Source: Streptomyces triticisoli
Lineage (GTDB): Bacteria > Actinomycetota > Actinomycetes > Streptomycetales > Streptomycetaceae
Direction of reading: 5' to 3'
Assembly (NCBI RefSeq): GCF_003270085.1
Contig: NZ_QFDQ01000177.1
Coordinates: 1 to 64,000, forward strand
DNA length: 64,000 nucleotides
Shown here: positions 1-64,000 of the stretch, in pieces
Layout of the letters: every line of letters begins with the position of its first letter
Position numbering within the stretch: the stretch's first letter is position 1
Program-made: the position numbers and the translations under genes
The notes under the pieces: model-generated
Told to the model about the DNA's origin: nothing
The model's database searches: none
The model's input: the letters and a program-made list of their open reading frames with translations, nothing else

Positions 1-140
1 GGGCGGGCCGGGTGGGGCAAGCCGGGGCGCAGCCCCGAACGGGGTCCGGGGCGAAGCCCCGGGGGTGAGCCCCTCAACCCAGCGAGTCGGGCGGGTGGGT
101 GGGCGAGGGCGGCAGGCGAGACCGGCAGCGGAGACCGAGT
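1..140. other. Intergenic DNA with short GC hairpins
   Basis: No credible gene is seen between the window start and the 3' end of ndgR. The stretch is very G+C-rich and contains small perfect hairpins, for example a 7-bp stem with a GAA loop at 46-62 (CCGGGGC/GCCCCGG). Such short GGGGC-GAA-GCCCC units are common in Streptomyces intergenic DNA. The forward ORFs that cross this region have no ribosome binding site and run antisense to ndgR. Confidence 0.6.
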
Positions 141-173
141 GCGGGCCCCCGCTGCCACTCGGCGGGGGCCCGC
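141..173 (-). terminator. Probable terminator after ndgR
   Basis: An 11-bp perfect inverted repeat (GCGGGCCCCCG at 141-151 and its complement at 163-173) with an 11-nt loop lies about 75 bp past the ndgR stop codon. There is no T-run, as is usual for Streptomyces terminators. It could act on either strand and may serve a convergent upstream gene outside the window. Confidence 0.5.
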
Positions 174-246
174 AGGGGTCGTCGGGGTTCCGCCCGGAGG
201 GCCGCCGCGGCGTTGAGGCGGGCCCTCCGGGCGCTGGGCGCTGGGG

Positions 247-963
247 TCAGCCGGAGCGGCGCAGGGCCTCGGAGAGGCGCGCGGCGGCGTCGATGACCGC
301 CTGGGCGTGCATACGGCCGGGGTGGCGCGTGAGGCGCTCGATGGGTCCGGAGACCGAGACCGCGGCCACGACACGGTTGGAGGGGCCGCGCACGGGCGCG
401 GAGACGGACGCGACGCCCGGCTCGCGCTCGCCGATCGACTGGGCCCAGCCCCGGCGCCGTACGCCCGACAGGGCCGTCGCCGTGAAGCGGGCCCCCTGCA
501 GGCCGCGGTGCAGCCGCTCCGGCTCCTCCCAGGCCATCAGGACCTGCGCCGAGGAGCCCGCCTTCATCGTGAGCGTGGAGCCGACCGGGACCGTGTCCCG
601 CAGGCCGGACAGGCGCTCGGCCGCGGCGACGCAGATGCGCATGTCGCCCTGGCGGCGGTAGAGCTGCGCGCTCTCGCCCGTCACGTCCCGCAGGTGAGTG
701 AGCACCGGACCGGCGGTGGCGAGCAGGCGGTCCTCGCCCGCCGCCGCGGCCAGCTCCGCCAGGCGCGGGCCGAGAATGAACCGGCCCTGCATGTCCCGCG
801 CCACCAGACGGTGGTGCTCCAGTGCCACGGCCAGCCGGTGAGCCGTGGGCCGTGCCAGTCCGGTGGCCGCGACCAGACCCGCGAGGGTGGCCGGCCCGGA
901 CTCCAGAGCGCTCAGGACAAGGGCTGCCTTGTCCAGAACGCCGACGCCGCTACTGTTGTCCAT
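247..963 (-). CDS. ndgR: IclR-family regulator NdgR (leucine/amino-acid metabolism)
   Basis: A 238-aa IclR-type transcription factor, the usual size for NdgR. An N-terminal winged helix-turn-helix (about residues 5-60, with [20 protein letters not shown]) is followed by the IclR effector-binding domain. The ATG at 961-963 starts the conserved protein; the longer upstream reading frame has no support. It is divergent from leuC with 191 bp between start codons, the classic ndgR-leuCD arrangement. In Streptomyces, NdgR/AreB binds this intergenic region and controls branched-chain amino-acid genes and secondary metabolism (family knowledge). A near-perfect palindrome just upstream of its start is the likely shared operator, so autoregulation is expected. 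Identification is firm from order and sequence. Confidence 0.93.
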
Positions 964-971
964 GCAACGAT

Positions 972-1000
972 ACTTGCGTCTCACTCTGTGAAACGCAAGT
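972..1000. promoter_or_regulatory. Palindromic operator between ndgR and leuC (candidate NdgR site)
   Basis: A 29-bp dyad has 13-bp arms matching at 12 of 13 positions: ACTTGCGTCTCAC at 972-984, a 3-nt centre, and GTGAAACGCAAGT at 988-1000. Its left edge is 9 bp from the ndgR start codon and its right edge 155 bp before leuC. IclR regulators bind palindromes of this kind, and NdgR is known to act on this intergenic region, so this is the best operator candidate. The assignment to NdgR is inferred. Confidence 0.7.
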
Positions 1001-1154
1001 TCAATTTTCCGTGGAACACGCCACCCTGGAATCACAACGGGGTCCGCGGCCCGACGGGCCCGCGGCGGTCGCCCGGCCCTGGGGGGGAGCGGGCGTCGCA
1101 TCCTCAAGATCTCTAGTTGGGTCGGCGCGTTCGTGTTCGGCCGAAGGGAAAGCG

Positions 1155-2573
1155 ATGGGTAGGACACTCGCGGAGAAGGTCTGGGACGACCACGTCGTCC
1201 GGCGCGCCGAGGGCGAGCCCGACCTCCTCTTCATCGATCTGCACCTGCTGCACGAGGTGACCAGCCCCCAGGCCTTCGACGGCCTCCGCAAGAGCGGCCG
1301 CACCGTGCGCCGGCTCGACCTGACCATCGCCACCGAGGACCACAACACCCCGACCCTCGACATCGACAAGCCCATCGCCGACCCGGTCTCCCGCGTCCAG
1401 CTGGAGACCCTGCGCAAGAACTGCGCCGACTTCGGCGTCCGGCTGCACCCGCTGGGCGACGTCGAGCAGGGCGTCGTCCACGTGGTCGGTCCCCAGCTGG
1501 GTCTGACCCAGCCGGGCACGACCGTCGTCTGCGGCGACTCGCACACCTCCACGCACGGCGCCTTCGGCGCGCTGGCGTTCGGCATCGGCACCTCCCAGGT
1601 CGAGCACGTGCTGGCCACCCAGACCCTGCCGATGGCCCGCCCGAAGACCATGGCGATCACCGTCGACGGCGAACTGCCCGAGGGCGTCACGGCCAAGGAC
1701 CTGATCCTGGCGATCATCGCGAAGATCGGCACCGGCGGCGGCCAGGGCTACATCCTGGAGTACCGCGGCTCCGCCATCGAGAAGCTCTCGATGGAGGCCC
1801 GCATGACCATCTGCAACATGTCGATCGAGGCCGGCGCCCGCGCGGGCATGATCGCCCCCGACGAGACCACCTTCGAGTACCTCAAGGGCCGCCCGCACGC
1901 CCCCGAGGGCGCCGACTGGGACGCCGCCGTCGCGTACTGGAAGACCCTGCGCACCGACGACGACGCCGTCTTCGACGCCGAGGTCGTCATCGACGCCGCC
2001 GAACTGGCCCCGTTCGTCACCTGGGGCACCAACCCCGGCCAGGGCGCGCCGCTTTCGTCCACCGTCCCCGACCCGGCTTCGTACGAAGACGCTTCGGAGC
2101 GACTGGCCGCCGAAAAGGCCCTGGAGTACATGGGGTTGGAGGCCGGCCAGCCGCTGCGCTCCATCCAGGTGGACACCGTCTTCGTAGGCTCCTGCACCAA
2201 CGGCCGTATCGAGGACCTGCGCGCCGCCGCCGCGCTCCTGAAGGACCGCAAAATCGCCGACGGCGTACGGATGCTGGTCGTCCCCGGCTCCGCGCGCGTG
2301 GGCCTGCAGGCCGTCTCCGAGGGCCTGGACCTGGTCTTCAAGGAGGCCGGCGCCGAGTGGCGGCACGCGGGCTGCTCGATGTGCTTGGGCATGAACCCCG
2401 ACCAGCTCGCCCCCGGTGAGCGCTCCGCCTCCACCTCCAACCGCAACTTCGAGGGCCGGCAGGGCAAGGGCGGCCGCACCCACCTGGTGTCGCCGCCCGT
2501 TGCCGCTGCAACTGCCGTTCTCGGCAGACTGGCCTCTCCGGCCGATCTCTCGGACGCCCCTGCTGGAGTCTGA
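1155..2573 (+). CDS. leuC: 3-isopropylmalate dehydratase large subunit
   Basis: Catalyses 2- to 3-isopropylmalate isomerisation in leucine biosynthesis together with LeuD. The 472-aa product is full length for LeuC. The start ATG at 1155 follows GAAGGGAA and opens with [13 protein letters not shown]. The aconitase-fold [4Fe-4S] cysteine motifs are visible: VGSCTNGR in the C-terminal third and [10 protein letters not shown] about 60 residues later. [19 protein letters not shown] is the conserved substrate-site segment. It is transcribed away from ndgR, and leuD follows after an unusually long 177-nt gap that contains a structured repeat. Expression is probably under NdgR control through the upstream palindrome. 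Confidence 0.97.
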
Positions 2574-2579
2574 GAGATC
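2544..2579 (+). other. Inverted repeat spanning the leuC stop codon
   Basis: An 8-bp perfect inverted repeat (GATCTCTC at 2544-2551, GAGAGATC at 2572-2579) with a 20-nt loop overlaps the leuC stop codon and abuts the GTGA that begins the leuD leader element. It occupies the position where an IscB omega-RNA would carry its guide. It might instead be a remnant of the insertion junction or a weak attenuator. Only the repeat itself is seen. Confidence 0.45.
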
Positions 2580-2746
2580 GTGACTCCACCCACCGCCGAA
2601 ACGGCGGGCTTCCAACCTCAAGGTTGCGGTCCAGCCCGAACCGGCCCCGTAAGGGGCAGAAGCGACACTACCGCGCCGCCTTGCGGCGTGGGGGCGAACG
2701 AAGCAATCCCCCCGGCGGTGGAAGCCGCCGGCCCCTTGGCTAGGAG
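2580..2746 (+). ncRNA. HEARO-like / IscB omega-RNA-like element without iscB, 5' of leuD
   Basis: This structured segment begins at GTGA (2580-2583), then CTCCACCCACCG, and ends in CTAGGAG, four nucleotides before the leuD ATG. Stems visible in order: CCGCCG-aaa-CGGCGG; AACC-tcaa-GGTT followed by GCGGTCCAGCCC; GCCCC-gtaa-GGGGC; CGCCG-cctt-GCGGCG; and CCGGCGG/CCGCCGG just before the 3' end. The CTTCCAAC..GGTTGCG segment and the AGCAATC..hairpin..GGAG 3' end resemble published HEARO/omega-RNA, and HEARO elements are reported to insert next to ATGA or GTGA. In complete elements the iscB gene follows directly; here leuD takes its place. A diverged second copy lies 5' of recG. Family assignment is from memory of the consensus; a covariance-model search would settle it. 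Confidence 0.68.
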
Positions 2747-2750
2747 CCAC

Positions 2751-3344
2751 ATGGAAGCCTTCACCACCCACACCGGCCGGGCCGTCCCGCTGCGCCGCAG
2801 CAACGTCGACACCGACCAGATCATCCCCGCCCACTGGCTCAAGAAGGTCACGCGCGACGGGTTCGAGGACGGGCTGTTCGAGGCCTGGCGCAAGGACCCC
2901 GAGTTCGTGCTCAACCGCCCCGAGCGCCACGGCGCCACGGTCCTGGTCGCCGGCCCCGACTTCGGCACCGGCTCCTCCCGCGAGCACGCCGTCTGGGCAC
3001 TGCAGAACTACGGCTTCAAGGCCGTGATCTCCTCCCGCTTCGCGGACATCTTCCGCGGCAACTCGCTGAAGAACGGCCTGCTCACGGTGGTCCTGGACCA
3101 GAAGACCGTGGACGCGCTGTGGGAGCTCACCGAGCAGGACCCCCAGACCGAGGTGACCGTCGACCTGGTCGCCCGCGAGGTGCGCGCCGAGTCGATCACC
3201 GCCCCCTTCGAGCTGGACGAGAACTCCCGCTGGCGGCTGCTGAACGGGCTGGACGACATCTCCATCACCCTGCAGAACGAGGCCGACATCGCGGCGTACG
3301 AGGCAAAGCGCCCGTCGTTCAAGCCGCGCACCCTGCCGGTCTGA
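2751..3344 (+). CDS. leuD: 3-isopropylmalate dehydratase small subunit
   Basis: Small (swivelling-domain) subunit partnering LeuC in leucine biosynthesis. The product is 197 aa, the normal length. It starts [14 protein letters not shown] and carries [14 protein letters not shown] and the [15 protein letters not shown] segment typical of LeuD. The ATG at 2751 is preceded by AGGAG only four nucleotides away, and that AGGAG is also the 3' end of the HEARO-like element, so translation initiation of leuD may depend on the element. The upstream in-frame extension reads through the structured RNA and is not coding. The long leuC-leuD gap suggests the two genes are not tightly translationally coupled here. 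Confidence 0.96.
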
Positions 3345-3431
3345 TCCGGCGCCCCCGGCCGATGATCGACAGCTGAGCCGGACCCCGATCCGGCGCCCGG
3401 GCAAGTCGAGTTTCGGCCACCGAGCAACCCC

Positions 3432-3466
3432 GCTGTACCCCTGATCACCTCGATCGGGGGTACAGC
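3432..3466 (+). terminator. Hairpin terminator after leuD
   Basis: A perfect 10-bp stem (GCTGTACCCC at 3432-3441, complement at 3457-3466) with a 15-nt loop lies 88 bp past leuD and is followed by GTTTCC. It probably ends the leuCD transcript. The rest of 3345-3651 shows no gene. Confidence 0.6.
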
Positions 3467-3651
3467 CGTTTCCGGGCCCGCACACCTCGCCGCGCCACCG
3501 CATCCGCCCCCAACTCCCCACGTTATGGGGGCTGTTGCCGGGGTACGCGAGGTCCAGGGCCCCGGCCGGCGAAGGTGCCGAAAGGGCTGTCCGAGGCGGC
3601 AGTTGCCCCCCAGCGCAGGCGACAACTCGCCCCAGATGGCACAATCTGTGC

Positions 3652-3882
3652 ATGGACAACGACGGCCAACTCGAGCTCTATACGGCGGTCGCGGCCCAAC
3701 TCAAGGAAGCGCACGCAAGGGTGCGCGCACTGCAAGTCCCGGAGGGCGTACGGATGGCGCTGACCCGGAAGCTGCTGGTCATTACGGCCGCGGCCAAACA
3801 CGATCTTGCCGGTGCGACAAGGCGTCTGGAGAGGTTCACGGCAGACCTCGACGAAGGCCGAATCCCCGGCGAGGAAGGCTGA
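3652..3882 (+). CDS. Small conserved helical protein, unknown function
   Basis: A 76-aa product beginning MDNDGQLELYTAVAAQL, predicted to be almost entirely alpha-helical with a charged, basic middle (ALTRKLLVITAAAKHDLAGATRRLERF) and an acidic tail. I do not recognise a family with known function; proteins of this kind sit between leuD and hupS in streptomycetes. The start ATG at 3652 has no Shine-Dalgarno sequence, but CACAAT (3640-3645) lies six nucleotides upstream and could be a -10 box of a leaderless transcript. An in-frame upstream extension to 3535 is unlikely to be translated. Function is not assigned. Confidence 0.75.
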   Translation: MDNDGQLELYTAVAAQLKEAHARVRALQVPEGVRMALTRKLLVITAAAKHDLAGATRRLERFTADLDEGRIPGEEG

Positions 3883-3937
3883 ACAGCCCGAGACCGTTGA
3901 GTCTGTTGCGACACAAGGGTGATTAGCCCGTTTCGTG

Positions 3938-3967
3938 TTTGATTTGCGGTATATATCCGCCTAACGT
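3938..3967 (+). promoter_or_regulatory. Candidate promoter of hupS
   Basis: TTGATT (3938-3943) and TAACGT (3962-3967) are separated by 18 bp, a reasonable -35/-10 pair about 50 bp before the hupS start. Between them lies an unusually A+T-rich partial dyad, GCGG-tatatat-CCGC (3945-3959), which may bind a regulator or aid melting. Inferred from sequence only. Confidence 0.45.
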
Positions 3968-4017
3968 GCGAAAAGCTTGGACACTTTCGTTCTGGCAGGG
4001 TCTCCGAAGGGGAAGAC

Positions 4018-4653
4018 GTGAACAAGGCGCAGCTCGTAGAAGCGATTGCCGACAAGATGGGCGGCCGCCAGCAGGCCGCCGATGCCGTCGACGCGGTACT
4101 GGACGCCATCGTCCGCGCGGTCGTCGCGGGAGACCGGGTCTCGGTCACCGGCTTCGGGTCCTTCGAGAAGGTCGACCGTCCCGCCCGCTACGCGCGCAAC
4201 CCGCAGACGGGTGAGCGGGTGCGGGTCAAGAAGACCTCCGTTCCCCGCTTCCGGGCCGGCCAGGGTTTCAAGGACCTGGTCAGTGGCTCGAAGAAGCTTC
4301 CGAAGAACGACATCGCGGTGAAGAAGGCGCCCAAGGGCAGCCTCTCCGGCCCGACCGCCACCATTGCCAAGGCCGCCGGCAAGAAGGCCGCCGCCAAGAA
4401 GGCGACGGGCGCGGCGAAGAAGGCCACCGCCAAGAAGACCACCGCGGCGGCGAAGAAGGCCACCGCCAAGAAGACCGCCGGGGCCAAGAAGACCACGGCG
4501 GCCGCCAAGAAGACGACGGCCACGAAGGCCGCTGCCAAGAAGACCACGGCCAAGAAGGCCCCGGCGAAGAAGGCGACGGCCAAGAAGGCCCCCGCCAAGA
4601 AGTCGACGGCCCGCAAGACCACCGCCAAGAAGAGCACCGCCCGCGGCCAGTAG
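4018..4653 (+). CDS. hupS: HU-family nucleoid protein with lysine-rich C-terminal tail (HupS)
   Basis: A two-domain actinobacterial HU. Residues 1-93 are a standard HU fold (MNKAQLVEAIADKMG; GFGSFEKVDRPARYARNPQTGE is the DNA-binding arm). Residues about 100-211 are a low-complexity tail of Lys/Ala/Thr/Pro repeats (AKKATAKK, KKTTAAAKK), resembling histone H1 and mycobacterial HU. The 211-aa length matches Streptomyces HupS, which is induced in sporulation and compacts spore nucleoids. The start is a GTG at 4018 behind GAAGGGGAAG. The tail is encoded by near-tandem nucleotide repeats and is a likely site of length variation. Histone-like acetylation or other tail modification is possible but not shown by the sequence. 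Confidence 0.93.
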   Translation: MNKAQLVEAIADKMGGRQQAADAVDAVLDAIVRAVVAGDRVSVTGFGSFEKVDRPARYARNPQTGERVRVKKTSVPRFRAGQGFKDLVSGSKKLPKNDIAVKKAPKGSLSGPTATIAKAAGKKAAAKKATGAAKKATAKKTTAAAKKATAKKTAGAKKTTAAAKKTTATKAAAKKTTAKKAPAKKATAKKAPAKKSTARKTTAKKSTARGQ

Positions 4654-4781
4654 GGCACAGGGGTACTCAGCGCCTGGCCGGACTCCTGAGGGAGCCCGGC
4701 CCGCGGTGTGTTCGGCGTTCCTGCGGCTGGTGGGGGCCGTGTTGCGCGGGATGCCCGGCCCGCTCGGCCGGTTCGGCCGGT

Positions 4782-4985
4782 TCAGAAGGTCTGCAGCGTC
4801 ACCAGAGTGATCCGCAGGCCGTCCCCCTCGCCCTCCGTCTCGATGCGCACCCGCTGCCCGGGACGCAGCAGCCGCAGACCGCCCGCGTCGAACGCCGGCG
4901 CCTCGAAGGGCACCGGGGTGCCGTCGTCCAGGAGCACCTGCCCGCTGCGGCTTTCGGGGTCGTACGTGTATGCGGTCGCCTGCAT
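4782..4985 (-). CDS. Small OB-fold/cold-shock-like protein
   Basis: A 67-aa protein starting MQATAYTYDPESRSGQVLLD. The N-terminal pattern (GxV..DDGTPVPFEAPAF) and a C-terminal LRPGQRVRIETEGEGDGLRITLVTL recall a cold-shock-domain beta barrel, but the aromatic RNP1/RNP2 residues of true CspA proteins are missing, so nucleic-acid binding is uncertain. It points toward hupS and away from cofC on the same strand. A conserved Streptomyces hypothetical is the safest description; the fold is inferred from pattern and length only. Confidence 0.72.
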   Translation of the reverse strand: MQATAYTYDPESRSGQVLLDDGTPVPFEAPAFDAGGLRLLRPGQRVRIETEGEGDGLRITLVTLQTF

Positions 4986-5067
4986 GACGGCAGCCTACTG
5001 CCACTCGCCGACGCCTCCGCCTTCCCCGCCCCTGGGTTCACCGCCCGAGGATTCACCGCCCGTGGGT

Positions 5068-5706
5068 TCACTGGCCGGGGATCAGCAGTCGCGCCGCCGC
5101 GGCGGCCGTGCGCGGTCCCACCCCGAGGGCCAGCGCCGCCCGCAGATCGTCCCCGGTGTCCACGTCCCGGCGTACGGACTCCACCGCGTCCAGGGACAGT
5201 TCCACCGCGCCGGACGCCCGGTGCCGGGCCCGGGAACCGGTGCCGAAAGCCGGGAGCAGCGCACGGCCCGGAGCCGCCGCCAGCAAAGTCGTGCCGACCG
5301 CCGCCGAATCCGCGAGAAAGGCACGCGGGAATGGTGCGGCCGCCCGCAGAACCAGAGCCAATTCCCGGGGCCGCAGCGCCGGAAGATCGGCGTTCAGGGC
5401 CGCAACGGGCGTTTCGGGACGAGTGGACCGTACGACCGCCGCTCCGTGCGTGAGCGCGGCGTTCAGCCCGGCGCGCGGTTCGTCGGCCACGATCCGGGCG
5501 CCCAGCGCCGCCAGCTCCCGCCCGGCCACGCCGTCGTCCGTGACGACTGCCACATTCGCGACCGCCGGGCAGGCCAGCGCGGCCGCCACCGTGTCCTCGG
5601 CGAAGGCGAGGGCGAGGCCCGGCCGCACCCCGTCGCCGGCGGTGTCCGACAGCCTGCTCTTGGCCCGGGTCAAGGGCTTCAGGGGAATGACCAAGGTCCA
5701 CTGCAC
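5068..5706 (-). CDS. cofC: 2-phospho-L-lactate / phosphoenolpyruvate guanylyltransferase (F420 biosynthesis)
   Basis: A CofC/FbiD-type nucleotidyltransferase that activates the lactate-type precursor of coenzyme F420 with GTP. The GTG at 5706 begins VQWTLVIPLKPLTRAKSRL, the conserved N-terminal nucleotide-binding stretch; the 50 residues upstream in the same frame are not family-like. The VVTDDG and LNADLPALRPREL motifs fit the MobA-like/GT-A fold. The product is 212 aa, normal for the family. It is divergent from plsC (start codons 197 bp apart). F420 is used in streptomycetes for lincosamide, tetracycline and other tailoring reactions and in reductases. Confidence 0.85.
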   Translation of the reverse strand: MQWTLVIPLKPLTRAKSRLSDTAGDGVRPGLALAFAEDTVAAALACPAVANVAVVTDDGVAGRELAALGARIVADEPRAGLNAALTHGAAVVRSTRPETPVAALNADLPALRPRELALVLRAAAPFPRAFLADSAAVGTTLLAAAPGRALLPAFGTGSRARHRASGAVELSLDAVESVRRDVDTGDDLRAALALGVGPRTAAAAARLLIPGQ

Positions 5707-5903
5707 CGGCGTTCCGTCCCTCTCGTGTGACCGCCATTGTCCCCCGGACCCTCGGGCGGTCCGGGGGAGGGAGGGGCGCGAAGCTCCTCGCAAGGGTGGT
5801 GGTGGGGACGGGCGGGCGTACGGTGTTCTCGACAGACAGGCGGCCCGGGGCGACACTTGTGCGGCCCCCGGTCCAGGTGGCAGCCCTAGAGGAAGGTGTC
5901 CGC

Positions 5904-6734
5904 GTGTCCCGCCGCAGAATCGGCTTCTGGTACCGCTTCGCAGCGGTGATCTGCAAACCGCCGCTGGTGGCTCTGATCAAGCGGGACTGGCGCGGAATGG
6001 AGAACATTCCGGCCGACGGTGGATTTATCACCGTGGTGAACCACAATTCACACATCGATCCCTTCGCTTACGCGCATTTCCAGTACAACACCGGGCGCGT
6101 GCCGCGATTCCTCGCGAAGAGCGGGCTTTTCAAGAAGGGATTCGTGGGGGCCGCGATGCGCGGCACCGGACAGATCCCCGTCTACCGCGAGAGCACGGAC
6201 GCGCTGAACGCCTTCCGCGCCGCGATCGACGCCGTGGAGCGCGGCGAGTGCGTCGCGTTCTACCCCGAGGGAACGCTCACCCGCGACCCGGACGGCTGGC
6301 CGATGACCGGCAAGACGGGCGCCGCGCGGGTCGCTCTGCAGACCAAGTGCCCGGTGATTCCGGTCGCCCAGTGGGGCGCCAACGAACTGCTGCCGCCCTA
6401 CGCGAAGAAGCCCGACCTGCTGCCGCGCAAGACCCACCACGTCCTGGCCGGCCCGCCCGTGGACCTCTCGCGCTTCTACGACCAGGAGGTGACCCCGGAA
6501 CTGCTGAAGGAGACGACCGAGGCCATCATGGCGGCCATCACCCGCCTGCTGGAGGAGATCCGCGGCGAGAAGGCACCCGCCGTGCCCTACGATCCGCGCC
6601 GGGAGCGGATCGAGCAGCGCCGCCGCACCGAAGCGCAGACGGCGCAGACGGCACAGACCCAGGGCAGGACCTCGTCGGCCGCACAGCAGGAGCCGGACGT
6701 GGAAGCCGTACAGGAAGAGGGGCAGGGCACGTGA
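5904..6734 (+). CDS. plsC: 1-acyl-glycerol-3-phosphate acyltransferase
   Basis: PlsC-type acyltransferase that makes phosphatidic acid at the membrane. The catalytic H-x4-D is in VVNHNSHIDPF and the substrate motif is FYPEGTLTR. The GTG start at 5904 (VSRRRIGFWYRF) follows GGAAGG by seven nucleotides; the frame upstream to 5727 lacks homology-like sequence. The 276-aa product ends in a charged Q/T/A-rich tail. The stop overlaps the gpsA start (GTGA), so glycerol-3-phosphate synthesis and acylation are translationally coupled, a sensible pathway pairing. Confidence 0.93.
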   Translation: MSRRRIGFWYRFAAVICKPPLVALIKRDWRGMENIPADGGFITVVNHNSHIDPFAYAHFQYNTGRVPRFLAKSGLFKKGFVGAAMRGTGQIPVYRESTDALNAFRAAIDAVERGECVAFYPEGTLTRDPDGWPMTGKTGAARVALQTKCPVIPVAQWGANELLPPYAKKPDLLPRKTHHVLAGPPVDLSRFYDQEVTPELLKETTEAIMAAITRLLEEIRGEKAPAVPYDPRRERIEQRRRTEAQTAQTAQTQGRTSSAAQQEPDVEAVQEEGQGT

Positions 6735-7741
6735 GCAAGCCGGTCAAGGCGGCTGTGTTCGGCACCGGATCGTGGGGCACCGCCTTCGGCGTGGTCCTCG
6801 CCGACGCCGGCTGCGAGGTGACCCTGTGGGCCCGCCGCGCCGAACTCGCCGAAGTGGTCAACTCCACCCGTACCAACCCGGACTACATGCCCGGTCTCGA
6901 ACTACCGAAGAACCTGCGGGCCACGGCCGACGCCGCCGAGGCCGCCCGCGACGCCGATTTCACGGTGCTCGCCGTCCCCTCCCAGACCTTGCGCGGCAAT
7001 CTCGCCGAGTGGCTGCCGCTGCTCGCCCCGGACACGGTCCTCGTCTCCCTGATGAAGGGCGTCGAACTGGGCTCGGTCATGCGGATGAGCGAGGTCATCG
7101 AGGACGTCACCAAGGTCGGCGCCGACCGGATCGCCGTGGTCACCGGACCCAACCTCGCCCGCGAGGTCGCCTCCCGCATGCCGGCCGCCGCCGTGGTGGC
7201 GTGCACCGACGAGGAGGTGGCCCGGCGGCTCCAGGGCGCCTGCCACACCGCGTACTTCCGGCCGTACACCAACACCGACGTCGTCGGCTGCGAACTCGGG
7301 GGCGCCGTCAAGAACGTGATCGGCCTGGCCGTCGGCATCGCGGACGGCATGGGCCTCGGCGACAACGCCAAGGGCTCGCTCATCACGCGCGGGCTCGCCG
7401 AGACCACCCGGCTGGGCATGGCGCTGGGCGCCGACCCGCTGACCTTCTCCGGACTCGCCGGCCTCGGCGACCTGGTGGCGACCTGCTCCTCGCCGCTGTC
7501 GCGCAACCACACCTTCGGCACCAACCTCGGCAAGGGCATGACCCTCGAGGAGACCATCGCGGTCACCAAGCAGACCGCCGAGGGCGTCAAGTCCTGCGAG
7601 TCGGTGCTGGATCTGGCCCGCCGGCACGGCGTCGACATGCCCATCGCGGAGACCGTCGTCGGCATCGTGCACGAGGGCAAATCGCCGGTGGCGGCACTCA
7701 AGGAGCTGATGTCGCGCAGCGCCAAGCCCGAGCGACGCTGA
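6731..7741 (+). CDS. gpsA: NAD(P)-dependent glycerol-3-phosphate dehydrogenase
   Basis: Reduces dihydroxyacetone phosphate to sn-glycerol 3-phosphate, the phospholipid backbone. The N-terminal Rossmann motif is VFGTGSWGTAF; the conserved SLMKGVE, GPNLAREV and catalytic-lysine segment GGAVKNVIGLAVGI follow, with NAKGSLITRGL in the C-terminal helical domain. The product is 336 aa. The start GTG at 6731 overlaps the plsC stop. ddl follows 59 bp later. Assignment is unambiguous. Confidence 0.97.
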   Translation: MSKPVKAAVFGTGSWGTAFGVVLADAGCEVTLWARRAELAEVVNSTRTNPDYMPGLELPKNLRATADAAEAARDADFTVLAVPSQTLRGNLAEWLPLLAPDTVLVSLMKGVELGSVMRMSEVIEDVTKVGADRIAVVTGPNLAREVASRMPAAAVVACTDEEVARRLQGACHTAYFRPYTNTDVVGCELGGAVKNVIGLAVGIADGMGLGDNAKGSLITRGLAETTRLGMALGADPLTFSGLAGLGDLVATCSSPLSRNHTFGTNLGKGMTLEETIAVTKQTAEGVKSCESVLDLARRHGVDMPIAETVVGIVHEGKSPVAALKELMSRSAKPERR

Positions 7742-7800
7742 GCGACGCCGCGTTTCCAACGCTGACTCGCGCCTCGGCCAACGGGTACTCTCATCGCGAT

Positions 7801-8958
7801 ATGAGCACCGAGAACCTCCCCCAGAGCCCTGACCAGCCGCCTCGCAAGCCGCGTGTGGCCGTCGTCTGCGGCGGCCGCAGCTCCGAACACGGGATCTCCG
7901 TGGTCACCGCGGGCGCGGTGCTGCGCGCCATCGACCGGTCCAAGTACGAGGTCCTGCCGATCGGCATCACCCGGGACGGCCGTTGGGCCCTGACCGCGGA
8001 CGACCCGGAGCGCATGGCGATCACCGACCGCCGTACGCCCAGCGTCGAGGAGCTCGCCGAGTCGAGCGAGGGCGGCGTGGTGCTCCCCGTCGACCCGGCC
8101 AACCGCGAAGTCGTCTACGCCGAGCCCGGTTCGGTGCCCAAGGCGCTCGGCGAGGTCGACGTGGTCTTCCCGGTGCTGCACGGTCCCTACGGCGAGGACG
8201 GCACCCTCCAGGGCCTCCTGGAGCTGTCCGGCGTCCCCTACGTGGGCTCCGGGGTACTCTCCTCGGCGGTCGGCCAGGACAAGGAGTACATGAAGCGGGT
8301 GTTCACCTCCTTCGGGCTCAAGGTCGGCCCGTACGTGGTGATCCGGCCCCGGGAGTGGACCCGGGACCAGGCCGCCGCCCGCAAGAAGATCGTCGACTTC
8401 GCCGGCGAGCACGGCTGGCCGCTGTTCGTGAAGCCCTCGCGCGCGGGCTCGTCCATCGGCATCACCAAGGTCGACGACCTCTCCGGCCTCGACGAGGCCA
8501 TCGAGGAGGCCCGGCTCCACGACCCGAAGGTGCTCGTGGAGGCCGCGGTGCGGGGCCGTGAGATCGAGTGCGGGGTGCTGGAGTTCGAGGACGGCCCACG
8601 GGCCTCCGTACCGGCCGAGATCCCGGCGTCCGAGTCGCACGCGTACTACGACTTCGAGGCCAAGTACATCGACTCCACGCCCGGTGTCGTCCCGGCTCCG
8701 CTGACGGAGGAGGAGACCGCCGAGGTGCAGCGGCTCGCGGTGGAGGCCTTCGAGGCGGTCTCCTGCGAGGGCCTGGTCCGCGCGGACTTCTTCCTCACCG
8801 AGGAGGGCGAGTTCGTGATCAACGAGATCAACACGATGCCCGGCTTCACCCCGATCTCGATGTACCCACAGATGTGGCAGGCGAGCGGAATCACCTACCC
8901 GGAACTGGTGGACCGCCTCATCCAAGCGGCCCTGCGCCGCTCAACGGGCCTGCGCTGA
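7801..8958 (+). CDS. ddlA: D-alanine--D-alanine ligase
   Basis: ATP-grasp ligase forming the D-Ala-D-Ala dipeptide of peptidoglycan. Recognisable segments: VVCGGRSSEHGISVVTAG near the N-terminus, FPVLHGPYGEDGTLQGLLE, the ATP-grasp KPSRAGSSIGITKV, and the metal-binding EINTMPGFT near the C-terminus. The product is 385 aa. There is no Shine-Dalgarno; TACTCT (7786-7791) ends nine nucleotides before the ATG, so a near-leaderless transcript is likely despite gpsA being just upstream. The residue set looks like a D-Ala-D-Ala rather than a vancomycin-type D-Ala-D-Lac ligase, but I could not test this. Confidence 0.94.
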   Translation: MSTENLPQSPDQPPRKPRVAVVCGGRSSEHGISVVTAGAVLRAIDRSKYEVLPIGITRDGRWALTADDPERMAITDRRTPSVEELAESSEGGVVLPVDPANREVVYAEPGSVPKALGEVDVVFPVLHGPYGEDGTLQGLLELSGVPYVGSGVLSSAVGQDKEYMKRVFTSFGLKVGPYVVIRPREWTRDQAAARKKIVDFAGEHGWPLFVKPSRAGSSIGITKVDDLSGLDEAIEEARLHDPKVLVEAAVRGREIECGVLEFEDGPRASVPAEIPASESHAYYDFEAKYIDSTPGVVPAPLTEEETAEVQRLAVEAFEAVSCEGLVRADFFLTEEGEFVINEINTMPGFTPISMYPQMWQASGITYPELVDRLIQAALRRSTGLR

Positions 8959-8996
8959 CCCACTCAGGGACGCGGGGGCTGTGTCGATGCGCGGCC

Positions 8997-9034
8997 CCTT
9001 CCCCCAAGCTCTTGACGAGCAGGGGGACCCCCAT
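8997..9034. repeat. Partial copy of the CCCCCA...GGGGG Streptomyces palindromic repeat
   Basis: CCCCCAAGCTCTTGACGAGC followed by AGGGGGACCCCCAT is a shortened, diverged relative of the palindromic units at 44064-44147 and 56621-56706, here between ddl and a convergent lipoprotein gene. It probably works as a bidirectional terminator. The rest of 8959-9095 holds nothing else recognisable. Confidence 0.65.
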
Positions 9035-9095
9035 CGCGGGCGCGACCAGCCCTGTCCGGCTCGCAGCCGACAGACACCCCGCGCTCCCACGGCGC

Positions 9096-9578
9096 TTAGT
9101 CCGCGACTCCCTCAGGAATCGCCCTCTTGATCGCGGGCGCCAGCGAAACCAACGGCGCCACCCCATGCGCGGAGCGCCCCGCCGGGATCGTCACCTCGAC
9201 GTACGCCAACCGCAGGGCCGTCGTGAAGCGAAACGATCCGTCGCCCTGCTTCTGCAGCAGCCAGCCGACGTCGTCGACCTCCACCCCGTCCGCATCCGGA
9301 TCGTCCATCGCGGCGGGTCGCGGGACCCCGCAGCGCAGTATGATCGCCGGGCTTCCCCAGCCCGCGGTCAGCGCGGAGGCGGGCCGGGGGTCCTCTCGGC
9401 TCAGTCCGTCCACCGTCCGCGGCAGCGCCCTGTCCAGGTTCCGGCACAGCTTCGTGACCGCCGTGCCCGGGCTGGGAACCGCCGCGGTGGCGCTGTCGCC
9501 GCTCGAGGAACATCCCGTGGCGGTGAGCAGCAGGGCGAGGACGGGCAGGCCGAGAAGCCGGTGACGGAAAGAACTCAC
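9096..9578 (-). CDS. DUF3515 lipoprotein
   Basis: A 160-aa secreted lipoprotein: a positively charged N-terminus (MSSFRHRL), a hydrophobic stretch, and a lipobox LTATGC with the acylated cysteine near residue 23. The body matches the actinobacterial DUF3515 family (SPAIILRCGV, VGWLLQKQGDGSFRFTTALR), whose function is unknown. The GTG start at 9578 lacks a Shine-Dalgarno, but TACCCT (9585-9590, minus strand) ends six nucleotides upstream, suggesting leaderless initiation. It sits on the minus strand upstream of, and convergent with, ddl. Confidence 0.82.
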   Translation of the reverse strand: MSSFRHRLLGLPVLALLLTATGCSSSGDSATAAVPSPGTAVTKLCRNLDRALPRTVDGLSREDPRPASALTAGWGSPAIILRCGVPRPAAMDDPDADGVEVDDVGWLLQKQGDGSFRFTTALRLAYVEVTIPAGRSAHGVAPLVSLAPAIKRAIPEGVAD

Positions 9579-9598
9579 CGGCCAAGGGTAGACGGGGG

Positions 9599-9832
9599 TT
9601 ACAGATGCACGACCGGACAGGTCAGGGTGCGCGTGATGCCGTCCACCTGCTGGACCTTCGCGACCACCATGCGCCCCAGGCCGTCCACCGTGTCGGCCTG
9701 GGCGCGCACGATGACGTCGTACGGTCCTGTCACGTCCTCGGCCTGGAGCACTCCAGGGATCTTGCTGATCGTCTCGGCGACGGTCGACGCCTTGCCGACC
9801 TCCGTCTGGATCAGGATGTACGCCTGTACCAC
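9599..9832 (-). CDS. Stand-alone Lrp/AsnC ligand-binding (RAM) domain protein
   Basis: A 77-aa protein, essentially one alpha-beta RAM domain (VVQAYILIQTEVGKASTVAE; GVLQAEDVTGPYDVIVRAQA) without a helix-turn-helix. Such SraA/DM1-type single-domain homologues bind amino acids or modulate full-length Lrp proteins. GTG at 9832 is chosen because GGAGG lies seven nucleotides upstream; longer frames have no support. It lies divergent from thiL and 21 bp upstream of the DUF3515 gene, with which it may be co-transcribed. Its target is unknown. Confidence 0.85.
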   Translation of the reverse strand: MVQAYILIQTEVGKASTVAETISKIPGVLQAEDVTGPYDVIVRAQADTVDGLGRMVVAKVQQVDGITRTLTCPVVHL

Positions 9833-10038
9833 GGAACCTCCAGGGCGGCCACGAGGATCATGTGGGGAAAAGGGAAGCCACGGTACCGCGTCACCACGCG
9901 TCGCGGGGAGACCCGCGAAGGCCGCGACGCGCGCGCCGGGGTGCAGGTAGGACAGGAGTGGACGGTCATCTCGACCGTAACGAGGACCGCGTTGACGCGC
10001 GACCGGGAACAGACAGGGACAGAAGGGGCGAAAGGGCA

Positions 10039-11004
10039 ATGAAGGGCACTGTTGGTGAGCTCGGGGAGTTCGGGCTCATCAGGGAGCTCACCTCCCGTCT
10101 CACCACCACCCCGGCGGTCCGGGTCGGCCCCGGCGACGACGCCGCGGTGGTCGCCGCCCCCGACCGCAGGGTCGTGGCGAGCACCGACATACTCGTGGAG
10201 GGGCGGCACTTCCGCCGGGACTGGTCCACGGCGTACGACGTGGGCCGCAAGGCGGCCGCCCAGAACCTGGCGGACATCGCCGCCATGGGCGCGGTGCCGA
10301 CCGCGCTGCTGCTCGGCCTGGTCGTGCCCGCGGAACTCCCGGTCACCTGGCCCACCGAACTGATGGACGGGCTGCGCGACGAGTGCCAGGTCGCCGGAGC
10401 CTCCGTGGTCGGCGGAGACGTGGTGCGCGGTGACACCATCACGGTGTCGATCACCGCACTCGGCGATCTGCGCAACCACGAGCCGGTGACGCGCGCCGGC
10501 GCACAGCCCGGCGACCTGGTCGCGGTGACCGGCTGGCTGGGCTGGTCCGCCGCCGGGTTCGCGGTGCTCTCCCGCGGCTTCCGCTCGCCCCGCGCCTTCG
10601 TGGAGGCCCACCGCCGCCCCGAGCCGCCCTACCACGCGGGCCCCGCGGCGGCCGAGCTCGGCGCGACCGCGATGTGCGACGTCAGCGACGGACTGATCGC
10701 CGACCTGGGCCACATCGCGGAGGCCAGCAAGGTCCGCATCGACATCCGTTCCGGCGCCATCGACATCCCCTCGCAGATGAACGACATCGGGCAGGCCGTC
10801 GGCGTCGACCCGCTGCAGTGGGTACTGACCGGGGGAGAGGACCACGCGATCGTGGCGACCTTCCCGCCGGACGTGAAGCTGCCGGCCCGCTGGAGGGTGA
10901 TCGGCGAAGTGCTCAACCTCTCGGCACTGCCCCAGGTCACGGTCGACGGAGCGCCGTGGACCAGGAAGGGCGGCTGGGACCACTTCGGGGACATCGAGTC
11001 ATGA
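10039..11004 (+). CDS. thiL: Thiamine-monophosphate kinase
   Basis: Phosphorylates thiamine monophosphate to the active diphosphate. The PurM-like fold is marked by [12 protein letters not shown] near the N-terminus, [12 protein letters not shown], the metal site [15 protein letters not shown], and [13 protein letters not shown]. It is 321 aa, starting at ATG 10039 behind GAAAGGG. It overlaps thiD by ATGA and forms a thiLD operon. No TPP riboswitch was recognised upstream, so regulation is not evident here. Confidence 0.95.
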
Positions 11005-11834
11005 CCGCGGCTCCTCCCCGTGTCCTGACGGTCGCGGGCTCCGACTCCGGGGGCGGCGCCGGCATCCAGGCCGACCTGAAGACGATGCTCGCCCTCGGCG
11101 TGCACGGCATGAGCGTGATCACCGCGGTGACCGCGCAGAACTCCCTCGGCGTGCAGGGCGCCTGGGAGCTGCCGGTGGAGGCCGTGCGGGCCCAGTACCG
11201 CAGCGTGGTGGACGACATCGGCGTCCAGGCGGTCAAGACCGGGATGCTGGCCTCCGCGGAACTGGTCGAGGCGGTGGCCGAATTGCTCGCCGGGACGGAC
11301 GCGCCGGCGGTCGTCGACCCGGTGGGCGTCTCCAAGCACGGCGATGCGCTGCTGGCCGCGTCCGCGTTGGACTCCGTACGGACGAAACTGCTGCCGGCGG
11401 CGACGGTCGCCACACCGAACATCGACGAGGTGGCCCAACTGACCGGCGTGCGGGTCGGGTCGGAGGACCATCTGCGGGAGGCGGCCGGGGCCATGCTGGC
11501 GTACGGGCCGAAGTGGGTGCTGATCAAGGGCGGCCATCTGGCCGGGGACGCCGGGCGGGAGGGCGGGAACCAGGCCGTCGACCTGCTCACCGACGGCACC
11601 GAGGAGCACTGGCTGCGCGCCCCCCGCCACGACAACCGGCACACCCACGGCACGGGCTGCACCCTCGCCTCCGCGATCGCCGCGCAACTCGCGAAGGGCC
11701 GGTCCGTGCCCCAGGCCGTGACGGCGGCCAAGGACTACGTCACCGCGGCCATCGCGGCCGGCTTCGCGCTCGGCGGCGGAATCGGCCCCGTGGACCACGG
11801 CTGGGCCTTCCGGAAGCCGCACGCGGCCGGGTAG
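11001..11834 (+). CDS. thiD: Hydroxymethylpyrimidine/phosphomethylpyrimidine kinase
   Basis: Ribokinase-fold HMP/HMP-P kinase of thiamine synthesis. The N-terminus [20 protein letters not shown] and the C-terminal [18 protein letters not shown] anion-hole motif are diagnostic. It is 277 aa. The start codon overlaps the thiL stop (ATGA), so the two kinases acting in the same pathway are coupled. It converges on rpmB through a shared terminator. Confidence 0.95.
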
Positions 11835-11884
11835 CCGCGCAGCGGCCCCGGCCGTCTCCGGGCACGGTCGTTTCCGGGCACGGC

Positions 11885-11912
11885 AAAAAGCCGGTCCACC
11901 GAGGTGGACCGG
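11885..11912 (-). terminator. Bidirectional intrinsic terminator between thiD and rpmB
   Basis: A 10-bp stem (GCCGGTCCAC and its complement, 11890-11912) with a three-base loop is flanked on the left by AAAAA at 11885-11889. Read on the minus strand the hairpin is followed by a T-run, so it is a textbook Rho-independent terminator for rpmB, and it also faces thiD. Confidence 0.8.
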
Positions 11913-11961
11913 CTCAGTGCAGCGAACCAGCTGTGGCCGCGCGCTTAGCTGTTGCTGTGCG

Positions 11962-12147
11962 TCAGCGCGAGACCTTGCCGGCCTTGATGCACGAGGTGCA
12001 GGCGTTCACGCGCTTCGGCGTCCCGCCGACCACCGTACGCACACGCTGGATGTTCGGGTTCCAGCGGCGGGACGTACGGCGGTGCGAGTGCGAGATGTTG
12101 TTGCCGAAGCCCGGCCCCTTGCCGCAGACGTCGCAGTTGGCAGCCAC
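11962..12147 (-). CDS. rpmB: 50S ribosomal protein L28
   Basis: A 61-aa L28 ([29 protein letters not shown]). It has two CxxC pairs, so this is the zinc-binding (C+) version, not the zinc-independent paralogue that Zur controls in streptomycetes. It is monocistronic, convergent with thiD and divergent from the DAK2-domain gene. Confidence 0.95.
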
Positions 12148-12282
12148 GGGTCACTCCAAAGACTTCAGATGCACTTACGGTGGATCCCGGCATGCCGGGA
12201 TCCAGATCTCAGGCTCAGGGAGCACTCCGAAATCCGAGTGGCGTTGCCAGGGTAGAGCCCGACAGGATCGGGCAACCGGAGC

Positions 12283-12312
12283 AGCATACAACGGCTGCGC
12301 CCGTACAGCGAA
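12283..12312 (-). promoter_or_regulatory. Candidate rpmB promoter
   Basis: On the minus strand TTCGCT (12307-12312) and TATGCT (12283-12288) are 18 bp apart, about 136 bp before rpmB. A second possibility is TTGCCC (12270-12275) and TACCCT (12249-12254) with a short 15-bp spacer. Both are inferred from consensus alone. Confidence 0.35.
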
Positions 12313-12408
12313 ATTACCATGGCGGCTCCAGGACCCGCCGGGCCCACTTCCGGCCCGCACCGCCCCGGGGTCTACGCTGCCTGCAGTCCAGCAGCTCAGG
12401 GAGGCGCA

Positions 12409-14121
12409 GTGGCGCGGGTGCCGCAGACGTTCGACGCGCCGGCGGTGCGTACCTGGTGCGGTCTGGCACTGCGGGCGCTGGGACGCGCGCGCGAGGAGAT
12501 CGACGCGATCAACGTCTACCCCGTGGCCGACGGGGACACCGGCACCAACCTGTATCTGACCGTGGAGTCCGCCGTCGCGGCCGTGGAGGCCGTGTTCGCC
12601 GCGCACGAGGTGGACGGCGGGGGCGGCTCCGGGGGGCCCACCCTGGCCGACGCCGCGCGGGCGATGGCCCACGGGGCGCTCATCGGTGCGCGCGGCAACT
12701 CCGGGACGATCCTCGCCCAGCTGCTGCGCGGCATGGCCCAGGTGCTCGCCGCCGACGGCGAGTGCGCGCACACCGACGGGCACGGCCTGTGCCTGGCCCT
12801 GCGGCACGCGGCCGACTCCGCCCGGCAGGCCGTGGCGCACCCCGTGGAGGGCACGGTCCTGACCGTCGCCTCGGCCGCCGCCGACGCGGCCACCGGCACC
12901 GAGGGCGACTGCGGGACGGTCGCACGGGCCGCCTACGAGGGAGCGTGCGCGGCCCTCGCCGCGACCCCCGGCCAGCTCGCGGTCCTGGAGCGCTCCGGAG
13001 TGGTCGACGCCGGCGGGCGCGGGCTGGTGGCGGTGCTCGCCGCGCTGGTGGAGACGCTCACGGGACAGCTGCCGGGAGAGCCCGCCCTCCTGCCGGGAGC
13101 CGGTGCGGTGGCCGGCGTCCTGCCGACCGTGCCCCACGCGCGCGTGGGGCACGCGGAGGACGACGCGCCGGGCGCCTGCGCTCACTCCACGAGCGGTCCG
13201 GCCTTCGAGGTGATCTACCTCCTGGACGCGGAGGACGCGGCCGTCGCCCGGCTGCGCGCGCGGCTCGACGCACTCGGGGACTCCCTCGTCGTGGTCGGCG
13301 GCGACGGGCTGTGGAACGTGCACGTGCACGTCGACGACGCCGGAGCCGCAGTGGAGGCGGGCGTCGAGGCCGGACGGCCGCACCGCATCCGCATCACGCA
13401 CTTCGGCACGGGCGGCGCGCACACCACCGGGGCCGTACGGGGGGCGCCCCGGGAGCACGCCCGGCGTGTCGTGGTGGCCGTCGTGCCCGGCGAGGGCCTG
13501 GCCGGGCTGTACACCGAGGCCGGGGCGACCGCGGTGCTCGCCCGCCCCGGGGAGCCGCCCGCGAGCGGCGAGCTCGTGGAGGCCGTACGGCGGGCACACG
13601 CGCGCGAGGTGGTCCTGCTGCCCAACGACGACGAACTGCGCCACACCGCGGCCGCCGCGGCCGAGCAGGCCCGCGGGGAGGGCATCCGCGTCGCCCTGAT
13701 CCCGACCCGCTCGGCCGTGCAGGGCATCGCCGCCCTCGCCGTGCACGAGCCCGGGCGCCGCTTCGACGAGGACGTCGTCGCGATGACCTCGGCGGCCGGC
13801 GCCACCCGTCACGCCGAGGTCACCGTCGCCGAGCACCAGTCCTGGACCACGGCCGGCATCTGCCAGGCCGGTGACGTCCTCGGCCTCGTCGACGGCGACG
13901 TGGCCGTGATCGGCCAGGACGTCACGGCCACCGCCGAGACCGTCCTGGACCGCATGCTCGCGGCCGGCGGCGAGCTGGTCACCCTGGTCCTCGGCGACGA
14001 GGTCCCCGACCCCGTCGCCGACCGCCTGCAGGCCCACGTCCGCGAGTCGTACCTCGCGGTGGACACAGTGGTCTACCGAGGCGGCCGTCAAGGAGCGCTG
14101 CTGCTCATCGGGGTGGAGTAA
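12409..14121 (+). CDS. DAK2-domain / FakA-like kinase family protein
   Basis: A 570-aa protein of the YloV/FakA type. The N-terminal DAK2 (dihydroxyacetone-kinase-like, DhaL) domain shows the nucleotide/Mg motif INVYPVADGDTGTNL and GARGNSGTILAQLLRG (about residues 40-120). The C-terminal half matches the FakA-associated DegV-like region. In Firmicutes FakA phosphorylates FakB-bound fatty acids; a neighbouring fakB is not seen here, so the substrate in this organism is inferred. GTG at 12409 follows GGGAGG; the frame upstream to 12319 is dropped. A noncoding repeat begins directly after the TAA stop. Confidence 0.87.
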   Translation: MARVPQTFDAPAVRTWCGLALRALGRAREEIDAINVYPVADGDTGTNLYLTVESAVAAVEAVFAAHEVDGGGGSGGPTLADAARAMAHGALIGARGNSGTILAQLLRGMAQVLAADGECAHTDGHGLCLALRHAADSARQAVAHPVEGTVLTVASAAADAATGTEGDCGTVARAAYEGACAALAATPGQLAVLERSGVVDAGGRGLVAVLAALVETLTGQLPGEPALLPGAGAVAGVLPTVPHARVGHAEDDAPGACAHSTSGPAFEVIYLLDAEDAAVARLRARLDALGDSLVVVGGDGLWNVHVHVDDAGAAVEAGVEAGRPHRIRITHFGTGGAHTTGAVRGAPREHARRVVVAVVPGEGLAGLYTEAGATAVLARPGEPPASGELVEAVRRAHAREVVLLPNDDELRHTAAAAAEQARGEGIRVALIPTRSAVQGIAALAVHEPGRRFDEDVVAMTSAAGATRHAEVTVAEHQSWTTAGICQAGDVLGLVDGDVAVIGQDVTATAETVLDRMLAAGGELVTLVLGDEVPDPVADRLQAHVRESYLAVDTVVYRGGRQGALLLIGVE

Positions 14122-14274
14122 CCGTTCCTGGGCAGTGAGCGGGAGTGAGTCCGCGCACTGGCACGCCCCGAACGGTTGTGGGCGCACTGGTCGTCCCCCG
14201 CGAGCCCCCAGGCACCGCACCCGGCGTACCAGATCGCACGGCAGCGCTACCCCGACCGGCCCAGCACACCGCAA
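14120..14274. repeat. Unknown intergenic repeat, copy 1 (short form)
   Basis: Starting at the stop codon of the DAK2 gene, this about 155-bp stretch matches 30022-30301 closely at both ends: CCGTTCC.GGGCAGTGAGCGG, GGCACGCCCCGAACGG, then GGCACCGCACCCGGCGT and GATCGCACGGCAGCG to the CCGCAA end. The edges contain an inverted pair AACCGTTC/GAACGGTT (14120-14176). The copy near 30 kb has about 125 extra internal bases. No protein is encoded convincingly. It may be a MITE or structured RNA; the family is not recognised. Confidence 0.7.
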
Positions 14275-14742
14275 ACCCGGAAGCCCGGAAGCCGGCCATC
14301 ACATGATCGAGCTAAACCGGCCCTATACACACTCCTTGGCGAGCAGTTGCCAACCCCCGGGGCCACGGGAGCCGGCGATTCGGCGTCCCGCCCGCGACGA
14401 CGTCACGGGAAGCCCCGCTCGGGAACGTGGCCGTCGCCGGCCTGTTTCCGGCCAGAGGGCCCACTTGCGCCTGACGTCAAGTCACCATCCCGCCCAAAAT
14501 TCGCCGTTGCCCATCGCGATCGTCACAACGCTGAGAAGGCCTCAGTGAGCCGAACGTCGCAGCGCCGGCGGAGGGACTTGGCGACGGCGCGGGGTCGGGC
14601 GGTCCCGGTGAGGCGATGACCGCGGAAGGAGGCCGGAGCGCGTCGTCCTAGGACCCTGGCCAGTCGTGTGACCAGGGTTTTCCCGTAGGAGCGCCCGGGG
14701 GCGCCGTGGCGACCACGCATTTTGTCAGTGGCGTGGTGTGCA
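14275..14742. other. Gene-free spacer 5' of recG with a terminator-like hairpin
   Basis: No ORF here has a ribosome binding site or protein-like composition. At 14654-14681 CCCTGG/CCAGGG, extended by CA/TG, forms a hairpin followed directly by TTTT, a good candidate intrinsic terminator on the plus strand. A reverse ORF (14523-14756) begins inside the adjacent HEARO-like element and is unlikely to be real. The stretch probably contains the recG promoter; I could not pick one. Confidence 0.55.
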
Positions 14743-14868
14743 GTGACTCCACCCACCGCTGAAGCGGCAGGCTTCCAGCCAGGAGGCTGCGGTCCAGCCC
14801 GAACCGGCCCCTTTCGGGGCAGGGGAGAATTGTCACAGGCCGGGGAAGCGATTCCCCCTCGCTAGGAG
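14743..14868 (+). ncRNA. HEARO-like / IscB omega-RNA-like element without iscB, 5' of recG (short form)
   Basis: Second copy of the element found before leuD, in the same orientation relative to its downstream gene. It begins at GTGA (14743-14746) and CTCCACCCACCG and ends CGCTAGGAG just before recG. Stems: CCGC-tgaa-GCGG, AGCC-agga-GGCT followed by GCGGTCCAGCCC, GCCCC-ttt-cGGGGC, and GGGGAA-gcga-TTCCCC. Relative to the leuD copy it lacks two hairpins (about 40 nt) in the 3' half. The second stem shows a compensatory A-T to G-C change versus the leuD copy (AACC/GGTT to AGCC/GGCT), which supports a conserved RNA fold. No iscB follows. Confidence 0.66.
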
Positions 14869-14881
14869 ATTGAAGGATCTC

Positions 14882-17080
14882 GTGCCCGCACTGCAAGAAC
14901 CACTGAAGAAAGTGCTCGGCCCCGCCACCGCCAAGGTGATGGCCGAGTACCTCGGCCTGCACACCGTCGGCGACCTCCTCCACCACTACCCGCGCAGATA
15001 CGAGGAGCGCGGCCGGCTCACGCACCTCGCCGACCTGCCGATGGACGAGCACGTCACGGTGGTCGCCCAGGTCGCCGACGCCCGCCTGCACACCTTCGCC
15101 TCCTCCCGGGCGCCCCGCGGCAAGGGCCAGCGCCTGGAGGTGACGATCACGGACGGCAGCGGCCGGATCCAACTGGTCTTCTTCGGCAACGGCGTGCACA
15201 AACCCCACAAGGAACTCCTGCCGGGCACGCGCGCGATGTTCGCGGGCAAGGTCTCCGTCTTCAACCGGAGGATCCAACTGGCCCATCCGGCGTACGAGTT
15301 GCTGAAGCAGGACACCGGAGAAGCGGTCGAGAGCTGGGCCGGCGCCCTCATCCCCATCTACCCGGCCACCGCCAAGCTGGAGTCCTGGAAGATCGGCAAG
15401 GCGGTCCAGACCGTCCTGCCCAGCGCCCAGGAAGCCGTCGACCCGCTGCCCGACACCCTCCGCGCGGGCCGCGGCCTGGTCGCCCTGCCCGAGGCCCTGC
15501 TCAAGATCCACCGCCCGCACACCAAGGCGGACATCGCCGACGCCCGCGCCCGCCTGAAGTGGGACGAGGCCTTCGTCCTCCAGGTCGCCCTCGCCCGCCG
15601 CCGCCACGCGGACACCCAACTCCCCGCCGTTCCCCGCCGGCCCGGGCCCGACGGTCTCCTCGCCGCCTTCGACGACCGCCTCCCCTTCACCCTCACCGAG
15701 GGCCAGCAGAAGGTCTCCGAGGAGATCTTCGGCGACCTGGCCACCGAGCACCCGATGCACCGCCTGCTCCAGGGCGAGGTCGGCAGCGGCAAGACGCTGG
15801 TCGCCCTGCGCGCCATGCTCGCCGTCGTCGACGCCGGCGGACAGGCCGCGATGCTCGCGCCCACCGAGGTGCTGGCCCAGCAGCACCACCGGTCGGTCAC
15901 CGAGATGATGGGGGAGCTGGCCGAAGGAGGCATGCTGGGCGGGGCCGAGCACGCCACCAAGGTGGTGCTGCTCACCGGCTCCATGGGCGCCGCCGCCCGG
16001 CGGCATGCCCTGCTCGACCTGGCCACCGGGGAGGCCGGCATCGTCATCGGCACACACGCGCTGATCGAGGACAAGGTCCAGTTCCACGACCTGGGCCTGG
16101 TCGTCGTGGACGAACAGCACCGCTTCGGTGTCGAGCAGCGCGACGCCCTGCGGGGCAAGGGCAAGCAGCCTCCGCACCTGCTCGTCATGACCGCGACCCC
16201 CATCCCGCGCACGGTCGCGATGACGGTCTTCGGCGATCTGGAGACCTCCGTCCTCGACCAGCTCCCGGCGGGCCGCTCGCCCATCGCCAGCCACGTCGTC
16301 CCGGCCGCCGACAAGCCGCACTTCCTCGCCCGGGCCTGGGAGCGGGTGCGCGAGGAGGTGGCAGGCGGCCACCAGGCGTACGTGGTCTGCCCGCGCATCG
16401 GGGACGAGGAGGAGGACGCCAAGAAGGGCGCCCGGAAGAAGTCTCCCGAGGACGAGGCGGAGAAGCGTCCGCCGCTCGCCGTCCTCGACATCGCCGACCA
16501 GCTCGCCAAGGGACCACTGCACGGCCTGAGGGTCGAGGTGCTGCACGGGCGCATGCAGCCCGACGACAAGGACGCCGTCATGCGCCGCTTCGCCGCCGGC
16601 GACACCGATGTCCTGGTCGCCACCACGGTCATCGAGGTCGGGGTGAACGTGCCGAACGCCACCGCGATGGTGATCATGGACGCCGACCGCTTCGGAGTCT
16701 CCCAGCTGCACCAGCTGCGCGGTCGCGTCGGCCGTGGCTCCGCGCCCGGCCTGTGCCTGCTGGTCACCGAGATGCCCGAGGCGAGCGCGGCCCGCCAGCG
16801 GCTGAACGCGGTGGCCTCCACTCTCGACGGCTTCGAGCTCTCCCGCATCGACCTCGAACAGCGCCGCGAGGGCGACGTCCTCGGCCAGGCCCAGTCCGGC
16901 GCTCGCTCCAGCCTGCGGGTGCTCGCGGTCATCGACGACGAGGAGATCATCGCCGAGGCCCGCGAGGAGGCAGTCGCCCTGGTGGCCGCCGACCCGGACC
17001 TGGAGCACCTGCCCGGACTGCGCACGGCCCTGGACGCGTTGCTGGACGACGAGCGGGAGCAGTACTTGGAGAAGGGCTGA
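14882..17080 (+). CDS. recG: ATP-dependent DNA helicase RecG
   Basis: Branch-migration helicase that remodels stalled forks and Holliday junctions. It has an N-terminal wedge/OB domain, Walker A GEVGSGKT, the DEQH box (VVDEQHRFG), MTATPIPRT, and motif VI HQLRGRVGRG. Start: GTG at 14882 (VPALQEPLKKVLG) with GAAGG five nucleotides upstream gives 732 aa. A TTG at 14870 in frame would follow the GGAG of the HEARO-like element too closely (1 nt). The 5' end therefore directly abuts the element, which may have altered the native start. rsmD and coaD follow in one direction. Confidence 0.93.
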   Translation: MPALQEPLKKVLGPATAKVMAEYLGLHTVGDLLHHYPRRYEERGRLTHLADLPMDEHVTVVAQVADARLHTFASSRAPRGKGQRLEVTITDGSGRIQLVFFGNGVHKPHKELLPGTRAMFAGKVSVFNRRIQLAHPAYELLKQDTGEAVESWAGALIPIYPATAKLESWKIGKAVQTVLPSAQEAVDPLPDTLRAGRGLVALPEALLKIHRPHTKADIADARARLKWDEAFVLQVALARRRHADTQLPAVPRRPGPDGLLAAFDDRLPFTLTEGQQKVSEEIFGDLATEHPMHRLLQGEVGSGKTLVALRAMLAVVDAGGQAAMLAPTEVLAQQHHRSVTEMMGELAEGGMLGGAEHATKVVLLTGSMGAAARRHALLDLATGEAGIVIGTHALIEDKVQFHDLGLVVVDEQHRFGVEQRDALRGKGKQPPHLLVMTATPIPRTVAMTVFGDLETSVLDQLPAGRSPIASHVVPAADKPHFLARAWERVREEVAGGHQAYVVCPRIGDEEEDAKKGARKKSPEDEAEKRPPLAVLDIADQLAKGPLHGLRVEVLHGRMQPDDKDAVMRRFAAGDTDVLVATTVIEVGVNVPNATAMVIMDADRFGVSQLHQLRGRVGRGSAPGLCLLVTEMPEASAARQRLNAVASTLDGFELSRIDLEQRREGDVLGQAQSGARSSLRVLAVIDDEEIIAEAREEAVALVAADPDLEHLPGLRTALDALLDDEREQYLEKG

Positions 17081-17168
17081 CGGATACCTGGAGAAGCACT
17101 GACAGACTGGGAACAGGCCAGAACCCGGACCGCACCGGGACCGGACCGCACGGACAAGGACCAAGGAC

Positions 17169-17756
17169 ATGACCCGCGTGATCGCCGGCCGGGCCGGTGG
17201 ACGCCGTCTCGCCGTACCGCCGGGCCACGGCACTCGCCCCACCTCCGACCGGGCGCGCGAGGGCCTGTTCTCCACCTGGCAGTCACTGCTCGGCGGCCCG
17301 CTGGACGGCGAACGGGTCCTGGACCTGTACGCCGGCTCGGGCGCCGTCGGCCTGGAGGCGCTGTCCCGCGGCGCCGGGCACACCCTGCTCGTGGAGGCCG
17401 ACGCACGCGCGGTCCGCACGCTCCGTCAGAACGTGCGGGCACTCGGCCTGCCCGGCGCCGAGGTGCGAGCGGCCAAAGCGGAACAGATCGTCCACTCCCC
17501 GCCGCCGGACGAACCGTACGACATCGTCTTCCTCGACCCCCCGTACACCGTCACCGACGACGATCTCCGCGAGATCCTGCTCACACTCCGCACCCAGGGG
17601 TGGCTCACGGAGGACGCCCTCGTCACCGTGGAGCGCAGCACCAGAGGCGGTGAGTTCGGATGGCCGCCCGGCTTCGACGCGATCCGGGCCCGTCGTTACG
17701 GCGAGGGGACGTTTTGGTACGGTCGCGCAGCCCCTACGAGCGAACACGCACCATGA
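17169..17756 (+). CDS. rsmD: 16S rRNA (guanine966-N2)-methyltransferase RsmD
   Basis: A 195-aa RsmD/YhhF methyltransferase: VIAGRAGGRRLAVPPG at the N-terminus, SAM motif I VLDLYAGSGAVGLEALSRGA, and the N6/N2-methylase catalytic motif DPPY (FLDPPYTV). It acts on 16S rRNA in the assembled 30S subunit. ATGA overlap with coaD couples the two, as in many actinobacteria. Start ATG 17169 follows a low-complexity GGACCGCAC-rich spacer. Confidence 0.94.
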   Translation: MTRVIAGRAGGRRLAVPPGHGTRPTSDRAREGLFSTWQSLLGGPLDGERVLDLYAGSGAVGLEALSRGAGHTLLVEADARAVRTLRQNVRALGLPGAEVRAAKAEQIVHSPPPDEPYDIVFLDPPYTVTDDDLREILLTLRTQGWLTEDALVTVERSTRGGEFGWPPGFDAIRARRYGEGTFWYGRAAPTSEHAP

Positions 17757-18262
17757 CCGGACCGGAGAGCGAGGGATCCCAGTTGCGCCGCGCCGTCTGT
17801 CCCGGGTCGTTCGACCCCATCACCAACGGACACCTCGACATCATCGCCCGCGCCTCCCGCCTCTACGACGAGGTGTACGTGGCGGTGATGATCAACCAGT
17901 CCAAGAAGGGCCTGTTCGAGATCGACGAGCGGATCGACCTGATCCGCCAGGTCACCGCCGAGTACGGCAACGTCCGGGTCGAGGCCTTCCACGGCCTCCT
18001 CGTCGACTTCTGCAAGCAGCGCGACATCCCCGCCATCGTCAAGGGCCTGCGCGCCGTCAGCGACTTCGACTACGAGCTGCAGATGGCCCAGATGAACAAC
18101 GGCCTCTCCGGTGTCGAGACGCTCTTCGTGCCCACCAACCCCACCTACAGCTTCCTGTCGTCCTCCCTGGTCAAGGAGGTCGCGGCCTGGGGCGGCGACG
18201 TCTCGCACCTGGTGCCGCCGCAGATCCTGGACGCCCTTACCCGGCGCCTGCGGAAGGACTGA
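17753..18262 (+). CDS. coaD: Phosphopantetheine adenylyltransferase
   Basis: Penultimate step of coenzyme A synthesis. The nucleotidyltransferase signature CPGSFDPITNGHLDII and the C-terminal YSFLSSSLVKEVA are clear. The ATG at 17753 overlaps the rsmD stop and gives 169 aa. A TTG at 17783, preceded by GAGGG, gives the usual 159-aa protein beginning LRRAVCPGSFDP; this shorter start is quite possible. Either way the catalytic core is complete. Confidence 0.93.
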   Translation: MTGPESEGSQLRRAVCPGSFDPITNGHLDIIARASRLYDEVYVAVMINQSKKGLFEIDERIDLIRQVTAEYGNVRVEAFHGLLVDFCKQRDIPAIVKGLRAVSDFDYELQMAQMNNGLSGVETLFVPTNPTYSFLSSSLVKEVAAWGGDVSHLVPPQILDALTRRLRKD

Positions 18263-18377
18263 GCCGTCGGCGGCCCGTCACCCGGTGTCCGGCGGTCACC
18301 TCATGGCCGTACAGTCGTCCCGTCGGTCTCCGACGCATCGGTAGTTCAACTCACTTGCAGAGAGTGGCGAGCACACG

Positions 18378-19454
18378 GTGGACGTGCAGAACAAGCTCGA
18401 CGAGATCGTGGCCACGGTCTCCAACGCCCGGTCCATGCCCATGTCGGCGTCGTGCGTGGTCAACCGCGCCGAGCTGCTCGCGCTGCTCGAAGAGGTGCGC
18501 CAGGCCCTGCCCGGCTCGCTCGCGCAGGCGCAGGAGCTGATCGGCGACCGCGACCAGATGGTCGAGGAGGCCCGGCGTGAGGCCGAGCGGATCATCGAGA
18601 GCGCGCACGCCGAGCGCGGCTCGCTGATCTCCGGCACCGAGATCGCCCGCCGCTCCCAGGCCGAGGCCGACCGGATCCTCACCGAGGCCCGCCAGGAGGC
18701 CGAGGAGGTCCGCGCCGAGGCCGACGACTACGTCGACTCCAAGCTCGCCAACTTCGAGGTCGTCCTCACCAAGACCCTCGGCTCGGTCGGCCGTGGCCGC
18801 GAGAAGCTGCTCGGCACCGGGCCCGGCCTCGACGAGGACGGCTACGAGGACGAGGACGCCCCCGAGCGCAGCCACGACCCGGAGACCCTGCGCCGCAACG
18901 CCGACGACTACGTCGACGCCAAGCTCGGCGCCTTCGAGGCGGTCCTCGCCAAGACCCTGGACGCCGTAGGCCGCGGCCGCCAGAAGCTGCACGGCCGCAT
19001 CGCCACCGACGAGCTCGGCGCCCTCGCCGACGACACCACCACCGTCCAGCACTCCAGCGACGCCGACTACCTCGCCGACCTCGCGGCCCTCGCCGACACC
19101 CCGTCGGTCCCGGCCCAGGCCGCGCCCGCCGAGCAGCCCGCCCAGCCGCAGTACGAACCGCAGCCGGCCTACGGCTACCAGCAGCCCGCACAGACCGACC
19201 CGTACGGTGGCTACCAGCAGGGTTACGGCGGCCAGGACCAGTACGGCTACCAGCAGGCCGACCAGTCGTACGCCTACCAGGGCTACGACGCCCACCAGCA
19301 GCCGTACGACCCCGGCCAGGCCCAGCAGGGGCACCAGGACCACCACGGCTACGCCCAGCCGCAGGCACACGCCCTCGACGAGACCAGCCTCTTCGACACC
19401 AGCATGATCAGCGCCGAACAGCTGCGCGCCTACGAGCAGGGCCGCGGTCTGTAG
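18378..19454 (+). CDS. DivIVA-like coiled-coil protein with an internal duplication
   Basis: A 358-aa cytoplasmic, probably filamentous protein. Residues 30-115 are a charged coiled coil (EEARREAERIIESAHAERG). Residues 115-144 (ADDYVDSKLANFEVVLTKTL...) and 175-204 (ADDYVDAKLGAFEAVLAKTL...) are near-identical copies of a 30-residue module 60 residues apart, separated by an acidic linker. Residues about 246-345 are rich in Gln, Tyr and Pro (YGYQQ, YEPQ repeats), and a short conserved-looking C-terminus ends in EQLRAYEQGRGL. DivIVA relatives organise polar growth in Streptomyces, but this is not DivIVA itself. GTG start at 18378. Role in growth or division is inferred. Confidence 0.8.
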   Translation: MDVQNKLDEIVATVSNARSMPMSASCVVNRAELLALLEEVRQALPGSLAQAQELIGDRDQMVEEARREAERIIESAHAERGSLISGTEIARRSQAEADRILTEARQEAEEVRAEADDYVDSKLANFEVVLTKTLGSVGRGREKLLGTGPGLDEDGYEDEDAPERSHDPETLRRNADDYVDAKLGAFEAVLAKTLDAVGRGRQKLHGRIATDELGALADDTTTVQHSSDADYLADLAALADTPSVPAQAAPAEQPAQPQYEPQPAYGYQQPAQTDPYGGYQQGYGGQDQYGYQQADQSYAYQGYDAHQQPYDPGQAQQGHQDHHGYAQPQAHALDETSLFDTSMISAEQLRAYEQGRGL

Positions 19455-19480
19455 GCGGACACCGGCCACCGGCCACCGGA

Positions 19481-19510
19481 TTGGGACGAGAGCGGAAGGT
19501 CCAGTATCCT
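19481..19510 (+). promoter_or_regulatory. Candidate promoter of the yceD-rpmF-rnc operon
   Basis: TTGGGA (19481-19486) and TATCCT (19505-19510) with an 18-bp spacer precede the DUF177 gene by about 90 bp and follow the stop of the coiled-coil gene. Consensus-based only. Confidence 0.4.
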
Positions 19511-19601
19511 AGCTCTTCGGTCGCGTGTACGTCCGTGATCCGCGCTGCCCGGGAGCACCTCCGGGTCGGCGTCCCGCCGAGTTCGGAAACCGAAAGCAGG
19601 A

Positions 19602-20255
19602 ATGGCCCACAACGCCCGCCTCGACCACCGCAACCCTCTCGTGTTCGACACGCACCGACTGGGGCGGCGGCCCGGCGCGCTGCAGCGCCTGACCCGTACG
19701 GTCCCCGCGCCCGCAGACCTCGGTCTCAAGGGAGTGATCGGAGTGCCGGAAGGCACCCCGATGGAGCTCGAACTCCGGCTCGAGTCGGTCATGGAAGGGG
19801 TGCTCGTCACGGGCACCGCCCGTGCACGGGCCGAGGGGGAGTGCGTAAGGTGTCTGGAGCCGCTCGGGTTCGATCTCGAAGCGGACTTCCAGGAGCTGTT
19901 CTCGTACCCTGACGCCGACGAGCGGGGCCGTGGGATCGCACGGTCCGACGAAAGCGCCGCCGACGACGAGGAGGACGAGGACAGGCTCTTCCTCGAGGAC
20001 GAACTGTTCGACCTCGAACCTCTGCTGCGCGATGCGGTGGTGCTCGCACTGCCGATGCAGCCGGTGTGCCAGGAAGACTGCCCGGGTCTGTGCTCCCAGT
20101 GCGGAGCGCGGCTCGCTGACTATCCGGACCACCACCACGACGCCGTCGACATCCGTTGGGCGGCTTTGCAGGGACTCGCCGACACCATGAAGGACGGCGA
20201 GAAGGACGAGATGGGCGGCGCCGGAGCGGGCGTCGACGAGAAGCAGGAGAAGTAG
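19602..20255 (+). CDS. yceD: DUF177 / YceD family protein
   Basis: A 217-aa YceD protein, the conserved neighbour of rpmF across bacteria and implicated in 23S rRNA/large-subunit homeostasis. It has two cysteine clusters that could bind zinc ([18 protein letters not shown]) separated by a strongly acidic region. Start ATG 19602. Two nucleotides separate it from the rpmF GTG, implying coupled expression. Confidence 0.9.
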
Positions 20256-20257
20256 CC

Positions 20258-20431
20258 GTGGCTGTTCCGAAGCGGAAGATGTCGCGCAGCAACACGCGCC
20301 ACCGCCGGTCGCAGTGGAAGGCTGCGGTCCCCACCCTGGTTGCGTGCGAGCGCTGCCACGAGCCCAAGCAGCAGCACATCGCGTGCCCGTCGTGCGGCAC
20401 CTACAACAAGCGCCAGGTCCTCGAGGTCTGA
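20258..20431 (+). CDS. rpmF: 50S ribosomal protein L32
   Basis: A 57-aa L32: [20 protein letters not shown] and a zinc ribbon CERC...CPSC. GTG start at 20258, just after the yceD stop. The C+ (zinc-binding) form. rnc follows 19 bp later in the standard yceD-rpmF-rnc order. Confidence 0.96.
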
Positions 20432-20450
20432 GCGGCTGGTGAGAGGCACT

Positions 20451-21299
20451 GTGTCCACTGCCAAGAAGGCGGAAGGCGCCGAAGCAGGCAGTCCCCGCCG
20501 ACGCGGAAGTGCTCCGTCGGACAACACGGCCTCGTCCCACACGCTTCTGGAAGGGCGGCTCGGCTACACGATCGAGTCCGCCCTTCTGGTGCGTGCGCTG
20601 ACCCACCGTTCCTACGCGTACGAGAACGGCGGTCTGCCGACGAACGAGCGGCTGGAGTTCCTCGGTGACTCCGTCCTCGGCCTCGTCGTCACGGACACGC
20701 TGTACCGCACCCACCCCGACCTGCCCGAGGGCCAGCTGGCCAAGCTGCGGGCCGCGGTGGTCAACTCGCGTGCGCTGGCGGAGGTCGGCCGCGGCCTCGA
20801 CCTGGGCTCCTTCATCCGGCTCGGCCGCGGTGAAGAGGGCACGGGCGGCCGGGACAAGGCGTCCATCCTCGCCGACACCCTGGAAGCGGTGATCGGCGCG
20901 GTCTATCTCGACCAGGGCCTCGACGCGGCCTCCGAACTGGTGCACCGCCTGTTCGACCCGCTGATCGAGAAGTCCTCCAACCTCGGAGCCGGCCTGGACT
21001 GGAAGACGTCCCTCCAGGAGCTCACCGCGACCGAAGGGCTCGGCGTACCCGAGTACCTGGTCACGGAGACCGGCCCCGACCACGAGAAGACCTTCACTGC
21101 TGCCGCCCGCGTCGGAGGCGTCTCGTACGGCACCGGCACCGGCCGCAGCAAGAAGGAGGCGGAACAGCAGGCCGCCGAGTCCGCATGGCGGTCCATCCGG
21201 GCCGCGGTGGACGAACGCGCCGAGGCGGCACAGTCCGCCGAGGACACCGAGGACACCGAGGCCGCTGAGGGCACCGACGAGGCGTCGGCTTCCGCCTGA
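20451..21299 (+). CDS. rnc: Ribonuclease III (AbsB)
   Basis: Double-strand-specific endoribonuclease; in S. coelicolor the orthologue AbsB globally controls antibiotic production. The signature [15 protein letters not shown] and the downstream [15 protein letters not shown] carry the catalytic acidic residues; residues about 185-255 form the dsRNA-binding domain. The GTG at 20451 with GAGAGG four nucleotides upstream gives 282 aa; GTG 20439 is a weaker alternative. The N-terminal 30 residues and the C-terminal Glu/Asp/Ala tail are low complexity. Confidence 0.94.
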
Positions 21300-21313
21300 T
21301 CCACCGCACGACC

Positions 21314-21346
21314 CGAGCGCCCGCCCCGCCCCGGGGCGGGCGCTCG
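21314..21346 (+). terminator. Terminator after rnc
   Basis: A perfect 15-bp stem (21314-21328 with 21332-21346) and three-base CCC loop. It is very stable, lacks a T-run, and lies between rnc and mutM. Confidence 0.7.
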
Positions 21347-21389
21347 GCCCATACGGCGGCCCTCGTGGCCGCGGAGGTACAGGGGAGTC

Positions 21390-22250
21390 ATGCCCGAGTT
21401 GCCCGAGGTCGAGGTCGTACGGCGTGGTCTGGAGCGGTGGGTCGCCCACCGCGGCGTCGCCGGTGTCGAGGTACTGCATCCACGCGCGATACGCCGTCAC
21501 CCGGCGGGCGCGGAGGACTTCGCGCACCGGCTGAAGGGCCACCGCGTCGGACTGCCCAGCCGCCGCGGCAAGTACCTGTGGCTGCCCCTCGAGGACAGCG
21601 GCCAGGCGATCCTGGCCCACCTCGGAATGAGCGGCCAACTGCTCGTCCAGCCGCTCGAGGCGCCCGCCGAGAAACATCTGCGCGTCCGCGTCCGCTTCGA
21701 CGACGCGCTGGACACCGAGCTCCGCTTCGTCGACCAGCGCACCTTCGGCGGCCTGTCACTGCACGACACCACCCCCGACGGGCTGCCCGACGTCATCGCG
21801 CACATCGCCCGCGACCCCCTCGACCCACTGTTCGACGACGAGGCCTTCCACCAGGCGCTGCGCCGCAAGCGGACCACCATCAAACGGGCCCTGCTCGACC
21901 AGTCGCTGATCAGCGGCGTCGGCAACATCTACGCGGACGAGGCGCTGTGGCGGGCCCGCATCCACTACGAGCGCCCCACCGCCGGCTTCACCCGCCCGCG
22001 CACCGCCGAACTCCTCGGCCACATCCGGGACGTGATGCACGCGGCCCTCGCCGTGGGCGGCACCAGCTTCGACAGCCTCTACGTCAACGTCAACGGCGAG
22101 TCCGGCTACTTCGACCGCTCCCTGGACGCCTACGGCCGCGAGGGCCTGCCCTGCCGCCGCTGCGCCACCCCGCTGCGCCGCCGCCCCTGGATGAACCGCT
22201 CCAGCTACTACTGCCCGAAGTGCCAGCGGGCGCCGCGCCCGACGGCGTGA
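21390..22250 (+). CDS. mutM: Formamidopyrimidine-DNA glycosylase
   Basis: Base-excision repair glycosylase/AP lyase for 8-oxoguanine and FaPy lesions. The mature N-terminus P2-E3 ([14 protein letters not shown]) supplies the catalytic proline; the H2TH region ([20 protein letters not shown]) and the C-terminal zinc finger (CRRC...CPKC) are intact. It is 286 aa with ATG 21390 behind GGGGAG. It converges with the CAP-domain gene. Confidence 0.96.
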
Positions 22251-22305
22251 CGCCCGGGGTGGCACCGACGGGGAGTCGGCGTCACCCCGGGAGCCCGCGG
22301 TGCCG

Positions 22306-23448
22306 TCAGTAGCCGAAGTTCTGCGTCCACCACGGCCCGCCGGCGCCGAAGTGCACGCCGACGCCCAGGCTCTTGAAGTCGCAGTTCAGTATGTTGGCCC
22401 GGTGGCCGGGGCTGTTCATCCAGGCATCCATCACCGCCGCCGCGTCGGCCTGGCCGCGGGCTATGTTCTCGCCGCCGAGGTTGGTGATGCCTGCCTTCGC
22501 CGCCCGGTCCCACGGCGAGGCGCCGCTGGGGTCGGTGTGGTCGAAGAAGCCGTCGTCGGCCATGGCCGTGCTGAAGTCCCCGGCGAGACCGGCCAGCGCG
22601 CTGCTCGCCGCCAGGGGGACGCACCCCACCTTGGCCCGCTCCGCGTTGACGAGCCTGAGTACCTCGGCCTCCACGGCGGCCTCCTTGGAGAGCCCTGCCG
22701 GAGCCTTCGCCCTGCCCGGTGCCTTGGTGGCCGCGCCGGCCGGTGGGGTATCCGGCTTCGCCGTCGTGTCCGGTGCCGCGGTCGGCTTCGTCGCCGGCGC
22801 CTTCGTGGGCGCGGCCGACGGCGAGGCGGTGTCCGGCGCGGAGGGCGGGGCCGACTCCGAGGCGGACTGCGTGGGCGAGGTGGGCCGGCCCGCGTCGCGG
22901 CTCGTGGAGGAGTCGCCGGCCCGGTCGCCCGGGTCGGCGCTGCCGGACGTACCGCCCTGCGGGCTCTCACTGCTCGTCGGCGAGTCCGCGGCCTGCACCG
23001 TGTCGGCGCCACCGCTGTTCCCGCCGCCCAGCTTGTAGTTCTCCAGGCCCGGCACGGCTCCGGTGGCCACCGCCACCGTGCCGAGGGCGACCGCGGCCGA
23101 GACGCCGAGCAGCCCCGTGCGGACCGGTGTAGCGGCCTTCTTCTTCCGGCGGTGGCCGCGCTCGCGCGGCCCGTCCGACGGGCTGAAGCCCTCGGCCGGG
23201 AAGGTCACGGTGTCGGTGGCGCGGGCGTAGTCGTCGTCCGTCGCGAAGAGGTACTCCTCGGCCCTGGTGTAGGCGTCGGCGTACAGGTCCGGGTTCAGGT
23301 AGGGCGCGATGCCCATGCGGTCGTCGTGGTCCTGCGGGTGGGTGTCCCGCGGATCGTGGCCCAGCGGGTAAGAGCCGTGTGTCTCCGTGACCCCCGTGGC
23401 GCGGCCCGTGGCGGCGCGGCCGGCGTCCGAGCGTCGGTGGCGTCCCAT
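22306..23448 (-). CDS. Membrane-anchored CAP-domain (SCP/PR1-like) protein
   Basis: A 380-aa cell-surface protein. The N-terminal about 100 residues are charged and cytoplasmic, one transmembrane segment follows (TGLLGVSAAVALGTVAVATG), then about 110 residues of Ser/Pro/Thr/Ala-rich wall-spanning linker. The C-terminal CAP domain (about residues 265-380) has NAERAKVGCVPL, FFDHTDPSG, GENIARG, WMNSPGHRANIL and the terminal WWTQNFGY. YkwD-type CAP proteins are secreted and of largely unknown function. The start ATG at 23448 (MGRHRRSDAG) follows GAGGAAGG. A 22-bp perfect palindrome lies 60 bp upstream. Confidence 0.87.
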   Translation of the reverse strand: MGRHRRSDAGRAATGRATGVTETHGSYPLGHDPRDTHPQDHDDRMGIAPYLNPDLYADAYTRAEEYLFATDDDYARATDTVTFPAEGFSPSDGPRERGHRRKKKAATPVRTGLLGVSAAVALGTVAVATGAVPGLENYKLGGGNSGGADTVQAADSPTSSESPQGGTSGSADPGDRAGDSSTSRDAGRPTSPTQSASESAPPSAPDTASPSAAPTKAPATKPTAAPDTTAKPDTPPAGAATKAPGRAKAPAGLSKEAAVEAEVLRLVNAERAKVGCVPLAASSALAGLAGDFSTAMADDGFFDHTDPSGASPWDRAAKAGITNLGGENIARGQADAAAVMDAWMNSPGHRANILNCDFKSLGVGVHFGAGGPWWTQNFGY

Positions 23449-23507
23449 GTCCTGGCCTTCCTCGTCCCTGGCGGTCGACACGCGCCCTGAGCCGTCGCGG
23501 TCAACCC

Positions 23508-23529
23508 AACTCACTCGATCGAGTGAGTT
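23508..23529. promoter_or_regulatory. 22-bp perfect palindrome in a divergent promoter region
   Basis: Two 11-bp arms (left half AACTCACTCGA, 23508-23518) form an uninterrupted palindrome between the CAP-domain gene and acyP, followed at once by A+T-rich TTTCATATGAGATTCAT, itself containing TCATATGA. This looks like an operator for a dimeric repressor (TetR-like) overlapping a promoter. The regulator is unknown. Confidence 0.65.
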
Positions 23530-23617
23530 TCATATGAGATTCATTGGGTCCGGACGGTACCGCATGAGGGGAGGGGAGGAAGTGTCCGGAGAGACATTGG
23601 CCGGTTAGGTTGCCGTC

Positions 23618-23899
23618 ATGAGTGAGGATGTGCGACTGGTCGCCTGGGTGCGTGGACGTGTCCAGGGAGTGGGTTTCCGCTGGTTCACGCGGGCCAGGGC
23701 CCTGGAGATCGGCGGGCTGAGTGGTTTTGCTCTCAATCTGGGCGACGGACGGGTGCAGGTGGTCGCCGAGGGCACCCGAGAGGCCTGCCAGAAGCTCCTC
23801 GACTGGCTGCAGGGCGCCGACACGCCCGGGCGCGTGGACGGTGTCACCGAGATCTGGGACACACCTCGTGGTGGCTACGACGGCTTCGCGATCCGCTGA
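23618..23899 (+). CDS. acyP: Acylphosphatase
   Basis: A 93-aa acylphosphatase: [18 protein letters not shown] contains the phosphate-binding loop and catalytic Arg, and [16 protein letters not shown] carries the catalytic Asn. It hydrolyses carboxyl phosphates such as acetyl-phosphate. ATG at 23618. It is divergent from the CAP-domain gene. Its physiological substrate is unknown, as for the family. Confidence 0.94.
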
Positions 23900-24291
23900 C
23901 CGTGTGACGCTCCGTGGCCCGGACGAAAGCAGCGAAAGCCGCCACCGGGATCTGCCCGGAGGGGGGCCCGGAAGGAAAACGAGCAGGTGGTTGCCGAGAA
24001 ACGCTTGCCGTGGCAGGCTCGGCAGGGCAGGATGATCGCCACGCCCCGAAGGGCCCGCAGGAGTCGCAGCGCCACCATTTTCCGGTCGCGTGCCCCCGGG
24101 ACACCCATCGATACGGGGCGTGATCGTGTTGACCGTCAAACTTTTTGGTGAGACGCTGAAAGCCCGCGCACCTTGGCTGTTTGGCATGGATGAACGGCAG
24201 CACAAACTCAACAGTGCCAGGCACCACGGGTGCGAATCCCTCACGACCCACACCGCTTCGGTCGGTCACTCAGTGTGGAGGACCATCCATC
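23900..24291. other. Gene-free leader 5' of a small coiled-coil gene
   Basis: No gene is seen. At 24129-24139 TTGAC-c-GTCAA forms a small dyad that also offers a -35-like TTGACC, followed by the A+T-richer ACTTTTTGG; a convincing -10 at the right spacing is missing. A GGGTGCGAATCCCT motif near 24228 resembles a tRNA T-arm but no cloverleaf can be built. The rest is unremarkable. Confidence 0.5.
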
Positions 24292-24495
24292 ATGGCAAAG
24301 GCGCTTCTCGGTTACGTCGGCGGCTCCGACCCGCGACTCCTCGCCGAGATGCGACGGCTCCAGCAGCGCGTCCAGGACCTGGAATCCGAGCTGGTACGGA
24401 TCCAGGCGGAGAACGACGCGCTGGCGGCTGCCGCTTCTCACGACAGGATCATGGAGCGCGTCGACGCACACCAGGCGGAGCCTGCGCTCACCTGA
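24292..24495 (+). CDS. Small coiled-coil protein, unknown function
   Basis: A 67-aa protein starting MAKALLGYVGGSDPRLLAEM at ATG 24292, with GGAGG (24277-24281) at good spacing. Residues about 17-45 are a heptad-like coiled coil (MRRLQQRVQDLESELVRIQAENDALAAAA). Similar short proteins are conserved upstream of smc in streptomycetes (family knowledge, no function). The longer in-frame extension upstream is not supported. A strong terminator follows, so it is probably monocistronic. Confidence 0.85.
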   Translation: MAKALLGYVGGSDPRLLAEMRRLQQRVQDLESELVRIQAENDALAAAASHDRIMERVDAHQAEPALT

Positions 24496-24562
24496 TCACT
24501 GCATCGCACAACGACACAGTGGTTGGGTTGCCCGTATCAACCGCTCAGTTGTCAGATGTTGC

Positions 24563-24590
24563 AAGGGACGCCTCGGCGTCCCTTCTTTCT
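24563..24590 (+). terminator. Intrinsic terminator after the small coiled-coil gene
   Basis: AAGGGACGC and its complement form a stem across 24563-24584 with a tight loop, followed by CTTTCTTC. This separates the small gene from smc. Confidence 0.8.
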
Positions 24591-24724
24591 TCCCCCGGCC
24601 TTTCCCGCCCCGCGCATCCTTTCACCATCTCAACCTCTGGTGTGCCCTGCATGTTCATGCGTGAAACCGCGCGGTTGCGAGGGTTCGTGGAATGGGATAA
24701 CGGCGGCGGGTAAAGTCCGAAGCC

Positions 24725-27700
24725 GTGCACCTCAAGGCCCTGACCCTCCGCGGGTTCAAGTCGTTCGCCTCGGCGACCACGCTCCGGTTCGAACCGGGGA
24801 TCACGTGCGTCGTCGGACCGAACGGCTCGGGCAAGTCCAATGTGGTGGACGCGCTCAGCTGGGTCATGGGCGAACAGGGCGCCAAATCGCTGCGCGGCGG
24901 CAAGATGGAGGACGTCATCTTCGCCGGCACCACCGGGCGTCCGCCGCTCGGCCGCGCCGAGGTGTCGCTGACCATCGACAACTCCGACGGGGCGCTGCCC
25001 ATCGAGTACGCCGAGGTCACCATCACACGGATCATGTTCCGCAACGGCGGCAGCGAGTACCAGATCAACGGCGACACCTGCCGGCTGCTCGACATCCAGG
25101 AGCTGCTGTCGGACTCCGGCATCGGCCGCGAGATGCACGTCATCGTCGGGCAGGGCCAGCTCGACTCCGTCCTGCACGCCGACCCCATGGGCCGCCGCGC
25201 CTTCATCGAGGAGGCCGCAGGCGTCCTCAAGCACCGCAAGCGCAAGGAGAAGGCGCTCAGGAAACTGGACGCGATGCAGGCCAACCTCGCGCGCGTGCAG
25301 GACCTCACCGACGAACTGCGCCGCCAGCTCAAGCCGCTGGGCCGGCAGGCGGCGGTCGCCCGCCGGGCGGCGGTCATCCAGGCCGACCTCCGCGACGCCC
25401 GCCTGCGCCTGCTGGCCGACGACCTCGTACGTCTCCGCGAGGCCCTGAAGACCGAGATCGCCGACGAGGCGGCCCTGAAGGAACGCAAGGAGGCCGCCGA
25501 GCAGGAACTGAGGAAGGCCCTGCGGCGCGAGGCCCTGCTGGAGGACGAGGTGCGCCGGCTCGCCCCGCGCCTGCAGCGTGCCCAGCAGACCTGGTACGAG
25601 CTGTCCCAGCTCGCCGAACGCGTGCGCGGCACGATCTCGCTCGCCGACGCGCGCGTGAAGAGCGCCACCTCCGCGCCGCCCGAGGAGCGGCGCGGCCGCG
25701 ACCCGGAGGACCTGGAGCGCGAGGCCGCCCGGATCCGCGAGCAGGAGGCCGAGCTGGAGGCGGCCCTCGAAGCGGCTCAGCGGGCACTGGACGACACCGT
25801 CGCCCACCGCGCCGAGCTGGAACGCGAACTCGCCGTCGAGGAGCGCCGCCTGAAGGACGCGGCCCGCGCCGTCGCCGACCGCCGCGAGGGCCTGGCCCGG
25901 CTCAGCGGCCAGGTGAACGCGGCCCGCTCGCGCGCCGCCTCCGCCCAGGCCGAGATCGACCGGCTGGCCGCCGCCCGGGACGAGGCCCAGGAACGGGCCG
26001 TCCACGCCCAGGAGGAGTACGAGGCCCTCAAGGCCGAGGTCGACGGCCTCGACGCCGGCGACGAAGAGCTCGCCGGCCGGCACGAGGCGGCCAAGGCGGC
26101 CCTCGCCGAGGCGGAGGCCGCCCTCTCGGCCGCCCGCGAGGCCGTCACGGCGGCCGAACGCGAACGGGCGGCGACCCGGGCCCGCCACGACGCCCTGGCC
26201 ACCGGCCTGCGCCGCAAGGACGGCACCGGCGCCCTGCTCGACGCGAGAGACCGCCTCATCGGCCTCCTGGGCCCCGCCGCCGAACTCCTGACGGTCACCC
26301 CCGGCCACGAAACCCCCCTGGCCACCGCCTTCGGCACCGCCGCCGACGCCCTCGCGGTCACCTCCCCCTCCGCGGCCGCGGACGCCCTCCGCCTCCTGCG
26401 CAAACAGGACGCGGGCCGCGCGGCCCTGCTCCTCGCGGCCTCCGACGTGCCGGGGAGCGAGCGGGCCGAGGACCGTACCGCGGCCGGACACCCCTTCGCC
26501 GCCGACCTCGTCGGCGGTCCCGCCGAACTGATGCCCGCCGTACGTCGCCTGCTGCGGGGGATCGTCGTCGTCGGCACGCTGGAGGACGCCGAGGACCTGG
26601 TCCGGGCTCGGCCCGACCTCACGGCCGTGACCGCGGAAGGGGATCTGCTCGGGGCGCACTTCGCGCAGGGCGGGTCCGCCGGCGCGCCCAGTCTGCTGGA
26701 GGTACAGGCCGCCGTGGACGAGGCCGCCGCCGAGCTCGAAGAGCTCGCCGTACGGTGCGAGGAGCTGACCGAGGCACAGCAGCGGGCCGGAGAGCACCGC
26801 GAGGAGCACGCCGCCCTGGTCGAGGAGCTGGGCGAGCGGCGGCGGGCCGCCGACCGGGAGAAATCCGCCGTGGCCCAGCAGCTCGGCCGGCTCGCCGGGC
26901 AGGCGCGCGGCGCCGCCGGGGAGGCCGAACGGTCCACAGCCGCCGCCGCCCGCGCCCAGGAGGCCCTCGACGAGGCGCTCCAAGAGGTCGAGGAACTCGC
27001 CGAACGGCTCGCCGTCGCCGAGGAGACGCCGATCGAGGAGGAGCCCGACACCTCCGTACGGGACCGGCTCGCCGCCGACGGCGCCAACGCCCGCCAGACC
27101 GAGATGGAGGCCCGCCTCCAGGTCCGTACGCACGAGGAACGTGTCAAGGGACTGGCCGGCCGGGCCGACTCCCTGGACCGGGCCGCCCGCGCCGAACGCG
27201 AGGCACGCGCGCGTGCCGAGCAGCGGCGCGCCCGGCTGCGCCATGAGGCGGCCGTCGCCGGGGCGGTCGCCTCCGGCACCCGGCAGCTGCTCGCACACGT
27301 CGAGGTCTCCGTGGCCCGCGCCGAGCGGGAACGCGCCGCCGCCGAGGCCGCGAAGGCCCGGCGCGAGCAGGAACTGACCGCCGCCCGCGCCGAGGGACGC
27401 GAGCTCAAGGCCGAACTCGACAAGCTGACGGACTCCGTCCACCGCGGCGAGGTCCTCGGCGCCGAGAAGCGGCTGCGCATCGAACAGCTGGAGACCAGGG
27501 CGTTGGAGGAACTCGGTGTCGAACCGGCGGGGCTGGTGGCGGAGTACGGGCCGCACCAGCTCGTGCCGCCCTCACCGCCCGCCGAGGGCGAGCAGCTGCC
27601 GGAGGCTGAATCCGACAGCGGCTCCGCCGCGGGCTCGCATCCGCGCAACCGGCCCCGCCCCTTCGCGCGGGCCGAGCAGGAGAAGCGGCTGAAGGCCGCC

Positions 27701-28312
27701 GAGCGCGCCTACCGGCAGCTCGGCAAGGTCAACCCGCTGGCCCTGGAGGAGTTCGCGGCACTGGAGGAACGCCACAAGTTCCTCAGTGAGCAGCTCGAGG
27801 ACCTCAAGAAGACCCGAGCCGACCTCCTCCAGGTCGTCAAGGAGGTCGACGAGCGCGTCGAGCAGGTCTTCACCGAGGCCTACCGGGACACCGCCCGCGA
27901 GTTCGAGGGAGTCTTCGGCCGGCTCTTCCCGGGCGGCGAGGGACGTCTCGTACTGACCGACCCCGACAACATGCTCACCACGGGCGTCGACGTCGAGGCC
28001 CGCCCGCCGGGCAAGAAGGTCAAGCGGCTGTCCCTGCTCTCCGGCGGCGAGCGGTCGCTGACGGCCGTCGCACTGCTCGTGTCCATCTTCAAGGCCCGCC
28101 CGAGCCCGTTCTACGTCATGGACGAGGTCGAGGCCGCCCTGGACGACACCAACCTCCAGCGGCTGATCCGGATCATGCAGGAGCTGCAGGAGACCTCGCA
28201 ACTCATCGTGATCACGCACCAGAAGCGCACCATGGAAGTGGCGGACGCGCTCTACGGCGTCTCCATGCAGGGCGACGGTGTGTCGAAGGTCATCAGCCAG
28301 CGGCTGCGCTAG
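24725..28312 (+). CDS. smc: Chromosome segregation protein SMC
   Basis: A 1195-aa SMC ATPase that organises and segregates chromosomes, notably during sporulation septation. Walker A GPNGSGKS is at residues 31-38; long coiled coils flank a hinge (about residues 500-650, starting LLGPAAELLTVTPGHETPLA); the C-terminal signature LSGGERSLTAVALL starts near residue 1105 and Walker B DEVEAALDD near 1132. GTG at 24725 has no Shine-Dalgarno; TAAAGT (24711-24716) ends eight nucleotides upstream, suggesting leaderless mRNA. No scpA/scpB lies in the window. A very long antisense ORF over this gene is a GC artefact. Confidence 0.97.
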   Translation: MHLKALTLRGFKSFASATTLRFEPGITCVVGPNGSGKSNVVDALSWVMGEQGAKSLRGGKMEDVIFAGTTGRPPLGRAEVSLTIDNSDGALPIEYAEVTITRIMFRNGGSEYQINGDTCRLLDIQELLSDSGIGREMHVIVGQGQLDSVLHADPMGRRAFIEEAAGVLKHRKRKEKALRKLDAMQANLARVQDLTDELRRQLKPLGRQAAVARRAAVIQADLRDARLRLLADDLVRLREALKTEIADEAALKERKEAAEQELRKALRREALLEDEVRRLAPRLQRAQQTWYELSQLAERVRGTISLADARVKSATSAPPEERRGRDPEDLEREAARIREQEAELEAALEAAQRALDDTVAHRAELERELAVEERRLKDAARAVADRREGLARLSGQVNAARSRAASAQAEIDRLAAARDEAQERAVHAQEEYEALKAEVDGLDAGDEELAGRHEAAKAALAEAEAALSAAREAVTAAERERAATRARHDALATGLRRKDGTGALLDARDRLIGLLGPAAELLTVTPGHETPLATAFGTAADALAVTSPSAAADALRLLRKQDAGRAALLLAASDVPGSERAEDRTAAGHPFAADLVGGPAELMPAVRRLLRGIVVVGTLEDAEDLVRARPDLTAVTAEGDLLGAHFAQGGSAGAPSLLEVQAAVDEAAAELEELAVRCEELTEAQQRAGEHREEHAALVEELGERRRAADREKSAVAQQLGRLAGQARGAAGEAERSTAAAARAQEALDEALQEVEELAERLAVAEETPIEEEPDTSVRDRLAADGANARQTEMEARLQVRTHEERVKGLAGRADSLDRAARAEREARARAEQRRARLRHEAAVAGAVASGTRQLLAHVEVSVARAERERAAAEAAKARREQELTAARAEGRELKAELDKLTDSVHRGEVLGAEKRLRIEQLETRALEELGVEPAGLVAEYGPHQLVPPSPPAEGEQLPEAESDSGSAAGSHPRNRPRPFARAEQEKRLKAAERAYRQLGKVNPLALEEFAALEERHKFLSEQLEDLKKTRADLLQVVKEVDERVEQVFTEAYRDTAREFEGVFGRLFPGGEGRLVLTDPDNMLTTGVDVEARPPGKKVKRLSLLSGGERSLTAVALLVSIFKARPSPFYVMDEVEAALDDTNLQRLIRIMQELQETSQLIVITHQKRTMEVADALYGVSMQGDGVSKVISQRLR

Positions 28313-28416
28313 CCGAAGCACGGGCCCGGACGGAGGCCCCGCCGCGAGAACTCCCTTGCCATGGACCCCGCGTGCCGCCGCGACTTCGGGGTAGTCGGAT
28401 CATGTCCAGTGCTTGA

Positions 28417-28512
28417 CTACAGCACTTGAACATAAACCCACCCAGTGGTGCCGTAAAAGTTCATGTAGTAGCAGGTAGCAGCAGGGGTATTGACTTCGAT
28501 ATTTGAAGACAT
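28417..28512 (-). CDS. Possible 31-aa peptide ORF in an A+T-rich island
   Basis: On the minus strand an ATG at 28512 opens a 31-codon frame: MSSNIEVNTPAATC, then an aromatic stretch YYMNFYGTTGWVYVQVL. G+C is about 45% against about 72% for the surroundings, and third positions are not G+C-biased, so it is unlike Streptomyces genes. No good Shine-Dalgarno is visible. It could be a transferred peptide gene (for example a RiPP or toxin-like precursor), or a relic. No modification or export gene is adjacent. Confidence 0.3.
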   Translation of the reverse strand: MSSNIEVNTPAATCYYMNFYGTTGWVYVQVL

Positions 28513-28603
28513 GGTCTCTGCGGCGTTGCTTTTGCCTTCAGATCTCACCTGAAAGGGCTGCCCCCCACCCCGGCAGCGTTGCCGGTGCGCCCGAGGAGTA
28601 CAC

Positions 28604-30022
28604 GTGACAAGCACAGAGCAGGCCCCCAGGCCAGGAGCCAGTACGGCTCATCCCGATCATCTCGGGCACGTCATCTTCATCGCGGCGTCGGCCGCCATGG
28701 GCGGTTTCCTCTTCGGTTACGACAGCTCCGTGATCAATGGCGCCGTCGAGGCCATCCGTCACCGCTACGGCATCGGATCCGCGGAGCTGGCCCAGGTCAT
28801 CGCCATCGCCCTGATCGGCTGCGCCGTCGGCGCCGCGACCGCGGGCCGCATAGCCGACCGCATCGGCCGCATCCTGTGCATGCGGATAGCCGCGATCCTG
28901 TTCACCATCAGCTCCATCGGCTCGGCCCTGCCCTTCGCCCTGTGGGACCTCGCCTTCTGGCGCATCATCGGCGGCTTCGCCATCGGCATGGCCTCCGTCA
29001 TCGGCCCCGCCTACATCGCCGAGGTCGCCCCGCCCGCCTACCGCGGTCGCCTGGGTTCCTTCCAGCAGGCCGCGATCGTCGTCGGCATCGCCATATCCCA
29101 GCTGGTCAACTGGGGTCTGCTCCACGCCGCCGGCGGCAACCAGCGCGGCCGTCTGATCGGCCTGGAGGCCTGGCAGGTCATGCTGGGCGTGATGGTCATC
29201 CCGGCCGTGCTGTACGGGCTGCTCTCCTTCGTCATCCCCGAGTCCCCGCGCTTCCTGGTCTCCGTCGGCCGCCGCGCCCGCGCCCGCGAGATCCTCGCCG
29301 AGGTCGAGGGCAGGGACGTCGACCTCGACGCCCGTGTGGCCGAGATCGAGACCGCCATGAGGCGCGAGCACAAGCCCAGCTTCAAGGACCTGCTCGGCGA
29401 CAGCTTCCTCTTCAAGCGGATCGTCTGGATCGGCATCGGCCTGTCCGCCTTCCAGCAGTTCGTCGGCATCAACGTCGCGTTCTACTACTCCACGACGCTG
29501 TGGCAGTCGGTCGGCATCAACCCGACGGACTCGTTCCTCTACTCGTTCACGACATCGATCATCAACATCGTCGGCACCGTGATCGCGATGATCTTCGTGG
29601 ACCGCATCGGCCGCAAGCCGCTCGCGCTCATCGGCTCGGCCGGGATGGTCGTCGGCCTGGGTCTGGAGGCCTGGGCGTTCTCGCACCCCCTGGTCAACGG
29701 CAAGCTGCCGGCCCCCCAGGGCCTGATCGCCCTGCTCGCCGCCCACCTCTTCGTCCTCTTCTTCGCCCTGTCCTGGGGTGTGGTCGTCTGGGTCCTGCTC
29801 GGTGAGATGTTCCCGAACAGGATCCGCGCCGCCGCCCTGGGCGTGGCTGCCTCCGCCCAGTGGATCGCCAACTGGGCCATCACCGCGAGCTTCCCGTCGC
29901 TGGCCGACTGGAACCTCTCCGGCACCTACATGATCTACACGTTCTTCGCGGCGCTCTCCATCCCGTTCGTCCTGAAGTTCGTCAAGGAGACGAAGGGCAG
30001 GGCGCTGGAGGAGATGGGATGA
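28604..30022 (+). CDS. glcP: Glucose/sugar permease of the major facilitator superfamily (GlcP type)
   Basis: A 472-aa, 12-helix sugar porter. Motifs: GRIADRIGR after helix 2, PESPRFL after helix 6, FVDRIGRKPLALIG in the second half, and QQFVGINVAFYYS of hexose binding. In S. coelicolor the gene following smc is glcP1, the main glucose permease, and this has the same position and size, so glucose/H+ symport is the likely role. GTG at 28604 follows GAGGAG. An unknown repeat begins directly after the TGA. Confidence 0.88.
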   Translation: MTSTEQAPRPGASTAHPDHLGHVIFIAASAAMGGFLFGYDSSVINGAVEAIRHRYGIGSAELAQVIAIALIGCAVGAATAGRIADRIGRILCMRIAAILFTISSIGSALPFALWDLAFWRIIGGFAIGMASVIGPAYIAEVAPPAYRGRLGSFQQAAIVVGIAISQLVNWGLLHAAGGNQRGRLIGLEAWQVMLGVMVIPAVLYGLLSFVIPESPRFLVSVGRRARAREILAEVEGRDVDLDARVAEIETAMRREHKPSFKDLLGDSFLFKRIVWIGIGLSAFQQFVGINVAFYYSTTLWQSVGINPTDSFLYSFTTSIINIVGTVIAMIFVDRIGRKPLALIGSAGMVVGLGLEAWAFSHPLVNGKLPAPQGLIALLAAHLFVLFFALSWGVVVWVLLGEMFPNRIRAAALGVAASAQWIANWAITASFPSLADWNLSGTYMIYTFFAALSIPFVLKFVKETKGRALEEMG

Positions 30023-30301
30023 CCGTTCCCGGGCAGTGAGCGGGAGCGAGTCCGCTCGCAGGCACGCCCCGAACGGGTTGGGGCGCACATCGGCGTCCCC
30101 CGCGACCGGAGGACGCCGATGTGCACGCCTTGCGGCCTGGCCATGTGGATGCGGCCAGAGGCGGCGGGGAGGCCCTGAACCATCTCGCTGGTGGAGCAGG
30201 GGCCCCGTACTCCCTCCCCCGGAGGGGGCGCCCCCGGGCACCGCACCCGGCGTCCCGGATCGCACGGCAGCGTCCCCCCGGCCGGCCCAGCACGCCGCAA
30301 G
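30022..30301. repeat. Unknown intergenic repeat, copy 2 (long form)
   Basis: Starts at the last base of the glcP stop codon and runs about 280 bp; both ends match the copy at 14120-14274. The extra internal part holds a 14-bp perfect stem (GCACATCGGCGTCC at about 30086-30099, complement ending near 30124) and a CTCCCCCGGAGGGGG hairpin. As in copy 1 it sits between a plus-strand stop codon and the next gene. No coding potential is convincing. It may double as a terminator for glcP and the convergent permease gene. Confidence 0.7.
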
Positions 30302-30322
30302 GCCGTCAGCCGCCCGGCCCGG

Positions 30323-31846
30323 TCACCGCCCGGGCGGGGCGGCGGTTTTCGCCGGCGAGTCCCACCCGCGGACGAGGGGAGTCGGGGCGCTTCGGACGCC
30401 CAGGGGTTCCAGCCGCTCGACGGGCTTCGCGGTGGCCGCCGCCCGGGGCGGTACCGGCGGCTTGGGCAGCACCAGGTACAGCAGGCCGGAGATCACAATC
30501 GTCGCGATCCAGCCGAGGCCGTACTCGCCGATGACGTTGTTCCCGGCCAGCGGGCCGGTGAACCAGACGGAGGTGGTGAACATCAGCCCCGCGGCGAGGC
30601 CGGTCGCCCAGGCGGTGACCGCGGCGGGGGAGAAGCCGCCCCGGTACCAGTAGGCGCTGGTGCGGCTGGTGTCGGCCATGGCCCGGCCGTCGTACTCCGT
30701 GCGCCGCAGCATGTCCGCGCCGAAGACACCGACCCAGGCGGAGAAGGCGACCGCGAGCAGCGACAGGAAGGCGATGAACGAGCCCAGGAAACTGGTCGCC
30801 ACCAGCATCAGCACACCGCCGAACACCAGAGAGATCACGGCGTTGACCGACACCGCCCAGTGGCGCGGCACCTTGAAACCCAGGGTCTGCGCGGTGAAGC
30901 CGGCCGAGTACATCGACATCGCGTTGATCAGCAGCATGCCGATCAGCGCGATCAGCAGATACGGCACCGCGATCCAGGTCGGCAGGATCCTCCCGAGGAA
31001 GGAGACCGGGTCGGCGGCCGAGGCGAGGTCCGGCACGGAGACCGCCATCACCGCGCCCATGAGGACCATCGGCAGGACGACGATGCCGGCGCCGCCGACC
31101 GAGGTGCCCACGATCGCCCTGGCGGAGGCCGTACGCGGCAGATAGCGCGTGAAGTCCGGCGCCGACGGGATCCAGCTGACGCCGCCCGCCGCGACCATGC
31201 CGATACCGGTGATCACCGCGGCCGTCGAACCGGCGGAGTGGGCGAACACCCTCGGCCAGTCGGTGTCCACGATCAGGAAGGCGAGGACCAGGACCGAGAA
31301 CAGACCGAAGAGGTAGGTCGCGTACTTGTTGCACTTCTGCACGGCGTTGATGCCGAGCCCGGAGATCGCGAAGGTCGCGGCGACGAACGCCAGCAGCGTC
31401 ACCATGTCCAGCGCGCTGTTCGCCTTCAGGCCGAACAGGATGTGCAGGATGGTGAGCATCGCGTAGGCACCGACCACCGCGTTGATCGTCTCCCAGCCCC
31501 AGCGGGCCACCCAGATCAGCGAGCCGGGCAGCAGGTTGCCGCGCTGCCCGAAGACCGCCCGGGACAGCGCCATGCCGGGCGCCCCGCCGCGCTTGCCCGC
31601 GATGCCGATGAGCCCGACCAGGCCGTACGACACGACAGGGGCGGCGACGGCGACGACGAGCGCCTGCCAGAGATTGAGGCGGTACGCCACGACGAGGCTC
31701 GCGCCCATGGTGAGCAGCAGCACGCTGATGTTGGCGCCGACCCAGGTGGGGAACAGCTCGCGGGTTCTGGCGGTGCGCTCATGATCGGGCACCTGTTCGA
31801 TGCCGCGGGTTTCCAGTGCGCCTTCTGTCTCGGGGGTCTTGCTCAT
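30323..31846 (-). CDS. NCS1-family cytosine/purine-type permease
   Basis: A 507-aa, 12-helix NCS1 transporter (nucleobase:cation symporter 1). Supporting segments: ELFPTWVGANISVLLLTMGA at helix 1, APGMALSRAVFGQRGNLLPG, and SWIPSAPDFTRYLPR, all typical of CodB/purine permeases. The substrate (cytosine, purines, allantoin or hydantoin) cannot be read from the sequence; no catabolic genes are adjacent. The start at ATG 31846 is followed by a hydrophilic 28-residue N-terminus. It is divergent from ftsY. Confidence 0.85.
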   Translation of the reverse strand: MSKTPETEGALETRGIEQVPDHERTARTRELFPTWVGANISVLLLTMGASLVVAYRLNLWQALVVAVAAPVVSYGLVGLIGIAGKRGGAPGMALSRAVFGQRGNLLPGSLIWVARWGWETINAVVGAYAMLTILHILFGLKANSALDMVTLLAFVAATFAISGLGINAVQKCNKYATYLFGLFSVLVLAFLIVDTDWPRVFAHSAGSTAAVITGIGMVAAGGVSWIPSAPDFTRYLPRTASARAIVGTSVGGAGIVVLPMVLMGAVMAVSVPDLASAADPVSFLGRILPTWIAVPYLLIALIGMLLINAMSMYSAGFTAQTLGFKVPRHWAVSVNAVISLVFGGVLMLVATSFLGSFIAFLSLLAVAFSAWVGVFGADMLRRTEYDGRAMADTSRTSAYWYRGGFSPAAVTAWATGLAAGLMFTTSVWFTGPLAGNNVIGEYGLGWIATIVISGLLYLVLPKPPVPPRAAATAKPVERLEPLGVRSAPTPLVRGWDSPAKTAAPPGR

Positions 31847-32031
31847 GCGGTCTTGCTCATGAAGAAGGGTTCCGTGCCTGGGTCGGGGAGAGGGGAGGGG
31901 GGTTCTGCGCGTATGGACGCGACCCGCCCCATCCTACTTTGATCCGACTTTTGCCATTCAGTGGCGTTTGTCTCCTCGCCGAAGAAACAAGCCCCCTCAG
32001 GCCGGGAACCATGGCTGATACTGGCAGGGTT

Positions 32032-33240
32032 ATGGAAACCATCATCCTTGCTGTAGTCATCGCCGTGGTGGTGCTCGGCGCGCTCGGCGGGCTCATCGTC
32101 GGCAGCAGGCGGAGGAAGCCGCTGCCCCCGCCGCCGCCCACGCCCCCCGACATCACCGCCCCTCCGGCCGAGCCGCACGTGGGCGAGGAGGCCGAGACGC
32201 CGCGCGAGGAGCCGCGGCGGACGATCGAGGAGGTGGACCTGCCCGACGGGTCGGCCCCCGTCGCCGTCGAGGAGCTGCCCGTCGAGGAGCTTCCGGCACC
32301 CGTGATCGAGGTGCCGGAGCCCACCGCCGGCCGTCTGGTCCGGCTGCGCGCCCGCCTCTCCCGCTCGCAGAACGCCCTGGGCAAGGGCCTGCTCACGCTG
32401 CTGTCCCGTGAACACCTCGACGAGGACACCTGGGAGGAGGTCGAGGACACCCTGCTGACCGCCGACGTCGGCGTGCAGCCCACCCAGGAGCTGGTCGAGC
32501 GGCTGCGTGAACGCGTGCGCGTGCTCGGTACCCGCACCCCCGCGGAGCTGCGCGGTCTGCTGCGCGAGGAGCTGCTCACGCTGATCGGCACCGACATGGA
32601 CCGCACCGTGAAGACCGAGCCGGCCACCAGCAAGCCCGGCATCGTGATGGTCGTCGGAGTCAACGGCACCGGCAAGACCACCACGACCGGCAAGCTCGCC
32701 CGCGTGCTGGTCGCCGACGGCCGCAGCGTCGTCCTGGGTGCCGCCGACACCTTCCGCGCGGCCGCTGCCGACCAGCTGCAGACCTGGGGCGAGCGGGTCG
32801 GCGCCTACACCGTGCGCGGCCCGGAGGCCGGCGACCCCGCCTCCGTCGCCTTCGACGCGGTGAAGGAGGGCAAGGAGATGGGCGCCGACGTGGTACTCAT
32901 CGACACCGCCGGCCGCCTGCACACCAAGACCGGCCTCATGGACGAGCTCGGCAAGGTCAAGCGCGTCGTGGAGAAGCACGCCCCGCTGGACGAGGTCCTG
33001 CTCGTACTCGACGCGACCACCGGCCAGAACGGCCTGATCCAGGCCCGCGTCTTCGCCGAGGTCGTCGACATCACCGGCATCGTCCTCACCAAGCTGGACG
33101 GCACGGCCAAGGGCGGCATCGTGGCCGCCGTCCAGCGTGAACTGGGCGTACCGGTCAAGCTGGTCGGCCTCGGCGAGGGCCCGGACGACCTGGCCCCCTT
33201 CGAACCGGAGGCCTTCGTCGACGCCATCATCGGAGACTGA
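32032..33240 (+). CDS. ftsY: Signal recognition particle receptor FtsY
   Basis: A 402-aa SRP receptor GTPase. METIILAVVIAVVVLGALGGL is an N-terminal membrane anchor, followed by an acidic/proline-rich linker, then the NG domain with GVNGTGKTTTTGKLA (G1), DTAGRLHTK (G3) and TKLDGTAKGG (G4). ATG 32032 is preceded by GGCAGGG; an ATG at 32011 would add seven residues before the anchor and is less likely. Its partner Ffh is encoded about 5 kb downstream in this window. Confidence 0.95.
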   Translation: METIILAVVIAVVVLGALGGLIVGSRRRKPLPPPPPTPPDITAPPAEPHVGEEAETPREEPRRTIEEVDLPDGSAPVAVEELPVEELPAPVIEVPEPTAGRLVRLRARLSRSQNALGKGLLTLLSREHLDEDTWEEVEDTLLTADVGVQPTQELVERLRERVRVLGTRTPAELRGLLREELLTLIGTDMDRTVKTEPATSKPGIVMVVGVNGTGKTTTTGKLARVLVADGRSVVLGAADTFRAAAADQLQTWGERVGAYTVRGPEAGDPASVAFDAVKEGKEMGADVVLIDTAGRLHTKTGLMDELGKVKRVVEKHAPLDEVLLVLDATTGQNGLIQARVFAEVVDITGIVLTKLDGTAKGGIVAAVQRELGVPVKLVGLGEGPDDLAPFEPEAFVDAIIGD

Positions 33241-33258
33241 TCCCCACCCACCGAGCGA

Positions 33259-33288
33259 ACGCCCGCCCCGGTCCCCCGGGGCGGGCGT
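33259..33288 (+). terminator. Terminator after ftsY
   Basis: A perfect 12-bp stem (ACGCCCGCCCCG at 33259-33270, complement 33277-33288) with a six-base loop. The remaining spacer to 33575 shows only C-rich DNA and no gene. Confidence 0.75.
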
Positions 33289-33575
33289 CGCTGTCGACAG
33301 GGCCCGCGCGGCGGGGGCCACACTCCCGCAGGCGCCCGAGGCGACGCCGAAACCGAGGGCCGCGCCCCTCGCCCCTCGCCCACCGAGCCCCAGCCGCGAG
33401 CCACATCCACGCCGTGCCGTCGTTGTTCCGTGCCGGGCTGCCGCAGTACGCCGCAGTCGGCGCGCCCGCCGGTCGCTCACCCCCCGCCTGAGCGCGGTCG
33501 GGAGACAGAGATCGAGGGGCCGCGCCGGCGCGGGGCGGTCGTGGGGTTCCTGAGCGGCGGCCGTATGCCCGGCGG

Positions 33576-34238
33576 TTACGCCCGGGAGCGGTGGGCCACG
33601 TAGGCCAGGGTGCCCAGGAGGAGGCGGGCCTCGGGGGGCCTGGCGGCGTCCAGGGCGGGTGGGCGGAGCCAGCGGACCGGGCCCCGGCCGCCCCGGTCGG
33701 AGGGCGGGGCCGTGAGGTGGGTGCCCGGGCCGAGGCCGCACAGGTCGAGCGAGGTGGGGTCGTCCCAGCCCAGGCGGTAGAGGAGGGCCGGCAGTTGGGC
33801 GGCGGCCCCGGGGGAGACGAAGAAGTGCGCGCGCCCCTCGGGGGTGGCGGTCACCGGGCCGAGGGGGAGGCCCATGCGCTCCAGCCGGGCCAGGGCACGG
33901 CGCCCGGCCGGCTCGGCCACCTCGATGACGTCGAACGCGCGCCCGACCGCCAGCATCACCGAGGCCCCGGGCAGCTCCGCCCATGCCCTGCTCACCTCGT
34001 CGAGCGTGGCGCCGGCCGGGATTTCGGGCGCGAACTCCAGAGGGTGCGCGCCCGGCGCCGGACAGTCCGTACGGCCGCAGGAGCACGCGCCGCCGACGGC
34101 CCGCGCGCCCCGCACCACGTCCCAGCCCCACAGCCCGGTGTACTCGGCCACCGCCGTGCACTCCGACGAGCGGTACGACCGGCCGCGCCGCCGCGTGCCG
34201 GAGCGGATCTCGCGCATGCCGCCGATCGTGAAGCCCAT
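33576..34238 (-). CDS. Stand-alone bifunctional primase/polymerase (Prim-Pol) domain protein
   Basis: A 220-aa protein resembling the N-terminal Prim-Pol domain found in actinobacterial replication proteins: GWDVVRGARAVGGACSCGRTDCPAPGAHP with a Cys-rich segment, WAELPGASVMLAVGRAFDVIEVAEPAGRRAL carrying the acidic D-x-I-E-like site, and GRAHFFVSPG. No helicase domain is attached and none is nearby, so enzymatic activity is uncertain. The start ATG at 34238 (MGFTIGGMREI) has GGAGGGG upstream. Divergent from nsdA with a 447-bp shared region. It is next to nsdA in other streptomycetes too, to my knowledge. Confidence 0.78.
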   Translation of the reverse strand: MGFTIGGMREIRSGTRRRGRSYRSSECTAVAEYTGLWGWDVVRGARAVGGACSCGRTDCPAPGAHPLEFAPEIPAGATLDEVSRAWAELPGASVMLAVGRAFDVIEVAEPAGRRALARLERMGLPLGPVTATPEGRAHFFVSPGAAAQLPALLYRLGWDDPTSLDLCGLGPGTHLTAPPSDRGGRGPVRWLRPPALDAARPPEARLLLGTLAYVAHRSRA

Positions 34239-34290
34239 GCCCCCTCCAACGGTTCCACCGCCCCGATGGTTACGAGACGAATGTGAATCG

Positions 34291-34303
34291 TGACTCTGTG
34301 TTT
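34291..34303. promoter_or_regulatory. BldD-box-like site in the nsdA divergent region
   Basis: TGACTCTGTGTTT fits the BldD consensus TNACNCWGNGTNA at 8 of 9 fixed positions (last A replaced by T). It lies 53 bp upstream of the Prim-Pol gene and about 380 bp from nsdA. nsdA has been listed among BldD targets as I recall. Elsewhere in 34239-34685 a perfect -35 TTGACA (34620-34625) is seen without a good -10. Confidence 0.4.
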
Positions 34304-34685
34304 CCGCTCCCTCCCGGCGCGGCCGGGTCCCCGCAGCGTCCGGAAGCACCCCGGGTGGTGCGCCCCGCGGCGCGCGCCCTGACGCACACCGCTCCGCCCG
34401 CCCGCGGTTGTCCTGTGTCAAGTGAATCGCGTAAGGGCCACCGAGGGTTCATTCGAAGGGGTGGCGAATGGTGGCGTTTCATGAATCCCCATGGCTGTAC
34501 CGGTGATCGTGGGGTTACTGTAAGTGCGCGAGTCCTGGGAGCACATGCGCTCGTGGGTATGCCGGAGGCAAGTCGGCAGTCCGTTCGAAGGGTGAGAATC
34601 GGCGGACGAACGGCCGTATTGACAGGCATTCTGATAGGGCTTGGCGCACTCAGCGACAAGTGGTCTCAGGGATGGGGGCGTTCCA

Positions 34686-36218
34686 GTGAGCGGCAGCAAC
34701 GGCGGAGGCGGGACGGGCGCGGCGAGCGCGGACAAGCGCCCGAACGAGCTGCTCGCCTCGTGGTTCGTGCGCAGCGGCTGGTCCAAGGGCGAGCTCGCCC
34801 GCCAGGTCAACCGCCGCGCCCGCCAGCTGGGCGCCAACCACATCTCCACCGACACCTCGCGCGTCAGGCGCTGGCTGGACGGCGAGAACCCGCGCGAGCC
34901 GATCCCCAGGATCCTCTCGGAGCTGTTCTCCGAGCGCTTCGGCTGCGTCGTCTCCGTGGAGGACCTCGGCCTGCGCACCGCCCGCCAGGCACCCTCCGCG
35001 ACCGGCGTCGACCTGCCCTGGACGGGCCCGCAGACCGTGGCCCTGCTCAGCGAGTTCTCGCGCAGCGACCTGATGCTGGCGCGGCGCGGCTTCCTCGGGA
35101 CCTCGCTGGTGCTGTCCGCGGGCCCCTCCCTCATCGAGCCGCTGCAGCGCTGGCTCGTGCCCTCGCCCCCGTCCCCCAGGCTCCCGGCCCCGCTCGAACA
35201 GGGGGGAGCGGGAGCCCCACCCCTGCGGGAGTCCGAGCCGCAGGCCGCCTCCCGCCGCCTCGGCCGGCTCTCCCGGCCCGAGCTGGAACTGCTGGAGACC
35301 ACCACCAAGATGTTCCGGCAGTGGGACGCCCAGTGCGGCGGCGGCCTGCGTCGCAAGGCCGTCGTCGGCCAACTGCACGAAGTGACGGACCTCCTCCAGG
35401 AGCCCCAGCCCGAGACCACCACCCGCAGGCTCTTCAAAGTCGCCGCGGAACTCGCCCAGCTGGCCGGCTGGATGAGCTACGACGTGGGACTGCAGCCCAC
35501 CGCGCAGAAGTACTTCGTCCTGGCCCTGCACGCCGCCAAGGAAGCCGGCGACAAGCCCCTCGGCTCGTACGTCCTGTCCAGCATGAGCCGCCAGATGATC
35601 CACCTCGGCCGCCCCGAGGACGCCCTGGAACTCATCCACCTCGCACAGTACGGCAGCCGGGACTGCGCGAGCCCCCGCACCCAGTCCATGCTGTACGCGC
35701 TGGAGGCCCGCGCCTACGCCAACATGGGCCGGCCCGGCAAGTGCAAGCGCGCGGTGCGCATGGCCGAGGACACCTTCGCCGACGCCGAGGACTGGGACGA
35801 GCCCGACCCCGACTGGATTCGCTTCTTCTCCGAGGCCGAGCTGTACGCCGAGAACTCCCACTCCTACCGCGACCTCGCCTACGTCGCCGGCCGCAGCCCC
35901 GCCTACGCCTCGCTGGCCGAGCCGCTGATGCAGAGGGCCGTAGAACTGTTCGCCCAGGACCACGAGCACCAGCGGTCGTACGCACTCAACCTCATCGGCA
36001 TGGCCACGGTGCACCTGCTCCAGCGTGAGCCCGAGCAGAGCACGCGGTACGTCACCCGGGCCATGAAGGTGGCCAAGAAGGTCCGCTCCGAGCGCGTGAA
36101 CACCCGTATCCGAAAGACCGTCGACAACGCCGTGCGTGACTACGGGGACCGCGCAGAGGTCGTGGACCTCACCGAACAGCTCGCCGCCGAGCTGCCCGAG
36201 ACCGTCGAAGCCGTCTGA
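34686..36218 (+). CDS. nsdA: Developmental/antibiotic negative regulator NsdA
   Basis: A 510-aa cytoplasmic regulator. An N-terminal helix-turn-helix-like region (ELLASWFVRSGWSKGELARQV ... TSRVRRWLDGENPREPIPRIL, about residues 20-80) is followed by a hydrophobic segment and tetratricopeptide-like helices to the C-terminus. In S. coelicolor NsdA represses sporulation and antibiotic production. The GTG at 34686 follows GGGGG; the TTG-started extension to 34641 is not adopted. Residues about 163-178 (PSPRLPAPLEQGGAGA) are a Pro/Gly/Ala insert encoded by a copy of an intergenic palindromic repeat, which may explain why it is about ten residues longer than the S. coelicolor protein. Confidence 0.92.
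   Translation: MSGSNGGGGTGAASADKRPNELLASWFVRSGWSKGELARQVNRRARQLGANHISTDTSRVRRWLDGENPREPIPRILSELFSERFGCVVSVEDLGLRTARQAPSATGVDLPWTGPQTVALLSEFSRSDLMLARRGFLGTSLVLSAGPSLIEPLQRWLVPSPPSPRLPAPLEQGGAGAPPLRESEPQAASRRLGRLSRPELELLETTTKMFRQWDAQCGGGLRRKAVVGQLHEVTDLLQEPQPETTTRRLFKVAAELAQLAGWMSYDVGLQPTAQKYFVLALHAAKEAGDKPLGSYVLSSMSRQMIHLGRPEDALELIHLAQYGSRDCASPRTQSMLYALEARAYANMGRPGKCKRAVRMAEDTFADAEDWDEPDPDWIRFFSEAELYAENSHSYRDLAYVAGRSPAYASLAEPLMQRAVELFAQDHEHQRSYALNLIGMATVHLLQREPEQSTRYVTRAMKVAKKVRSERVNTRIRKTVDNAVRDYGDRAEVVDLTEQLAAELPETVEAV
35173..35219 (+). repeat. Intragenic copy of the palindromic repeat inside nsdA
   Basis: CCCCCAGGCTCCCGGCCCCG then CTCGAACAGGGGG matches the reverse strand of the 56-kb unit (CCCCCAAGTTCTCGACTCCG...) except for transitions, followed by a shortened closing arm. 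The reading frame stays open and contributes a low-complexity linker to NsdA. Confidence 0.65.
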
Positions 36219-38198
<1,980 letters not shown>

Positions 38199-38373
38199 AA
38201 GCACCAGGGCAGGAGTCGCCGGGCGACGGCCGGCAGGGACGCGACGTAGTCCCCGCCGATGTGGGGGTGTGTTCCTGCTCGCTGTATCCAGCGGGCAGGG
38301 ACGATTTGCTTGCTGAGCCGGATACCCTGGAGGACAGCCCAAAACGACCCCGACTCCGAGGACCGACGCCGCC

Positions 38374-39924
38374 GTGTTCGACACCCTCTCCGACCGCCTC
38401 AGCGCGACTTTCAAAAATCTCCGCGGGAAAGGCCGGCTCTCCGAGGCGGACATCGACGCCACGGCGCGCGAGATCCGCATCGCACTGCTCGAAGCGGACG
38501 TGGCGCTGCCGGTCGTCCGCACGTTCATCAAGAACGTCAAGACTCGTGCCCTCGGATCCGAGGTCTCCAAGGCGCTGAATCCGGCCCAGCAGATCCTGAA
38601 GATCGTCAACGACGAGCTGGTCACGATCCTGGGCGGCGAGACCCGCCGCCTCCGCTTCGCCAAGCAGCCCCCCACCGTGATCATGCTCGCCGGTCTCCAG
38701 GGTGCCGGTAAGACCACCCTCGCGGGCAAGCTCGGCAAGTGGCTCAAGGAGCAGGGCCACTCCCCGGTGCTGGTCGCCGCCGACCTCCAGCGTCCGAACG
38801 CGGTCAACCAGCTCAGCGTCGTCGCCGAGCGCGCCGGCGTCGCCGTCTACGCGCCCGAGCCGGGCAACGGCGTGGGTGACCCGGTCAAGGTCGCCAAGGA
38901 CTCCATCGACTTCGCGAAGGCCAAGGTCCACGACATCGTGATCGTGGACACCGCCGGCCGCCTCGGCGTCGACATCGAGATGATGCAGCAGGCCGCGGAC
39001 ATCAGGGACGCGGTCAGCCCCGACGAGATCCTGTTCGTCGTCGACGCGATGATCGGTCAGGACGCCGTCAACACCGCCGAGGCGTTCCGTGACGGCGTCG
39101 GCTTCGACGGCGTGGTGCTCTCCAAGCTCGACGGTGACGCCCGCGGTGGTGCGGCCCTGTCGATCCGCGAGGTCACCGGCAAGCCGATCATGTTCGCGTC
39201 GAACGGTGAGAAGCTCGACGACTTCGACGCCTTCCACCCGGACCGGATGGCCTCCCGCATCCTCGACATGGGTGACCTGCTCACCCTGATCGAGCAGGCG
39301 GAGAAGACGTTCAGCCAGGAAGAGGCCGAGAAGATGGCCTCCAAGCTGGCGTCCAAGAAGGGCCAGGACTTCACCCTGGACGACTTCCTGGCCCAGATGG
39401 AGCAGGTCAGGAAGATGGGCAGCATCTCGAAGCTGCTCGGCATGCTGCCCGGCATGGGGCAGATCAAGGACCAGATCAACAACATCGACGAGCGCGACGT
39501 GGACCGCACGGCCGCCATCATCAAGTCGATGACCCCGGGCGAGCGCCAGGACCCGACGATCATCAACGGCTCCCGCCGCGCCCGTATCGCCAAGGGCTCC
39601 GGTGTCGAGGTCAGCGCGGTGAAGAACCTCGTCGAGCGGTTCTTCGAGGCCCGCAAGATGATGTCCCGCATGGCCCAGGGCGGCGGCATGCCCGGCATGC
39701 CGGGGATCCCGGGCATGGGTGGCGGCCCCGGCCGGACGAAGAAGCAGCCGAAGAAGGCCAAGGGCAAGCAGCGCTCCGGCAACCCGATGAAGCGCAAGCA
39801 GCAGGAGCAGGAGGAGGCGGCCCGCCGCGCCGCAGCGGCCCAGGGCGGCGGTGCCTTCGGGCTGCCGCAGCAGGGCGGCCAGGAGTTCGAGCTCCCGGAC
39901 GAGTTCAAGAAGTTCATGGGCTGA
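38374..39924 (+). CDS. ffh: Signal recognition particle protein Ffh
   Basis: A 516-aa SRP54 GTPase. NG domain: GLQGAGKTTLAGKLG (G1), DTAGRLGVD (G3), SKLDGDARGG (G4). The methionine-rich M domain binds signal peptides and 4.5S RNA (MEQVRKMGSISKLLGMLPGM; SRRARIAKGSG) and ends in a Gly/Met/Lys-rich tail (GGGMPGMPGIPGMGGG). GTG at 38374 starts VFDTLSDRLSATFKNLRG. No clear Shine-Dalgarno is seen. The SRP RNA gene is not in this window. Confidence 0.96.
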   Translation: MFDTLSDRLSATFKNLRGKGRLSEADIDATAREIRIALLEADVALPVVRTFIKNVKTRALGSEVSKALNPAQQILKIVNDELVTILGGETRRLRFAKQPPTVIMLAGLQGAGKTTLAGKLGKWLKEQGHSPVLVAADLQRPNAVNQLSVVAERAGVAVYAPEPGNGVGDPVKVAKDSIDFAKAKVHDIVIVDTAGRLGVDIEMMQQAADIRDAVSPDEILFVVDAMIGQDAVNTAEAFRDGVGFDGVVLSKLDGDARGGAALSIREVTGKPIMFASNGEKLDDFDAFHPDRMASRILDMGDLLTLIEQAEKTFSQEEAEKMASKLASKKGQDFTLDDFLAQMEQVRKMGSISKLLGMLPGMGQIKDQINNIDERDVDRTAAIIKSMTPGERQDPTIINGSRRARIAKGSGVEVSAVKNLVERFFEARKMMSRMAQGGGMPGMPGIPGMGGGPGRTKKQPKKAKGKQRSGNPMKRKQQEQEEAARRAAAAQGGGAFGLPQQGGQEFELPDEFKKFMG

Positions 39925-39945
39925 AACCCGCACGGCAGGCGTACG

Positions 39946-39985
39946 GCGCTGAGGGCGCCCTTCCCAGGAAGGGCGCCCTCAGCGC
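39946..39985 (+). terminator. Strong terminator after ffh
   Basis: A 17-bp perfect stem (39946-39962 with 39969-39985) and six-base loop, among the most stable hairpins in the window. It separates ffh from the FtsH-like gene, which begins only 35 bp later with its own -10 TAACGT (40009-40014). Confidence 0.85.
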
Positions 39986-40020
39986 GTGCCGGGGCCCGCC
40001 GTCTGCCGTAACGTCCAGAT

Positions 40021-41988
40021 ATGAGCAATGCCGCGCCACCACGCAAGGTCCCTGACCAGCCGTGGCGCACCGAAGGTGCCCCGGAGCAGACGTCCGGGCG
40101 GCCCGGGGGCGGCAGGATGCGCGGCAGATGGTGGGGTCTGCTCGTCACGGCGGTGATCGTCTTCCTGGTGGCCTACGGCTTGCTGAGCCACTACAGCGCG
40201 GGCAACGAGCCGACGATCTCGTACACCGAGTTCAGCAGGCAGGTCGACGCCGGCAACGTCAGCAGGATCTACTCCAAGGGCGACGCGATCCAGGGCCAGT
40301 TGAAGAGCGATCGGGACAACCCGGAGGGCGGCGGCAGGTACACCAAGTTCAGGACCCAGCGCCCGGCCTTCGCGGACGACAAGCTCTGGCAGAGCCTGAG
40401 CGGTCACCATGTCACGGTGACCGCGCAGCCGGTGGTGCAGGAGCGCGGCCTGCTGGCCAACCTGCTGCTCTCGCTGGCGCCGATCGCGATCCTGGTGGCG
40501 CTGTGGGTCTTCTTCGCGCGGCGGATCCGTGCGGGGCTGGGCGGGCCGGGCGGTCTGCTCGGGCGCAAGGAGCCGCCCCGGCCGGTCGAGCTGCAGCCGG
40601 GCACCCAGCGCACCACCTTCATGGATGTGGCCGGCATCGACGAGGTCAAGGGCGAGCTGGACGATGTCGTCGACTTCCTGAAGCATCCGGACGCCTACCG
40701 TCACATGGGCGCGAAGATGCCCCGGGGTGTGCTGCTGACGGGTCCGCCGGGTACGGGCAAGACCCTGCTCGCGCGGGCGGTCGCGGGGGAGGCGGGGGTG
40801 CCGTTCTTCTCGGCGTCGGCGTCCGAGTTCATCGAGATGATCGTGGGCGTCGGTGCGTCACGCGTGCGTGAGCTGTTCGCGGAGGCCCGCAAGGTGGCTC
40901 CGTCGATCGTCTTCATCGACGAGATCGACACCATCGGCCGGGCGCGGGGCGGTGGTGCGTCGGTGGGCGGTCATGACGAGCGTGAGCAGACGCTGAACCA
41001 GATCCTGACGGAGATGGACGGCTTCTCCGGCTCCGAGGGTGTGATCGTGCTGGCCGCGACCAATCGCGCCGACGTCCTGGACCCCGCACTGACCCGCCCC
41101 GGGCGCTTCGACCGGGTGGTCAGCGTGTCGCCGCCGGACCGGGGCGGCCGCGAGGCGATTCTGCGGATCCACACCCGCCGGATCCCGCTCGCCCCGGACG
41201 TGGACCTCGCCCGGGTGGCCCGTACGACTCCGGGAATGACGGGGGCCGAGCTGGCCAACCTGGCCAACGAGGCCGCTCTGCTCGCGGTCAAGCGGCGGCA
41301 GCAGCGGGTGACGCAGGCCGACTTCTCGGAGGCGCTGGAGAAGGTCCAGCTGGGTGCGGAGCGTGCCCTGGTGATGCCCGAGGAGGAGCGTCGGCGTACG
41401 GCGTACCACGAGAGCGGGCACGCCCTGCTCGGCATGCTGCAGCCCGGTGCCGACCCCGTCCGCAAGATCACCATCGTTCCGCGGGGGAGGGCGCTCGGTG
41501 TGACGTTGTCGACGCCGGAGTCCGACAAATACGCGTACACGGAGGAGTATCTGCGCGGCCGCATCATCGGCGCGCTGGGCGGCATGGCGGCGGAGCACGT
41601 CGTCTACGGGGTCGTCACGACCGGTTCGGAGCACGATCTGGAGCAGGTCACCAACATCGCGCGCGGGATGGTGGCCCGGTGGGGCATGAGCGAGCATCTG
41701 GGCCGTCTGTCCGCCCTGCCGAGCGACGCCCAGCAGGCGTACGGGCTGGCGGCGGCCCCGCAGACGCTGGACACGATCGACACCGAGATGCGGCGCATCG
41801 TCGACGAGTGCTACGAGGAGGCGTGCCGCAAGCTGCGTGACCACCGGGGGCAGCTGGACGCGCTGGCGCGGGCCCTGCTGGAGAACGAGACGCTGGAGGA
41901 GGCCGATGCCTACCGGGTCGCCGGGATTCCCCGTCTGCGGAAGGACGCGGAGCACCATGAGGACGCGGAGCGCCATGGTGTTCCGTAA
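40021..41988 (+). CDS. ftsH: FtsH-like ATP-dependent membrane zinc protease
   Basis: A 655-aa AAA+ metalloprotease. Two membrane helices (residues 38-56 and about 143-166) flank an extracytoplasmic domain; the AAA module has Walker A GPPGTGKT (241-248), FIDEID and the [21 protein letters not shown]; the zinc site HESGH is at 463-467. It degrades membrane and short-lived regulatory proteins. Streptomycetes carry additional FtsH proteins, and this divergent copy near ffh is probably the second. The ATG lies six nucleotides after TAACGT with no Shine-Dalgarno, so a leaderless mRNA is likely. Confidence 0.93.
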
Positions 41989-41994
41989 GGGTGT

Positions 41995-42876
41995 TCACGG
42001 CGTCCGCGCGATCAGGTAGCGGAAGACGTTCGGCATCCACACCGTGCCGTCGGGGCGCTGGTGGGCGTGCAGGGCCTCCGTCAGTTCCTTGTCGACCTGG
42101 TTCGGGTCGGCCGCGGCGATCGCCGTGTCGAACAGCCCTGTGGAGAGCAGTCCGCGCACCGCGCTGTCGAGGTCGGCGTAGCCGAAGGGGCAGGCGACCC
42201 GGCCGGAGCCGTCCAGGCGCAGGCCGGCGCGGTGGGCCGCCTCCTCGAGGTCGTCGCGCAGGGCGGGACGCCAGCTGCCCGGGCCGTGCGGCGGGTCGGC
42301 CGGCTTGGTGGCCGCCCGCAGGACGGACGACGTGGCACAGCGCTCCGGCGGCCCCCAGCCGACCAGCACCACGGGTGCCCCGTGTGCGGCGAGCGGTGTC
42401 GCCGCGGTGAGCAGGTCGCCCAGCCCTTCGGAGTCACCGGCGAGGCAGCCGATCGGCTCGAAGGCGGTCACGAGGGTGTAGGGCGTGCGGGCGTCGGCGG
42501 CGTCCTGCGGCGATCCGTCGACGATCCGGGCGGTCGGAGTGTGGGGGGTGGCCGGGGAGGACGTACGCGCGTGTGTGTCCCACGGCTTTGGCAGCAGCCG
42601 CTGCCGGGCGAGGTCGAGCCGTTCCGGGCGGGAGGAGTCGACACCGGTGACCGTCGCGCCTCTGGACGCCGCCAGGAGCAGGGCCAGTCCGGAGCCGCAG
42701 CCGAGCGCCAGCAGCCGCGTGCCGGAGCCCACTTCCAGTCGCTCGTAGACGGCCTCGTAGAGCGGGACCAGCATCCGTTCCTGGATCTCGGACCAGTCAC
42801 GCGCGCGTGCACGTGGGTCCACGAGAGGCGCCGTCCCCGCGTGATGTACGTGCTGCCGCACGAGCGTAGGTGTCAT
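41995..42876 (-). CDS. SAM-dependent methyltransferase (class I)
   Basis: A 293-aa protein starting MTPTLVRQHVHHAGTAPLVD at ATG 42876. Motif I is LLALGCGSGLALLLAASRGA and motif II VTGVDSS; the substrate-binding half (YTLVTAFEPIGCLAG) is divergent. Small-molecule rather than RNA methylation is likely, but the substrate is unknown. It converges on the FtsH-like gene with only six bases between stop codons. The long in-frame extension upstream to 43125 lacks family features and is excluded. Confidence 0.82.
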   Translation of the reverse strand: MTPTLVRQHVHHAGTAPLVDPRARARDWSEIQERMLVPLYEAVYERLEVGSGTRLLALGCGSGLALLLAASRGATVTGVDSSRPERLDLARQRLLPKPWDTHARTSSPATPHTPTARIVDGSPQDAADARTPYTLVTAFEPIGCLAGDSEGLGDLLTAATPLAAHGAPVVLVGWGPPERCATSSVLRAATKPADPPHGPGSWRPALRDDLEEAAHRAGLRLDGSGRVACPFGYADLDSAVRGLLSTGLFDTAIAAADPNQVDKELTEALHAHQRPDGTVWMPNVFRYLIARTP

Positions 42877-43419
42877 GGATAAGCGCCCCAATCCGCCGAG
42901 AGTTGCCGTTGTGCCCGGTTCCGTGGCCCCCGTGCAGTGCGCTCGCACTTCCCCCGTATGCCAGGTAACTGCGGGCCTCCCCTCGCGTCCAGGGGTCGTG
43001 TGGCCCTGCTTGCGGGCTGGAGGTGCCCGGAACGGGGTTTCACGTTCCGGGCAATCCGGGCTCCGGGCCGACGTGTCCGGAAGTCGACGGTCCCATCGGT
43101 CCGGCGCCGGGCGTCGGTGGGGCACGGGGTAACGTCGCGGGGGTCGCGGGCGCTGACCGAAGTGAGGCCCTCCGGGCCGGGAAGCGGCCGAAACGCCTCT
43201 TGCGCGTGGCTCGATCCCGCAGCACCGGCGTGCGCGACGGGCGTACGCGCCGGTGCGTACTCCCTTTGCGCACCACCTTGGTATGAGCTGCGAGGCTTCT
43301 CCGCAGATCAGCGCACCCGCCCTCGTCAGGACGCATCAGCGGCAACTGACGGGTACGTGCAAATTATTTGGGATGCCCCGGAATAGGAACACAGCGGCAC
43401 CCCGGCTCGTTGTCATTAC
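42877..43419. other. 543-bp gene-free region with two hairpins
   Basis: No ORF with a ribosome binding site or recognisable product is present. Two perfect dyads stand out: an 11-bp stem at 43024-43053 (TGCCCGGAACG) with an eight-base loop, and a 9-bp stem at 43222-43256 (GCACCGGCG). Near 43359-43372 an A+T-rich AAATTATTTGGGA precedes the metalloprotease-like gene and may hold its promoter. A small RNA cannot be excluded. Confidence 0.5.
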
Positions 43420-44016
43420 GTGAGCACGACACCACCTGTTCTCGCCGCAGAGCTGGCGCAGGCGTGGGCCGACATTCAGCGGTACCACCCCGAGCTGCCG
43501 GATCTTGCCGCGCCCGAGTCCCTGATCGGGGAGTCGTCGTCCGCGTGCGGACACGAGCTCTCCTTCGAGCGACTGCTCCATGAAGCAGTCCACGGCATCG
43601 CCGCCGCGCGCGGGGTACGCGACACCTCCCGCGCCGGCCGCTACCACAACCGCAGGTTCCTCGCGATCGCCGAGGAGCTGGGCCTGGACCATCCCGAGGA
43701 GCCGCATCCGAGCAGCGGCTTCTCACTGGTCACGCTCAGCTCCGAGGCGAAGCGGCGGTACCGTCCGACGATCGAGCGCCTCCAGCGTGCGCTGAAGGCC
43801 CACACGGCGGCCACGTCCGCCGACACCAGCCGCACCTTCCGCGGCCCGGCCGCCCGCCACGGCTCCTCCGGTGGCGGCGTCCGGGTCAAGGCGGTGTGCG
43901 ACTGCGGCCGCAACGTCCGGGTCGTCCCCTCGGTCCTGGCCCAGGCCCCGATCATGTGCGGCGGCTGCGGCAAACCGTTCAGGATCCCGGAACCCGTGGG
44001 CGCGGCGGCGAACTGA
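43420..44016 (+). CDS. SprT-like zinc-dependent metalloprotease-type protein
   Basis: A 198-aa protein with a zincin motif HEAVH at residues 54-58 (LLHEAVHGIAAARG) and a C-terminal zinc ribbon (CDCGRN...MCGGCGKPF), the architecture of SprT/Spartan-like proteins. A helical segment of about 50 residues lies between. GTG at 43420 has no good Shine-Dalgarno. Bacterial SprT-like proteins may act on DNA-protein crosslinks, but this is family inference. It is followed by a palindromic repeat and a terminator. Confidence 0.82.
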   Translation: MSTTPPVLAAELAQAWADIQRYHPELPDLAAPESLIGESSSACGHELSFERLLHEAVHGIAAARGVRDTSRAGRYHNRRFLAIAEELGLDHPEEPHPSSGFSLVTLSSEAKRRYRPTIERLQRALKAHTAATSADTSRTFRGPAARHGSSGGGVRVKAVCDCGRNVRVVPSVLAQAPIMCGGCGKPFRIPEPVGAAAN

Positions 44017-44063
44017 GGATGCGGCTGCTCGTGGCAGCCGCATCGCAAACCGCGGGCGGTCGT

Positions 44064-44147
44064 GCCTCCCCCAGTGCTGAACGCCTGGGGGGACCCCCAG
44101 GGCGATGGGGGGCCCCTGCTCGAGCGGAGTCGAGAACTTGGGGGAGG
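44064..44147. repeat. Full-length Streptomyces palindromic intergenic repeat
   Basis: GCCTCCCCCAGTGCTGAACG, a G-run/C-run core, then CTCGAGCGGAGTCGAGAACT and TGGGGGAGGC. The ends pair (GCCTCCCCCA with TGGGGGAGGC) and there are internal nested dyads. The same unit is found at 56621-56706; partial copies lie at 8997 and inside nsdA. Such REP-like units are frequent in Streptomyces genomes. Confidence 0.85.
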
Positions 44148-44191
44148 CTGGACGCGGCCGGCACCCCTGCCGCCGGACTGCCGCGACCCAC

Positions 44192-44225
44192 GTGATCGGC
44201 ACCCGAAACGCCGGGTGCCGATCAC
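44192..44225. terminator. Terminator upstream of rpsP
   Basis: A perfect 13-bp stem (GTGATCGGCACCC at 44192-44204, complement 44213-44225) with an eight-base GAAACGCC loop. It isolates the metalloprotease-like gene from the rpsP operon. Confidence 0.75.
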
Positions 44226-44423
44226 GCATGCCCGGGTACGGCTCACCCCGCCCTCCGCCAAAAGCGACCCGCGGGGTATGGCACAATGGCTAGCTGTACT
44301 CGACAGCCGCACAGGACCCCTCTCTCCTCCGGCTGACGCGTCCATCGGGCACCTCGGGTACCGCAACCCCACGCGGCGTCTCCGCCGTGCCCAACCACGT
44401 CAATTCCAGGAGAACCCACTCCC

Positions 44424-44843
44424 GTGGCAGTCAAGATCAAGCTGAAGCGTCTGGGCAAGATCCGTTCGCCTCACTACCGCATCGTTGTCGCCGACTCCCG
44501 CACCCGCCGCGACGGTCGGGCGATCGAGGAGATCGGCCTGTACCACCCGGTGCAGAACCCCTCGCGCATCGAGGTCGACGCCGAGCGCGTGGCGTACTGG
44601 CTCTCCGTCGGCGCCCAGCCGACCGAGCCCGTGCTCGCCATCCTGAAGAAGACCGGTGACTGGCAGAAGTTCAAGGGCGAGGAAGCCCCTGCTCCGCTGC
44701 TGCAGCCGCAGGAGAAGGCCGCGCGCCCGTCGTTCGAGGCCATCGGTGGGGACGACGAGGCCAAGGGTGAGGCGGTCACCCAGAAGAAGAAGGCTGAGAA
44801 GAAGGACGAGGCCGGCGCCGAGTCCGAGTCGACCGAGGCCTGA
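44424..44843 (+). CDS. rpsP: 30S ribosomal protein S16
   Basis: A 139-aa S16: [20 protein letters not shown] and the [16 protein letters not shown] segment. The C-terminal about 50 residues are a Lys/Glu/Ala extension typical of actinobacteria. GTG at 44424. First gene of the rpsP-khpA-rimM-trmD-rplS ribosome-maturation operon; khpA follows after five bases. Confidence 0.96.
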
Positions 44844-44848
44844 GCAGC

Positions 44849-45088
44849 ATGCTCGAGGAGGCGCTTGAGCACCTCGTGAAGGGCATCGTCGACAACCCTG
44901 ACGACGTGCAGGTCGCCTCGCGCAACCTGCGCCGCGGAAGCGTGCTCGAGGTCCGGGTCCATCCCGACGACCTCGGCAAGGTGATCGGCCGCAACGGCCG
45001 TACCGCGCGCGCCCTGCGCACCGTCGTGGGCGCCATCGGCGGCCGTGGGGTCCGTGTCGACCTGGTCGACGTGGACCACGTCCGCTGA
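44849..45088 (+). CDS. khpA: KH-domain RNA-binding protein KhpA
   Basis: A 79-aa single KH domain: VRVHPDDLGKVIGRNGRTARALRTVV with the GxxG loop GRNG. KhpA/KhpB complexes bind many small RNAs in Gram-positives; here the gene holds its usual place between rpsP and rimM. ATG 44849 behind CTGAGCAGC; coupling with rpsP is likely. Confidence 0.93.
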   Translation: MLEEALEHLVKGIVDNPDDVQVASRNLRRGSVLEVRVHPDDLGKVIGRNGRTARALRTVVGAIGGRGVRVDLVDVDHVR

Positions 45089-45169
45089 CGCTTATCGCAA
45101 CCGGCTCGGGCCGGGGAGGGCCGCAGGGCCGTCCCCGGCCCGCAGTCGTACGACAGGAGATTTGGACAC

Positions 45170-45739
45170 GTGCAGCTGGTAGTCGCACGGATCGGCCGTG
45201 CCCACGGCATCAAGGGCGAGGTCACCGTGGAGGTACGTACCGACGAGCCGGAACTCAGGCTCGCCCCCGGCGCCGTACTGGCCACCGACCCGGCATCCGC
45301 CGGACCGCTGACCATCGAGACGGGCCGCGTGCACAGCGGCCGCCTGCTCCTGCGCTTCGCGGGCGTGAGCGACCGCAACGCCGCCGAGGCCCTCCGCAAC
45401 ACCCTCCTGATCGCCGAGGTCGACCCGGAGGAGCTTCCCGAGGGCGAGGACGAGTACTACGACCACCAGCTGATCGACCTCGACGTCGTCACCGGGGACG
45501 GCACGGAGGTCGGCCGGATCACCGAGATCTCCCACCTGCCCTCCCAGGACCTGTTCATCGTCGAGCGCCCGGACGGCAGCGAGGTGATGATCCCCTTCGT
45601 CGAGGAGATCGTCACCGAGATCGACCTGAAGGAGCAGCGGGCCGTCATCGCCCCGCCACCGGGCCTGATCGACGACCATGCCGACCGCGACGAAGCCGCT
45701 GATGGACACAGTGCCCCGCCCAGGGACGACCGCGCATGA
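45170..45739 (+). CDS. rimM: Ribosome maturation factor RimM
   Basis: A 189-aa 16S rRNA-processing factor binding S19. N-terminal RimM domain [20 protein letters not shown], then a PRC-barrel ([37 protein letters not shown]). GTG at 45170 with AGGAG upstream. ATGA overlap with trmD. Confidence 0.95.
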
Positions 45740-46569
45740 GGCTCGACGTCGTCACGATCTTCCCCGAGTACCTGGAACCGCTGAACGTCTCCCTCGTCGG
45801 CAAGGCACGCGCGCGTGGGCAGCTGAACGTGCACGTGCACGATCTGCGCGCGTGGACGTACGACCGGCACCACACGGTCGACGACACGCCCTACGGCGGC
45901 GGCCCCGGCATGGTGATGAAGACCGAGCCCTGGGGCGACGCCCTCGACTCCGTCCTCGCCGACGGCTACGAGAGCGGCTCCCACACGCCCGCGCTCATCG
46001 TCCCGACGCCCAGCGGCCGTCCGTTCACCCAGGAACTCGCCGTGGAGCTCTCCGCGCGTCCCTGGCTGATCTTCACGCCCGCCCGCTACGAGGGCATCGA
46101 CCGCCGGGTCGTGGACGAGTACGCCACCCGGATGCCCGTCCACGAGGTGTCCATCGGCGACTACGTCCTCGCCGGCGGGGAAGCGGCCGTCCTGGTCGTC
46201 ACCGAGGCCGTGGCCCGGCTGCTGCCGGGCGTGCTGGGCAACGCCGAGTCCCACCGCGACGACTCCTTCGCGCCCGGCACCATGGCCAACCTCCTGGAGG
46301 GCCCCGTCTACACCAAGCCGCCCCTCTGGCGCGGCCGGGGCATTCCCGAGGTGTTGCTCAGCGGCCACCACGGGAAGATCGCCCGCTGGCGCCGCGACGA
46401 GGCCCTCAGGCGTACGACGGCCGGCCGGCCCGACCTCATCGAGCGCTGCGATCCCAAGGTCTTCGACAAGAAGGACCGCGAGATGCTGTCCATCCTGGGC
46501 TGGGCGCCGGACCCCGACGGCGAGCCGTACGGCAGATTTTGGCGCAGGACCGAGGGCGTGGAAGAATAG
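45736..46569 (+). CDS. trmD: tRNA (guanine37-N1)-methyltransferase
   Basis: A 277-aa SPOUT-class enzyme methylating G37 next to the anticodon, preventing +1 frameshifts. It has [25 protein letters not shown], and the trefoil-knot SAM site [17 protein letters not shown]. Its start overlaps the rimM stop. A 134-bp gap then separates it from rplS. Confidence 0.96.
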
Positions 46570-46703
46570 GCCGATGTTGTGCGCCGTCCGGCGTGCGCCC
46601 CTGCCACGGGGGGACACGACGCCCGCCCCGACGCGCACAGCGTTGATCCCGAACATCTAGTTCCCGTTGATGACCTGTGGCATCAGCGAAGAAAGCAGAC
46701 GAA

Positions 46704-47054
46704 ATGTCTCACCTGCTCGACTCCGTCGACGCCGCGTCGCTCCGCGAGGACGTCCCGGCCTTCCGCCCGGGCGACACCGTCAACGTCCACGTCCGCGTCA
46801 TCGAGGGCAACCGCTCCCGTGTGCAGCAGTTCAAGGGCGTGGTGATCCGCCGCCAGGGCTCCGGCGTGCGCGAGACCTTCACCGTCCGCAAGGTCTCCTT
46901 CTCCGTCGGCGTCGAGCGCACCTTCCCGGTGCACACCCCGATCGTCGAGAAGATCGAGCTGGTCACCAAGGGTGACGTGCGCCGCGCCAAGCTGTACTAC
47001 CTGCGTGACCTGCGCGGCAAGGCCGCGAAGATCAGGGAGAAGCGCGAGAGCTGA
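46704..47054 (+). CDS. rplS: 50S ribosomal protein L19
   Basis: A 116-aa L19 ([42 protein letters not shown]), the standard length when started at ATG 46704 ([13 protein letters not shown]). A GTG at 46677 would add nine atypical residues. It is the last gene of the ribosome-maturation operon; a hairpin follows. Confidence 0.96.
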
Positions 47055-47073
47055 GCGCCTCCCGGGTTCGGAG

Positions 47074-47098
47074 CGGGGCCGGATACCATTCGGCCCCG
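47074..47098 (+). promoter_or_regulatory. Hairpin with an embedded -10 box directly before sipW
   Basis: CGGGGCCG (47074-47081) pairs with CGGCCCCG (47091-47098), ending at the base before the sipW ATG; the loop contains TACCAT (47084-47089), a good -10 hexamer nine nucleotides before the start. It may act both as rplS terminator and as sipW promoter. Confidence 0.5.
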
Positions 47099-47830
47099 AT
47101 GGACACCGAAGCACAGCCGACGGAGCGCGACCGCTCCTCCCGCCCTTCCGACACCGGAGCCGAGCAGGCTCCGGGGACACGGGGGCCGGAGGACCGGTCG
47201 CGTTCGGCGTTGGTGGCGCGGATCACCGAGTGGCTCCCCGGTGGGCGGATCACCCTGACCGCGCTGATCTGCCTGGTCCTTCTGCTGCTCCTCAACACGT
47301 TCGTGGTGCAACCGTTCCAGATTTCGAGCGGCTCCATGGAGCAGGGGTTGAGGATCGGGGACCGCGTTGCCGTAAACAAGTTGGCGTACCGTTTCGGTGC
47401 CGCGCCGCGGCGCGGCGATGTCGTTGTGTTCGACGGAACCGAGTACTTCGGGGACGCCGACTACATCAAACGCGTTGTGGGTGTAGGGGGGGACCACGTG
47501 GTCTGCTGCGACAAGGACGGGAGGATCCAGGTGAACGGCCGGTCGGTCGACGAGTCGACGTTCCTCCACCCCGGTGACCGCCCCTCCGCGGTGCCGTTCG
47601 ACGTCGTGGTGCCCGACGGCACTCTGTTCGTCCTCGGTGACCACCGCGGCGCCTCCAGCGACTCCCGCGACCACCTGGGCTCACCGGGCGGCGGCATGAT
47701 CCCGGTCGGTGACGTGGTCGGCCGGGCGGACTGGATCGTCTGGCCCTCCGGTCACTGGGCCCGCCTGCACCGCCCCGACGCCTACGCGCACGTGCCCGTC
47801 GCCGGTCCCGCGGACGGCGCCCATGGGTAG
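47099..47830 (+). CDS. sipW: Type I signal peptidase SipW
   Basis: A 243-aa membrane signal peptidase. One transmembrane helix (ITLTALICLVLLLLLNTFVV, about residues 51-70), catalytic Ser in SSGSMEQG, catalytic Lys in YIKRVVGVGGD, and the box E-like GDHRGASSDSRDH. It removes signal peptides of secreted proteins at the outer face of the membrane. First of four tandem sip genes in the order known from S. lividans/S. coelicolor; ends 8 nt inside sipX. ATG 47099 has no Shine-Dalgarno and sits nine nucleotides after TACCAT. Confidence 0.93.
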   Translation: MDTEAQPTERDRSSRPSDTGAEQAPGTRGPEDRSRSALVARITEWLPGGRITLTALICLVLLLLLNTFVVQPFQISSGSMEQGLRIGDRVAVNKLAYRFGAAPRRGDVVVFDGTEYFGDADYIKRVVGVGGDHVVCCDKDGRIQVNGRSVDESTFLHPGDRPSAVPFDVVVPDGTLFVLGDHRGASSDSRDHLGSPGGGMIPVGDVVGRADWIVWPSGHWARLHRPDAYAHVPVAGPADGAHG

Positions 47831-48914
47831 CCGCGGCAGACCGCGCGGCGTCTCCGCCAACGCCGCCGACAACCTCCTGCCCACCGGGGCGCGGCGAGCC
47901 GTCAGTCCGGCCGGCGGTCGTACCCGCGCGGAGCGGCGCAAGCTGCAGCGCAAGGTCAGGCGCAGGCGCAGGCGCTCCGCGATCCGGGAGATACCGCTCC
48001 TCGTCGGCGTCGCCGTGCTCATAGCCCTGGTGCTGAAGACCTTCCTCGTGCAGGCCTTCGTGATCCCGTCGGGCTCCATGGAGCAGACCATCCAGATCGG
48101 CGACCGGGTCCTGGTCGACAAGTTCACCCCCTGGTTCGGTTCCAAGCCGCAGCGCGGAGACGTCGTCGTCTTCCACGACCCGGGCGGCTGGCTGGCCGGG
48201 GAGCAGACCGTCAAGAGGGACGACCCCGTCGGCGTCAAACAGGTCAAGCAGGGCCTCACCTTCATCGGCCTGCTGCCCTCCGACGACGAGAAGGACCTCA
48301 TCAAGCGGGTCGTCGGCGTTGGCGGGGACCACGTCAAGTGCTGCGACGCACAGGGCAGGGTGACCGTCAACGGCGTTCCCCTGAACGAGGGGGACTACCT
48401 CTACCCCGGCAACGACCCGTCCAGCGCCCCGTTCGAGATCACCGTCCCCCAGGGCCGGCTGTGGGTGATGGGCGACCACCGGGCCAACTCCGCCGACTCG
48501 CGCGCCCACCGGAACACCGCGTACGGCGGCACGGTCTCGGAGGACTCCGTGGTGGGGCGCGCCATGGTCATCGGCTGGCCCATCGGCCGCTGGTCCGTGC
48601 TGAAGGAACCAAAAACCTTCTCAACGGTGTCCGACTCGACGGCTGGGTCGACCGCCGCTCCCCGGGTGTCGCATAGGGTTGCCCAGGACGGTCCGAACGG
48701 ATCGGTTCAGCTCCCGAGCCCTGCGGAACTCCCGCTCGTTATGGGAGTGGTGGGCCTGCGCCGGGCATGGTGCGGGCGGCGGCACGGAGTGAGGAGTTGG
48801 CGTGGGGGATGTGGCGGTTGGCGCACGGTCCGGACACGACGGCGAGGAGCACCGCGGACACCCCGTGGAAGCAGCGAGCCGGGCTGTGGACAGCGCCGTG
48901 ACCCCCGGGAGTGA
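47823..48914 (+). CDS. sipX: Type I signal peptidase SipX
   Basis: Signal peptidase with a basic N-terminus (KLQRKVRRRRRRSA), a transmembrane helix, catalytic Ser in IPSGSMEQT and Lys in LIKRVVGVGGD, and GDHRANSADSRAH. It is 363 aa; the catalytic domain ends near residue 275, and residues about 327-363 are read out of frame through the first 113 nt of sipY, giving an Arg/Gly/Cys-rich tail with no conserved look. Overlap of this size is unusual; I recall the S. coelicolor protein as about 320 aa, so a lost stop codon or frameshift near the end is possible. Confidence 0.88.
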   Translation: MGSRGRPRGVSANAADNLLPTGARRAVSPAGGRTRAERRKLQRKVRRRRRRSAIREIPLLVGVAVLIALVLKTFLVQAFVIPSGSMEQTIQIGDRVLVDKFTPWFGSKPQRGDVVVFHDPGGWLAGEQTVKRDDPVGVKQVKQGLTFIGLLPSDDEKDLIKRVVGVGGDHVKCCDAQGRVTVNGVPLNEGDYLYPGNDPSSAPFEITVPQGRLWVMGDHRANSADSRAHRNTAYGGTVSEDSVVGRAMVIGWPIGRWSVLKEPKTFSTVSDSTAGSTAAPRVSHRVAQDGPNGSVQLPSPAELPLVMGVVGLRRAWCGRRHGVRSWRGGCGGWRTVRTRRRGAPRTPRGSSEPGCGQRRDPRE

Positions 48915-49812
48915 GAGCGAAGCGGCCGAGGACGGCACAGTGACGGAGCACAGGCGCGGCGGTGACCGGGGGAGCGGTGGCGGCAGCCCGCAGGGGGCGA
49001 AGCCGCGTTCCTTCTGGAAGGAGCTGCCCATCCTGATCGGTATCGCGCTGGTGCTGGCGCTGCTGATCAAGACCTTCCTCGTGCAGGCGTTCTCGATCCC
49101 CTCGGACTCGATGCAGAACAGCCTGCAGCGGGGCGACCGGGTCCTGGTCGACAAGCTGACCCCGTGGTTCGGCTCCCAGCCCGAGCGCGGCGAGGTCGTC
49201 GTCTTCCACGACCCGGACAACTGGCTGGCCGGCGAGCCGACGCCCAGGCCCAACGCGCTGCAGACGGTGCTCAGCTGGATCGGCCTGATGCCGTCCGCGG
49301 AGGAGAAGGACCTCATCAAACGTGTCATCGGCGTGGGCGGCGACACCGTCGAGTGCAAGAAGACCGGTCCGCTGCTGGTCAACGGCCACGCGCTGAACGA
49401 GCCGTACGTCTACCCGGGCAACACGCCGTGCTCCGTCGACGACCAGGGCGGCCAGTTCAAGGTGAAGGTGCCCGAGGGATTCATCTGGGTCATGGGTGAC
49501 CACCGGCAGAACTCGCGGGACTCGCGCTACAACCAGAGCGACAAGAACCACGGCATGGTCCCGGTCGAGGAAGTCGTCGGCCGTGCCATCGTCAAGGCCT
49601 GGCCGGTCAACCGCTGGGGCACCCTGCCCGTTCCGGACACCTTCGACCAGCCGGGCATCGGTTCGCAGCCCTCGGCGGCGGGCGCCCTGACGGTGGCCCC
49701 CCACGGCGTGGCCCTGACCGCGGTCGTGCCGGTGGCGCTGTGGCGGCGCAGGCGGGCCGCGAAGGTCCAGGCCGGCACGGGGAACGCGATGACGGCCACG
49801 GGGAACCGCTGA
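48802..49812 (+). CDS. sipY: Type I signal peptidase SipY
   Basis: A 336-aa signal peptidase starting at GTG 48802 behind a strong GAGGAG, inside the 3' end of sipX. A hydrophilic N-terminus of about 70 residues precedes the transmembrane helix (LPILIGIALVLALLIKTFLVQAF); catalytic Ser is in IPSDSMQNS and Lys in LIKRVIGVGGD; GDHRQNSRDSRYN follows. A second hydrophobic segment lies near the C-terminus (VALTAVVPVALW). SipY is the principal peptidase in S. lividans (family knowledge). Confidence 0.93.
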   Translation: MGDVAVGARSGHDGEEHRGHPVEAASRAVDSAVTPGSESEAAEDGTVTEHRRGGDRGSGGGSPQGAKPRSFWKELPILIGIALVLALLIKTFLVQAFSIPSDSMQNSLQRGDRVLVDKLTPWFGSQPERGEVVVFHDPDNWLAGEPTPRPNALQTVLSWIGLMPSAEEKDLIKRVIGVGGDTVECKKTGPLLVNGHALNEPYVYPGNTPCSVDDQGGQFKVKVPEGFIWVMGDHRQNSRDSRYNQSDKNHGMVPVEEVVGRAIVKAWPVNRWGTLPVPDTFDQPGIGSQPSAAGALTVAPHGVALTAVVPVALWRRRRAAKVQAGTGNAMTATGNR

Positions 49813-49927
49813 ACCACCGGGGCGCCGTCCTCGGCGGGTCCGCTGTGAAACCCCTCGTAAAGGCTCCGGCGGTGGTCGGCAAAGAGGGGCTGCCCCGTCC
49901 TGGTACCGCCGGGTAGGGTGCGGGTCC

Positions 49928-50704
49928 ATGGGTGGCGAGAGCACGACGCGTACGGCCCCGCGCGGCAGCGGCACAGGCAGGGGCCCGGCAGGCGGCAAGG
50001 CCGGACAGCGGCTGTCCGGGCTGGCCGTGGCGCTGGGCCTGGCGCTGTTCCTCGGCGGATTCGCGTGGGCGGCGGTGGTCTACCGGCCGTACACGGTGCC
50101 CACCAGTTCGATGGCACCGGCCATCGACATGGGCGCCCGGGTGCTGGCCCAGCGCGTGGACGGCGGCGAGGTGCGCCGCGGTGACGTCGTCGTCTTCCGC
50201 GACAGGACGTGGGTGCAGAACGCGCCCGTGGTCAAGCGTGTGGTCGCCGTCGGCGGCGACACGGTCTCCTGCTGCAAGCAGGGCAAGCTGACCGTCAACG
50301 GCAAGCAGATCGACGAGCCGTACCTGAAGGGCGGCGCCGCCGATACCGGCGGCTTCCCGGCAGTGGAGGTGCCGAAGGGCCGGCTGTTCCTGCTCGGCGA
50401 CGAGCGCCATGGCTCCCTGGACTCCACCGCCCACCTCACGGACGCGGCCGAGGGCACTGTCTCGCGCGACGCCGTGAGCGCCCGGGTCGACGCCGTGGTG
50501 TGGCCGATGAACGGCATGCTGGAGCGCCCCACCGGCTTCGAGACGCTCGGCGTCCTGTCCCAGCCGGGCCCGCTGCGCACGATGGTCCTGATGATCGTCT
50601 CCGGGGCGGTCCTCGTCCTCGGCGGGGCCGCCTACGGCCCGGTCGCCAAGCTGCTGGGCGGCTCGCGCGCCCGCGCCCGGACGGAGCCCGCCGGTGCCCG
50701 CTGA
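49928..50704 (+). CDS. sipZ: Type I signal peptidase SipZ
   Basis: A 258-aa signal peptidase with two membrane helices: N-terminal LSGLAVALGLALFLGGFAWA and C-terminal MVLMIVSGAVLVLGGAAYG, the second being characteristic of SipZ. Catalytic Ser in PTSSMAPA and Lys in VVKRVVAVGGDT. The -10 TAGGGT (49914-49919) lies eight nucleotides before ATG 49928, so this gene probably starts a new, leaderless transcript separate from sipWXY. It overlaps the nudix gene by 11 nt. Confidence 0.93.
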   Translation: MGGESTTRTAPRGSGTGRGPAGGKAGQRLSGLAVALGLALFLGGFAWAAVVYRPYTVPTSSMAPAIDMGARVLAQRVDGGEVRRGDVVVFRDRTWVQNAPVVKRVVAVGGDTVSCCKQGKLTVNGKQIDEPYLKGGAADTGGFPAVEVPKGRLFLLGDERHGSLDSTAHLTDAAEGTVSRDAVSARVDAVVWPMNGMLERPTGFETLGVLSQPGPLRTMVLMIVSGAVLVLGGAAYGPVAKLLGGSRARARTEPAGAR

Positions 50705-51206
50705 GGTGGTGGACATGCTCGAGGACGGACTGCGCAAGGTGGCGCGGGTGGTCCTGCTCGACCCCGCGGACCGCATCCTGCTGCTGCACGGCCACGAGCC
50801 GGACGACCCGGCCGACGACTGGTGGTTCACGCCCGGCGGCGGCCTGGAGGGCGCCGAGACGCGCGAGGAGGCGGCCCTGCGGGAACTCGCGGAGGAGACC
50901 GGCATCACCGAGGTCGAGCTCGGCCCGGTGCTGTGGCGCCGCAGGTGTTCGTTCCCGTTCGCGGGCCGACGCTGGGACCAGGACGAGTGGTACTACCTGG
51001 CCCGTACGGACCGGACGGCGATCGCGGCCACGGCCCTGACCGAGCTGGAGCGGCGCAGTGTCGCCGGAGCGCGCTGGTGGACGTGTCAGGAACTGATCCG
51101 GGCACATGAGACGGTGTATCCGACCAGACTCGCCGAGCTGCTGCGCACACTGCTCGACGAAGGTCCCCCGGCCGGGCCCGTGGTGCTGGACACGGAGATT
51201 GTCTAG
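50694..51206 (+). CDS. NUDIX hydrolase
   Basis: A 170-aa hydrolase of nucleoside diphosphates linked to another moiety. The complete nudix box is GGGLEGAETREEAALRELAEETGI (split here as GGGLEGAETREEA and ALRELAEETGI). Substrate unknown. GTG at 50694 is inside the sipZ 3' end, implying coupling; this sipZ-nudix pairing is known in streptomycetes. Confidence 0.9.
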   Translation: MPAEVVDMLEDGLRKVARVVLLDPADRILLLHGHEPDDPADDWWFTPGGGLEGAETREEAALRELAEETGITEVELGPVLWRRRCSFPFAGRRWDQDEWYYLARTDRTAIAATALTELERRSVAGARWWTCQELIRAHETVYPTRLAELLRTLLDEGPPAGPVVLDTEIV

Positions 51207-51262
51207 CGGCTCACGGGACTGGCGCACAATGGTGGGACCGCACGGCTGAAGGGGAACATGCC

Positions 51263-51571
51263 ATGAGCGCCGAGGATCTCGAAAAGTACGAGACCGAGAT
51301 GGAGCTCAAGCTCTACCGGGAGTACCGCGATGTCGTCGGTCTGTTCAAATACGTGATCGAGACCGAGCGGCGCTTCTACCTCACCAATGACTACGAGATG
51401 CAGGTCCACTCGGTCCAGGGTGAGGTGTTCTTCGAGGTGTCGATGGCCGACGCCTGGGTGTGGGACATGTACCGGCCGGCCCGGTTCGTGAAGCAGGTAC
51501 GCGTCCTGACGTTCAAGGACGTGAACATCGAGGAGTTGAACAAGACCGACCTGGAGCTGCCCGGCGGGTGA
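51263..51571 (+). CDS. DUF2469 family protein
   Basis: A 102-aa actinobacterial protein: [20 protein letters not shown], then [20 protein letters not shown], ending DLELPGG. The family is very strongly conserved across Actinobacteria but uncharacterised; it usually lies near signal peptidase, RNase HII or yraN genes, as here. ATG 51263 follows GAAGGGGAA; CACAAT at about 51225 may be its -10. Confidence 0.93.
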
Positions 51572-51701
51572 GGGCGGCCGGTCGTCGTCACTCTGTGTCG
51601 CTCGTGTGGGTGACCGAGTTGTCCACAACCGGCGAGTAACCCACCAAGATCCACTCGGTCGGGGTGAATGCGTGACCGTTGGCGCCGGAGGTGGTGCCGA
51701 C

Positions 51702-52073
51702 ATGAAGACCCATCAGGCACGCAGCGCACTCGGCAGGTACGGAGAAGGGCTGGCCGCCCGCCGGCTGGCCCAGGCCGGCATGAGGGTCCTGGAGCGCAAC
51801 TGGCGCTGCGGCAGGACCGGTGAGATCGACATCGTGGCCCGGGACGGCGACGTCCTGGTCGTCTGCGAGGTGAAGACCCGCAGGGAGGGCCTCTTCGAGC
51901 ATCCGATGGCCGCGGTCACCCCGGAGAAGGCCGAGCGGCTGCGCGGCCTGGCCGAACGCTGGATCCAGTCCCATGGAGGGGCGCCACCCGGAGGCGTCCG
52001 CATCGACGTGGTCGGCGTTCTGCTGCCCCGGCGCGGGGCGCCCGTCGTCGAGCACGTACGGGGGGCGGCCTGA
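51702..52073 (+). CDS. yraN: YraN/UPF0102 nuclease-fold protein
   Basis: A 123-aa restriction-endonuclease-fold protein: [20 protein letters not shown], then [21 protein letters not shown] with the acidic D/E-x-K nuclease-like motif. Function is unproven but it neighbours competence genes in many bacteria. ATG 51702 follows GGAGG; the longer frame from 51606 is not used. Overlaps yifB by one base (TGATG). Confidence 0.92.
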
Positions 52074-53698
52074 TGGGGTTCGCGCGTACGTGCTCCGTGG
52101 CCCTCGTCGGCGTCGAGGGCGTGGTCGTCGAGGTCCAGGCCGACCTCGAACCGGGCGTCGCCGCGTTCACCCTGGTGGGCCTGCCGGACAAGAGCCTGAC
52201 CGAGAGCCGGGACCGGGTGCGGGCGGCGGTGGTCAACTCCGGCGGCGAATGGCCGCAGAAGAAACTCACCGTCGGACTCAGCCCGGCCTCGGTGCCCAAG
52301 GCGGGCAGCGGCTTCGACCTGGCCGTGGCCTGCGCGGTGCTCGGCGCCGCCGAGCGGATCGACCCCCGGGTGCTCGCCGACCTCGTCATGATCGGCGAAC
52401 TCGGCCTGGACGGCCGGGTCAGGCCCGTCCGGGGCATCCTGCCGGCGGTGCTGGCCGCCACGGACGCCGGATACGAGCAGGTGGTCGTGCCCGAGTGCGC
52501 CGCCGCCGAGGCCGCGCTGGTGCCCGGCGTCTCCGTGCTCGGCATCCGCAGCCTGCGGCAGCTGATCGCCGTGCTGACCGACGAACCGGTGCCCGAGGAA
52601 CACCCGGACGAACACGGCCGCCCCGATCCCCTCCTCGCCGGTCTGCGCGTGCCCGGCACGGGCGCGGCTGCCGGCATGCACAGCGTGGGCGCCGCCCAGC
52701 ACGACCAGGAACACGACCTCGCCGACGTCGTGGGCCAGACCTCCGCCCGCACGGCGGTGGAGGTCGCCGCGGCCGGCGGACACCACCTGTTCCTCGAAGG
52801 GCCGCCCGGCGCGGGCAAGACCATGCTCGCCGAGCGGCTGCCCGCGGTCCTGCCCCGGCTCGCCCGGCAGGAGTCCCTGGAGGTCACGGCGATCCACTCG
52901 GTGGCCGGACTCCTGCCGCCGGGCAAACCGCTGATCGACCTCGCCCCCTACTGCGCCCCGCACCACTCGGCCACCATGCAGGCCCTCGTCGGAGGCGGCC
53001 CCGGCATGGCACGGCCCGGTGCCGTCTCCCTCGCCCACCGGGGCGTTCTCTTTCTGGACGAGACTCCCGAGTTCAGCAGCCACGCCCTCGATGCCCTGCG
53101 CCAGCCCCTGGAGGCGGGCCATGTGGTGATCGCCCGCAGCGCCGGAGTCGTGCGGTTCCCGGCCAGGTTCCTGATGGTCCTCGCCGCCAACCCGTGTCCC
53201 TGCGGCCGATTCTCGCAACGGGACAACCTGTGCGAGTGCCCGCCCTCGGCGATCCGCCGCTACCAGGCCCGACTGTCCGGCCCACTGCTCGACCGGGTCG
53301 ACCTGCGCGTCGAGGTCGACCCCGTCACCCGCTCCGAGCTCGCCCGGCGCGGTGCCCGGGGCGAGGCCACGGCGACGGTCGCCGACCGGGTCCGGGCCGC
53401 CCGGGAACGCGCGGCGGCGCGCCTTGAGGGAACGCCGTGGCGGACCAACAGCGAAGTCCCCGGCCGAGAACTGCGCAGCCGCTGGCACGCGGCCGCCGGA
53501 GCGATGGAGGAGGCCGAACGCAGCCTGGAGCGCGGCGTCCTCACCGCCCGTGGCCTCGACCGCGTCCTGCGGGTCGCCTGGACGGTCGCCGACCTCGTCG
53601 GCCACGACCGTCCCGACGCCACGGACGTCGCCCTGGCGCTGCAACTGCGCACCGGAGTACCACGCGGTGTGCCCATGGCGATCGGGGCACTGGCGTGA
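52073..53698 (+). CDS. comM: YifB/ComM-family Mg-chelatase-like AAA+ ATPase
   Basis: A 541-aa protein with an N-terminal Lon-protease-like fold (GVVVEVQADLEPGVAAFTLV; ESRDRVRAAVVNSG) and an AAA+ module: Walker A GPPGAGKTM, Walker B FLDETPEF, and a C-terminal lid (RGLDRVLRVAWTVADL). ComM homologues promote branch migration of recombining DNA during transformation. It lies in the conserved yraN-yifB-dprA cluster. GTGA overlap with dprA. Confidence 0.94.
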   Translation: MGFARTCSVALVGVEGVVVEVQADLEPGVAAFTLVGLPDKSLTESRDRVRAAVVNSGGEWPQKKLTVGLSPASVPKAGSGFDLAVACAVLGAAERIDPRVLADLVMIGELGLDGRVRPVRGILPAVLAATDAGYEQVVVPECAAAEAALVPGVSVLGIRSLRQLIAVLTDEPVPEEHPDEHGRPDPLLAGLRVPGTGAAAGMHSVGAAQHDQEHDLADVVGQTSARTAVEVAAAGGHHLFLEGPPGAGKTMLAERLPAVLPRLARQESLEVTAIHSVAGLLPPGKPLIDLAPYCAPHHSATMQALVGGGPGMARPGAVSLAHRGVLFLDETPEFSSHALDALRQPLEAGHVVIARSAGVVRFPARFLMVLAANPCPCGRFSQRDNLCECPPSAIRRYQARLSGPLLDRVDLRVEVDPVTRSELARRGARGEATATVADRVRAARERAAARLEGTPWRTNSEVPGRELRSRWHAAAGAMEEAERSLERGVLTARGLDRVLRVAWTVADLVGHDRPDATDVALALQLRTGVPRGVPMAIGALA

Positions 53699-54855
53699 GC
53701 CCCCCGGCCGGACCCGACCGCGAACTGCTCGCCCGGGTCTTCCTCAGCCGGGTCCTCGAGCCCGGCGACGAGGTCGGCGGGCGGTGGCTGAGGGAGCTCG
53801 GGGCCGATGAGGTGGTCCGGCGGCTGCGGGACGGGACACCGCGGCTCGCCGGGGTGTCGGACAAGCGGTGGGCGGGACTGTGCGCGCGGGCGGCCCTGAC
53901 CGAACCCGAACGGGACCTCGCCCTCGCACACGAGGCCGGGGTGCGGTTCGTGCACCCCGGCGACATCGAGTGGCCCGCTCAGCTCGACGACCTCGGAGAC
54001 GGCCGCCCCACGGGACTGTGGGTACGCGGCCGGCCCAGCCTGCGGATATGGGCGCTGCGCTCGGTCGCCGTGGTCGGTGCCCGCGCCTGCACCCAGTACG
54101 GCGCCCACATGGCCGCCACCCTCGCCGCCGGCCTCGCCGAACACGGCTGGGTGGTGGTCTCCGGCGGCGCCTACGGAGTCGACGGCGCCGCCCACCGCGG
54201 CGCGCTCGGCGCAGGCGGCGCCACCGTCGCCGTCCTGGCCTGCGGCGTCGACCGGCCCTACCCGCGCGGGCACACCGAGTTGATCACCAGGATCGCGCAG
54301 CAGGGCCTGGTCGTCGGAGAGCTGCCGCCCGGTGACCACCCGACACCGAGCAGATTCATCGTCCGCAACCGGGTCATCGCGGCGCTCACCCGGGGCACCG
54401 TGGTCGTCGAGGCGGCCTACCGCAGCGGATCGCTGGTCACCGTGCGGGCGGCGCAGCGGCTGGGCCGCCACACCATGGGGGTGCCCGGACCGGCCACCAG
54501 CGCGCTCTCCGCCGGCGTCCACGAACTCCTGCGCAGCGGGGCCACGCTGGTCACCGACGCCGCGGAAGTCGTCGAGCTGGTCGGCGCCATGGGCGAACTC
54601 GCCCCCGACCGGCGCGGCCCCGTGCTCCCGCGCGACCTGCTGGAACCCGATGCCCGGCAGGTCCTGGCCGCGCTGCCCGCCCGCGGCGCGGCAACGCCGG
54701 CCGAGATCGCCCGCGGTGCCCGGACGACCCCGGACGACGTGATCGCGAGACTGTACGAACTCCGATCGCTCGGTTACGTCGAACGACTCGGCGAGGGATG
54801 GAAGTTGACACGCCAGGCGGTGGTCTCGGCCCGGGCGGGCCGGGACGGATGCTGA
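53695..54855 (+). CDS. dprA: DNA processing protein DprA
   Basis: A 386-aa DprA that loads RecA onto incoming single-stranded DNA. The Rossmann-like core has VAVVGARACTQYGAHMA, VVSGGAYGVDGAAHRGAL and ELPPGDHPTPSRFIVRNRVIA; a C-terminal winged helix (about residues 320-380) is present. GTG at 53695 overlaps the yifB stop. Streptomyces is not known to be naturally transformable, so the role is unclear. In S. coelicolor additional genes separate dprA from whiG as I recall; here whiG follows directly. Confidence 0.95.
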   Translation: MSPPAGPDRELLARVFLSRVLEPGDEVGGRWLRELGADEVVRRLRDGTPRLAGVSDKRWAGLCARAALTEPERDLALAHEAGVRFVHPGDIEWPAQLDDLGDGRPTGLWVRGRPSLRIWALRSVAVVGARACTQYGAHMAATLAAGLAEHGWVVVSGGAYGVDGAAHRGALGAGGATVAVLACGVDRPYPRGHTELITRIAQQGLVVGELPPGDHPTPSRFIVRNRVIAALTRGTVVVEAAYRSGSLVTVRAAQRLGRHTMGVPGPATSALSAGVHELLRSGATLVTDAAEVVELVGAMGELAPDRRGPVLPRDLLEPDARQVLAALPARGAATPAEIARGARTTPDDVIARLYELRSLGYVERLGEGWKLTRQAVVSARAGRDGC

Positions 54856-54927
54856 CCGAGCGTGTTCGACCGTCCGGGGGAATCCCGGACTGCTCCGGGG
54901 ATTCCCGCAGTTGGGCGTTTTTCCCGA

Positions 54928-54940
54928 TCACCGAGGGTGA
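54928..54940. promoter_or_regulatory. BldD-box-like site upstream of whiG
   Basis: TCACCGAGGGTGA fits the BldD consensus TNACNCWGNGTNA at 8 of 9 fixed positions and is nearly self-complementary. It lies about 180 bp before the whiG start. whiG is an established direct target of BldD bound to c-di-GMP, which makes this a good candidate. Confidence 0.6.
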
Positions 54941-55119
54941 CGACGGTGACCCGGCGGGGCGCACAGCGGAACGAATCTGCGCACGCTTCACGCCCCGCCG
55001 TTCGCGCACCGCGACACTCCAGTCACGCTACGCTCACGTGGTTCCGACCAGAGAGACGATCCCGACCGACAGCTCATCCAGACGCCCGCACTCCACGGCA
55101 GAACGGCACAAGGCGACGA

Positions 55120-55962
55120 ATGCCCCAGCACACCTCCGGACCCGACCGGGCGGCGATTCCCCCAGCCGCCCGTGACGGTGGCAGCGTGCGGCCGCCCGCT
55201 CCCTCGACGCTCGACGAGCTGTGGCGGTCGTACAAGGCGACGGGGGACGACCGGCTGCGGGAGCAGCTGATCCTGCACTACTCGCCGCTCGTCAAGTACG
55301 TCGCCGGCCGGGTGAGCGTCGGCCTGCCGCCCAACGTGGAGCAGGCCGACTTCGTCTCCTCCGGGGTCTTCGGGCTCATCGACGCGATCGAGAAGTTCGA
55401 CATCGACCGGGAGATCAAGTTCGAGACCTACGCGATCACCCGGATCCGGGGCGCGATGATCGACGAGCTGCGGGCGCTGGACTGGATCCCTCGGTCGGTG
55501 CGGCAGAAGGCGCGCAACGTCGAGCGGGCCTACGCGACCCTGGAGGCTCGGCTGCGACGCACCCCGACCGAGGGTGAGGTGGCCGCCGAGATGGGCATCC
55601 CGGTGGACGAACTGCACGCCGTCTTCAGTCAGTTGTCGCTGGCCAACGTGGTGGCGCTGGAGGAGCTGCTGCACGTCGGCGGCGAGGGCGGGGACCGGCT
55701 GAGCCTCATGGACACCCTGGAGGACACCGCCGCCGACAACCCGGTGGAGGTGGCCGAGGACCGGGAGCTGCGCCGGTTCCTGGCCCGGGCGATCAACACG
55801 CTGCCCGACCGGGAGAAGACCGTCGTCACGCTGTACTACTACGAAGGCCTCACGCTGGCCGAGATCGGTAACGTGCTCGGGGTGACCGAGAGCCGGGTCA
55901 GCCAGATCCACACCAAGTCGGTGCTGCAGCTGCGCGCCAAGCTGGCGAGCTTCGGACGCTGA
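55120..55962 (+). CDS. whiG: Sporulation sigma factor WhiG (FliA family)
   Basis: A 280-aa sigma factor committing aerial hyphae to sporulation. Region 2 ([41 protein letters not shown]), region 3 ([20 protein letters not shown]) and region 4 ([21 protein letters not shown]) are all intact, and the length equals that of known WhiG. ATG 55120 starts [20 protein letters not shown]. It is normally held inactive by the anti-sigma RsiG with c-di-GMP; rsiG is not in this window. Confidence 0.97.
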
Positions 55963-56013
55963 CCCGGCCGGAGTGCCTCCCGGGGCGGGTGGCGCGTCCG
56001 TACAGTGGTCGAC

Positions 56014-56595
56014 GTGCCAAGGATTCGAGCGGCCTCAGTGGCCGAGCACCGGTCGATGCAGCGAGCCGCCCTGCTGGACGCGGCACGGACCCTGCTGTCC
56101 GAGGGCGGGACGGAGACGCTGACCTTCCCGGCCCTGGCCGAGCGGACGGGGCTCGCGCGGTCGTCGGTGTACGAGTATTTCCGGTCACGGGCCGCCGTGG
56201 TCGAGGAGCTGTGCGAGGTCGACTTCCCGGTGTGGGCCGCGGAGGTCTCGGCGGCCATGGCGGCCGTCGACGGACCGGAGGCCAAGGTCGAGGCGTACGT
56301 CCGCAAGCAGCTGGAGCTGGTGGGGGACCAGCGGCACCGGGCCGTCGTGGCGATCTCCGCGAGCGAGCTGGACGCCGGCGCGCGGGAGAAGATCCGGGCC
56401 GCGCACGGAGGGCTCGTCGCGATGGTCGTCGAGGCACTGGGAGAGCTGGGACACGAGCAGCCTCGCCTCACGGCGATGCTGGTGCAGGGCGTCGTGGACG
56501 CGGCTGTGCGGAGGATTGAGCTGGGGGCCGCGGAGGATCCCGAGCAGATCGCGGAGGCCGCGGTGGGGATGGCCCTGCGGGGGGTGTGCGGCTGA
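56014..56595 (+). CDS. TetR-family transcriptional regulator
   Basis: A 193-aa TetR protein. The HTH is TFPALAERTGLARSSVYEYF (about residues 43-62) and the C-terminal ligand-binding half is helical. I choose GTG 56014 (VPRIRAASVAEHRSMQ) rather than 56005, because TACAGT at 56001-56006 makes a convincing -10 with transcription starting about at 56014, that is, leaderless. It lies directly downstream of whiG, a position conserved in streptomycetes. Its target is unknown. Confidence 0.86.
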   Translation: MPRIRAASVAEHRSMQRAALLDAARTLLSEGGTETLTFPALAERTGLARSSVYEYFRSRAAVVEELCEVDFPVWAAEVSAAMAAVDGPEAKVEAYVRKQLELVGDQRHRAVVAISASELDAGAREKIRAAHGGLVAMVVEALGELGHEQPRLTAMLVQGVVDAAVRRIELGAAEDPEQIAEAAVGMALRGVCG

Positions 56596-56620
56596 GACAC
56601 CCAGCCGCGGGCAGAGTCAT

Positions 56621-56706
56621 GCCTCCCCCGTGCTGAACGCCTGGGGGTACCCCCACAAGACTATGGGGGTTCCCCCTGTTCGAGCGGAGTCGAGAACTTG
56701 GGGGAG
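56621..56706. repeat. Full-length Streptomyces palindromic intergenic repeat
   Basis: GCCTCCCCCGTGCTGAACGC, a CTGGGGGTACCCCCA core, TATGGGGGTTCCCC, then GTTCGAGCGGAGTCGAGAAC and TTGGGGGAGAAGC. It matches the unit at 44064-44147. A further partial piece (GAGCCTGGGGGAGA) follows at 56713-56726. It lies between the TetR gene and the convergent M23 peptidase gene and probably terminates both. Confidence 0.85.
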
Positions 56707-56762
56707 AAGCCGAGAGCCTGGGGGAGACATCCCGCAAGCGCGGGCAAGCGCCCCAACCCATC

Positions 56763-57449
56763 TCACCCCACCCCGCCCAGCCACAGCCAGGGAGCACGAC
56801 TGCCCGCAGCTACGGCGGCACGGGCCCGCGACTGGCTCGACGGCTGCGGCAATGGCACCCCCAGTACCGGCAGCAGCCTTGTCGGGCCGTTCAACAGCCA
56901 CGGGGGGAGCAGCAGCAGAGGATTCAGGTAGGTCTTGGCGCGCAGCAGGCCCCAGTGGACGCACACACCCCCGCAGTGCGACCCCGTCGCCTCCACCGTG
57001 CCGATGATCGCGCCCGCCGCCACCTCGTCACCCTTCCGTACGGACGCCGTCACCGGCTCGTACGTCGTCCGCAGCGGTGGGTCTCCCGTGCCCGTCAGCT
57101 CGATCGACACCACGCCTCTTCCGGCCACCGGGCCCGCGAAGAACACCCGCCCCGCCGCCACCGCCCGTACGGGAGCGCCCGGCGGCGCGCCGAGGTCCAC
57201 GCCCCGGTGCCCGGGGCCGTAGACCGTCGCCGGCGGCTCCCAGCCCCGTAGCACCGGCGGGCGTACCCCCACGGGCCACGCCCGGCCCACGGCCGGCACC
57301 GACGTGTCCCCTTCGCCCGGACCCGCACCGGCCGGCGGAGCCGGACCGCCGCCGCCCGCCCACGCCACCGAGGCCAGCAGCGCCGCCACGACCCCAGCCG
57401 GCAGCCCCAGCCGGGCACCCGCACCCCGCATCGCACGCATCCGAAACAT
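56763..57449 (-). CDS. Secreted M23-family (LytM) peptidase-like protein
   Basis: A 228-aa exported protein: signal peptide [20 protein letters not shown] then [12 protein letters not shown] with a probable AWA cleavage site. The M23 domain has [20 protein letters not shown] (zinc-ligand HxxxD) and [12 protein letters not shown], where the usual HxH is VHW, so one zinc ligand appears replaced and activity may be altered. The C-terminus is proline/leucine-rich. The start at ATG 57449 is preceded by GGTGGG. It is divergent from rpsB and may act in wall remodelling. Confidence 0.82.
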
Positions 57450-57721
57450 GCGCCCACCGTCCCGTACCCCCGCCGGACCCGGCCGGGGCCTGTGGACAAC
57501 TCGCCGGTTGTGGACAGCGGCGTCACCCGGGGCCTCCCAAGTCCCGTACACTTCTGATGGCGACCCGGGCCACCGGGTCGACTTCGCACGCCCCGACACG
57601 GACCGGCAACGGCCGTTGTCAGCGCCTCTCGGTCCCTCGTGGCACGGCGCATTGCGGGCGTCAGGCGCGGAAGCCGTCCGGCATCCGCGGCACAACCGAG
57701 AAACTCAAGGAGAGTACGGCC
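57450..57721 (+). promoter_or_regulatory. rpsB promoter and leader region
   Basis: This 272-bp spacer between the peptidase gene and rpsB contains TACACT (57547-57552), a good -10 hexamer giving a leader of about 160 nt, and GGAGAG (about 57709-57714) as the rpsB ribosome binding site. Repeated TTGTGGACA-like words occur near 57508. Autoregulatory S2 leaders are known in bacteria, but I could not fold a specific one here. Confidence 0.45.
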
Positions 57722-58633
57722 ATGGCCGTCGTCACGATGCGGGAGCTGCTGGAGAGCGGCGTCCACTTCGGTCACCAGACCCGCCGTTGGAACCCGAAGA
57801 TGAAGCGCTTCATCTTCACCGAGCGCAACGGCATCTACATCATCGACCTGCTCCAGTCGCTGTCGTACATCGACCGCGCCTACGAGTTCGTCAAGGAGAC
57901 CGTCGCCCACGGTGGCACGGTCATGTTCGTCGGTACGAAGAAGCAGGCGCAGGAGGCCATCGCCGAGCAGGCCACCCGCGTCGGCATGCCCTACGTCAAC
58001 CAGCGCTGGCTGGGCGGCATGCTCACCAACTTCTCGACCGTCTACAAGCGTCTGCAGCGCCTGAAGGAGCTCGAGCAGATCGACTTCGAGGACGTCGCGG
58101 CCTCCGGTCTGACCAAGAAGGAGCTCCTGGTCCTCTCCCGCGAGAAGGCCAAGCTGGAGAAGACCCTCGGCGGTATCCGCGAGATGCAGAAGGTGCCGAG
58201 CGCCGTCTGGATCGTGGACACCAAGAAGGAGCACATCGCGGTCGGCGAGGCCCGCAAGCTCAACATCCCGGTCGTCGCCATCCTCGACACCAACTGCGAC
58301 CCCGACGAGGTCGACTACAAGATCCCGGGCAACGACGACGCGATCCGCTCCGTCACCCTGCTCACCCGTGTGATCGCCGACGCCGTCGCCGAGGGCCTCA
58401 TCGCCCGCTCCGGCGCCGCCGGTGAGAAGGGCGAGAAGGCCGCGGGCGAGCCGCTCGCCGAGTGGGAGCGCGACCTGCTCGAGGGTGAGAAGAAGGCCGC
58501 TGCCGAGGCCGCCGCTCCGGCCGCCGAGGCTGCTCCGGCTGCCGAGGCTGCTCCGGCCGCCGAGGCTGCTCCGGCCGCCGAGGCGGAGAAGCCGGCCGAG
58601 GCCGCTCCGGCCACCGAGGGCGAGCAGGCCTGA
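57722..58633 (+). CDS. rpsB: 30S ribosomal protein S2
   Basis: A 303-aa S2: [51 protein letters not shown]. The C-terminal about 60 residues are an Ala/Glu/Pro repeat tail ([15 protein letters not shown]), an actinobacterial elaboration with tandem 18-nt DNA repeats prone to length change. It heads the rpsB-tsf pair. Confidence 0.97.
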
Positions 58634-58652
58634 CCCGTCAGCGTCAGCGTTG

Positions 58653-58688
58653 ACGGCGGGAGCGGGGGCATGAAACCGCTCCCGCCGT
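58653..58688 (+). terminator. Hairpin between rpsB and tsf (attenuator-like)
   Basis: ACGGCGGGAGCGG (58653-58665) pairs with 58676-58688 in a perfect 13-bp stem with a ten-base loop. Placed inside the rpsB-tsf operon, it probably reduces read-through so that S2 and EF-Ts are made in different amounts. Confidence 0.65.
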
Positions 58689-58801
58689 TCACCCGTGGGT
58701 CAGCGGTGCGTCGGCGAACCTCTCTCCAGGGGATGTCCCCCGGGGACTCGCAGGCCCCCTGACCTTCGATCTTCCAGACCTCGAGAAAGATTCACAGACT
58801 C

Positions 58802-59638
58802 ATGGCGAACTACACCGCCGCCGATGTCAAGAAGCTCCGCGAGCTCACCGGCGCCGGCATGATGGACTGCAAGAAGGCGCTGGACGAGGCCGAGGGCAAC
58901 GTCGAGAAGGCCGTCGAGGCGCTGCGCATCAGGGGCCAGAAGGGCGTCGCCAAGCGCGAGAGCCGCTCCGCCGAGAACGGCGCCGTGGTCTCGATCATCG
59001 CCGACGACAACTCCTCCGGTGTCCTCGTCGAGCTGAAGTGCGAGACGGACTTCGTCGCCAAGGGCGACAGGTTCCAGGCCGTGGCCCGGACCATCGCCGA
59101 GCACGTCGCCAAGACCTCTCCGGCCGACCTCGAGGCCCTGCTGGCCTCCGAGATCGAGTCCGGCAAGACCGTCCAGGCGTACGTGGACGAGGCCAACGCC
59201 AACCTCGGCGAGAAGATCGTCCTGGACCGCTTCGCGCAGTTCTCCGACGGCTTCGTGACCGCGTACATGCACCGCACGATGCCCGACCTGCCCCCGCAGA
59301 TCGGTGTCCTCGTCGAGTTCGACAAGCCGAACGCCGAGGTTGCCAAGGGCGTCGCCCAGCACATCGCCGCCTTCGCGCCGCAGTACCTTTCCAAGGAGGA
59401 CGTGCCGGCCGACGTCGTCGAGTCCGAGCGCCGTATCGCCGAGGAGACCACCCGCGCCGAGGGCAAGCCCGAGGCCGCGATCGCCAAGATCGTCGAGGGT
59501 CGTCTGAACGGCTTCTTCAAGGACGCCACGCTGCTTGGCCAGGCGTACGCGCTCGACCAGAAGAAGTCGGTCCAGAAGGTTCTGGACGAGGCCGGTGTCA
59601 CCCTGAAGCGCTTCACGCGCATCAAGGTCGGCATCTGA
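58802..59638 (+). CDS. tsf: Translation elongation factor Ts
   Basis: A 278-aa EF-Ts: N-terminal UBA-like domain MANYTAADVKKLRELTGAGM with MDCKKALDEAEGNVEKAVE, the EF-Tu contact signature VELKCETDFVAKGDRF, and a C-terminal module KRFTRIKVGI. It exchanges GDP for GTP on EF-Tu. ATG at 58802; no strong Shine-Dalgarno, but AGAAAGA is near. Confidence 0.97.
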   Translation: MANYTAADVKKLRELTGAGMMDCKKALDEAEGNVEKAVEALRIRGQKGVAKRESRSAENGAVVSIIADDNSSGVLVELKCETDFVAKGDRFQAVARTIAEHVAKTSPADLEALLASEIESGKTVQAYVDEANANLGEKIVLDRFAQFSDGFVTAYMHRTMPDLPPQIGVLVEFDKPNAEVAKGVAQHIAAFAPQYLSKEDVPADVVESERRIAEETTRAEGKPEAAIAKIVEGRLNGFFKDATLLGQAYALDQKKSVQKVLDEAGVTLKRFTRIKVGI

Positions 59639-59759
59639 GAGTCTCAGGTCCGTACCGCGACGGACGCCCGACCCGGATAGGGTCGACAGCAGTCGTCCAC
59701 CTCGCGCGCGTATGCCGTCACGTACACGCGCGCGTGGGGCGACAGCAGAACTGACGAGG

Positions 59760-59813
59760 AGGCCATTGCCGCTGCATGGGATGCGAAACGCCCCACCGGC
59801 AATGGCCTTCTTC
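59760..59813 (+). terminator. Long stem-loop between tsf and pyrH
   Basis: An 11-bp perfect stem (AGGCCATTGCC at 59760-59770, complement 59798-59808) encloses a 27-nt loop with its own small GCAT/ATGC hairpin, and is followed by TCTTC. It lies 33 nt before the pyrH start, so it may be a tsf terminator or an attenuator in the pyrH leader. Confidence 0.6.
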
Positions 59814-59845
59814 GCATGTGCACCACGTAACAGAGGCGGGATCTC

Positions 59846-60604
59846 ATGACCACCAAGGCCCAGAAGAGCGACGACGGCAAAGTAACCGGCCGGTTTCTGC
59901 TGAAGCTGTCCGGAGAGGCATTCTCCGGCGGCGGGGGCCTGGGCGTCGACCCGGACGTGGTGCACGCCATCGCCCGTGAGATCGCTGCCGTCGTACGGGA
60001 CGGCGCGCAGATCGCGGTCGTGATCGGCGGCGGCAACTTCTTCCGCGGTGCCGAACTCCAGCAGCGCGGCATGGACCGTGCCCGCTCGGACTACATGGGC
60101 ATGCTCGGCACCGTGATGAACTGCCTCGCCCTTCAGGACTTCCTGGAGAAGGAGGGCATCGACAGCCGGGTCCAGACCGCCATCACCATGGGCCAGGTCG
60201 CCGAGCCGTACATCCCGCTGCGTGCCGTGCGCCACCTGGAGAAGGGCCGCGTGGTCATCTTCGGCGCCGGTATGGGCATGCCGTACTTCTCCACCGACAC
60301 CACCGCCGCCCAGCGCGCCCTGGAAATCGACGCCGAGGCGCTGCTCATGGGTAAGAACGGGGTGGACGGGGTTTACGACTCCGACCCGAAGGCCAACCCG
60401 GACGCCGTGAAGTTCGACTCGCTCGGCTACGGCGAGGTCATCACACGCGACCTGAAGGTCGCCGACGCCACGGCGATCACGCTGTGCCGCGACAACAGGC
60501 TTCCGATCGTCGTCTTCGAACTTCTGACGGAGGGCAATATCGCCCGGGCCGTCAAGGGTGAGAAGATCGGCACGCTTGTGGGTGACCAAGGCAGCCGGGA
60601 CTGA
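59846..60604 (+). CDS. pyrH: UMP kinase
   Basis: A 252-aa amino-acid-kinase-fold UMP kinase: [60 protein letters not shown]. It makes UDP for nucleic acid and wall precursors and is usually controlled by GTP/UTP. ATG at 59846. frr follows after 189 bp. Confidence 0.96.
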
Positions 60605-60793
60605 CCGGCGTACCCCGACCGGGGTTCGCCGGGAGGACACCTGTCCGGAGGACGGACGGGACGGACCCTGGCCGGGGGATGGACAATGTCCCGTCGGTCG
60701 GGAACCGTGCAGGAAGAAGACGCGACGCAGCCGGCCGCCGGGCCCCGACAAGGAACCGCAGCCGGGCCTACTCAAGACACGCAGGAGCAAGTG

Positions 60794-61351
60794 GTGATCG
60801 AAGAGACCCTCCTCGAAGCCGAGGAGAAAATGGAGAAGGCCGTCGTGGTCGCCAAGGAGGACTTCGCCGCGATCCGCACCGGCCGTGCGCACCCGGCGAT
60901 GTTCAACAAGATCGTGGCCGACTACTACGGCGCGCTGACGCCGATCAACCAGCTGGCCTCGTTCTCCGTGCCCGAGCCGCGCATGGCCGTGGTGACGCCG
61001 TTCGACAAGAGCGCGCTGCGCAACATCGAGCAGGCGATCCGCGACTCCGACCTGGGCGTCAACCCGAGCAACGACGGCAACATCATCCGGGTGGTGTTCC
61101 CCGAGCTGACCGAGGAGCGCCGGCGGGAGTTCATCAAGGTCGCCAAGACCAAGGGTGAGGACGCCAAGGTCTCCATCCGCGCCGTGCGCCGCAAGGCCAA
61201 GGACGCCATCGACAAGCTGATCAAGGACGGCGAGGTCGGTGAGGACGAGGGCCGTCGTGCGGAGAAGGAGCTCGACGACACCACCGCGAAGTACGTGGCG
61301 CAGGTGGACGAGCTCCTGAAGCACAAGGAAGCGGAACTGCTCGAGATCTGA
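60794..61351 (+). CDS. frr: Ribosome recycling factor
   Basis: A 185-aa RRF, exactly the family length from GTG 60794 ([17 protein letters not shown]). AGGAG lies six nucleotides upstream; a GTG one codon earlier is too close to it. [15 protein letters not shown] and the coiled-coil C-terminus are diagnostic. It splits post-termination ribosomes with EF-G. Stop overlaps the cdsA start (TGATG). Confidence 0.96.
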
Positions 61352-62535
61352 TGAACGACTCTTCCTGGGGAGCGCCGCGGCAGGCCGGGTACTGGGGGCC
61401 CGCGGATCGGTCACCTGCCCAGGGACCCCTCCCGGGGGTCGCCCCGACGGGTCCCGCCTACGATGCGCATGACGCCCAGCGGACCCGCCCCATGCCCCTC
61501 GTGCCCGACGGGCCCGCCCACGGCGGAATCCAGGATGACGACCCGGGGGCTGCTCGGCCGGGCGGCCCCTCGTTCGGCGACGGCACGCCTCAGCAGCCGT
61601 ACCACCCGCCGCAGCAGCGGCCTTACGACACGCCGCGGACGTCCTCCCACGGGGCGCCGCAGAATCCGGAGCCCATGCCCGACGCCCCGCAGCCGGCGCC
61701 CGCGCCGGCACCGCAGAAGAAGAGCGCGGGGCGCGACCTGGGCGCCGCCATAGGCGTCGGGGTCGGGCTCGGCGTGGTGATCGTCGCGTCGCTGTTCGTC
61801 GTCAAGACCGTGTTCGTGGGTGTCATCGCGATCGCGGTCGTGGTGGGGCTGTGGGAGCTCACCAAGCGGCTGGAGGAGCGCAAGGGCATCAAGGCGCCGC
61901 TCGTGCCGCTGGCGGTCGGCGGAGCGGCCATGGTGGTCGCCGGGTACGCGCGGGGGGCCGAGGGGGCCTGGGTGGCGATGGCGCTGACCGCGCTCGCCGT
62001 CCTGGTCTGGCGGATGACACAGCCGCCGGAGGGCTACCTCAAGGACGTCACGGCCGGTGTGTTCGCGGCGTTCTACGTGCCGTTCCTGGCCACGTTCGTG
62101 GCGATGATGCTGGCCGCGGACGACGGGCCCCGCCGTGTGATGACCTTCCTCGTCCTCACGGTGGTCAGCGACACGGGCGCGTACGCCGTCGGCTGGCGCT
62201 TCGGGCGGCGCAAGCTCGCCCCGCGCATCAGTCCCGGCAAGACCCGCGAGGGCCTGTTCGGCGCGGTCGCCTTCGCGATGGTGGCGGGCGCGCTGTGCAT
62301 GCAGTTCCTGATCGAGGGCGGCGCCTGGTGGCAGGGCCTCCTCCTCGGCCTCGCGGTCGCCATCAGCGCGACCCTGGGCGACCTCGGCGAGTCCATGATC
62401 AAACGTGACCTGGGCATCAAGGACATGGGCACCCTGCTGCCGGGCCACGGGGGCATCATGGACCGCCTGGACTCGCTCCTGCCCACGGCCCCGGTGGTCT
62501 GGTTGCTGCTGGTGATCTTCGTCGGCAGCGGCTGA
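61351..62535 (+). CDS. cdsA: Phosphatidate cytidylyltransferase
   Basis: A 394-aa membrane enzyme making CDP-diacylglycerol. The first about 125 residues are a Pro/Gln/Gly-rich cytosolic extension common in actinobacteria, then about eight membrane helices, ending with the family signature SMIKRDLGIKDMGTLLPGHG and GIMDRLDSLLPT. Coupled to frr by TGATG overlap. Its substrate comes from the plsC/gpsA branch seen earlier in the window. Confidence 0.95.
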   Translation: MNDSSWGAPRQAGYWGPADRSPAQGPLPGVAPTGPAYDAHDAQRTRPMPLVPDGPAHGGIQDDDPGAARPGGPSFGDGTPQQPYHPPQQRPYDTPRTSSHGAPQNPEPMPDAPQPAPAPAPQKKSAGRDLGAAIGVGVGLGVVIVASLFVVKTVFVGVIAIAVVVGLWELTKRLEERKGIKAPLVPLAVGGAAMVVAGYARGAEGAWVAMALTALAVLVWRMTQPPEGYLKDVTAGVFAAFYVPFLATFVAMMLAADDGPRRVMTFLVLTVVSDTGAYAVGWRFGRRKLAPRISPGKTREGLFGAVAFAMVAGALCMQFLIEGGAWWQGLLLGLAVAISATLGDLGESMIKRDLGIKDMGTLLPGHGGIMDRLDSLLPTAPVVWLLLVIFVGSG

Positions 62536-62556
62536 CCCACCCGGAACACATGCGCA

Positions 62557-62585
62557 CGGGCCCCCACCCGCCGGGTGGGGGCCCG
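62557..62585 (+). terminator. Terminator after cdsA
   Basis: A perfect 13-bp stem (CGGGCCCCCACCC at 62557-62569, complement 62573-62585) with a three-base loop, 22 bp past the cdsA stop codon. It ends the pyrH-frr-cdsA transcript. Confidence 0.8.
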
Positions 62586-62636
62586 CCGGCGTCCTGGGCA
62601 TGGGCCGCCCATCGCGCCCGCCGATAAGATCCCGGC

Positions 62637-62813
62637 ATGGGGCGGGCTCGGCTGGGGGACGACGGCAGATACCACGGCGACCTGCTGTGCCGCTGGTGCG
62701 ATGCCCTCATCAACCAGGACGGACGGCGCAGACCGCGGCGCTACTGCAACGGTCGGCACCGGACGAAGACGTACCTCTCCTGGATCGGCGCACTGATCGC
62801 AGGCCTCTTCTGA
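62637..62813 (+). CDS. Small zinc-ribbon-like protein (58 aa), probably leaderless
   Basis: A short frame between cdsA and rlmN: MGRARLGDDGRYHGDLLCRW, then CDALINQDGRRRPRRYCNGR and HRTKTYLSWIGALIAGLF. CxxC followed 15 residues later by C-x4-H suggests a zinc-binding knuckle; the C-terminal LSWIGALIAGLF is hydrophobic, possibly membrane-touching. There is no Shine-Dalgarno, but TAAGAT (62625-62630), a near-consensus -10, ends six nucleotides before the ATG, as in other leaderless Streptomyces genes. Codon third positions are mostly G/C. I do not recognise the family; the function is unknown. Confidence 0.7.
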   Translation: MGRARLGDDGRYHGDLLCRWCDALINQDGRRRPRRYCNGRHRTKTYLSWIGALIAGLF

Positions 62814-62879
62814 CCCGGCCACCGGGTTGTCCACAGCCGATCGGGGCCACCCCAGCGGATCTGCGACACTGGTACCACC

Positions 62880-63986
62880 ATGCCCAAGCCCGGAGAACTC
62901 ACCTTTGTCGCCCCGCGCGGAGTCAAGAAGCCGCCGCGGCACCTTGCCGATCTGTCGCCTGCCGAGCGCAAGGAGGCTGTGGCGGCGATCGGCGAGAAGC
63001 CGTTTCGTGCCCGGCAGCTCTCGCAGCACTACTTCGCGCGGTACGCGCACGACCCGGAGCAGTGGACCGACATCCCCGCCGGGTCCCGAGCCAAGCTCCA
63101 GGAGGCGCTGCTTCCGGAGTTGATGACGGTCGTACGGCATCTGTCGACCGACCAGGGCACCACCCGCAAGACCCTGTGGCGGCTGTTCGACGGCACGCTC
63201 GTGGAGTCGGTGCTGATGCGCTACCCGGACCGGGTGACCATGTGCATCAGCTCGCAGGCAGGCTGCGGCATGAACTGCCCGTTCTGCGCCACCGGACAGG
63301 CCGGCCTCGACCGCAACCTGTCGACCGCCGAGATCGTGCACCAGATCGTCGACGGCATGCGCGCCCTGCGCGACGGCGAGGTCCCCGGGGGTCCGGCCCG
63401 GCTGTCCAACATCGTCTTCATGGGCATGGGCGAACCGCTCGCCAACTACAACCGCGTCGTCGCCGCCATCCGCGCCCTGACCGCCCCCGAGCCGGACGGC
63501 CTCGGGCTGTCCCAGCGCGGGATCACCGTCTCGACGGTGGGCCTGGTCCCGGCGATCCACCGGTTGGCCGACGAGGACTTCAAGTGCCGGCTCGCCATCT
63601 CCCTGCACGCCCCCGACGACGAGCTGCGCGACACCCTCGTGCCCGTCAACACACGGTGGAAGGTACGGGAGGTGCTGGACGCCGGCTTCGAGTACACCGC
63701 CAGGTCCGGGCGCCGGCTCTCCATCGAGTACGCGCTGATCCGGGACATCAACGACCAGGCGTGGCGCGGTGACCGGCTCGGCCGGCTGCTCAAGGGCAGG
63801 CCGGTGCACGTCAACCTCATCCCGCTCAACCCGACCCCCGGCTCCCAGTGGACCGCCTCCCGGCCCGAGGACGAGAAGGCGTTCGTCGAGGCCATCGCCG
63901 CCCACGGAGTGCCGGTGACCATCCGGGACACCCGCGGCCAGGAGATCGACGGGGCGTGCGGACAGCTGGCTGCGACCGAGCGATAA
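62880..63986 (+). CDS. rlmN: 23S rRNA (adenine2503-C2)-methyltransferase, radical SAM
   Basis: A 368-aa radical SAM enzyme methylating A2503 of 23S rRNA and A37 of some tRNAs. The cluster motif is [12 protein letters not shown] (CxxxCxxC) and the second catalytic cysteine lies in GACGQL at the C-terminus. [14 protein letters not shown] is the conserved SAM-binding region. ATG at 62880 has no Shine-Dalgarno; GACACT ends nine nucleotides upstream. RlmN rather than Cfr is indicated by the chromosomal setting and conserved sequence. Confidence 0.95.
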
Positions 63987-64000
63987 CCGGACGGTACCCT

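Follow-up and report, generated by a model that had tools for sequence, protein, structure and literature searches.

In PMC7290912, insertion by transposons of the IS200/IS605 family is described as occurring on the 3′ side of a defined sequence of four or five nucleotides with no duplication of the target, and PATEs are described as short elements that possess palindromic ends only and are often moved by a transposase acting in trans. For ISDra2, PMC8612924 presents the TnpB reRNA as an RNA derived from the right end of the element, with its guide beyond the transposon end and the TAM at the left end. HEARO/IscB/IsrB systems (RF02033) belong to the same transposon superfamily, and HEARO enzymes are treated in PMC9755519. 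IStrons combine a group I intron with IS605 and limit harm to the host gene by self-splicing, according to PMC3984707.

Here we describe a 171-nt insert between leuC and leuD of Streptomyces triticisoli, which is very probably a non-autonomous IS200/IS605-type element that would be moved by TnpA in trans and tolerated at a start codon by virtue of a built-in Shine-Dalgarno sequence. Like the PATEs described above, it is short, has palindromic ends and uses a fixed target without duplication; unlike them, it keeps a core that resembles a guide-RNA scaffold, and its left end forms a Shine-Dalgarno sequence placed for start codons. Its end sequences are similar to those of Streptomyces TnpB elements. 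In contrast to the published outline of ISDra2, it lacks tnpB in cis, has a TAM-like CCAT instead of TTGAT, and its RNA is predicted only. With HEARO/IscB/IsrB it shares the superfamily and a motif, ATGG, that is found among IsrB TAMs (PMC9581776); it differs in giving no covariance-model match, in lacking iscB and in lying on the opposite strand. Like IStrons it would be an IS605-type element that limits harm to its host gene, although the proposed means is a translation signal rather than splicing. Among the best matches in a limited open-access literature, no report was found of start-codon insertion with a built-in Shine-Dalgarno sequence by IS200/IS605 elements.

A repeat family with exact boundaries and empty sites

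The window analysed is the whole stretch of 64 kb (64,000 nucleotides). Its insert between the leuC stop codon and the leuD ATG opens with GTGACTCC at 2580 and closes with AGGAG-CCAC-ATG. The features of this copy, and the second copy in the window, are as follows.

2560 to 2579, minus strand: putative guide segment (3′ end of leuC) if the minus-strand RNA is a TnpB reRNA; deduced from element orientation
2580 to 2750, minus strand (right end 2580, left end 2750): whole element of 171 nt, very probably non-autonomous IS200/IS605-type; family alignment, site empty in all 29 relatives read, match to model R1
2580 to 2587, minus strand: right-end terminus GGAGTCAC; same in 18 of 18 aligned copies and also at partner TnpB right ends
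2588 to 2609, minus strand: right-end hairpin; sequence and family alignment
2606 to 2643, minus strand: conserved core; family alignment, motif order resembling that at TnpB 3′ ends
2671 to 2690 (approximate limits), no strand assigned: extra hairpin, in the leuD copy alone among the 18 aligned
2712 to 2731, minus strand: left-end hairpin CCGGCGGTGGAAGCCGCCGG; sequence and family alignment
2742 to 2746, plus strand: AGGAG, Shine-Dalgarno sequence from the element's left end, 4 nt 5′ of the leuD ATG
2751 to 2754, plus strand: target ATGG (CCAT on the minus strand), the leuD start codon; empty sites and copy junctions
2751 to 3344, plus strand: leuD (Aconitase_C domain); domain match
14743 to 14872, minus strand: the window's other copy, upstream of recG; BLAST, R1 and the junctions of relatives

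The predicted fold of the insert contains at least five stem-loops, in agreement with the consecutive hairpins noted by a preceding sequence-only reading, and has a free energy of −85.9 kcal/mol compared with a shuffled mean of −73.4 (z −2.83; 2 of 200 shuffles were as good). That reading had let the gap start right after a GTGA and end in an AGGAG four bases before the leuD ATG. The AGGAG was placed correctly, but the GTGA constitutes the insert's own first four bases, and the insert ends at 2750, directly 5′ of the ATG at 2751, rather than at 2746. From its first GTG (2580) onwards the leuD copy contains no stop codon in the leuD frame, and it is one of 12 copies that are open in phase in this way; an N-terminally extended LeuD started upstream at GTG 2580 is possible on paper as a minor alternative.

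BLAST of 2574–2751 located the sequence at five places in its own genome (E<1e-9), namely at leuD, at 14743–14822 5′ of recG, and at C53, C110 and C138. Model R1, built from 18 aligned copies, matched the leuD copy, itself one of those 18, with 103.5 bits over all 156 model positions; in the window it found the leuD and recG copies and no third at E≤10. An exact core pattern occurred at 36 loci, all from Streptomycetaceae by title, in a scan of one genome per species (84,980 species). Among 392 sampled Streptomyces genomes, R1 matched at least 48, with at least 87 census rows, which are lower bounds because at most seven candidates were scored per genome. The copies analysed comprise 61 of these 87 rows, down to E 2e-12, the 26 weaker rows being left out. 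Removal of 20 duplicates from 99 copy loci gave 79 unique copies. The left end could be recognised in 49 of them, and the 30 without one were excluded.

One genome (G395) carries at least seven short copies, seven of which are 90–98% identical to one another over aligned bases. A sub-variant with an extra hairpin of ∼27 nt in the left half (L091, L099) is present at two or more sites of a single genome.

A leuD-like match was found in 60 of 61 relatives searched, and 30 loci were fetched, one of them from our own genome. In all 29 others leuC and leuD are joined by a few bases (for example GGAGTCTGAGAATCATGG) and there is no insert; excising 2580–2750 from the own genome restores GGAGTCTGAGAGATCATGG. 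Because it belongs to a multi-copy family and the same place is empty in 29 of 29 relatives read, the insert is beyond chance, and the gap is indeed no ordinary spacer, as had been claimed, but a mobile insert.

For recG a match was present in 36 of 41 genomes, and one of the 25 loci fetched was again our own. The junction was legible in 22 of the 24 other relatives, all without the insert and 21 with an ATG, typically GTGGTGTGCAATGGATCTC; in the remaining two the start does not align. The recG copy is flanked by GTGTGCA and AAGGATCTC. Because the old recG ATG now reads AAG, the likely recG start is an in-frame TTG (14870–14872), formed by the element's last three bases. A further copy (L096) lies inside a gene, which from a protein motif we take to be 3-hydroxyacyl-CoA-dehydrogenase-like, and joining its flanks restores an open frame through ..IDTAMTLGYRHP.. 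/ ..EAIDTAMTLGYRHPMG... The clean empty sites at leuD, recG and L096 therefore place insertion exactly 5′ of ATGG, without target duplication. Of the 42 classified copies 40 have ATGG and two ATGA, and a fixed short target without duplication is what a PATE-like, non-autonomous IS200/IS605 element would have.

Transposon ends, partner elements and the omega-RNA reading

Read on the minus strand, the element shows an IS200/IS605-type layout: CCAT is followed by CAGTCTCCTAGCGAGGGG-hairpin at the left end, and GGAAGCCC-hairpin-GGAGTCAC closes the right end. As in PATE-like elements, the ends are defined, hairpins are subterminal, and neither transposase nor nuclease is present in cis. A TnpA+TnpB element of genome G395 (L251/L294; domains Y1_Tnp, OrfB_IS605 and Cas12f1-like_TNB) qualifies as a partner. 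Its left end, after CCAT, is identical to the family consensus at 44/53 positions, and its right end reads GGAAGCCC..GTGGAGTCAC; the family thus has ends in common with a TnpA-bearing element (L294). The earlier reading was right to the extent that the insert is mobile and comes from the superfamily of transposons in which OMEGA guide RNAs are found. The left ends of two other TnpB elements, L297 and L298, match at 44/53 and 43/53 positions, likewise after CCAT. The start of one gene (MELGFLSP..) bears a short element in one genome (L147) and the TnpB element L298 in another, by either parallel insertion or internal deletion.

In our own genome, the TnpB of L054 is 79% identical over 390 aa to that of L251/L294, with a left end matching at 35/53 positions. 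The partner elements of this genome look damaged: L054 has no TnpA match alongside, and the TnpB at C249 is in two pieces. By eye, an apparent remnant of a TnpA C-terminus precedes TnpB in L054.

Of the element-bearing genomes examined, 10 of 12 gave TnpA matches and 8 of 10 gave TnpB matches. Two genomes, G253 and G128, hold copies (five and three census rows, three and one of them weak) but no TnpA or TnpB match; either their copies are stranded relics or the partner was lost. When the 99 copy loci were searched by tblastn with 10 TnpB stretches (two partial), one TnpA and five IscB proteins, no TnpA, TnpB or IscB was found beside the short elements, the one TnpB-like hit (L078) lying ∼3.3 kb off. 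At the locus described here the element is followed by leuD, and the earlier statement that no nuclease is encoded in cis was correct.

The sequence-only reading had interpreted the insert as an orphan HEARO/IscB omega-RNA. Such an RNA would lie on the plus strand and would have its guide in leuC and ATGG as its 3′ TAM. Two of its segments, CTTCCAAC..GTTGCG and AGCAATC-hairpin-GGAG, are presumably reminiscent of IscB scaffolds. The TAMs published for IsrB (NTGA, NTG and NTGG; PMC9581776) also include ATGG. However, the HEARO covariance model, whose use had been proposed together with an iscB search of the genome, gave no match at E≤10 on 2400–2900, none in the own genome and none at E≤1 on four other copy loci (L137, L138, L173 and L139), whereas it detected all 10 Streptomyces IscB loci given as positive controls, out of 30 fetched, with E values from 5e-7 to 1.6e-12 and scores that all stayed under the gathering threshold. 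No Rfam family reached its gathering score anywhere in the window. IscB was likewise absent above cut-off from the own genome, which showed only five short partial matches near profile positions 180–242. In the 392-genome sample 42 genomes bear IscB at E≤1e-15 (40 over cut-off); it occurs in seven of the 48 element-bearing genomes compared with about five expected, and IscB presence does not track the element. The ends and the partner are of TnpA/TnpB type, the ends matching when read on the opposite strand. We rejected the omega-RNA identity on these grounds and consider it extremely unlikely. The earlier reading had named a missing covariance-model hit together with an absence of similar copies elsewhere in Streptomyces as evidence against itself; the hit is missing, yet copies are present in many other places in the genus.

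Start codons and a Shine-Dalgarno sequence in the left end

In 47 of the 49 unique copies whose left end could be recognised, an ATG lies within 3 nt of that end, and in 46 it is exactly adjacent. The two exceptions are recG (TTG) and L154, where we read GTGGGACTGACCATCGGC.. as the GTG start of a glucokinase-like protein. Since an ATG at the left end follows from the target, the real test is whether this ATG starts a gene. According to codon usage, in a model trained on this window alone, the best coding frame was in phase with the adjoining ATG in 39 of 46 testable copies (two of the 39 with a negative score), and seven were out of phase with a gene. In-phase coding also follows 121 of the 333 ATGG sites in the window, mostly at internal methionines (104 internal-Met-like), so only the start-like class discriminates: by a single criterion, 25 of 42 classified copies were start-like compared with 17 of the 333 window sites. 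The rest of the 47 copies were in phase but at a possible internal methionine (nine), unclear (four), other (four) or too short (five). There are 39 distinct N-termini among the 47 copies, and some copies must therefore share one inherited insertion. Seven loci (L076, L081, L151, L157, L160, L161 and L187) appear to share one insertion 5′ of a sugar ABC ATPase gene, seemingly inherited across several species; here the sequence has decayed and the Shine-Dalgarno-like word is retained.

Domains were sought in 17 distinct downstream products, 14 of them from the 47 copies and the others (L080, L089 and L097) from copies with a left end below threshold. Matches were obtained to biotin synthase (bioB), sugar ABC ATPase, aminotransferase class V, phytoene-desaturase-like, enoyl-CoA hydratase, ROK family, EF-G-like, release-factor-like family, GFO/IDH/MocA oxidoreductase, DSBA-like, DUF3686 and Nuo51-type proteins, and in the below-threshold set to adenosine deaminase, PTS enzyme I and ROK glucokinase. 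The L073 product had no match in either library (Pfam, NCBIfam) and the L094 product none in NCBIfam. The genes behind the copies are unrelated and have no common theme.

These data bear on the possibility that the insert is a domesticated cis-regulatory leader of leuD, either riboswitch-like or an attenuator. A stable structured leader does stand directly 5′ of leuD, bioB has one too, and the insertion apparently common to the seven sugar ABC ATPase loci indicates that long-term retention occurs. Against this, the downstream genes lack a common theme, the leuD insert is missing from 29 of 29 relatives read, and no Rfam family was found at gathering score. We regard such a leader as very improbable, and the earlier suggestion of a cis-acting regulator specific to leuD is unsupported, the same leader standing 5′ of unrelated genes.

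The insert does now supply the Shine-Dalgarno sequence of leuD, as had been suggested, in the form of the AGGAG in its left end 4 nt before the ATG. A Shine-Dalgarno-like word occurs within the last 16 nt in 44 of the 47 copies with a left end and ATG, and the mean anti-Shine-Dalgarno pairing energy is −9.3 kcal/mol compared with −5.9 after shuffling. At leuD the pairing (−7.2) barely exceeds that computed for empty relatives (−6.7 to −7.1), and the recG site shows no gain (−7.6 versus −8.3). Given this nil or slight gain at the two sites, our claim is one of rescue, not gain, of translation. We also considered the AGGAG as the host's own Shine-Dalgarno sequence serving as the target; this was rejected as the boundary is ATGG and AGGAG is also present in copies away from gene starts (L144, L180 and L188).

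In the mechanism that we favour for a non-autonomous IS200/IS605-type element, TnpA from TnpA/TnpB elements with matching ends would act in trans and excise the element as single-stranded DNA. It would then join the element 3′ of CCAT on one strand, a position that directly precedes ATGG on the complementary strand. The reverse complement of the left end (..CTAGGAGACTG) would provide a new, well-spaced Shine-Dalgarno sequence replacing the displaced one. Insertion at a start codon would be tolerable because the left end's reverse complement carries this signal; translation would continue and the insertion would survive selection.

In TnpB loci (own and fetched, by reading) an ATG directly follows the left end in 20 of 31, 19 of these being ATGA; only ATGs after a Shine-Dalgarno-like word were included, so that its presence in those 20 is by construction. 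For 15 of the 20, the ATG leads into an in-phase coding frame; one of these 15 (L054) lies inside a gene. A typical junction is cctcggaggcaactg/ATGAAG, the slash marking the element boundary. Among L050, L051 and the TnpB loci within L192–L217, several full elements stand directly 5′ of ATGA starts and have GGAGG/AAGGAG-like words in their left ends. The L054 element of our own genome (G000:C23) interrupts an apparent sugar-binding protein gene at an internal ATGA. By eye, four of the 30 IscB loci (L108, L113, L114 and L119) show a hairpin after iscB and then a close ATGA, possibly the same start-codon strategy.

The conserved core and the biology of the family

On the minus strand the core reads GGGCTGGACC..GGAAGCCC, an order similar to that at the 3′ end of TnpB elements; partner TnpB elements likewise have GGGCTGG, then GGAAGCCC, then GGAGTCAC at their 3′ ends, which is what a TnpB guide RNA would lead one to expect. 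In 25 copies without the scan pattern the core is 0.91 identical to the consensus, whereas the middle reaches 0.72 and the right-end hairpin 0.77; the core value is biased upward because recognition and orientation of the copies depended in part on the core. Core base pairs are invariant in the 18-copy alignment. GGGCT (2606–2610) with AGCCC (2633–2637) and CGGT (2627–2630) with ACCG (2640–2643) could form a candidate pseudoknot around the CCAACC..GGTTGCGG hairpin. A strand call from G·T versus A·C pairs (205 versus 87, favouring minus) was discarded as uninformative, since shuffled hairpins show the same bias. On 11 TnpB and 30 IscB loci R1 gave weak matches only, the best TnpB match being 27.6 bits at L051; L054 scored 18.7 and 12.3 bits. 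Neither R1 on the TnpB loci nor tblastn on the 99 copy loci turned up a TnpB element having the exact core. The resemblance of the core to a TnpB guide-RNA scaffold is suggestive only, and its RNA function putative.

The IS200/IS605 interpretation may be extended by a reRNA acting in trans. The minus-strand RNA would associate with TnpB made elsewhere, which would cut empty sites and thereby retain the element. The core conservation (0.90–0.91 versus 0.71–0.72 in the middle and 0.77 in the right-end hairpin, with the bias noted), the shared order of 3′ motifs and the occurrence of TnpB in 8 of 10 element-bearing genomes examined are consistent with this extension. On the other hand, the core might serve TnpA only, these searches did not reveal its exact sequence in any TnpB element, and the element-bearing genomes G253 and G128 are without TnpB. 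We judge this role to have somewhat less than an even chance of being real. More tentatively, and on balance doubtfully, the family may consist of mobile guide-RNA elements homing to start codons, each with a portable Shine-Dalgarno leader and a guide newly acquired from the gene alongside, and served by TnpA and TnpB in trans for movement and retention. Full TnpB elements, and perhaps IscB elements, would then follow the same start-codon strategy, and the TAM may be the start codon itself.

Aiming at the start codon and bringing a ribosome-binding site would be a simple way for an insertion sequence to persist at biosynthetic and housekeeping genes, and it links a short transposon motif (ATGG/ATGA) to start codons. 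Such elements are predicted to rewrite 5′ leaders across Streptomyces. Their many natural copies, several with clean empty sites, offer material for TnpB and TnpA biology in high-GC bacteria.
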